A stretch of 26,381 bases of DNA, taken from positions 1 to 26,381 of IMG/VR virus record IMGVR_UViG_3300020469_000223, one strand, 5' to 3'. Positions 1-26,381 of the stretch are shown here, in pieces; within the stretch, counting starts at the first letter, position 1; every line of letters begins with the position of its first letter. The position numbers were made by a program, and so were the translations under genes. Below the pieces are notes generated by a model, which did not search any database, was not told the origin of the DNA, and saw only the letters and a list, made by a program, of their open reading frames with translations. This DNA comes from a virus.

Positions 1-725
1 CTTTGTTCTTGGAAAGATAATCCTATCGCAGTATCAGTTGGCGCGCCATCTTTGAAGAACATATTACCACCCTGTTGATTATAATTAGTATTCAAAGATG
101 TCAAATAACTATCTTTGATAGTAGGAAGAAATTTATTTTTATCTCCATTCGGTAAATGGAAAGTAATTCTAAAGAGTGGTGGATATTCTAGTGCAAATCC
201 ACTTCCAAGTTTTTTAGGATACATGAATTTTCTAAAAGTATTTTCTATTTTTGTAATAATATCTGATTCTTGTTGAGATGTTGGCATCATTTGGAAATTA
301 AAATTAAAATTTCTTATCTGCATGTCATTAAATGTTGCGGTAGACATATTATTACTCGTAACATTTCCTTGAACTAATCCAATTTTAGTCGCACCTTCTA
401 AACTTCCTCCAGACATTTGATTAATAACTGCAGCTGCAATCGCCTGAGATTCCCTAGTTTTTTGAGTAGTTAATTCATTATTAGAAGATGCCTTTTTACT
501 TCTATTATTTTCAAATGCCGTAATCGCACCAAGATTAATAGTATCAAAAGATGCACCATCTTGAATCTGAAAATCCATAGGAAGAAAAAGATTAATCGCC
601 TTACTCCCACCATCCATATTCATACGACCAGTTTCTTGATTTCTAGTTCTAATAAGAAATCTTACAAAGGGCCGTTCTTCAACATTTAATGGAAATCTTA
701 AATTGTTATCGTTGTTTTGTGCCAT
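1..725 (-). CDS. 48: Baseplate tail-tube cap protein, gp48-like (3' end outside window)
   Basis: The reading frame opens at the ATG on positions 725-723 and runs off the left edge, giving about 241 residues of an incomplete protein. The translation starts MAQNNDNNLRFPLNVEERPF. It contains an N-rich, beta-type segment (RNFNFNFQMMPTSQQESDII) followed by FRKFMYPKK, a pattern I associate with the T4 gp48/gp54 baseplate-to-tube proteins. In T4, gp48 caps the baseplate hub and helps nucleate the tail tube. The gene is divergent from the gp4 gene, with a late promoter motif on its own strand about 43 bases upstream. The assignment rests on remembered family resemblance; a gp54-like protein is the main alternative. 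Confidence 0.6.
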   Translation of the reverse strand, partial: MAQNNDNNLRFPLNVEERPFVRFLIRTRNQETGRMNMDGGSKAINLFLPMDFQIQDGASFDTINLGAITAFENNRSKKASSNNELTTQKTRESQAIAAAVINQMSGGSLEGATKIGLVQGNVTSNNMSTATFNDMQIRNFNFNFQMMPTSQQESDIITKIENTFRKFMYPKKLGSGFALEYPPLFRITFHLPNGDKNKFLPTIKDSYLTSLNTNYNQQGGNMFFKDGAPTDTAIGLSFQEQ

Positions 726-736
726 ATTTTTTACCT

Positions 737-744
737 TATAAATA
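737..744 (+). promoter_or_regulatory. T4-type late promoter for the gp4 transcript
   Basis: A perfect TATAAATA lies 31 bases before the gp4 ATG. This is the T4 late -10 element, read by the gp55/gp33-modified host polymerase. It faces a minus-strand copy at 768-775, so the two transcripts should overlap at their 5' ends. Confidence 0.65.
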
Positions 745-767
745 GTAATATTAATTAACTATAAGAG

Positions 768-775
768 TATTTATA
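768..775 (-). promoter_or_regulatory. T4-type late promoter for the gp48-like gene
   Basis: The top strand reads TATTTATA, which is TATAAATA on the minus strand, immediately abutting the gp4 start codon. The gp48-like ATG lies about 43 bases downstream, leaving a leader of roughly 35 bases. Confidence 0.6.
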
Positions 776-1222
776 ATGGCTTATAAAGGGAAATATACAA
801 TAAAACACAAAGATAAGTACTTAGGTGATCCAACCAAAGTAGTCTATCGTTCGTTATGGGAAAGACAAGCATTTAAGTGGTGTGAGAATAGTCCCCGCGT
901 TAAGAGATGGAATAGTGAGGAAATTGTTGTTCCTTACAAATGTAAAACAGATAATAGATTACATAGATATTATGTTGATTTATTAGTAGAATTTGATAAC
1001 AGAAATATTGTTCTCGTAGAAATTAAACCTAAAAAAGAAACACAACCACCTAAAAATCCAAAGAGAAAGACTAAAAGATATGTAAATGAAGTTATGACAT
1101 ATGTGAAAAACACTTCTAAGTGGGAGGCTGCAAAACAATATGCTGACCATAAGGGATGGAAATTTCAGATATGGACAGAGGATACTTTATCTAATCTTGG
1201 CATCAAACTTCTGAAAGGATAG
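776..1222 (+). CDS. 4: Head completion protein gp4 (gp50/gp65)
   Basis: This 148-aa protein matches the T4 head completion protein gp4 in length (about 150 aa) and in the N-terminal pattern GKY...GDPTKVVYRSLWER. In T4, gp4 acts after DNA packaging to ready the head for tail attachment. The sequence shows a nuclease-like acidic/lysine pattern: E near residue 29 (RSLWER), D in YYVDLLVEF, and E-x-K in VEIKPKK, which resembles a PD-(D/E)XK-type fold. Whether it cleaves DNA is not shown here. The next gene follows 13 bases later. The TATAAATA at 737 is the likely promoter. Confidence 0.88.
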   Translation: MAYKGKYTIKHKDKYLGDPTKVVYRSLWERQAFKWCENSPRVKRWNSEEIVVPYKCKTDNRLHRYYVDLLVEFDNRNIVLVEIKPKKETQPPKNPKRKTKRYVNEVMTYVKNTSKWEAAKQYADHKGWKFQIWTEDTLSNLGIKLLKG

Positions 1223-1230
1223 TATAAATA
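1223..1230 (+). promoter_or_regulatory. T4-type late promoter 5 nt before a start codon
   Basis: TATAAATA sits just after the gp4 stop, and the next ATG begins at 1236, five bases after the motif. T4 late transcripts begin about six bases past this element, so the message would start on the ATG (leaderless). Confidence 0.5.
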
Positions 1231-1235
1231 GATAT

Positions 1236-1829
1236 ATGGCATCTTTATTCGATACATTACAGCTAGGGGCAATAAGGTCTGGAGTCACTTTAAGAACTAA
1301 AGAATCTAAAAAGTGGTTTCGCGAGAAGATTGATGGAATGAAAAAACCATCAAGGGCGGCACTATTAAGAGATAGTGCGTTAGAACCTAGTCAAAGAGAA
1401 ATGATTGGGAATATGTATATGTATGTATACGACCCTAAAACTAAACAGGACCTACCATATTACGATAGATTCCCTTTAGTAATAATGATTGAGAAGTATA
1501 AAGATGGATTTTTAGGATTGAATTTACATTACTTACGACCTGATATTAGGGCCAAATTTCTTGATGAATTAATGAGATTGGCTCCAGGAAAAGTAAAGAG
1601 TAATTCAAGATTACTTAAGGCGAAGTACTCGTTACTTCAGTCAACAAGAAAATATAAAGAATTTAGACCATGTATAAAAAGATACTTAGGAAGCCAAATA
1701 AGGTCTAAAGTAGTAAGAGTTCCTATGACAGAGTGGGAAATAGCTATCTTTCTTCCAACTGATCAGTTTGTTAAAGCATCCAAAACTGAAGTATGGAATG
1801 AAAGTATTAAAATTGCGAGAAAAACTTAA
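1236..1829 (+). CDS. Conserved T4-like virion protein, unnamed
   Basis: This 197-aa protein has a distinctive central segment, YDPKTKQDLPYYDRFPLV followed by GFLGLNLHYLRP. I associate this with a conserved unnamed structural protein of marine T4-like phages. It sits directly after gp4, where T4 itself has gene 53 (also about 196 aa). I do not see gp53 sequence features, so I do not apply that name. The C-terminal half is lysine/arginine rich, with no membrane segment or signal peptide. It overlaps the next gene by one base (TAATG), which points to translational coupling. A structural or assembly role is inferred from position. Confidence 0.65.
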   Translation: MASLFDTLQLGAIRSGVTLRTKESKKWFREKIDGMKKPSRAALLRDSALEPSQREMIGNMYMYVYDPKTKQDLPYYDRFPLVIMIEKYKDGFLGLNLHYLRPDIRAKFLDELMRLAPGKVKSNSRLLKAKYSLLQSTRKYKEFRPCIKRYLGSQIRSKVVRVPMTEWEIAIFLPTDQFVKASKTEVWNESIKIARKT

Positions 1830-2491
1830 TGGCCAGTATAGATAAATTAAAATCAACAATTACTTCTCGTGGTGGTATGGCGAGGAAAAATAGATATAAT
1901 GTCTTTTTCACACCCCCGACGATGTCTTTATTTAATATAGACCCTCAAGCAATTTTATCTAATGTTCTGACAGGACAGGACGTTAGTGTGGGTACTCTCA
2001 TAAATGATCCAAGAGATATATCAATATTATGTGATTCGGTAACCCTACCGGGACGTTCTCTTTCAACTATGGAGTATCAAGATCAATTTCAAGTTATAAA
2101 AATGCCTTACACCTTTGTGGATAGTGAGGTTAATTTTAGTTTTCTTTTAACCAAAGATTACTATATGAAAAGAATATTCGATAATTGGGTAGATGGAATT
2201 ATTAACGCAAAAGATGCGGAAGGTAAAGTTGTTCCATACCAATTAGGATATAAAACCGACTACTCGACAGACATAGTCATTCAACAGTTAGATGAAGAAG
2301 ATGTCCCTGTTTATGGAGTTAAGTTAATAAATGCATTCCCTATAAATATTGGTGATATAGAATTAGGGAATGGAAATGAGAATGAATTTTCAAAGGTAGA
2401 TATTACTTTTGGATATGATAAATATGAAGTAGAAGGACCATTAAGTAGTACTGTATCACAGCTTACTTCTGGTCTTTCTATATTTGGATAA
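1829..2491 (+). CDS. Tail-tube family protein (gp19/gp54-like)
   Basis: This 220-aa protein belongs by pattern to the gp19/gp54/gp48 tail-tube fold. An N-terminal RKNRYNVFFTPP strand is followed by CDSVTLPGRSLSTMEYQ, a central aromatic stretch ending in MKRIFDNWVDGII, then YGVKLINAFPINIGDIEL and a final VDITFGYDKYEVEG strand. This is the usual order of strands and helix in tube subunits. It could be the main tube protein, a tube initiator (gp54 role) or a paralogue. Its place between gp4 and gp26, away from a sheath gene, makes the initiator or paralogue more likely. The gap to the next gene is 19 bases. Confidence 0.72.
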   Translation: MASIDKLKSTITSRGGMARKNRYNVFFTPPTMSLFNIDPQAILSNVLTGQDVSVGTLINDPRDISILCDSVTLPGRSLSTMEYQDQFQVIKMPYTFVDSEVNFSFLLTKDYYMKRIFDNWVDGIINAKDAEGKVVPYQLGYKTDYSTDIVIQQLDEEDVPVYGVKLINAFPINIGDIELGNGNENEFSKVDITFGYDKYEVEGPLSSTVSQLTSGLSIFG

Positions 2492-2510
2492 TATAATAGG
2501 AGAATAAATT

Positions 2511-3233
2511 ATGGCTTTGCCGTTAGTGAATGCGTCTAAGTACGAGGCGACTATACCAAGTACTGGACAGGTGATTGAGTTTAGACCTTTCTTAGTTAAA
2601 GAAGAAAAACTCCTTATGGTAGCTTTAGAATCGAAAGATGATAAACTTATTGTAAGAACAATGAAAGATATATTAAATTCATGTATCTATGCAGATATTG
2701 ATATTAATACTTTTACTACTTTCGATTTGGAAGAACTCTTTTTAAGACTTCGATCAAAATCAGTGGGAGAGAAAGTAGAATTAAAATTAAAATGTGAAGA
2801 ATGTAACTATGAAAACCCACAAACAGTAAACCTCGATGAAATAGGAATCGACCCGGTTACTGAAAAGAAGAAGAATATTGTTATGATTAATGATGAAGTT
2901 GGTATTGATTTTAGATATCCAGCGTTAAAAGATATAGAAAATCTTAACGTTACTGCTGATGGAGATACTAAAGAACAGCTGAGAGTGATGAATGGAATTA
3001 TTATTAAAAGTATTAAAAGTATTTTTGATAATGATAATGTTTATCCAGCATCGGACCAGAGTGATGAAGAACTGGCTGAGTTTATAGACAATTTAAACTC
3101 TACACAGTTTAAGAATATTACTAACTGGATTAGTGAGATGCCACAGTTGATTCATAATATAGAATATAAGTGTAACAAATGCGGACACGAGAATAAATTG
3201 GAGTTAAGAGGTCTCCAAAGTTTTTTTACTTAG
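2511..3233 (+). CDS. 26: Baseplate hub assembly protein gp26-like; probable tail assembly chaperone
   Basis: This 240-aa protein resembles the T4 gp26 baseplate family. The N-terminus ALPLVNASKYEATIPSTGQV is followed by EFRPFLVKEEKLLMVALES and an acidic helical region. Two CxxC pairs, C95/C98 (KCEECNYE) and C221/C224 (KCNKCGHEN), would form a zinc ribbon. An AGGAGAATAA Shine-Dalgarno region lies just upstream of the ATG. The 3' end carries seven T residues (3221-3227) phased as T TTT TTT, with the stop codon one codon later. The -1 frame is open through the stop for 65 more codons, suggesting a frameshift product of about 304 aa. The tape measure gene lies downstream, as for other phage tail chaperone genes. 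Confidence 0.78.
   Translation: MALPLVNASKYEATIPSTGQVIEFRPFLVKEEKLLMVALESKDDKLIVRTMKDILNSCIYADIDINTFTTFDLEELFLRLRSKSVGEKVELKLKCEECNYENPQTVNLDEIGIDPVTEKKKNIVMINDEVGIDFRYPALKDIENLNVTADGDTKEQLRVMNGIIIKSIKSIFDNDNVYPASDQSDEELAEFIDNLNSTQFKNITNWISEMPQLIHNIEYKCNKCGHENKLELRGLQSFFT
3221..3227 (+). other. Putative programmed -1 ribosomal frameshift site (T TTT TTT)
   Basis: The heptamer is in the canonical X XXY YYZ phase relative to the gp26-like frame, one sense codon before its TAG at 3231-3233. A Shine-Dalgarno-like AGAGG at 3207-3211 lies nine bases upstream, close to the spacing of the stimulator in dnaX. I see no convincing downstream stem-loop. Confidence 0.6.
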
Positions 3234-3424
3234 GCCTTTCACATGATAATCTCGTAAACCATTTTAAAACTAATTTTGCAATGATGCAGAATCACGGTTA
3301 TAGTTTAACGGAATTAGATAATATGTTACCATGGGAAAGGGAGATATATGTCGCCCTACTAGTAGAACACATTAAAGAGGAGAATGAGCGTAATAAGGCT
3401 CAACAAAGAAAATGGAAGAGTTAA
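3227..3424 (+). CDS. -1 frame extension of the gp26-like protein (or separate small ORF from 3281)
   Basis: This frame is open from before the gp26 stop to the TAA at 3422-3424. It encodes 65 residues from YLGLSHDNLV through YSLTELDNMLPWEREIYVAL to a charged end. The composition is clearly protein-like and I recall similar sequence after gp26 in marine T4-like phages. The first ATG in frame (3281, followed by another at 3284) has no visible Shine-Dalgarno sequence, which favours expression as a frameshift fusion. The end overlaps the next ATG (3412) by 13 bases. In siphophages the equivalent fused domain (T of gpG-T) links the chaperone to tail tube or tape measure; that role is inferred here. 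Confidence 0.65.
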   Translation, partial: YLGLSHDNLVNHFKTNFAMMQNHGYSLTELDNMLPWEREIYVALLVEHIKEENERNKAQQRKWKS

Positions 3425-3747
3425 AAAAAGAAGAAGTTAAAACAAGTTATCACCCAGCCGATACCAACGGCGATGGTAAAGTAAGTAGAAAAGAACAAGA
3501 TATGTACTTAGAGTTTAAAAGAAAAGAACTTGAAGATGCTGATGCAATGAGAGATGCACAAAGAAAAATGGCATGGTTTGCATTAGGTGGAATGTTGTTA
3601 TATCCATTTGCAGTAGTACTCGCAGTTCTTGTAGGATTAGATTCTGCCAGTAAAATACTAGGAGATATGGCGGCGACTTACTTCGTGGCTGTAGCTGGTA
3701 TTGTGGCAGCATTCTTTGGTTCACAAGCTTTCTCAAATAAAAAATAG
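3412..3747 (+). CDS. Small membrane protein with an EF-hand loop
   Basis: This 111-aa protein carries a textbook EF-hand calcium loop near the N-terminus: D17, N19, D21, G22, K23, S25 and E28 in DTNGDGKVSRKE. A charged amphipathic helix follows, then two hydrophobic segments (about residues 53-76 and 83-107). The N-terminus is probably cytoplasmic or in the virion, with a hairpin in the membrane. It lies between the gp26 extension and the tape measure, so it may belong to tail assembly or be an ejected membrane protein. A holin-type role is possible from the two-helix layout, but nothing specific supports it. Confidence 0.75.
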   Translation: MEELKKEEVKTSYHPADTNGDGKVSRKEQDMYLEFKRKELEDADAMRDAQRKMAWFALGGMLLYPFAVVLAVLVGLDSASKILGDMAATYFVAVAGIVAAFFGSQAFSNKK

Positions 3748-3758
3748 GATTAATTTAA

Positions 3759-5522
3759 ATGGCTGACGATAAAAAAAGACAACAGAATAAACAAGTTTCG
3801 GATGCAAAGAAGAACGTCGAGGCCAATAAGGGTGTATTGAAAAAACAAAAGGTAGAATTAGAACGTCAGTCAAATCTACAAGAAATACAAAATAAAATCC
3901 AAAAGACTTCTTTAACTGCTCAGAAATTAAGAGATGCAGGTGATGCGAATAATGCAAAAATACTTCAACAGTCACTGGAAGATGTACAAAATCTTTTGTC
4001 CAAAAATCAAAATGCGACAGCAGTTGCAAATAGATTAGATGAATTAATTGCTATAGAAGAAAACGCTCAAAAAATAAAAGAGGTTGAAAAGGCCAAAAAA
4101 GATGCAGCCGATGCAGAAAAAGCCGATAAACAAAAAGCTAATGATAAAAGGCAAGAAGGTAAAGAAGAAGAATCCTTAGGAACATCTTTAAATGATTTAA
4201 CTAATAAATTAAAAGGTGATACTGAAATACTTGCGGCACAACAAGATTTAGGTAGTAGGGAACTTGGTAAAAAGATTAGCGATTTAAGTTTAGGTGCACA
4301 AACTACTGACGAAAAGGAAAGAGCAGAAACATTGAGAAAGGCATTTAAAGATGCTCAATCTAATTTAGATGTCGCAATAGAAAGTGGTGATCCAGAGGCC
4401 ATAAGACTTGCAAAACAACAAGTTGAAAATTTGAAAAAAACTGTAAAAAGTGAAGAAGATAACAGAGAACAGAGAAAAAAGACAGATGAGGCGAATAGTA
4501 CTTTACTTGCAATTAGGGATCAGACCCAAGGTTTTAATGATAAATTAAAATCTATGGCGAAAGGTGGTGGATTTGTTGCTGGTTTGGCCGCAGTAGTTCT
4601 TGCGGTATTTAGTCCAGAAACATTAGGAGCTGTAGTAATGAAAGTTGTTGACTGGTTTACTACTATAGTAGACGCGTTAGAGGCCTTAATTACTGGTGAT
4701 ATGGAAACATTTAAAACTACTCTTAAGGATAACTTTGCACTATTCGCAGGTTTATTAGGCCTTGGTTTATTCTATTTTGGTCCTGCACTACTTAGCGGTC
4801 TCTTTACTGTAATGCGTTCAATGAAGCTCTTTAGAGGATTTATGTTAGTTACTGCGTTTCCTACTATAGGTCTTTTCTTTACTTCAATGTATACATCTGT
4901 TTTAGCCTTATTGGCACCTATGCTTGCGTTTATAGTTGCGAATCCAGTTACAGCTATTATTCTTGGTATAATCGCAGTCGGAGCATTCTTTACGTACCTG
5001 GCCTCCAGAATGACTGGATTTAGTATGCTTGATACTATAAAAATTGGATTTGCACATTTAAAAGATGGGTTAGCACGTATGGGTAATTTCTTTGTTTCTC
5101 TTGCCGAAGGATTTTTAAATATGCTTGGTAAGTTAAAACCTTTATTAGACTTTTTAGGAATTGATTCACCTGATTTTGCAAATATGAAATTAAAAAGAAT
5201 GTCAACTGATAATGCATCCAAGGCTGTAGCAGTGGCAGAGGCCAATAAAGCAGAGGCAGAGGCCAAGAAAGCAGAGGCAGCATTAGAAAAAGAAAGACAA
5301 TCTAAACTTGGAACTGGAGAAGGTTTTGATATGAGTCAACTAGGAGCTGAGAACGCAGATATTATGGCAGACTTACAGGCTCAAGGATTTAATATACCTT
5401 CTACTCTCCAAACTAATGTATCAAATAACTCAAGTAGTTCACAATCAACCACTATTGTAACAGAAAGACCTTCGCGTTCATCTACAATTCTTAATAGTTA
5501 CAATTCAGCAGTCTTTAGATAA
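3759..5522 (+). CDS. 29: Tail tape measure protein (gp29-like)
   Basis: At 587 aa this is close in length to T4 gp29 (590 aa), which sets tail length and is part of the hub. Residues 1-250 are charged, Q/K/E/A rich and coiled-coil-like. Residues about 265-420 hold several hydrophobic segments (such as GFVAGLAAVVLAVF and NPVTAIILGIIAVGAFF), the usual membrane-active zone of tape measures. An A/E/K repeat lies near residues 488-510, and the end is Ser-rich and low complexity. It follows the gp26-like frameshift gene, the expected order. Sequence identity to gp29 is not obvious, so the call rests on length, architecture and position. Confidence 0.78.
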   Translation: MADDKKRQQNKQVSDAKKNVEANKGVLKKQKVELERQSNLQEIQNKIQKTSLTAQKLRDAGDANNAKILQQSLEDVQNLLSKNQNATAVANRLDELIAIEENAQKIKEVEKAKKDAADAEKADKQKANDKRQEGKEEESLGTSLNDLTNKLKGDTEILAAQQDLGSRELGKKISDLSLGAQTTDEKERAETLRKAFKDAQSNLDVAIESGDPEAIRLAKQQVENLKKTVKSEEDNREQRKKTDEANSTLLAIRDQTQGFNDKLKSMAKGGGFVAGLAAVVLAVFSPETLGAVVMKVVDWFTTIVDALEALITGDMETFKTTLKDNFALFAGLLGLGLFYFGPALLSGLFTVMRSMKLFRGFMLVTAFPTIGLFFTSMYTSVLALLAPMLAFIVANPVTAIILGIIAVGAFFTYLASRMTGFSMLDTIKIGFAHLKDGLARMGNFFVSLAEGFLNMLGKLKPLLDFLGIDSPDFANMKLKRMSTDNASKAVAVAEANKAEAEAKKAEAALEKERQSKLGTGEGFDMSQLGAENADIMADLQAQGFNIPSTLQTNVSNNSSSSQSTTIVTERPSRSSTILNSYNSAVFR

Positions 5523-5526
5523 AATT

Positions 5527-5619
5527 ATGGGCAAAATTAGACAATGGTTCCGTGATTGGTTCGACAGAGAAATAGAAAAGTCCTTTCAACGCAAAGCAAA
5601 TAAACTTCACGGTAAATAA
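5527..5619 (+). CDS. 30-aa basic amphipathic peptide (tentative)
   Basis: An ATG four bases after the tape measure stop opens a 30-codon frame starting MGKIRQWFRDWFDREIEKSF and rich in Trp, Phe, Arg and Lys. It would form a short amphipathic helix. It ends just before the terminator hairpin, so it would be the last gene of the plus-strand unit. The Shine-Dalgarno sequence is weak. It could be a genuine micro-protein or chance. Confidence 0.4.
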   Translation: MGKIRQWFRDWFDREIEKSFQRKANKLHGK

Positions 5620-5621
5620 AA

Positions 5622-5649
5622 AAAAGGTCTCTTTCGAGACCTTGAAAAA
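5622..5649. terminator. Bidirectional Rho-independent terminator
   Basis: An AAGGTCTC / GAGACCTT stem with a TTTC loop is flanked by A-runs on the left and right, so each strand has a T-run after the hairpin. It separates the converging tape measure and gp32 units. Short palindromes follow at about 5671-5700 (AGGACGTGTCCT and AAGGAGCTCTCCTT). Confidence 0.8.
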
Positions 5650-5700
5650 ACATATTCTATTTTATTCTATAAGGACGTGTCCTATTTAAAGGAGCTCTCC

Positions 5701-6603
5701 TTAATTATCTTGTGCCAATTTGGCAAAGTAAGATAAAGTGTCCTCTCCATCATCACTAGCTTCTGGAGTATCCATGGCTGGTGAATCGTTAGATGACATA
5801 GTTGGTGCTTCCATCACATCAGCGACTACTGGTGCAGCTGCAATTGGTCCAGCCTCAACACCTAAAACTCTATTCAACTTAGTCTTTAATTCGTCATAAG
5901 TTTTATAGTTTTCAGGAGTAAGGAATTCTTGAAGTGAATATAGTTTCCCATATACTTCTTGCAACCTAGCCTCATCACCATCATATAAAGAGGATTGTTT
6001 TGCAAACTCTGACTTATCATAGTTTACCCAACCTTCTACTTTTCTGATTTTAATTTTAAAATCAGCACCTTCCCAGAAGTCATAAGGATTGATAGGAGTC
6101 TCATCTTCAAAAGCAGGTTGCATAGCTTCCATTACTTTATCAAAGATTTTCTTACCAAATTTATAAAGAAATACTTTTCCTTCATTTTCTGGATTAGCAG
6201 TATCAGAAACAACTAGAACATTACTTACATAATGTAAACGTCTTTTTCTTTCTCTTGCAATAGCTTTATCCTCATCTCTACCAGAATTCCATAGAACAGA
6301 GTTCATCTCTGATACAGGATCCTGTTGACCGATAGAAGTTAAAGAGTTTTCGATATACCATAGACCGTTAGGACCTTTAAAGCCATGATCCCAATATCTT
6401 ACCCATGGAAGGTCTTCGCCTTCTTGAGCGGGTAGGAATCTAACTACGGCATAACCGTTTCCTGCTTTATCTCTGGTAGGTTTCCAAAATCTATTATCCT
6501 CGTAAGAATTAGATTCTGTTTTAGTGGTGGATACAGCTTCCGCTGCCTTTACGAGTTTGTCTATTGACGAGCCTCGCATGCTCTTTAGATTTTCTAATGA
6601 CAT
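5701..6603 (-). CDS. 32: Single-stranded DNA-binding protein gp32
   Basis: This 300-aa protein matches T4 gp32 in order. The basic N-terminal segment (MSLENLKSMRGSSIDKLVKA) serves cooperative binding. The core has WKPTRDKAGNGYAVVRFLPA, WVRYWDHGFKGPNGLWYIE and KVFLYKFGKKIFDKV. The NPYDFWEGADFKIKI region follows, and the tail is acidic (DDGEDTLSYFAKLAQDN), as used to contact replication partners. It coats ssDNA during replication and recombination. The protein has no cysteine at all, so the His-Cys3 zinc site of T4 gp32 is absent. GGAG lies upstream of the ATG, and the early promoter at 6667-6695 gives it a private transcript. Confidence 0.95.
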   Translation of the reverse strand: MSLENLKSMRGSSIDKLVKAAEAVSTTKTESNSYEDNRFWKPTRDKAGNGYAVVRFLPAQEGEDLPWVRYWDHGFKGPNGLWYIENSLTSIGQQDPVSEMNSVLWNSGRDEDKAIARERKRRLHYVSNVLVVSDTANPENEGKVFLYKFGKKIFDKVMEAMQPAFEDETPINPYDFWEGADFKIKIRKVEGWVNYDKSEFAKQSSLYDGDEARLQEVYGKLYSLQEFLTPENYKTYDELKTKLNRVLGVEAGPIAAAPVVADVMEAPTMSSNDSPAMDTPEASDDGEDTLSYFAKLAQDN

Positions 6604-6666
6604 ATTTTTCTCCGTTTCATCATTGTATTACTGAATTGTCCACTTTATACATAATATATACTTTAT

Positions 6667-6695
6667 ATTATAACACATTATGTGTTATTTGTAAA
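6667..6695 (-). promoter_or_regulatory. Early promoter for gp32
   Basis: On the minus strand TTTACA (6695-6690) and TATAAT (6672-6667) are separated by exactly 17 bases. The promoter overlaps the 3' end of the gp59 gene. Its spacer holds an inverted repeat, TAACACAT-T-ATGTGTTA (6671-6687), that could be an operator. Confidence 0.8.
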
Positions 6696-7271
6696 CCCCT
6701 TTAATAATAAATTTTTACATTTAATATCATCAAAGCTTACGAATGGCTTATACTTCTCAATCCTCCTTTTAATATCTGGCCATATAATGGTATCAGATAT
6801 CTTCTTTGATTCACGAGGTATAAACCCTAGTAATGAGTCAAGAATAACAACTGTTTCCAATGATATATCTTCTTGCATCATTAACTGTATTACGAGAGGT
6901 AGTTGACCATTATAAGATGTAAAACACTTATCAAAATCAAGTTCACTCTCCGTTAATATATTTATATCGACCGAGAACACTCGATGGATACTTTCTTTAG
7001 TTCTTTTATATTTATTATAATTATCATCTCCAACTTCATTGACCATATCTCCAACATAAGATACACCCACTTTAAAGTTGGCCACGTAGTAACCTAATAA
7101 ATCATTACCATAATTCTTCGCAATCTTTGCAAAAAAGTATTTATCTTTTCGTTTAAAAAAGGATTGAGGGCTAACATTAGATTTATAGTTATACTTTACT
7201 GCGTCATAATCTGTTTCGAAGTGTAGTCGCAGCGCATTATATAGTTTATAAGAATCAAATGGTTCTGTCAT
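6678..7271 (-). CDS. 59: Helicase loader gp59
   Basis: This 197-aa protein resembles T4 gp59 (217 aa), which loads the gp41 helicase on gp32-coated forks. Matching landmarks are the N-terminal SYKLYNALRLHFE...YDAVKYNYK, then FKRKDKYFFAKIAKNY, and the C-terminal EDISLETVVILDSLLGFI. The gene sits between gp33 and gp32 as in T4. Its ATG overlaps the stop of a 28-aa frame (ATGA) and its stop lies within the gp32 promoter. Confidence 0.88.
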   Translation of the reverse strand: MTEPFDSYKLYNALRLHFETDYDAVKYNYKSNVSPQSFFKRKDKYFFAKIAKNYGNDLLGYYVANFKVGVSYVGDMVNEVGDDNYNKYKRTKESIHRVFSVDINILTESELDFDKCFTSYNGQLPLVIQLMMQEDISLETVVILDSLLGFIPRESKKISDTIIWPDIKRRIEKYKPFVSFDDIKCKNLLLKGFTNNT

Positions 7272-7354
7272 AATCTACCCGTCCAGTGTAACCACCAGCG
7301 AAAGTATCTTCTTCCTTCGCCATAGGCAGCACTTCTTAACTTATTATAAATCAT
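7268..7354 (-). CDS. 28-aa basic aromatic peptide between gp33 and gp59 (tentative)
   Basis: The frame starts at an ATGA overlap with the gp33 stop and ends at an ATGA overlap with the gp59 start, filling the gap exactly. The peptide begins MIYNKLRSAAYGEGRRYF and continues with WWLHW, so it is rich in Arg and aromatic residues. Perfect coupling at both ends supports a real gene. A competing 22-aa frame starting MAKEEDTFAGGYTG lies in the same gap. Confidence 0.5.
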   Translation of the reverse strand: MIYNKLRSAAYGEGRRYFRWWLHWTGRL

Positions 7355-7611
7355 ATAGGTAGTTTATTTCCTATTTTCTTCCCACGAATTAAGTTTAATG
7401 ACGATGCCTCTTCCTCTATCTTTGACTTTAATGAATCTGATAGTAGTCTTTTAAGATTCGTGTATGGCATTCCTCTTTCTTCTATAATCATAACTGCGGC
7501 ATCTATATAAGATACATTTTTAGTTTCAGAAACTAACTTCTCCACAGCCATAGAAAATCTTTTCTTTGTCATTATTTTGTGTTCAAACACTTCTTTTTCT
7601 TTTTTAATCAT
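7351..7611 (-). CDS. 33: Late transcription coactivator gp33
   Basis: This 86-aa protein aligns by eye with T4 gp33 over KLVSETKNVSYIDAAVMIIE and the following RGMPYTNLKRLLSDSLKSKI to EEEASSLNLIRG. In T4, gp33 binds the RNA polymerase beta flap and links late promoters to the gp45 clamp. The N-terminus is shorter than in T4 (112 aa). The end, GKKIGNKLPI, lacks the hydrophobic C-terminal clamp-binding tail of T4 gp33. It is coupled by ATGA to the 388-aa gene upstream and to the 28-aa frame downstream. It fits with the TATAAATA late promoters in the window. Confidence 0.85.
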   Translation of the reverse strand: MIKKEKEVFEHKIMTKKRFSMAVEKLVSETKNVSYIDAAVMIIEERGMPYTNLKRLLSDSLKSKIEEEASSLNLIRGKKIGNKLPI

Positions 7612-8774
7612 AATATCCTAAGTAATATACAATCACCATTTACTCGTCCATTAGGGACATTAATTTTAGTAGTGATTTGCTCTTTCCAAATCTTTTCAAT
7701 TTGTCTTTGAGTTTTGGTTAACATTAAAGGTAGTATTACTTCTGGTTTTCTTAACTTAGTACACCTTGATAATTTAATATCAAAGTTCTTAATAGTAGTT
7801 CCACCCACTTCAAATCCTGCAGTCGCAGTAGTTACATATTCATATAAAGTTCTATTCTTAGTATTAAACACTAAGAGAGATGATGCTCCAGGAATACCTA
7901 TTGGATTAATAGAAGTTAATTTATATTCCATGTCCTCTACTTTATATTTTAAATCTTTTACTTGGACATCAGTGGCCTTTCTTTTCTTAATTCTAGGACC
8001 TCTTTCGGCCTTATAAGATAATTTTAATTTATCTAAATCAGAGTAAATAGTGTCCATCTGTTTTACCATTTTCTTTTTATTCGCAAGACTAATATGTGAA
8101 TATGCCTCTACAGCCTGATCACATGTTTTGTTTATTGCGTCATTAATGACTTCATATTCATCATCAATTATTCTTTTAAATGGGGCGATGGCATTACTTT
8201 TTAGTCCAGCCTCTTTGAAGGCTGCAAAGACATCTATAGAATTATTAAATTGATTCTCCATCCAACCATCAACAATCTGTGTGTCCCATAATTCATATAC
8301 AGTATCCATGACTTTTCTACGAGTTCTTTCAACTGGTGATATTACAGGAGGTGCATTTTTCTTTTCTTCTTTCTTAACTCCTATAATAGTTTTACCATAT
8401 TTAATTACTTCAAGTAGATATTCTTTGGCCATTTCATGTTGTTGTTCAGTATGTTCCCAACCTCTAAAGTGTAATCTGCATACAGCCTTTACATTTAAAA
8501 TTAGTCTCCAATCTTCTACTTGTTTTAAGGCCTTTATTTGTTCTTTATCAAACTTACATACTTCTTCAGCGTACTGTATTACAAAAGGAACATAGTCCTT
8601 AGTTTTATAGAAATAATTATACCAATGAGCCCCTTTGGTCCATTGACACATACTTTCTGATTTTGATAGATTAACTGATTCACCAGGACCCCAAAGAGGT
8701 TCTGGTCCCATATACTTATCGTCAAGTGTTACTCTTTTTTTTCTTAACTTTGTTCTTACTTTATTAATTGCCAT
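7608..8774 (-). CDS. Conserved T4-like phage protein, unknown function (388 aa)
   Basis: A soluble 388-aa protein with a basic N-terminus (KVRTKLRKKRVTLDDKYMGP) and several Trp-rich segments (WGPGESVNLSKSESMCQWTK and HWYNYFYKTKDYVPFVIQY). A helical charged middle follows, then a beta-rich C-terminal third (GASSLLVFNTKNRTLYEYVT). I see no catalytic motif I can name. It starts the coupled set with gp33 and gp59, so a role in replication or late transcription is a fair inference. No strong Shine-Dalgarno sequence precedes the ATG, and a large hairpin lies just upstream at 8795-8841. Confidence 0.75.
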   Translation of the reverse strand: MAINKVRTKLRKKRVTLDDKYMGPEPLWGPGESVNLSKSESMCQWTKGAHWYNYFYKTKDYVPFVIQYAEEVCKFDKEQIKALKQVEDWRLILNVKAVCRLHFRGWEHTEQQHEMAKEYLLEVIKYGKTIIGVKKEEKKNAPPVISPVERTRRKVMDTVYELWDTQIVDGWMENQFNNSIDVFAAFKEAGLKSNAIAPFKRIIDDEYEVINDAINKTCDQAVEAYSHISLANKKKMVKQMDTIYSDLDKLKLSYKAERGPRIKKRKATDVQVKDLKYKVEDMEYKLTSINPIGIPGASSLLVFNTKNRTLYEYVTTATAGFEVGGTTIKNFDIKLSRCTKLRKPEVILPLMLTKTQRQIEKIWKEQITTKINVPNGRVNGDCILLRIL

Positions 8775-8794
8775 AGTATTTTCTTAATTAAAGT

Positions 8795-8841
8795 GAGGGT
8801 GGTACCTTTGAGTAAAATAAGGAGTAAAGGAACCAACCCTC
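8795..8841 (-). other. Long imperfect hairpin before the 388-aa gene
   Basis: GAGGGTGGTACCTTT (8795-8809) pairs with AAAGGAACCAACCCTC (8826-8841), about 15 pairs with one mismatch and one bulge and a 16-base loop. There is no T-run after it on the minus strand, so it is not a standard terminator. It may act in RNA processing, attenuation or translation control. Confidence 0.6.
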
Positions 8842-8846
8842 GAAAC

Positions 8847-9071
8847 TTATTTAATTATAGGTGTCTCCTTTATACCCATTACCCAATTCTCTGCACAATC
8901 CTCGGACCACTTTTCTGAGTGGTCAGGGTACCATTCAATACCTAGATTGTTATTCTGATACATAAATCTCACACCGAAAAAGTTTTTCTTTTCTCCTACA
9001 GTGCGGATAACATCAGCTCTCTTCTCGCCCTCAACATAAGTTGAGTATTCCATATAATCATATTTTGACAT
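8847..9071 (-). CDS. Small hypothetical protein (74 aa)
   Basis: This 74-aa soluble protein starts MSKYDYMEYSTYVEGEKRAD and is rich in aromatic and acidic residues, with the pattern WYPDHSEKWSEDCAENWV in its second half. I do not recognise it. It overlaps the upstream small membrane gene by one base (TAATG) and is the last small gene of the early run before the hairpin at 8795-8841. Confidence 0.6.
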   Translation of the reverse strand: MSKYDYMEYSTYVEGEKRADVIRTVGEKKNFFGVRFMYQNNNLGIEWYPDHSEKWSEDCAENWVMGIKETPIIK

Positions 9072-9199
9072 TATTTATCGTCTCCATCTTTATTATTTTT
9101 ATATAATGATTGCCCTTTTTGATTTGCCACTATTTCAGATGATTCAATCATGAACCAGAAGGCAATTCCTAAAATTATTATTTGAATAAACATTTCCAT
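9071..9199 (-). CDS. 42-aa single-pass membrane peptide
   Basis: The frame opens at the ATG on 9199-9197 and gives a hydrophobic N-terminal helix (FIQIIILGIAFWFMI) followed by a hydrophilic, charged tail ending KNNKDGDDK. Its stop overlaps the next ATG (TAATG), and it begins two bases after the upstream stop. Such spacing fits a real member of this early operon. Function unknown. Confidence 0.55.
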   Translation of the reverse strand: MEMFIQIIILGIAFWFMIESSEIVANQKGQSLYKNNKDGDDK

Positions 9200-9201
9200 T
9201 A

Positions 9202-9507
9202 TTATTTTCCTATATGTTTAATGTCACTCTTAGGAATGACTTGGTACGCACCTTTATTGTATGCCGGTGCAACCGTAAATTTTTTACTCTCGTCCAACTT
9301 CCAACTTTGGTCCTCTATCTTTTCATAGGACGTAAGTGGCGCGGATGGATAATGCTTAGTTTCTCGTACTATAGCATTATCTTTTGGGGTAGACCAATTA
9401 TAGTCGGCCATTGTTTTATTCTTAGGTTTTGACATAGATATAGTTTTACGTTTTTTACCTGATGGACCATATCTAAGTGACCCTGCATAAAAATTAGTAA
9501 CTGACAT
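9202..9507 (-). CDS. Small hypothetical protein (101 aa)
   Basis: I place the start at the ATG on 9507-9505 because it overlaps the stop of the upstream gene (TAATG); six further codons upstream are open but unneeded. The product starts MSVTNFYAGSLRYGPSGKKR and is basic and probably flexible, with no membrane segment. The NFYAGSLRYGPSGKK start is familiar from small marine T4-like phage proteins, but I know no function. Confidence 0.6.
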   Translation of the reverse strand: MSVTNFYAGSLRYGPSGKKRKTISMSKPKNKTMADYNWSTPKDNAIVRETKHYPSAPLTSYEKIEDQSWKLDESKKFTVAPAYNKGAYQVIPKSDIKHIGK

Positions 9508-9776
9508 TAGTTCTTTCTCCTCCACTCAGCAATAAGGTCATCACCTTCTAGCCTTTCACCGAAGGTATGTATTATCTGGCCACCTTGACTTCTTTCAATC
9601 AGGCCATTATTATATGATCGGTCAGTAACTGATTTACCATTTTCTGTATCGCCTGGTCTATCATCGTAGGCCATAGAACTAAGAGAATGCACGTGTATTT
9701 GAGCAACACCTGATGCCCATTCTTCTGCGGCAATTAATTGTCTTTGCCTTTCTACTACGTTGTCATATTCACTCAT
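9507..9776 (-). CDS. Small hypothetical protein (89 aa)
   Basis: This 89-aa protein begins MSEYDNVVERQRQLIAAEEW with a helical N-terminal half. The C-terminal half is Gly/Asp rich (DRPGDTENGKSVTDRSYNNG) and ends RLEGDDLIAEWRRKN. Its start is coupled by ATGA to the 58-aa gene upstream and its stop by TAATG to the next gene. No family recognised. Confidence 0.6.
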   Translation of the reverse strand: MSEYDNVVERQRQLIAAEEWASGVAQIHVHSLSSMAYDDRPGDTENGKSVTDRSYNNGLIERSQGGQIIHTFGERLEGDDLIAEWRRKN

Positions 9777-9949
9777 GATACTACTTCCTTACATCTTTTT
9801 GGGTTTTGAATGTTTTTTACAAGTTGCTTTAGTTTCTTGGTCCACATCATTTTAAATCCTGGATCACATGCCCTTTCTCTTACAGTGAGAAGAGCCTCTA
9901 TTCTTTGCACATCGAGTTTCATTTGTTCTATATTAGTTCCAGTCATCAT
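9773..9949 (-). CDS. Small basic hypothetical protein (58 aa)
   Basis: The frame runs from the ATG at 9949 (a second ATG follows at 9946) to a TGA that overlaps the next start (ATGA). The product starts MMTGTNIEQMKLDVQRIEAL and ends with a Lys-rich helix (WTKKLKQLVKNIQNPKRCKE). It overlaps the end of the 91-aa gene by 14-17 bases. It is probably a helical, basic protein of unknown role. Confidence 0.5.
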   Translation of the reverse strand: MMTGTNIEQMKLDVQRIEALLTVRERACDPGFKMMWTKKLKQLVKNIQNPKRCKEVVS

Positions 9950-10208
9950 GTTCCTTCATAGCGTTATATGTTTCCATATAACTGGATCCATCTAAATAAG
10001 CCTGTGTTTCTTTTTTAGAGTAATACATATTTTCCTCTTTGAAACATTCTAAAGAACCAGGAGCTTGTTTGCCTGCCTTCTTTACTTGTTTAGTTAAATA
10101 GTTTTTAGGTCTTGAATATACCTTTTTTACAGTGGCCTTGAACTCTTTCTCGGCCTCATATTTTGCTTTTTCTTCTAATAAAGCTTCTTTTATATCATTA
10201 AAATCCAT
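9933..10208 (-). CDS. Small charged hypothetical protein (91 aa)
   Basis: A Shine-Dalgarno AAGGAGATT precedes the ATG, and the early promoter at 10240-10268 lies just upstream, so this is the first gene of an early operon. The N-terminal third is a charged helix (DIKEALLEEKAKYEAEKEFK), the middle is basic, and the end is acidic and aromatic. There are no membrane segments. Position as first early gene would suit a host-takeover role, but nothing in the sequence proves it. Confidence 0.65.
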   Translation of the reverse strand: MDFNDIKEALLEEKAKYEAEKEFKATVKKVYSRPKNYLTKQVKKAGKQAPGSLECFKEENMYYSKKETQAYLDGSSYMETYNAMKEHDDWN

Positions 10209-10239
10209 ACATAATCTCCTTCATTTTTGTATACCATAT

Positions 10240-10268
10240 ATTATAACACACTTTAAACCAAATGTAAA
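10240..10268 (-). promoter_or_regulatory. Early promoter for the 91-aa gene operon
   Basis: TTTACA (10268-10263) and TATAAT (10245-10240) on the minus strand with a 17-base spacer. The sequence right after -35, TTTGGTT, is shared with the promoters at 11470 and 11832. Confidence 0.82.
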
Positions 10269-10281
10269 CACTTTTTTTAAA

Positions 10282-10575
10282 TTAATTTGTCAACATCTGT
10301 ACTAAGTTATTAATCAAGAACATAAGCCCTACTCCATTCAATAGAATTAACGCTCTGTCCTTCCACATAATTGCAACTATTAACCATAGGAAAATACCTA
10401 CTAACGATAACGTTAGGTCATAAAATTGCATACCCTCAACTCCACGAATACTCATTGCAAGTAGAACGAAGATTGAGGCAACCCATTTTAAATACCAGTC
10501 AACAGTAAATTTAGGTGTTGCTGATTTATAAATTCTTTTACTATTCTCTAATTCTTTTTTATCAAACTTTGTCAT
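10282..10575 (-). CDS. Three-helix membrane protein (97 aa)
   Basis: I choose the ATG at 10575-10573, which overlaps the upstream stop (TAATG), over an ATG four codons earlier. The product has a basic N-terminus (DKKELENSKRIYK), then WYLKWVASIFVLLAMSIRGV, a second segment YDLTLSLVGIFLWLIVAIMW and a third, LILLNGVGLMFLINNLVQML. The W-K-D-R-A-L-I-L-N pattern recalls small membrane proteins found in marine bacteria and phages. No function known to me. Confidence 0.65.
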   Translation of the reverse strand: MTKFDKKELENSKRIYKSATPKFTVDWYLKWVASIFVLLAMSIRGVEGMQFYDLTLSLVGIFLWLIVAIMWKDRALILLNGVGLMFLINNLVQMLTN

Positions 10576-10787
10576 TACTTTACCCATACATGATTATATT
10601 TTTTAGGATAGTTATCGCAAGTGTAATTAGTATCACTATAATTGATAACTTCAACACATTCACCTGTACTATGACTAACATGAACATCTGGTAAGTCTAA
10701 CGCACTATCAAATGCAAAAGCCAATAGTAAAGGTATTGATATTACTATTGCGATTTCTAAAATATGATCCTTTATCCAATTTTCCAT
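10575..10787 (-). CDS. Small membrane-anchored protein with a Cys pair (70 aa)
   Basis: This 70-aa protein has one N-terminal hydrophobic helix (ILEIAIVISIPLLLAFAF) and a hydrophilic C-terminal part with two cysteines (GECVEVINYSDTNYTCDNY). The cysteines could form a disulfide if the tail is periplasmic. It is coupled on both sides by TAATG overlaps. Function unknown. Confidence 0.6.
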   Translation of the reverse strand: MENWIKDHILEIAIVISIPLLLAFAFDSALDLPDVHVSHSTGECVEVINYSDTNYTCDNYPKKYNHVWVK

Positions 10788-11002
10788 TATCCAGTCCTCA
10801 TATATTTTTCAACAGGTTTTAACTCAATAAACTTTCTACGAGACTTTGAAAATTGTTTCATAGGAGATTTAAATTGAGTGTACTTTTTTGTGCCTGTGGC
10901 TTTAAAGCCGACACAATGTCCTTGTTCATTTAAAATGTAAGTGTGATTAGGAACTTTATATCCTACATCGTCCCAATTAGTTATTTCTTTAAGCGCCTTC
11001 AT
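10787..11002 (-). CDS. Small basic hypothetical protein (71 aa)
   Basis: The product starts MKALKEITNWDDVGYKVPNH and has a basic C-terminal half (FSKSRRKFIELKPVEKYMRT). The stretch HTYILNEQGHCVGFKATGTK is likely a short beta hairpin. It overlaps the upstream gene by 14 bases and the downstream one by one base. No family recognised. Confidence 0.58.
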   Translation of the reverse strand: MKALKEITNWDDVGYKVPNHTYILNEQGHCVGFKATGTKKYTQFKSPMKQFSKSRRKFIELKPVEKYMRTG

Positions 11003-11177
11003 GTACTACTTTCCTATTTCCTATCTGACCAAATGGTTGTTCTAATATTTGAACTACAGAACAATGATTATCATTTTTTAAATCTTCTTTATGACATTCG
11101 ACTCGCATCTTTGAGATTACGTCGACATCACTTTTTGCCCATACATATTTTTCTACTTGAACTACATATCTTTTCAT
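10989..11177 (-). CDS. Small hypothetical protein (62 aa)
   Basis: The start is the ATG at 11177-11175, coupled by ATGA to the upstream stop; a longer frame exists but would overlap more. The product starts MKRYVVQVEKYVWAKSDVDV and looks like a small alpha/beta protein with Cys residues at CHKEDLKNDNHC. Function unknown. Confidence 0.55.
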   Translation of the reverse strand: MKRYVVQVEKYVWAKSDVDVISKMRVECHKEDLKNDNHCSVVQILEQPFGQIGNRKVVHEGA

Positions 11178-11440
11178 ACAAAAGCCTCCCAACAACCTGA
11201 AACACCTATCGCAGAGTTATCACAACCCTGGCCGTCAAACCACCATTCCATGTTTAATTCTTTAAATGATTTTAAGTAAATAATTGTAGAGAACCATACT
11301 CCATGTTTCTCACCATATTCATTTGTTTCACAAAATCTACCTTCGATAAAATCTTTACCGACATTTTTAACAAAACCCTCATAGTTTACACCTAATTGTG
11401 TATACCTAAAAGAATCATATTCACTTACTATTTCTAACAT
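11174..11440 (-). CDS. Small hypothetical protein (88 aa)
   Basis: The start at 11440 is set by a strong AAGGAGTAAAA Shine-Dalgarno sequence. The longer frame from 11467 would use a TTG inside the promoter/leader. The product starts MLEIVSEYDSFRYTQLGVNY and contains GRFCETNEYGEKHGVWFSTI and an end with GQGCDNSAIGVSGCW, so it is Cys- and aromatic-rich. It is the first gene after the early promoter at 11470-11498 and heads a five-gene coupled set down to 10282. Confidence 0.6.
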   Translation of the reverse strand: MLEIVSEYDSFRYTQLGVNYEGFVKNVGKDFIEGRFCETNEYGEKHGVWFSTIIYLKSFKELNMEWWFDGQGCDNSAIGVSGCWEAFV

Positions 11441-11460
11441 TTTTACTCCTTTTTTTACCT

Positions 11461-11510
11461 TATACAACCATTATACACTATTTCGAACCAAATGTAAAGT
11501 GTTTTCTTAA
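11461..11510 (-). repeat. Direct repeat copy 1: early promoter cassette
   Basis: These 50 bases match 11823-11872 at 49 of 50 positions and include -10, spacer, -35 and flanks. They are followed by the AT-rich hairpin at 11510-11539. Confidence 0.85.
11470..11498 (-). promoter_or_regulatory. Early promoter for the 88-aa gene operon
   Basis: TTTACA (11498-11493) and TATAAT (11475-11470) on the minus strand with a 17-base spacer. A leader with AAGGAG follows. Confidence 0.83.
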
Positions 11511-11539
11511 AAAAAAGTATATATTTTTTATATATAAAA
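11510..11539 (-). terminator. AT-only stem-loop with T-run, repeated at 25115
   Basis: On the minus strand an ATATATA...TATATA stem-loop is followed by C and a run of T, just after the stop of the 11545-11802 gene. The same 30 bases recur at 25115-25144. A pure A/T stem is weak, so termination may be partial. Confidence 0.5.
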
Positions 11540-11544
11540 ATGGG

Positions 11545-11802
11545 TTATAAACCTAGTTGTTTTTTGTGTTCTTTCCAGTAGTCAGCGTGTTTGTTGATAC
11601 TGTTAGGATATATACTGAAAGACTTTGCATCTTCCATTAAAGTACTTAATCTCATTGCGTCATATCTAGGACCTCTGTATCTGATCCTACCTTTTCCTTT
11701 TGCGTTTAGAACGTCTGGATGGTATCTATATTCCATAGGGATACCTTTGTGACTGGCCTCTTGACCTTTACTGGGATTGATGTAGTTATCTAAATTAAAC
11801 AT
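11545..11802 (-). CDS. Small hypothetical protein (85 aa)
   Basis: The start is placed at 11802 because AAAGGAGTAAT precedes it; the longer frame would start with TTG inside the leader. The product begins MFNLDNYINPSKGQEASHKG and contains GKGRIRYRGPRYDAMRLSTL, a basic stretch, then a charged helical end. It stands alone between two promoter cassettes, so it forms a one-gene early unit. Function unknown. Confidence 0.6.
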   Translation of the reverse strand: MFNLDNYINPSKGQEASHKGIPMEYRYHPDVLNAKGKGRIRYRGPRYDAMRLSTLMEDAKSFSIYPNSINKHADYWKEHKKQLGL

Positions 11803-11822
11803 ATTACTCCTTTTCTTTAATT

Positions 11823-11872
11823 TATACAACCATTATACACTATTTTGAACCAAATGTAAAGTGTTTTCTTAA
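11823..11872 (-). repeat. Direct repeat copy 2: early promoter cassette
   Basis: These bases differ from 11461-11510 at a single position. The copy drives the 85-aa gene and lies just beyond the end of the curli/cyclase run. Confidence 0.85.
11832..11860 (-). promoter_or_regulatory. Early promoter for the 85-aa gene
   Basis: TTTACA (11860-11855) and TATAAT (11837-11832) on the minus strand, spacer 17 bases, almost identical to the copy at 11470. Confidence 0.83.
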
Positions 11873-11897
11873 ACTTTTTTGTTACAATTGTGTTACA

Positions 11898-11920
11898 TTT
11901 TATAACTAAATGTTATAAAA
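11898..11920 (-). terminator. Hairpin at the end of the curli/cyclase run
   Basis: TTTTATAAC (11898-11906) pairs perfectly with GTTATAAAA (11912-11920) around a five-base loop, overlapping the last stop codon. A T-run directly after it is missing; a short AAAAAAG follows further on. It could be a weak terminator or a 3'-end stabiliser. Confidence 0.4.
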
Positions 11921-12482
11921 GACCAACTTTATTCATGACATCTAGGTTATTAACAACTGCTATAGTTAGTAGACTATTTGCCACTATCATTTGATCATTA
12001 TTGTATGTATGCCATATGATACTACCCATCAATAGTTTTAATACTACTATTTCACCTGCTGATGGTCTTTTTCCAAGAATAGGATTTGCCTCGTAAACAT
12101 AAGGACTTTTAAGACCATGGTAAGTTGTAAGTGCGTCCATTGTATTAATGAAGATAAAGTACGATTGTGTTTTTACTTTGTTATCAAGGGGTAAAAATTG
12201 TAACCCTTTCGGATTTACCTTTAACTTGTATGTTATCAACTCGCGAGAAGCTTCTCTCTTTACACTTTCCAGCAGTGAATTGTGATAACAACACTCGAAC
12301 CCCATCATAATTTCTTGTTTGGCCTTCGAGTCTAGCCGCGAGGTTAACGGCATCTCCAATGACGGAATAGTCAAATCGAGATTCTGATCCCATGTTTCCG
12401 ACGATGCAGTCGCCGGTATTGATACCAATGCCAACATCAATACGAGGTAACCCCTTTTCTTCAAGTTCTTTAATAAGTTCAT
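11913..12482 (-). CDS. Small membrane protein (DUF5658-like) whose frame overlaps the cyclase gene
   Basis: The C-terminal part, MDALTTYHGLK...YEANPILGKRPSAGE followed by two hydrophobic stretches, resembles small DUF5658-type membrane proteins (D-x-x-T-T and EANP motifs). It is the part I trust. The frame stays open for 299 bases inside the cyclase gene. Its first ATG (12482) has GAGG six bases upstream and encodes a signal-peptide-like start (KNLKKRGYLVLMLALVSIPA, then TASS). So the true product may be a 189-aa secreted or membrane protein overprinted on the cyclase. Alternatively it may start near 12143 as about 76 aa. Start uncertain. Confidence 0.5.
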   Translation of the reverse strand: MNLLKNLKKRGYLVLMLALVSIPATASSETWDQNLDLTIPSLEMPLTSRLDSKAKQEIMMGFECCYHNSLLESVKREASRELITYKLKVNPKGLQFLPLDNKVKTQSYFIFINTMDALTTYHGLKSPYVYEANPILGKRPSAGEIVVLKLLMGSIIWHTYNNDQMIVANSLLTIAVVNNLDVMNKVGLL

Positions 12483-14010
12483 CTGCGGCCTCTAATATTT
12501 CTATTGATGTATCTACGGCTAATTCCGCATGATTATTGCAAGGTAGAGGAGCATTCCAAAATGCCATGATACAGTCTCCCATATACTTGTCAATTGTTCC
12601 ACCATTCTTTAATATAATTTTAGTCATGGTGTCCAAATAACTATTTATAATATTGACAAGCCCTTCAGGGTCATTATTATTTTTATAGTGTTCTGATATT
12701 GGAGTAAACCCTACAATGTCCATGAATAGGAATGTCATTTCTTCTCTTTTACCACCTAACTTTAATAGAGAAGGATCTTTTTGTAATAACATAACTTGTC
12801 GTGGATCAAGGTAAGTTTCAAACTGTTTCTTAATTTGCTGTCTTAACATATATTGTTTATAAAAGTTATTAAAACTGCCTGAGGTAAAGGTTATTATATA
12901 TAATATTAATGAATATGTAAGGTCAAGGAGCATATACCATTTATTCCAAACATAATAAACAGTTAAGACTGATCCGAAACAAACGGCCAGAAATCCGATT
13001 CCAGAAGCCCAAACAGGTGCCCGATATATTAACAGGACTAGAAAAGCAGCAAGAACTGTCGATACGAGAATTTCTATTGCTGCCGTCCACAGAGGACGTG
13101 AAATGGAGTTCTCATCTAAAACAGTCTGAATCGCAGAAGCCTGTAATTGATGAGCAGACTGAAGACCAACTGGAGTTGGAATTTGAGAAGCCAATCCAGA
13201 TGCAGTTAAACCTATCAGAACAATCTTACCATCAAGATTAGGTAATTCTGATCCATATTCTATTTCATTAAAAGTATAATTAGTATTAATCCATATTGAA
13301 CCATTTGGATCAGTAGGTATCTGAAACGGTCTTAAAATAATTTCTTCGATTCCAACATCATTTACTTTAATAGTATAAGAAGGTTTATTGTTTGCAACTC
13401 TTATAAGTTCTAATGTAAATGACGGATATAATTGATTGTTTATATTTGATAAAAGTGGTATTCTTCTTACTACTCCATCAACTTCTGGCATTCCATTTAT
13501 TAATCCATGCCCCCATGCACCAGCCTCTATCTCTGGTATATTAGTAACTAGACCATCATATTTTATAACCCAATCATTAGGTTCACCTGTTCCAAATATT
13601 GCTGTTCCCACATACGGGGCACTTTTACTTCTACCTCGTGGGTCTGCATCTTGAGATAGTATAACTCCATTATCCTTTATCCATGATGCAAATACTTCAT
13701 CTCCACCAAACCTATCAGATTCAGGAAACATAATGGTAAACCCAATAAGTCCAGCATTTGCATTTCTTAAATCGGAAATCATTTGTGCAAACTGTTGCCG
13801 AGGAAAAGGCCATTGACCATATTTTTCCAGTGCTTCCTCACCTATATTAATTAAAACTATATCTTCGGATTTTTTATCTGGTAATGATTGAATATATTGG
13901 TCGAATACTACCAATCTTATTTGTTGGACTATATCTGGATCCGATATACGAATGAATAATCCTAAAACTATTATTGCAATAGTAGTCCATATTGATGTTA
14001 TATATTTCAT
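12184..14010 (-). CDS. CHASE2-domain class III adenylate cyclase
   Basis: This 608-aa membrane enzyme has an N-terminal helix (about residues 5-20) and a periplasmic CHASE2-type sensor (about 25-310; VVFDQYIQSLP, LINIGEEALEKYGQWPFPR, and PNLDGKIVLIGLTASGL at its end). Three hydrophobic helices follow (about 313-395), then a cyclase domain (about 421-608). Catalytic positions are present: metal-binding D431 (FMDIVGFT) and D479 (KYMGDCIMAF), base-selecting K475 and S549 (DYSVIGD), then N556 and R560 (VNLAARLE). K plus S/T at these sites points to ATP and the IIIb type. The ATG overlaps the IscA stop by four bases. Product would be cAMP; the signal sensed is unknown. Confidence 0.92.
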   Translation of the reverse strand: MKYITSIWTTIAIIVLGLFIRISDPDIVQQIRLVVFDQYIQSLPDKKSEDIVLINIGEEALEKYGQWPFPRQQFAQMISDLRNANAGLIGFTIMFPESDRFGGDEVFASWIKDNGVILSQDADPRGRSKSAPYVGTAIFGTGEPNDWVIKYDGLVTNIPEIEAGAWGHGLINGMPEVDGVVRRIPLLSNINNQLYPSFTLELIRVANNKPSYTIKVNDVGIEEIILRPFQIPTDPNGSIWINTNYTFNEIEYGSELPNLDGKIVLIGLTASGLASQIPTPVGLQSAHQLQASAIQTVLDENSISRPLWTAAIEILVSTVLAAFLVLLIYRAPVWASGIGFLAVCFGSVLTVYYVWNKWYMLLDLTYSLILYIITFTSGSFNNFYKQYMLRQQIKKQFETYLDPRQVMLLQKDPSLLKLGGKREEMTFLFMDIVGFTPISEHYKNNNDPEGLVNIINSYLDTMTKIILKNGGTIDKYMGDCIMAFWNAPLPCNNHAELAVDTSIEILEAADELIKELEEKGLPRIDVGIGINTGDCIVGNMGSESRFDYSVIGDAVNLAARLEGQTRNYDGVRVLLSQFTAGKCKERSFSRVDNIQVKGKSERVTIFTP

Positions 14011-14315
14011 ATATCAAATTGGACGCTTACACCGCATCCACAACTGCTTACTTCATGTGGATTTAAGAATTTAAAATATTCTTGTAAACCCTCTTGTACA
14101 TAATCCAAGGTCATACCTTCTATGTATGGTTTACTTTCTTGATCAATTAAAATATTAAATTTACCATAATCGATTACTTCATCGCCATTTCTAACTTGAT
14201 CTTCGGCAAAGATATACTCAAATCCTGCACAGCCACCACCAGTTATACCTACTCTTACTGAATTGATATTTTTTTCTACTAATTTAACTATTGCTTGGTC
14301 TGTTAATTCTATCAT
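14007..14315 (-). CDS. iscA: A-type Fe-S cluster carrier (IscA/HesB family)
   Basis: This 102-aa protein has the three invariant cysteines of the IscA/ErpA/SufA family: C29 in GITGGGCAGFEY, and C92 and C94 in SSCGCGVSV. The length is standard. It would accept or deliver Fe-S clusters, probably from the neighbouring IscU. Its ATG overlaps the IscU stop and its stop overlaps the cyclase ATG (ATGA), so the three genes are coupled. HesB-like genes are known in marine T4-like phages. IscA, ErpA and SufA cannot be told apart safely from this sequence. Confidence 0.93.
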   Translation of the reverse strand: MIELTDQAIVKLVEKNINSVRVGITGGGCAGFEYIFAEDQVRNGDEVIDYGKFNILIDQESKPYIEGMTLDYVQEGLQEYFKFLNPHEVSSCGCGVSVQFDI

Positions 14316-14755
14316 TACATTCCATTTTCAGGATATAGTTGATTATGTTTTCTATATTTAGTTTTTTCTTCCCAATGCTCAATTGCCTTTTTAATACTAT
14401 CTTCGGCCAAAACTGAACAATGTATTTTAATTGGTGGTAACTCCAATGCATCTGCTATATCTTTATCTTTTACAAGTTTGGCCTCGGCTATTGTTTTTCC
14501 TTTTAACATTTCAACAAACATTGTTGACGATGCAATTGCCGAACCACACCCATATGTTTTAAACTTAACGTCTAGTATTTCTTCACTATCTGGATCCAAT
14601 TTTAAATCTAATTTCATTACATCACCGCATGCAGGAGCACCTGACAGGCCTGTTGCAACATTAGGATCATTTGGATCAAATCTACCGACTGAATGTTTTT
14701 CTGGATTGTTTAAAACTGATTCAAACCTTTCTATTACTTTTTTACTATATGGCAT
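14315..14755 (-). CDS. iscU: Fe-S cluster assembly scaffold IscU
   Basis: This 146-aa protein closely resembles bacterial IscU (128 aa in E. coli). It has C43 with D45 (GAPACGDVMKL), C70 (KTYGCGSAIASS) and the K110-x-H112-C113 loop (LPPIKIHCSVLAED), so all cluster ligands and the LPPxK chaperone-recognition motif are intact. It should build [2Fe-2S] clusters with a cysteine desulfurase; no IscS is visible here, so the host enzyme would be used. A short N-terminal insertion (NNPEKHSV) and an extended C-terminus distinguish it. It is coupled by overlaps to the membrane gene upstream and to iscA. Confidence 0.95.
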   Translation of the reverse strand: MPYSKKVIERFESVLNNPEKHSVGRFDPNDPNVATGLSGAPACGDVMKLDLKLDPDSEEILDVKFKTYGCGSAIASSTMFVEMLKGKTIAEAKLVKDKDIADALELPPIKIHCSVLAEDSIKKAIEHWEEKTKYRKHNQLYPENGM

Positions 14756-15027
14756 TAACTAAATTTCCTTTGTACCCATTTAAAAATAGCATATATTGAT
14801 AAACCATAAAAGGCTAATACGCTCATTGGTAATGCAATATAAGCTAATTCCCATGGAGATAAGAATAAGACTTGCCAAGTAAAATCAGCTACTGCTTGGG
14901 CATCACTTACGCTTTCTGGTTGAATTGAATCTGGAAATGATATTTCATTCTCTTCGAAGAGTTCTAAAATCTCTTCATATTCTTCTTCAGTAAGACACTC
15001 GTAAAACTCTGGTGGACATTCTATCAT
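14755..15027 (-). CDS. Small single-pass membrane protein with acidic N-terminus
   Basis: The 90-aa product begins MIECPPEFYECLTEEEYEEI, strongly acidic with two cysteines (C4, C11), and has one hydrophobic segment (ELAYIALPMSVLAFYGLSIY) before a basic end (KWVQRKFS). The topology is probably N-out, C-in, which would place the cysteines in the periplasm. It lies two bases after the curlin-repeat gene and overlaps iscU (TAATG). Unknown function; perhaps an accessory of the curlin or Fe-S genes around it. Confidence 0.6.
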   Translation of the reverse strand: MIECPPEFYECLTEEEYEEILELFEENEISFPDSIQPESVSDAQAVADFTWQVLFLSPWELAYIALPMSVLAFYGLSIYAIFKWVQRKFS

Positions 15028-15028
15028 G

Positions 15029-15721
15029 TTAATTACCCTGTGAAACGTTTATTGTACAACCGCCTACTGTATAACAATTGTTGGTAATAGTATAACTCAT
15101 ATTCGTACTACCTTGTTGTAATAAATTTAATGTTGTTGGTTCAGTTCCTTGTAATCTTATTTGAGAATTATGATTTGCACTTCCTTTTTGCATGAGGTCT
15201 ACTGATGAACCATCAGCTGTTCCATAGAAGTATGCATGTGAATAATGAGAACCTCCGCCTTCTTGCCATGATTCGACATTAGTATCATCAGCATGTACAT
15301 CTAAATTTAATGTATGCGAACCGTGCTGATAAACATCTACAGTATTATCATTACCCCATAAATGCCTACCATAAGTTGCACCATCATATTGTAATACTGT
15401 TTCGTCATTACCTGTACCATCAACATCTCCACCCCATGATTTACCTGAACCCCAATATGATACCCAGGATATAGAATTACCTGAACCATTTTGAGTTAAA
15501 TTAAATGAATTACTTGCATGAGCAAAAGAAAAATCTATTGAATTACCATAACCTATTTGAGTTACATTTAAATTAAGATTATCTCCATTGCCGACTTGTT
15601 CAACATGAATATGGTTATCATCTGTTGGTCCTGCGTATAATGGCATTGCTAAAAAGACACACGCACCCCACGGCAGTATCCAGTATTTAAAAAATTGTTG
15701 TTTTATTTTAGTCCAGTTCAT
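15029..15721 (-). CDS. Curlin-repeat secreted protein 1
   Basis: This 230-aa protein has an N-terminal signal sequence (ILPWGACVFLAMPLYAG). Repeated curlin-type units follow: VEQVGNGDNLNLNVTQIGYG, FNLTQNGSGNSI, VYQHGSHTLNL, DLMQKGSANHN, LLQQGSTNMSY and a final INVSQGN. The Q-x-G-x-x-N spacing is that of CsgA/CsgB amyloid subunits. A two-cysteine loop (CYTVGGC) precedes the last repeat, as in its paralogue at 16789. It would be exported through CsgG and form fibres. TATAAATA ends five bases before its ATG, so it also has its own late promoter. Irregular repeats make it a divergent curlin. Confidence 0.78.
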   Translation of the reverse strand: MNWTKIKQQFFKYWILPWGACVFLAMPLYAGPTDDNHIHVEQVGNGDNLNLNVTQIGYGNSIDFSFAHASNSFNLTQNGSGNSISWVSYWGSGKSWGGDVDGTGNDETVLQYDGATYGRHLWGNDNTVDVYQHGSHTLNLDVHADDTNVESWQEGGGSHYSHAYFYGTADGSSVDLMQKGSANHNSQIRLQGTEPTTLNLLQQGSTNMSYTITNNCYTVGGCTINVSQGN

Positions 15722-15726
15722 ACTTC

Positions 15727-15734
15727 TATTTATA
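15727..15734 (-). promoter_or_regulatory. T4-type late promoter 5 nt before curlin protein 1
   Basis: TATAAATA on the minus strand (15734-15727), followed by GAAGT and the ATG at 15721. Transcription would begin at the start codon. It lies just beyond the FecR stop and would give extra mRNA for the genes from curlin 1 to the cyclase. Confidence 0.58.
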
Positions 15735-16835
15735 CTAGTTTTGATTTATAATTACCATAATATCTTCGCCATCATTACCTGTAATAATACCTTGATATCC
15801 AGGAGTTGTTGTGTCTAATGTAAAACTACCACCTGCAGCAAATTCAATTTCTATTAATCCATTTACATTACGATATAATACTAAATTACCATCTCGTAAA
15901 AATACATTAAATTGTGATTCATCATTTAAACCTCTTCTTGCACCTTTAATATCAAACTCGCCCAATGTATCAAATAAATCACCAGAATCAACTATTGCCA
16001 AAAAGTCTAATAAAAACTCAACATCTAATTCATCAATATCAAGTTCACTAAATTCGTCCAACTCATCTTCTGCTAATTCATCTTCTTCTAATTCAGTAAA
16101 CTCTAAGAAGTCGATATCAAGTAATCCTTGGTCTTCGTTCTGTTCGTCCTTAAGTTCTTCCTCTATTCTTTGTTTTACTTCTGCCGGTGGATTTACAATA
16201 AACATATTATCAATTAAGGCTGGTGTAATACCAGTAATTACAGTTGAAGATGTTGGTGGACTATCTGTAGTAGTAACCATAGTTGCTGCATATGCCTGAT
16301 CAAGTGTAACTGTTCCTGCTGCATTTGATACTTCGATTACTCCTGATGGATCACCTTTATCGTCAGGTAATAATATTACTAAGCTTCTACCTAGTTCATC
16401 TATTGTTGTAGTAAAATCTGTGCCTCTAACTGCTATAGTTGCAGTAGGCGTTTGTATACTAATATTTGCATTATTAACTAGACCTAATTTTCCTGATGCA
16501 AAACGAGCAGTACCCATTGCCATTTTTAATGACATTTTGGATAAGTTTGGATTAGGGTCGTAGTATATCTCGTCTATTAAAACGAGAGAGTGTTCTTTAA
16601 GTTGTAATTCTGCCTTATCTAAGAATTCAATTAACATACGGCCTTTGGCAGTTTGGGCCTGGTCGTATAGTTCTATAGTTTCGGTTTGTATTGTTTCTTT
16701 ATCGCGTAATATTGAATTTACGCCAGATGCTTCGCGAACTTCACCAATAGGGTTAGCGAAACTAACCCCACTGATGAGTAGTAAAAGACTAGCTGTCGTT
16801 GCCGGCGTCTTTTTGATTAAGTTGAATAATCGCAT
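15735..16835 (-). CDS. FecR-domain periplasmic protein
   Basis: This 366-aa protein has a signal peptide (KKTPATTASLLLLISGVSFA) and a FecR domain over about residues 28-180. Landmarks are GRMLIEFLDKAELQLKEHS, then GTARFASGKLG and ISIQTPTATIAVRGTDFTTT, with GVIEVSNAAGTVTL after. An extremely acidic stretch follows (about 222-290, ELEEDELAEDELDEFSELD), then a beta-rich C-terminal part. FecR domains usually act as periplasmic sensors or scaffolds. I recall FecR proteins next to CHASE2 cyclases in bacterial genomes, which fits this operon. It overlaps the end of the curlin 2 gene by 47 bases and has no clear Shine-Dalgarno sequence, so it may rely on coupling. Confidence 0.88.
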   Translation of the reverse strand: MRLFNLIKKTPATTASLLLLISGVSFANPIGEVREASGVNSILRDKETIQTETIELYDQAQTAKGRMLIEFLDKAELQLKEHSLVLIDEIYYDPNPNLSKMSLKMAMGTARFASGKLGLVNNANISIQTPTATIAVRGTDFTTTIDELGRSLVILLPDDKGDPSGVIEVSNAAGTVTLDQAYAATMVTTTDSPPTSSTVITGITPALIDNMFIVNPPAEVKQRIEEELKDEQNEDQGLLDIDFLEFTELEEDELAEDELDEFSELDIDELDVEFLLDFLAIVDSGDLFDTLGEFDIKGARRGLNDESQFNVFLRDGNLVLYRNVNGLIEIEFAAGGSFTLDTTTPGYQGIITGNDGEDIMVIINQN

Positions 16836-17520
16836 TATCTGATGTAACTGTTAATACAATATTTGCATTAGGTGTTGCACAAGGCGAACCTCCAACACAA
16901 GTACCAGATATTTGATTAATATCAACATCTGCAGAATCACCTGTTAAAGTGAATTCTAGGTTATGTTCACCATCTTTTTGCAATGTATTTATATTGTTAC
17001 TGTCACCAGTAATTTCAAAATCCCATATGTTGTCGTCTGATTCCCAGTCAACGTCAAAGACATTTGAATTACCAATTAATATTAAATCAGCATTTAATCT
17101 TTCTGCACTTAAACCATAACCTTGATCCAAGTCAAAGGTGTTTGAATCACCTGTAACGTCAAAGTTTATATCTGAGTCGTCTGCACTACCAACGTTTCCG
17201 ATATTCCAATCTATAACATTTGAATCACCTGTAAAATCTAGCTTATAAGTTGAACTATCTGCTACAACAGGACCAAATAATATATTTTGGTTACCAGCGA
17301 AATCTAAATCAAATTCTAAACTTGAACCTGTAATAGCCATTACAGAACCTGACCCACTTGAAAAGTTATCTCCGCCGATTTTGTTACCAAAACCGATTTG
17401 ATCTACATATAATTTAAGTGTATCACCAGTTTGTGTGATTTTAATTTCGTTATCATCAGTGGCTTGTGCGAAAACAAAAGATGTCGACAATAGTATTACT
17501 ATACTTAAAAGTTTATTCAT
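16789..17520 (-). CDS. Curlin-repeat secreted protein 2
   Basis: A 243-aa protein with a clean signal peptide (MNKLLSIVILLSTSFVFAQA). Units such as IKITQTGDTLKLYVDQIGFG follow, with many TGDSN turns (TGDSNVIDW, TGDSNTFDL, ITGDSNNINTLQKDGEHN). The repeats are Asp/Asn rich and likely form a beta-solenoid or amyloid, as in CsgA/CsgB. The N-terminal TDDNEI...DQIGFGNKI and a two-cysteine loop (GTCVGGSPCATP) match the layout of curlin protein 1, so they are paralogues and possibly nucleator and major subunit. It overlaps the csgG stop by eight bases. Confidence 0.8.
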   Translation of the reverse strand: MNKLLSIVILLSTSFVFAQATDDNEIKITQTGDTLKLYVDQIGFGNKIGGDNFSSGSGSVMAITGSSLEFDLDFAGNQNILFGPVVADSSTYKLDFTGDSNVIDWNIGNVGSADDSDINFDVTGDSNTFDLDQGYGLSAERLNADLILIGNSNVFDVDWESDDNIWDFEITGDSNNINTLQKDGEHNLEFTLTGDSADVDINQISGTCVGGSPCATPNANIVLTVTSDNAIIQLNQKDAGNDS

Positions 17521-18484
17521 TTTCGTTTACCTCTTCCTTTAATGGATGTTTCTCGTTTTTCCCATTTATTTGATGGGGGTGACGATGTCCATCCTCAATT
17601 ACCCAGAGCTTTCTATCATGACCCTGGTAGATTAATTCCAGTACGGCAGCTTCAATTGCTGTTCGTACCGCGTATGTCACGGACTCATTATTACCCACTC
17701 CGTCCTCATATTCTACTAGAGTAGTGCTATTATCCACAAATCGGAAAATATCCCCACTGCCACCATAACTAAGAATTGTTTTCTTAGCTTGGACATTCAA
17801 TAATACTTCACCTGTTAGAACTGAAACAGCTCTTACAGATACGGTTACGACATCTTGCGTATATCGTTTACTTTTACCAATACCCAATAGCCGTGCGCCT
17901 CGGCCTCCTGATTGAATATTAGTATCGTATCCAATAATTCCACCTTCCATAATTATTCCAGCGAATAGGAGTGGATTTAATGGTTGCGGACCACCGTCGC
18001 CCGCAAAATCTTGTCTTGCACTTCTGATTATCTGACGTTCTCTTACCAGATGATCAATGCCTTGTCTTTCTACTACTCTAAACCAGGTTCCTCCACCTGC
18101 TGTTTTAAGAGCATCTATTAGTAATTCTGTTCCACCTTGTGTAGTGGCTGTAGAGAAATCAGCAATACCTTCTCTTGATTTTCTTTGTCCTGTTTTATCT
18201 TGGAAGCCATACACTGCCACAACTGGTCTATCTTTAGCTGGTGGTAAATCTAGTAATTTAATATATGAAGGAAGTCTTACTGCCTCTGCTTCTTCTACAC
18301 AAATATGATGTTTTCTTTGTGTATTCTGCCATATAAATTTTGCAGAATTCTTAGATGCTGTTAATGCATCTACTACTTCTTCAAATTCTATTTCCTTACA
18401 CTCTTCTGGTTGATTAGACCAAACTGGTGTAGAGGATTCGTTCATTAGTCCTAAGACCATTAATAATATTAAAACGCCTTCCAT
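17513..18484 (-). CDS. csgG: Curli secretion channel CsgG
   Basis: This 323-aa protein aligns well by eye with E. coli CsgG. Landmarks are VVAVYGFQDKTGQRK, FSTATTQGGTELLIDALK, FRVVERQGIDHLVRERQIIR, LLFAGIIMEGGIIGYDTNIQ, SGGRGARLLGIG, AKKTILSYGGSGDIFRFVD and a C-terminal RTAIEAAVLELIYQG. CsgG forms the outer-membrane pore for curlin export. Differences: there is no LxxC lipobox, so it may not be a lipoprotein. An extra region before the core (about residues 27-75) holds C29 and C62. A charged His-rich tail is added. Its ATG overlaps the csgF stop (TAATG). Confidence 0.94.
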   Translation of the reverse strand: MEGVLILLMVLGLMNESSTPVWSNQPEECKEIEFEEVVDALTASKNSAKFIWQNTQRKHHICVEEAEAVRLPSYIKLLDLPPAKDRPVVAVYGFQDKTGQRKSREGIADFSTATTQGGTELLIDALKTAGGGTWFRVVERQGIDHLVRERQIIRSARQDFAGDGGPQPLNPLLFAGIIMEGGIIGYDTNIQSGGRGARLLGIGKSKRYTQDVVTVSVRAVSVLTGEVLLNVQAKKTILSYGGSGDIFRFVDNSTTLVEYEDGVGNNESVTYAVRTAIEAAVLELIYQGHDRKLWVIEDGHRHPHQINGKNEKHPLKEEVNENE

Positions 18485-18990
18485 TATCCGCTATCCGAAT
18501 CTTGCCCAAAATTACCAGTCCCTACAGGTATTTCAATAACAGTTGTTGTTCCATCTGAATCAACAATTGTCATTTTAATGTATTCCGAACCATCTTCATT
18601 TGTAATAACTTCATATGTTACTGTATTACCTTCTAAAACAAATGATCCATATCTTACCGACCCATCATTACTAAACATTGATTCTACTAATTGTTTAGAC
18701 ATTTGAGCGTAAATTCTTGATTCTAAGTTTCGAATGAACTTAGCCATTGTTGTATTCTCTGCGTCTCTTTCGGCTGCCTTTCTTGCAGCTTCCATGGCAT
18801 CTTTTATCGCCTTTTTACGTGCATGTTCCTGGTTTTCTACTGTTAAATAATGAGCACCAGTTCCTATACCACTAAAGGAGGGATTTTTAAATTTATGTGT
18901 GATATCTGCAGCAAATGCTTTTGGTGATATTGCCATAATACTTATTACAAATATCGTAACAAGTACAGATAATTCAAGTCTATCTTTCAT
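18484..18990 (-). CDS. csgF: Curli assembly factor CsgF
   Basis: The mature part begins FKNPSFSGIGTGAHYLTVEN, matching the CsgF start (FRNPNFGG...GAFLL) that inserts into the CsgG pore. A helix with RNLESRIYAQMSKQLVESMF follows, then two strands ending in TVIEIPVG. CsgF couples secretion to fibre nucleation at the cell surface. A long charged helix (HARKKAIKDAMEAARKAAER) is inserted relative to E. coli. I place the start at 18990 because it gives a normal signal peptide (MKDRLELSVLVTIFVISIMA). ATGs at 18999 and 19029 are also in frame and would enlarge the overlap with the upstream gene. Directly followed by csgG. Confidence 0.88.
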   Translation of the reverse strand: MKDRLELSVLVTIFVISIMAISPKAFAADITHKFKNPSFSGIGTGAHYLTVENQEHARKKAIKDAMEAARKAAERDAENTTMAKFIRNLESRIYAQMSKQLVESMFSNDGSVRYGSFVLEGNTVTYEVITNEDGSEYIKMTIVDSDGTTTVIEIPVGTGNFGQDSDSG

Positions 18991-19255
18991 CTTTTCCATT
19001 ACCTCTATTCTTTCGCTTTTTCTTTTCATTTTCTCTATATTCTAAAACTACATTTACTTTTTGTTGTAATCTTATCAAATCTTGATCCAACATCCTTGTC
19101 TGATCAATAACTCTTATAAGAGCCATGTGCATTTCATCTAACTTCGGCTCTATATGTTCTCCAATATACCACCAAACATAATATATAAAATATCCTAAAC
19201 CTACGGACATCACAATTGGAAACCCGTAGTCAGAAACTAATTGACCTACATCCAT
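18980..19255 (-). CDS. Membrane-anchored coiled-coil protein (91 aa)
   Basis: This 91-aa protein has one N-terminal hydrophobic segment (GFPIVMSVGLGYFIYYVWWY). A helical region follows (LDEMHMALIRVIDQTRMLDQ) that reads as coiled coil, ending in a very basic tail (KKKRKNRGNGKDER). I recall close relatives in marine T4-like phages. The layout recalls small BhlA-type holins, but that role is not shown. It overlaps the next gene upstream by one base and precedes csgF, so it may belong to the same transcript without belonging to the curli system. Confidence 0.68.
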   Translation of the reverse strand: MDVGQLVSDYGFPIVMSVGLGYFIYYVWWYIGEHIEPKLDEMHMALIRVIDQTRMLDQDLIRLQQKVNVVLEYRENEKKKRKNRGNGKDER

Positions 19256-19551
19256 TAGTCTCTCCTAGTATCTATTTTGCCGTCCTCAATAAAGTTTTCT
19301 GCACGTGCAATTCTATCAGTATCTGGTCTTAAATCTAAGGCCGAAGATACTAACAAATCAATTTTTATCATTTCATTACTCATTGTTCGTGCTCTATTCT
19401 CCAAACTCTTGGCAAATATAGTTAAGGTGTTTATCTTATCTACTATTCCTTCTAGTATCTGTTTGATTACTAAAAAGATAAAGAATCCCATAACTAAAGA
19501 CCCAGCAATTGGAGCACCTACATCCGCAATGAGTGTAAATATACTCTCCAT
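19255..19551 (-). CDS. Membrane-anchored coiled-coil protein (98 aa), first gene of the late unit
   Basis: The 98-aa product has an N-terminal hydrophobic helix (VGAPIAGSLVMGFFIFLVIK). A long amphipathic helix follows (LEGIVDKINTLTIFAKSLEN), with a charged end containing RPDTDRIARAENFIEDGKID. It pairs with the 91-aa protein downstream (similar layout, TAATG overlap), and both look like conserved phage genes. TATAAATA ends five bases before its ATG, so it starts the late transcript that runs on through the curli and cyclase genes. Possible lysis or membrane role; function not established here. Confidence 0.68.
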   Translation of the reverse strand: MESIFTLIADVGAPIAGSLVMGFFIFLVIKQILEGIVDKINTLTIFAKSLENRARTMSNEMIKIDLLVSSALDLRPDTDRIARAENFIEDGKIDTRRD

Positions 19552-19556
19552 GGAAG

Positions 19557-19564
19557 TATTTATA
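19557..19564 (-). promoter_or_regulatory. T4-type late promoter of the curli/cyclase unit
   Basis: TATAAATA on the minus strand (19564-19557), then CTTCC and the ATG at 19551. The terminator at 19585-19612 isolates it from the upstream unit. Predicted start of transcription is the A of the ATG. Confidence 0.6.
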
Positions 19565-19584
19565 AGAAAATAAATCTTAGATGC

Positions 19585-19612
19585 TAAAAATCCTCCGTTT
19601 TAACAGAGGATT
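19585..19612 (-). terminator. Rho-independent terminator
   Basis: On the minus strand AATCCTC pairs with GAGGATT around an inner GTT/AAC pairing, followed by a T-run (ATTTTTAG). It ends the lysozyme/fibre unit after the 88-aa gene. Confidence 0.72.
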
Positions 19613-19627
19613 AGCTTGATTTATTAT

Positions 19628-19894
19628 TTAGTAACTGTGAGCTATTTTTACCGCTTTAATATTAGCAGTAGCAGCTGGTACTTCAAGAGTATCCCTTGCA
19701 TTCTTTCTAATATTAATTATTTCCCCATTAGCAAGTGAAAGAGTACCTAGTGTATTACCACCTGAATCTTTAACTGTCAATACTTTAGTTGCACCGTTCA
19801 AATTATGAACTCTTACAACCTGAGCAAAGGAAACATTAGAAGCGGTATTACTAAGGCTAACTTCACTAGATAATACTTTAACTGTTGAGGCCAT
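19628..19894 (-). CDS. Small beta-rich protein, possible virion component (88 aa)
   Basis: AGGAGAAGAAT precedes the ATG. The product begins MASTVKVLSSEVSLSNTASN and alternates short strands (VVRVHNLNGATKVLTVKDSG, GTLSLANGEIINIRKN), ending in VKAVKIAHSY. It is a compact beta-sandwich-like pattern common among small phage structural or decoration proteins. It is the last gene of its late unit, before the terminator. The role in the virion is inferred from this position and pattern. Confidence 0.6.
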   Translation of the reverse strand: MASTVKVLSSEVSLSNTASNVSFAQVVRVHNLNGATKVLTVKDSGGNTLGTLSLANGEIINIRKNARDTLEVPAATANIKAVKIAHSY

Positions 19895-20072
19895 ATTCTT
19901 CTCCTATTTCTTCTTTGGTTTTAAACCAATCTGAGTATCTAAAATACCCTTTTTTTTCGTGGCACCAGTGCCACCCTTTATTTTGTTGTTCTTCATTGGT
20001 ATGATAATAATTTACACAACCTCGAGTCTCGACATGAGTCTCTCGGCTCTGTTTGTCACTTGCTTGTACCAT
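19878..20072 (-). CDS. Small Cys/His/Trp-rich hypothetical protein (64 aa)
   Basis: The frame starts at 20072 inside the lysozyme gene (61-base overlap) after GGAGAGATTCAAG, a usable Shine-Dalgarno sequence. It contains GCVNYYHTNEEQQNKGWHWC, in which C/H residues could bind metal, then RYSDWFKTKEEIGEEYGLNS. No later ATG exists, so the overlap seems real unless a rare start codon is used. It overlaps the 88-aa gene by 17 bases. Unknown function. Confidence 0.5.
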   Translation of the reverse strand: MVQASDKQSRETHVETRGCVNYYHTNEEQQNKGWHWCHEKKGYFRYSDWFKTKEEIGEEYGLNS

Positions 20073-20482
20073 CTTGAATCTCTCCCTTCAATTGCAGCTT
20101 CTTTCCAATTTTCATCAAGAATCGCTGCATGCATTTTCTTGAATTTGCTCAATCTGGTTCTCCCCATATTAAACATCATATTAACCAATATCTGCTGGAC
20201 TTCGTCGGGTAAGTCTCCAAAGACCCCGTCTTCGTATAGCAGATTACACTCTTCGATTGCGGTGTCCAGGTCGCGTTCGAAACATTCTCTAACTCGCTCT
20301 TCGGAAACAGCTGTTCCAAGGTCAGATCCGTGTTCAGGGTCTGACTCCAGTACCAGGTGTCCCACCCCAAAAGTAGGATATCCCAGATGGTCATGATAAA
20401 TTTCATAAACCACCCCTTCGTCTATTTTTAGTTGATTGAATACTGCTTCTCTATCTAATTTTGTATCTTTTCTAAAAAACAT
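20012..20482 (-). CDS. e: T4-type lysozyme (GH24 endolysin)
   Basis: This 156-aa protein matches T4 lysozyme. The catalytic triad E22, D31, T37 (IDEGVVYEIYHDHLGYPTFG) has exactly the T4 spacing (E11, D20, T26), followed by VGHLV, NMMFNMGRTRLSKFKKM and SRWYKQVTNRAERLM. It cuts the peptidoglycan glycan chain. With no signal peptide it would need a holin; the membrane proteins at 18980-19551 are candidates. The central part is much more GC-rich than its neighbours (32 of 60 bases at 20221-20280), which suggests recent transfer. It might instead be a virion-bound muralytic protein. Confidence 0.93.
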   Translation of the reverse strand: MFFRKDTKLDREAVFNQLKIDEGVVYEIYHDHLGYPTFGVGHLVLESDPEHGSDLGTAVSEERVRECFERDLDTAIEECNLLYEDGVFGDLPDEVQQILVNMMFNMGRTRLSKFKKMHAAILDENWKEAAIEGRDSRWYKQVTNRAERLMSRLEVV

Positions 20483-20483
20483 A

Positions 20484-21236
20484 TTAACTTCCTAAATCCA
20501 TAACTCTATCGATGGGAATAGTATTCCAACTCGTTTTACTTTTCCAATTACTTATTGTATGATTTCCATCAAAACTTGCTTCCCAAAATACTAATTCTCC
20601 ACTAGTATCTTCAGCTGTAAATTGAGTTAAATCTTTTATATAACCATCAAATAAAGTTCCATTAATTGTTACTTCACTCTCATCAACTTCTCTTTGAGGA
20701 AGAAAATGAGGAGTAATTTCATTCATTGGACATAATCCAAAAAATTCTACTAAATCAGAATCATCAATTTCTGCGTATCTATCTGCTCCTGAAATATCTG
20801 TATTATTACTTATATCATATGTTCCGTATTGCATTTTTAATTTATTTGGAAAAGTTTTATCTTCTAAATTTTGTGATTTTAGATTTTCGTATATTCCTAA
20901 TATATTTTCCATATATACGTTTGAACCGAAGTTTTCATGTAAGTAGATATCTGCAGTTTGCAACGTAGCTGTACTTACATCTTCTTCTACAATAGTTACT
21001 TTGGCTTCGTCTTTAAATAATTCTTTTAGCCAATAAATAATTCTTTTATTATTTTCGTATGCATATACATGTGTTGCACCATATTTAACACATAGCCATG
21101 TCATAATTCCAGAACCAGCTCCTAATTCAACAACTGTTTTACCTGAAACATTTGCTTTAATCCATTCTAAATACGCTTCAGTTCTTTCTTTATCGATTGC
21201 ATAATCAAATACTCTATTTACTATTGGATTTCTCAT
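20484..21236 (-). CDS. SAM-dependent methyltransferase, PRMT-like
   Basis: The start at 21236 is coupled by ATGA to the upstream stop. The 250-aa product has a Rossmann methyltransferase core: motif I VVELGAGSGIMTWLCVKYGA, then the acidic end of strand 2 (VYAYENNKRI) and VTIVEEDVST. The segment LHENFGSNVYMENILGIYEN has two glutamates spaced like the double-E loop of protein arginine methyltransferases, and the C-terminal half is beta-rich as in PRMTs. Substrate unknown. It sits between a fibre-like gene and lysozyme in a late unit, so virion or host-surface proteins are possible targets. PRMT membership is tentative; methyltransferase is secure. Confidence 0.8.
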   Translation of the reverse strand: MRNPIVNRVFDYAIDKERTEAYLEWIKANVSGKTVVELGAGSGIMTWLCVKYGATHVYAYENNKRIIYWLKELFKDEAKVTIVEEDVSTATLQTADIYLHENFGSNVYMENILGIYENLKSQNLEDKTFPNKLKMQYGTYDISNNTDISGADRYAEIDDSDLVEFFGLCPMNEITPHFLPQREVDESEVTINGTLFDGYIKDLTQFTAEDTSGELVFWEASFDGNHTISNWKSKTSWNTIPIDRVMDLGS

Positions 21237-21439
21237 ACTGTTTCGTCCCAAGGTGAATTTGTTTCTACCCAGTCATTAACTTTTTTCTGAGTAGCATCTT
21301 CGTCTATAAGTGTATCGTCTTCCGAATCTAAAACTGCAGGAATTTCTGTAATGCAATCTTTATAATCAAATTTTGCCCATTTAAACTTTGAGTTTGGTTC
21401 CATTTGATCTTCTATAATTATATACGCTATATTTGACAT
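21233..21439 (-). CDS. Small acidic hypothetical protein (68 aa)
   Basis: The start at 21439 overlaps the stop of the fibre-like gene (TAATG), preferred over an ATG five codons upstream. The product starts MSNIAYIIIEDQMEPNSKFK and has an acidic second half (LDSEDDTLIDEDATQKKVND) ending NSPWDETV. Its location directly after the fibre-like protein suggests an accessory or chaperone for it, but I do not recognise a family. Confidence 0.6.
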   Translation of the reverse strand: MSNIAYIIIEDQMEPNSKFKWAKFDYKDCITEIPAVLDSEDDTLIDEDATQKKVNDWVETNSPWDETV

Positions 21440-22878
21440 TATGATATTGTCCATGTTGTTCGCGAAGTAGTTGTTGTTGAACTACTGCTGTTATTAGTAC
21501 CTGAACCTCCAGGGAATAGAGTACTATCTACATTTTGAGATGCTGGTGTGCCCGAACGATAGTTAGCTATGGCAGAAACCTGACTTGAATTCCATCTCCA
21601 TATTCTTGCAGTACCACTTGAAACATAAGTGTATGTTGCTGAAGATCGAGGTAATGTTAATGTTGTCATACCACTTCGTGTTGCTACTAAATTTGTAAAT
21701 CCTGAATTACTATCACTTCCAGTGCCTTCTACAACCATCATTATTCCATGTGAAGACCCTGAAGGACCATAAGTAAAATGTGTTATTGCACGTAATGTTC
21801 CAAGTGTCGAACTTAAACCAAAATTAGTAACAGGATAAGTTGCTCCTACTAAACTACCTTGGTTTGAATCAGTTAAATGTGTTGAATTGACTGAACTGTT
21901 AAATCCAAACATTGAACTACTATAAGTATTATGATAAGTTTGACCTAATCCATGGCAAATAAATTCATATTGACCACCACGTGGACCAGTATTAGTATCA
22001 TATTTAACTGCTGGTTGTATTGTTACCGCACTTGTAACTGCAGGTACATCGGTTGCTCCATAAAAATCTGAAAACTTTATTTGGCCACTAGTAGGAATAC
22101 TAGCACTAACACTACTTGACACGAACGGAGGTACTGCACTTCCTCCATTTTTATAATAATCTGATATTTTTACATTAGAACTATCATCGCCACCGAATTC
22201 TTCTGCGATACCATTATTTGCTGTTGCTGAAGTAGTTCCACCTATAACTTTTATAGTATAAGCGCTACTACTTGGTGTACCTAAACTACCAATTGCATTA
22301 TATACTGTTCCAGATGAACCTGAGAAATACCACCATGAGTCACCGTTTTCTGATGAGTCATAAGATAAATCACTTCTATTGATTGTCACTGTTGTACCAC
22401 CGTTAGTAGTAACTTCTATTTTAGACCAAGCGGCTGTATCTGTGTTTGTTATTCCTGTTCCGTTTAGTGCAAAAATAAATAGTCTTACATTATTTGGTGA
22501 CGCATCTGGCAGACCCCAAAATACACCCCCGATTGTTCTGGAAGTGCCGTCTGCAGATAAATATCCAGTTGTTCCTAAAGCCCCAATGTTTGATACTGAT
22601 GCATATTTTACATTACCAAAAGTTGGCCCGACGTCAAGATCAAACACGTTATGAAGATAATAAATACTAAACATTCCAAGATTATATCCATACGCATCAC
22701 CTTGCCAAACAGTAGAATCCACAAACACGCCATCATCAACTTCTGTTTGGCGTTTTATTTGTAATAAGCCATCAACACCTGCTGTAAAGGAAGTATTAAG
22801 TCTTACATTATCAACAGTTGAAGATGTATTTGTACCTAAGTCTTGTAATGCTAAAGCTCCACTAGAAACTATTGTCAT
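21439..22878 (-). CDS. Fibre-like virion structural protein (479 aa)
   Basis: This 479-aa protein is Ser/Thr/Gly/Asn rich, nearly Cys-free and repetitive, as in tail fibre and other surface proteins. Segments IKISDYYKNGGSAVPP-like (around residue 235) and SGQIKFSDFYGATDVP (around 270) carry the I-K-x-S-D-F-Y motif that I associate with marine T4-like structural proteins. The N-terminal third resembles a beta domain (GVFWGLPDASPNNVRLFIFA) and the end is low-complexity Ser/Thr. It lies after a coiled-coil partner gene (ATGA overlap) in a late unit. Receptor binding is plausible but inferred. Confidence 0.72.
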   Translation of the reverse strand: MTIVSSGALALQDLGTNTSSTVDNVRLNTSFTAGVDGLLQIKRQTEVDDGVFVDSTVWQGDAYGYNLGMFSIYYLHNVFDLDVGPTFGNVKYASVSNIGALGTTGYLSADGTSRTIGGVFWGLPDASPNNVRLFIFALNGTGITNTDTAAWSKIEVTTNGGTTVTINRSDLSYDSSENGDSWWYFSGSSGTVYNAIGSLGTPSSSAYTIKVIGGTTSATANNGIAEEFGGDDSSNVKISDYYKNGGSAVPPFVSSSVSASIPTSGQIKFSDFYGATDVPAVTSAVTIQPAVKYDTNTGPRGGQYEFICHGLGQTYHNTYSSSMFGFNSSVNSTHLTDSNQGSLVGATYPVTNFGLSSTLGTLRAITHFTYGPSGSSHGIMMVVEGTGSDSNSGFTNLVATRSGMTTLTLPRSSATYTYVSSGTARIWRWNSSQVSAIANYRSGTPASQNVDSTLFPGGSGTNNSSSSTTTTSRTTWTIS

Positions 22879-23141
22879 TTAACAATCTCCGTAATTAAAT
22901 CCTCAAATTGTTCTATCTTTTCTACCCTATTTGGCCAAAGTATATATTCTTTTTCTGGATTCTTTTTTAAATTTGTTAGTAGAGGAAGTATAGAATTATA
23001 TAGCTTATTCAGTTTATCTTCGGCCTCTTGTAAAGATGCGGATGCACTGGAGGCTTCAGTAGTAACTTTTTGTACTGCCTCTAGTTCGTTTTCATCTACA
23101 GCTGTAAAACCGAAATCAAAATCTAATAAATTATTTGACAT
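22875..23141 (-). CDS. Conserved coiled-coil phage protein (88 aa)
   Basis: GAGGGGAATAAAT precedes the ATG. The product begins MSNNLLDFDFGFTAVDENEL, a start I recall from many marine T4-like phages. A helical coiled-coil-type segment (TTEASSASASLQEAEDKLNK) and LPLLTNLKKNPEKEYILWPN follow. It heads the late unit under the TATAAATA at 23161-23168 and is coupled to the fibre-like gene. A virion or tail-fibre-associated role is inferred. Confidence 0.7.
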   Translation of the reverse strand: MSNNLLDFDFGFTAVDENELEAVQKVTTEASSASASLQEAEDKLNKLYNSILPLLTNLKKNPEKEYILWPNRVEKIEQFEDLITEIVK

Positions 23142-23143
23142 AT

Positions 23144-23299
23144 TTATTCCCCTCTTGAAGTATTTATAATCTTTTTATTCTCTTTAGCGTCTTTTTTCTT
23201 TTTCTTTTTACCAAATATTTTATCCCAATTATCGGAATATGCTTTACTTGGCCCTTTACTTTGTATAGAATCGCCTGTTATATCATTCTTGGTTGCCAT
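23144..23299 (-). CDS. Small Lys-rich hypothetical protein (51 aa)
   Basis: The frame opens at 23299 with a one-base overlap to the 53-aa gene and gives MATKNDITGDSIQSKGPSKA followed by YSDNWDKIFGKKKKKKD and a basic end. The first half looks conserved in type (GDSIQSKGPSKAY...NWD.IFG). Its last codons contain the late promoter at 23161-23168, so this gene ends the early unit while hosting the next unit's promoter. Confidence 0.6.
   Translation of the reverse strand: MATKNDITGDSIQSKGPSKAYSDNWDKIFGKKKKKKDAKENKKIINTSRGE
23161..23168 (-). promoter_or_regulatory. T4-type late promoter of the fibre/lysozyme unit
   Basis: TATAAATA on the minus strand inside the 3' end of the 51-aa gene, 19 bases before the 88-aa gene's ATG, leaving a short leader that contains GAGGGG. 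Confidence 0.65.
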
Positions 23300-23460
23300 T
23301 ACCAACCCTTAATAATATTTGCTATAATAAAAAATGCACATATAACATTTAATCCTACAATAAAAGTTCTGGCAATTGCAACAACATTATCATATTCTTC
23401 AGTTTGTTCGTCTGAAAAACTACCGATTGCATATTTCCAAATTGTCCATAGTTTATGCAT
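23299..23460 (-). CDS. Small single-pass membrane protein (53 aa)
   Basis: The frame from 23460 to 23299 encodes MHKLWTIWKYAIGSFSDEQT, then EEYDNVVAIARTFIVGLNVI and CAFFIIANIIKGW: a soluble N-terminal third and one long membrane helix. I recall very similar small proteins in marine T4-like phages. It overlaps the 65-aa gene by eight bases and the 51-aa gene by one. Function unknown. Confidence 0.68.
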   Translation of the reverse strand: MHKLWTIWKYAIGSFSDEQTEEYDNVVAIARTFIVGLNVICAFFIIANIIKGW

Positions 23461-23650
23461 ATACTACTTTTACACCTCTTCGAGTTAATTCATTTCTAAC
23501 TTTCTGCTTTACTTTTGGTTTAGTATTATCATTATTTAACATATCAAACAGTTCCTTTTTAGGTGTAGACTTTGCAAAGAAATGTGTTATAGTTTTTGCT
23601 TTCGTTTTTCTGTCAACAATTACTTGACTTGGTTTTAGTTTAACTGGCAT
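23453..23650 (-). CDS. Conserved small basic protein (65 aa)
   Basis: I use the ATG at 23650, since the longer frame (to 23791) lies wholly inside the upstream gene. The product starts MPVKLKPSQVIVDRKTKAKT and contains FFAKSTPKKELFDMLNNDNT and KPKVKQKVRNELTRRGVKVV. It is strongly basic and its sequence type is familiar as a conserved hypothetical of marine T4-like phages. Nucleic acid binding is possible from the charge only. Confidence 0.7.
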   Translation of the reverse strand: MPVKLKPSQVIVDRKTKAKTITHFFAKSTPKKELFDMLNNDNTKPKVKQKVRNELTRRGVKVVYA

Positions 23651-24236
23651 TTTTATTATTCTCGTATTTAAATTTAATATTAGGAAACCTATCCATAATA
23701 TTCTGTCGTTCTTGTTCCCAATGGCTCCTAGGTTGTGAGTTCTCATATCCACTAGTATTAATATATATATTACTTCCAGACATTCCATCAAAGCCTAATA
23801 GTATAATTTTATCGTATTCACCTGTCTCACACGCTATGAGCAGTGCTCTTGACCCAGATGATATTTCTATATCTGTAATATTATTTACAAAATCTTTATC
23901 TTGTACCCATGTAACATAGACAAAGTTATCTGTTCCCCTTACGCAGGCCTTATTAGTATGATCATTTGTAATAATAGGCAATCCCATACTTTGTGCTATA
24001 GGGTTTACTACTTCTTTAGGTAATGGGTCCCACTGATTAAAATAGCATTCATTATCTAAACAATACCCGGACTCGTAAATTAGATGTTGCATATAAACAT
24101 CAACACATACTAATCGGTCAACATCTTCTCTATATGCTCCATTACAGCCGTATACTACTGCATCTGGCCATAATTTTCTATAATTAATATCTTTACGAGA
24201 ATCCCCATTCCCTAGGATAATTGCGGTTTTAGACAT
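23640..24236 (-). CDS. Rossmann-like protein (MptE/sialyltransferase-like), unknown function
   Basis: This 198-aa protein starts with a nucleotide-binding-like loop (MSKTAIILGNGDSRKDINYR) and has DAVVYGCNGAYREDVDRLVC in the middle. Near the end is SSGSRALLIACETGEYDKII followed by LLGFDGMSG. This set of motifs resembles DUF115/MptE and GT42 sialyltransferase folds, where the late Gly/Asp segment binds the nucleotide sugar or phosphate. A glycan- or nucleotide-modifying role is possible but unproven. It overlaps the HAD gene by eight bases. Confidence 0.6.
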   Translation of the reverse strand: MSKTAIILGNGDSRKDINYRKLWPDAVVYGCNGAYREDVDRLVCVDVYMQHLIYESGYCLDNECYFNQWDPLPKEVVNPIAQSMGLPIITNDHTNKACVRGTDNFVYVTWVQDKDFVNNITDIEISSGSRALLIACETGEYDKIILLGFDGMSGSNIYINTSGYENSQPRSHWEQERQNIMDRFPNIKFKYENNKNAS

Positions 24237-24822
24237 CTTCGCCTACAATATACTTATAAATGTGTTTCCATTTCCAGAATCTCGGAAATTTTACTTGTTC
24301 ATCTACTGTATGTACATTGTGGCTATGTGCAACCAATATAGGATTTAGTCCAAAGTCTGCACCTGTTTGGGCATTTACAGGTTTATCTTCTATCCAGAAA
24401 CAACCAGTCCCCTCGTACTTTTTAAGTTCTTCGTCTTTATCAGCACCGCAAGGTAGGAAAATAAAGTCATCCCAAAGTTCTTTTCCAAATAGTAATTCTA
24501 GGTTTTGTATTCTTAACTTTTGAGCATATCTGTTTGTAGATAAAGATGTAATACAATGGAACTTATATCCATGTAACATATTTAATCTTTTCATATAATA
24601 AACGGCATCTCTAAGGGGAGGTAAGAATGCAATAGCTGCAGAATCATTAAACTCTTCAACTAACTTTCTTCCTTCTTCTTTTGTAATACCGAATCTTTTA
24701 CCGACATTATACTCTGAAGTGTCTTTTGTTTTGTAACCTTTATGCAATAAGAAATGTGTGAATGAGTATTCCCAATCACATAGGACTCCATCACAATCTA
24801 CCAATATTATATTTTCTTTCAT
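24229..24822 (-). CDS. HAD-family 5'-nucleotidase-like protein
   Basis: The start at 24822 overlaps the upstream stop (TGATG). The 197-aa product has HAD motif I with D9 and D11 (IILVDCDGVLCDWEYS), motif II in FHCITSLSTNRYAQKLR, and a motif III/IV region WIEDKPVNAQTGADFGLNPI. The helical cap after motif I and the DGVLCDW form suggest the 5'(3')-deoxyribonucleotidase type, which removes phosphate from (d)NMPs. A different small phosphate substrate is possible. It is the second gene of the early unit starting at 25076. Confidence 0.75.
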   Translation of the reverse strand: MKENIILVDCDGVLCDWEYSFTHFLLHKGYKTKDTSEYNVGKRFGITKEEGRKLVEEFNDSAAIAFLPPLRDAVYYMKRLNMLHGYKFHCITSLSTNRYAQKLRIQNLELLFGKELWDDFIFLPCGADKDEELKKYEGTGCFWIEDKPVNAQTGADFGLNPILVAHSHNVHTVDEQVKFPRFWKWKHIYKYIVGEDV

Positions 24823-25043
24823 CAATGGAACACTCTTTCCTTTCCATCAATAACTAGCTTATCAATGTGAACATTACCTCTTAAATCCATAAACCCTTGG
24901 CTGATAATCAACTCACAAAGTTGATCCCAAGCGTTGTCGTCTTTAGAGACTGCCAAATCCACCATCTCTTGTTTATATAATGGCACTTCCACTAGTACGT
25001 TTTCGTTAACAACTAGTCTTCCTTTTATTGCATTTTTACTCAT
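24822..25043 (-). CDS. Small hypothetical protein (73 aa)
   Basis: The start at 25043 is set by AAAAAGGAGTAAATTT. The frame upstream of it runs into the promoter leader. The product begins MSKNAIKGRLVVNENVLVEV and has a helical acidic middle (DDNAWDQLCELIISQGFMDL). It is the first gene after the early promoter at 25076-25104, in the same position as the first genes of the other promoter cassettes. Unknown function. Confidence 0.6.
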   Translation of the reverse strand: MSKNAIKGRLVVNENVLVEVPLYKQEMVDLAVSKDDNAWDQLCELIISQGFMDLRGNVHIDKLVIDGKERVFH

Positions 25044-25075
25044 AAATTTACTCCTTTTTCTTAATTTATACAACT

Positions 25076-25104
25076 ATTATAACACATTTTAAAGTGCTTG
25101 TAAA
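25076..25104 (-). promoter_or_regulatory. Early promoter of the HAD/Rossmann unit
   Basis: TTTACA (25104-25099) and TATAAT (25081-25076) on the minus strand, spacer 17 bases. The leader resembles those at 11470 and 11832. Confidence 0.82.
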
Positions 25105-25114
25105 GTGTTTTTAG

Positions 25115-25144
25115 AAAAAAAGTATATATTTTTTATATATAAAA
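25115..25144 (-). repeat. AT-rich stem-loop repeat, second copy
   Basis: These 30 bases are identical to 11510-11539, 13.6 kb away, again between a stop codon upstream (25155) and an early promoter downstream (25076-25104). Probably a weak terminator. Confidence 0.75.
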
Positions 25145-25154
25145 TCTAGTTATT

Positions 25155-25364
25155 TTACTTAAAATACTTATCTAACATCTCAAGTTTATCAACATAATCA
25201 GCCATCAAACCAAGTTCTTTTTCAAGTGATTCCATCATATCTGAATGTTCTGCAACTGCAACTGGATTACTTAAAATCAACTCAATATTCATTCTATGTT
25301 TTTCGGCTTGTCCTTGAAGATATTGAACCGATGTATTAATTATTCTATCTCTTAAACTTTTCAT
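25155..25364 (-). CDS. Small helical hypothetical protein (69 aa)
   Basis: The start at 25364 is coupled by ATGA to the peroxiredoxin stop. The product starts MKSLRDRIINTSVQYLQGQA and is helical throughout (HSDMMESLEKELGLMADYVD), probably a coiled coil. I recall similar proteins in marine T4-like phages, with no assigned function. Confidence 0.62.
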   Translation of the reverse strand: MKSLRDRIINTSVQYLQGQAEKHRMNIELILSNPVAVAEHSDMMESLEKELGLMADYVDKLEMLDKYFK

Positions 25365-25882
25365 ACTACAAAGTCCTCTCCTGGATTCCATTCACATCCT
25401 GTAAGACCACCAGCCTTTAAAGCTTGTAATGTTCTTAACACTTCATGTGCATTTCTTCCTGTATCTAATGCGTTAATAGATGCATGTTGAATAGTTCTAT
25501 TTTTATCAAAGATAAATGTTGCTCTATAACAAACTCCATCATCTTCATTTACTATTCCAAGTTCATGTGATAAACCAAGTCCACAATCAGCTGCAAGTGT
25601 ATGTCTGATATTACCAATCAGTTCATTATCTTTCTTCCAAGCTAATTTACAGAACTCGTTGTCACCGCTGACACCTATAACATTTGCTTCATCTACCAAC
25701 ATATCCATTCCAGCAATTTCTGTTGGACAAATAAAAGTAAAATCTTTAGGGTAAAAGTAAATTACTGACCAATCATGTTTTAATGGTTGATAATTTTCTT
25801 CTACATCTACTCTCACAAATTCGTTCTTTTCATTAATTCCCTGGAGTGAGAAGGCCGGGAATAAATCTCCTACTGTTAACAT
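25361..25882 (-). CDS. Peroxiredoxin, AhpC/TSA family
   Basis: A 173-aa thioredoxin-fold peroxidase. It starts with LTVGDLFPAFSLQGINE. The catalytic motif FYPKDFTFICPTE contains the peroxidatic C52 with the usual P45, T49 and P53, and VIGVSGDNEFCKLAW and RATFIFDKNRTIQH follow. A cysteine near the end (C163 in GGLTGCEWNPG) is a candidate resolving residue, as in AhpC-type 2-Cys enzymes. It would reduce hydrogen peroxide or organic peroxides with host thioredoxin. AGGAGAAACT precedes the ATG. An auxiliary role during infection is inferred. Confidence 0.93.
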   Translation of the reverse strand: MLTVGDLFPAFSLQGINEKNEFVRVDVEENYQPLKHDWSVIYFYPKDFTFICPTEIAGMDMLVDEANVIGVSGDNEFCKLAWKKDNELIGNIRHTLAADCGLGLSHELGIVNEDDGVCYRATFIFDKNRTIQHASINALDTGRNAHEVLRTLQALKAGGLTGCEWNPGEDFVV

Positions 25883-25890
25883 AGTTTCTC

Positions 25891-26381
25891 CTATTTACCA
25901 AACACCCTTTCACGGCGTTTTTCATCATTATATTTTTGTATAGTATCTAGTAATTGTTGAGTCCAATTATCACGATGTTCTACAAAAACCTGAGGTTCGT
26001 GATTATCTACAGCAATTAATACTACCAATTGTGTAATAGGTATACCAGTTCTTTCTTCCCACATGATTGCATATGCAGCACATTGCATGAAGTAGTTACT
26101 TACCCATTCCTTCTTTTTTGGCTTACGAGATGTTTTATAATCCACAATGGAATCTTTACCAGCCCATACGCCAACACAATCCACTCTTCCAGCCAAACCT
26201 AAATGGTCTGAATATAAAGGAGCCTCTTGTGCGTAAACTTTATTTAAATTATTGTCTAATATTGGTTGTACATCTTTAAATGATTGTACTATGTGAGGGA
26301 GTTCTCCCTTTAAAAAATCTTGTTTATTATCAACATATCTTTCAAGTAATTCATGTACGGCAGTACCACGCGTAGATGCGA
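25891..26381 (-). CDS. PD-(D/E)XK nuclease, RecB/Cas4-like (5' end outside window)
   Basis: The frame is open to the right edge, giving about 163 residues. The motifs of RecB-type nucleases are present in order: RGTAVHELLERYV, then GLAGRVDCVGVWAG, SIVDYKTSRKPKK (catalytic D and K) and QCAAYAIMWEERTG. Such proteins are common in marine T4-like phages and probably act in DNA processing or recombination. The gene ends nine bases before the peroxiredoxin start. The N-terminus and any extra domain are not visible. Confidence 0.85.
   Translation of the reverse strand, partial: ASTRGTAVHELLERYVDNKQDFLKGELPHIVQSFKDVQPILDNNLNKVYAQEAPLYSDHLGLAGRVDCVGVWAGKDSIVDYKTSRKPKKKEWVSNYFMQCAAYAIMWEERTGIPITQLVVLIAVDNHEPQVFVEHRDNWTQQLLDTIQKYNDEKRRERVFGK

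Follow-up and report, generated by a model that had tools for sequence, protein, structure and literature searches.

Does the T4 gp26-like gene of an uncultivated marine-type T4-like virus end at its own stop codon, or is it also read past that codon in a second frame? The question is raised by an IMG/VR virus record of 26,381 bases from an uncultivated virus (all of which was analysed and is called "the window" here), in which the gp26-like open reading frame closes with ...TTA AGA GGT CTC CAA AGT TTT TTT ACT TAG and an overlapping -1 frame runs on beyond it. Our analysis of this locus and its relatives makes it highly probable that programmed -1 ribosomal frameshifting on the T run makes a short and a long form of a tail assembly chaperone from one gene. 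The features discussed are collected in Table 1.

Table 1. Features of the window, in order of position
Feature	Position	Strand	Basis
gp26-family gene, putative short form of the tail assembly chaperone (TAC-N), 240 aa	2511-3233	+	PF12322, E 1.7e-62; phrog_150, E 8.7e-65; AF2 mean pLDDT 92
AGAGG, resembling a Shine-Dalgarno sequence and ending 9 nt before the heptamer; possible stimulator of frameshifting	3207-3211	+	sequence
Slippery heptamer T_TTT_TTT, in phase with gp26	3221-3227	+	sequence; TTTTTT(T/C/G) kept in 268/268 loci
C-terminal domain in the -1 frame (gp51 family, putative TAC-C), 67 aa plus stop	3221-3424	+	phrog_634, E 4.1e-28
Short-form stop codon TAG, separated from the heptamer by one sense codon (ACT)	3231-3233	+	sequence
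Small conserved ORF with EF-hand-like loop (DTNGDGKVSRKEQ) and hydrophobic segments, outside the frameshift unit	3412-3747	+	likeness to HTVC008M; weak EF-hand matches only
Presumed tape measure protein, 587 aa	3759-5522	+	position only
Curlin-repeat protein	15029-15721	-	
FecR-domain protein	15735-16835	-	
Curlin-repeat protein	16789-17520	-	
CsgG	17513-18484	-	
CsgF	18484-19029	-	

The slip site and the -1 frame in the window

From 3221 to 3421 the -1 frame contains no stop codon, and it closes with one at 3422-3424 (product FFYLGLSHDNLVNHFKTNFAMMQNHGYSLTELDNMLPWEREIYVALLVEHIKEENERNKAQQRKWKS); a ribosome that slipped on the heptamer is predicted to read FFYLGLSHDN... and so on through 65 further codons to that stop. 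Fused to this extension, the gp26-like protein would become a long form of about 304 aa, a product predicted from the nucleotide sequence. No start codon was found 5' of the heptamer in the window's -1 frame, and the earliest one anywhere in that frame is an ATG at residue 21, which has no Shine-Dalgarno match. Among the window's genes this is the only in-phase T_TTT_TTT, and it is also the sole in-phase A/T heptamer that lies within eight codons of a gene end. Taken alone, the window sequence is weak evidence for frameshifting, because its runs of seven T's are not above chance (16 found, 30 expected) and open stretches of 65 codons occur at 7.7% of its + strand positions.

An earlier reading made from the letters alone (the sequence-only reading) had described a T TTT TTT in phase one codon before the stop, an AGAGG nine bases upstream of it, and a protein-like -1 frame, open for 65 codons, whose own ATGs have no ribosome binding site; from these it proposed a short/long arrangement like that of lambda gpG/gpGT. 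The anatomy is as it described. The proposed arrangement gains support from the domain make-up of the T4 proteins gp26 and gp51.

Identity of the two parts

The protein encoded up to the TAG codon belongs to the T4 gp26 family; it scores 211 bits against PF12322, where the curated cut-off is 24.5, and its PHROG match is to the family that contains T4 gp26 and is labelled 'baseplate hub'. The -1 frame product, whose relationship went unrecognised in the sequence-only reading, is by sequence similarity a member of the gp51 family. It aligns with positions 56-119 of the 121 in the phrog_634 profile ('baseplate hub assembly catalyst'), and 764 phage records match it, mostly T4-like cyanophages, pelagiphages, rhizobial phages, and Vibrio, Aeromonas and Klebsiella phages. 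In public records the gp26 and gp51 parts are usually annotated as separate genes, with gp51 beginning at an arbitrary downstream start, and sometimes the gp51 part carries no annotation at all.

The AF2 model of the gp26-like protein is confident, and in BFVD it matches predicted structures of gp26-family proteins widely. Among solved structures it has no significant match (2ob9, the tail assembly chaperone of HK97, is among those listed, with E 2.4 and a probability of 0.30), so the fold is not proof of chaperone identity. The model of the -1 extension is all-helical (mean pLDDT 84), and a search of solved structures by sequence returned nothing for either domain.

Conservation of the heptamer among relatives

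Loci holding both a gp26 and a gp51 part were drawn from IMG/VR, GTDB genome contigs and annotated phages; there are 268, of which 213 are distinct, and they span the Kyanoviridae, the Pootjesviridae and the KVP40-/Aeromonas 65-like Straboviridae. The gp51 part is in the -1 frame relative to gp26 in every one of the 268, and every one carries TTTTTT(T/C/G) in phase and precisely where the alignment places it (88 TTTTTTT, 121 TTTTTTC and 4 TTTTTTG among the distinct loci). A heptamer found in phase at the same aligned position throughout is far beyond chance; per-sequence probabilities were not multiplied, since the loci share ancestry. Clustering at 70% protein identity nevertheless leaves about 57 groups. 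The queries of the later scans included slip-site residues, a source of recruitment bias, and for this reason loci that were recruited solely by gp26 peptides far upstream of the site were counted separately; all 54 distinct loci of this kind have the heptamer. The conserved slippery site that the sequence-only reading suggested looking for in the gp26 3' ends of relatives is thus present. That reading had also named what would speak against it, namely relatives that lack the heptamer or have a separate start with a Shine-Dalgarno sequence, and almost all relatives, the window included, show neither.

Codon use at the site is constrained as well. The residue that precedes the Phe-Phe pair may be S, N, D, A, G or H, and the third base of its codon is T in every locus. 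The first Phe codon is TTT in all loci, with a pooled TTT share among Phe codons of 71%; in the 23 loci above 42% GC TTT makes up 30% of Phe codons, yet the first Phe codon of the heptamer is still always TTT. One sense codon separates the heptamer from the gp26 stop in 188 of the 213 loci and none does so in 21, and in two loci the stop has moved nine codons 3' with the heptamer remaining at the join.

Evidence on how the -1 frame is translated

The alternative that survives best, although we regard it as improbable, is that gp51 is a separate small protein, made from its own start or by termination-reinitiation at the gp26 stop, with the T run merely coding for Phe-Phe. It agrees with the public annotation of phages such as Mosig, HTVC008M and Melnitz, where gp51 figures as a short gene of its own that starts further downstream, with an overlap of the gp26 stop and an ATG in rhizobial and KVP40-like phages, and with the presence of an ATG or GTG within seven codons past the slip site in 17 of the 213 loci. 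The codon use of the heptamer, on the other hand, goes beyond what a Phe-Phe pair requires, and starts are scarce where such a protein would need them: in 207 of the 213 loci the -1 frame contains neither ATG nor GTG nor TTG 5' of the heptamer, and no locus has an ATG with a Shine-Dalgarno sequence there. In 27 loci a stop codon of the -1 frame stands directly before the heptamer, so that the open frame begins at the slip site and has no other entrance. The first start codon of the frame lies 10-21 residues downstream in most loci, usually at residue 10 or 20, and the residues ahead of it are conserved at 94-98%; an ATG with a Shine-Dalgarno sequence falls within the first 25 residues in just nine of the 213.

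The residues ahead of the usual first ATG are moreover maintained by selection as protein. Over codons 4-19 of the -1 frame, which run from the gp26 stop to that ATG, pN/pS is 0.16 (0.14-0.18), which shows purifying selection in that frame; read in either of the other two frames the stretch gives 1.8 and 2.5. Across the remainder of the extension the value is 0.157, and such equality on the two sides of the usual first ATG is the mark of translation that runs on unbroken from the slip site, which argues against a start at that ATG. Among relatives the extension is conserved and, outside the minority with a start within seven codons past the slip site, has no independent start, as a frameshifted chaperone of the gpG/gpGT type should. 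A further point against a separate small protein is that T4 gp51 carries the C-domain fused to an N-domain (below).

The overlap of the gp26 stop with an ATG of the -1 frame, in the form TGATG or TAATG, is seen in the rhizobial and KVP40-like phages L167, L168, L169, L177, L178, L171, L174 and L175. All loci with a nearby in-frame start, these phages included, retain the heptamer; in this minority reinitiation could add a separate product.

Slippage by RNA polymerase is less probable still, and we consider it very unlikely. On this explanation bases would be added or dropped at the T run so that gp26 and gp51 came to lie in one frame in the mRNA. Runs that support transcriptional slippage are usually longer than six T's, and 125 of the 213 distinct loci have only six (TTTTTTC or TTTTTTG). 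The -1 product would also need a one-base insertion or a two-base deletion. In its favour, the site is a T homopolymer, and such runs are known to allow recoding by a slipping polymerase (PMC5009743). Finally, an assembly or sequencing error in the homopolymer, a kind of run prone to length errors, which would have split what is truly one in-frame gene, is already refuted by the identical relative phase in all 268 contigs and cultured genomes, and the short form exists as a gene of its own in T4, Tulanevirus and Slopekvirus.

Proposed mechanism and candidate stimulators

Programmed -1 frameshifting, the reading we hold to be highly probable, would operate as follows. Unslipped translation would yield the short form of the chaperone (TAC-N, of the T4 gp26 family); a minority of ribosomes would move back one base on T_TTT_TTT, where both Phe-tRNAs could re-pair to TTT_TTT, and these ribosomes would bypass the TAG and read the 65 codons of the -1 frame to give a long form that ends in a C-domain of the gp51 type. 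If the parallel with lambda gpG/gpGT holds, a large number of short subunits and a small number of long ones would coat the tape measure protein and recruit tail tube subunits. Our analysis shows the anatomy of the site, its conservation, the selection on the -1 frame and the homology to T4 gp26 and gp51; the slip, its rate and the action of the products as chaperones are inferred. Counting against the frameshift reading is a report that in E. coli U_UUU_UUU shifts far less readily than A_AAA_AAG (PMC5009743). The lack of a predicted RNA structure 3' of the site in the window, the non-significant fold match to the HK97 chaperone and the positional nature of the tape measure assignment also weigh against it.

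The AGAGG element is suitably placed for a stimulatory Shine-Dalgarno sequence and may possibly be one. Pairing to the anti-Shine-Dalgarno sequence 5' of the heptamer is -5.28 kcal/mol in 77 representatives, against -4.50 kcal/mol in a synonymous null (Wilcoxon P 0.001); the excess is slight and the AGAGG shares bases with a Gly codon that is invariant in the 'RGLQ' motif, so that this is weak evidence for a stimulator. On the 3' side of the site local folding is stabler than in synonymous shuffles (z -1.27 +/- 0.22, 76 representatives); the corresponding z is about 0 in the later part of the extension and lies between -0.2 and -0.4 within gp26.

RNAalifold found no structure in 77 sequences, and none was predicted 3' of the site in the window itself (z +0.80). 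A candidate hairpin of 11 bp, from +26 to +51 nt counted from the heptamer start, is possible in about a quarter of the representatives (L093, L103 and L136 are examples); it shows some compensatory changes and is absent from the window. As a single structure conserved across the loci it was rejected, with 67.2% paired against 65.3% in shuffles and a covariation score that was reached by 14 of 500 shuffles; it has 7.0 pairs where the synonymous null gives 6.2, a small excess. We treat a hairpin 3' of the slip site in some loci as a lead only.

Downstream genes and other features of the window

The sequence-only reading placed the frameshift site before the tape measure gene. The site is indeed upstream of the presumed tape measure gene, but not next to it, since a small ORF intervenes between the two; over 98 aa that ORF shares 74% identity with the one that Pelagibacter phage HTVC008M has in the corresponding place. 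The tape measure identity of the 587-aa product is presumed: no Pfam or PHROG family passes for it, and it is marginally like the product of the HTVC008M gene at the matching place, which is annotated 'putative tail tape measure' (E 0.001).

Elsewhere this phage fragment carries a curli-type secretion cluster on the - strand (15029-19029). Adjoining it, on the same strand, is the gene for a 608-aa protein with CHASE2 and adenylate/guanylate cyclase domains (12184-14010), and two overlapping - strand genes at 14007-14755 encode iron-sulphur cluster assembly proteins, one IscA-like (Fe-S_biosyn) and one NifU_N/IscU-like.

Comparison with T4 and other known systems

The two parts of the window's gene have parallels in two T4 genes. 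T4 gp26 aligns to the short form (it ends ...RGLKEFFELL where the window gene ends ...RGLQSFF), and T4 gp51 aligns to the entire long form, with a gp26-like N domain followed by the same C-domain. Pfam family PF12322 takes in both T4 proteins, and in PHROGs gp26 falls on phrog_150 positions 14-235 and goes no further, whereas gp51 covers the full profile (positions 13-280) and matches phrog_634 as well. A profile of the frameshift-type N-domains matches T4 gp26 (4e-26) and gp51 (8e-6); a profile of the C-domain matches T4 gp51 (8e-8) and its long-form counterparts in Tulanevirus (5e-13) and Slopekvirus (6e-10), with nothing above background against the short forms of T4, Tulanevirus and Slopekvirus. 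T4 gp26 is thus N only and gp51 N plus C; T4, the other Tevenvirinae, Tulanevirus and Slopekvirus have two separate, diverged genes for the two forms, where the window phage and its group have one gene with a -1 frameshift site. Some T4-like phages are known to have one short gene and one long fusion gene in place of frameshifting (PMC10885494), and a 2016 review excepted T4 from the G-T frameshift (PMC5009743). Assembly of T4 needs gp51, yet the finished particle lacks it (PMC3004832), as expected of a chaperone.

We suggest, tentatively, that the poly-T frameshift is ancestral and has been kept in the Kyanoviridae, the Pootjesviridae and the KVP40-/Aeromonas 65-like phages, that the T4 subfamily lost the slip site after duplication into gp26 (N) and gp51 (N plus C), and that a 3' hairpin tunes the ratio of the two forms in some marine lineages. 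The 'baseplate hub subunit' and 'baseplate hub assembly catalyst' that are routinely mis-annotated in hundreds of marine T4-like phages would, on the frameshift reading, be one frameshifted chaperone gene, and the long-obscure T4 gp26 and gp51 would gain a concrete, testable role.

The lambda slip site is G_GGA_AAG, as against T_TTT_TTT in the window, and no sequence similarity of the window proteins to lambda G/T was found. The layout nonetheless resembles that of lambda gpG/gpGT, where a short protein and a C-terminal extension reached by -1 frameshifting are encoded ahead of the tape measure region (PMC5009743); in the window the tape measure gene is a presumed one. The Vandenendeviridae and Andersonviridae likewise have a -1 frameshift at a T-rich motif near the end of a myovirus TAC-N gene, conserved across the two families; these are other phages, and their motif is GTTTTT as against T_TTT_TTN here (PMC12846349).

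The closest precedent is the work of Vladimirov, Gautam & Davidson (Virology 2022, 566:9-15), who identified the T4-like tail chaperone genes (TAC-N / TAC-NC) and who are credited with poly-T slip signals in T4-like TAC-N genes (PMC12846349). As their findings are reported in the papers that cite them, the phenomenon is already known and the window is a further member; the statement in the sequence-only reading that such a site had not been described for the gp26 family does not stand. What the present alignment of 213 distinct sites, with its three heptamer variants, offers is a data set on the needs of -1 frameshifting in cyanobacterial and SAR11 hosts. In those accounts the T4-like TAC-N / TAC-NC system has short and long chaperone forms as proposed here, and the visible difference is one of scale and host; the breadth of conservation found here strengthens the known T4-like chaperone frameshift.
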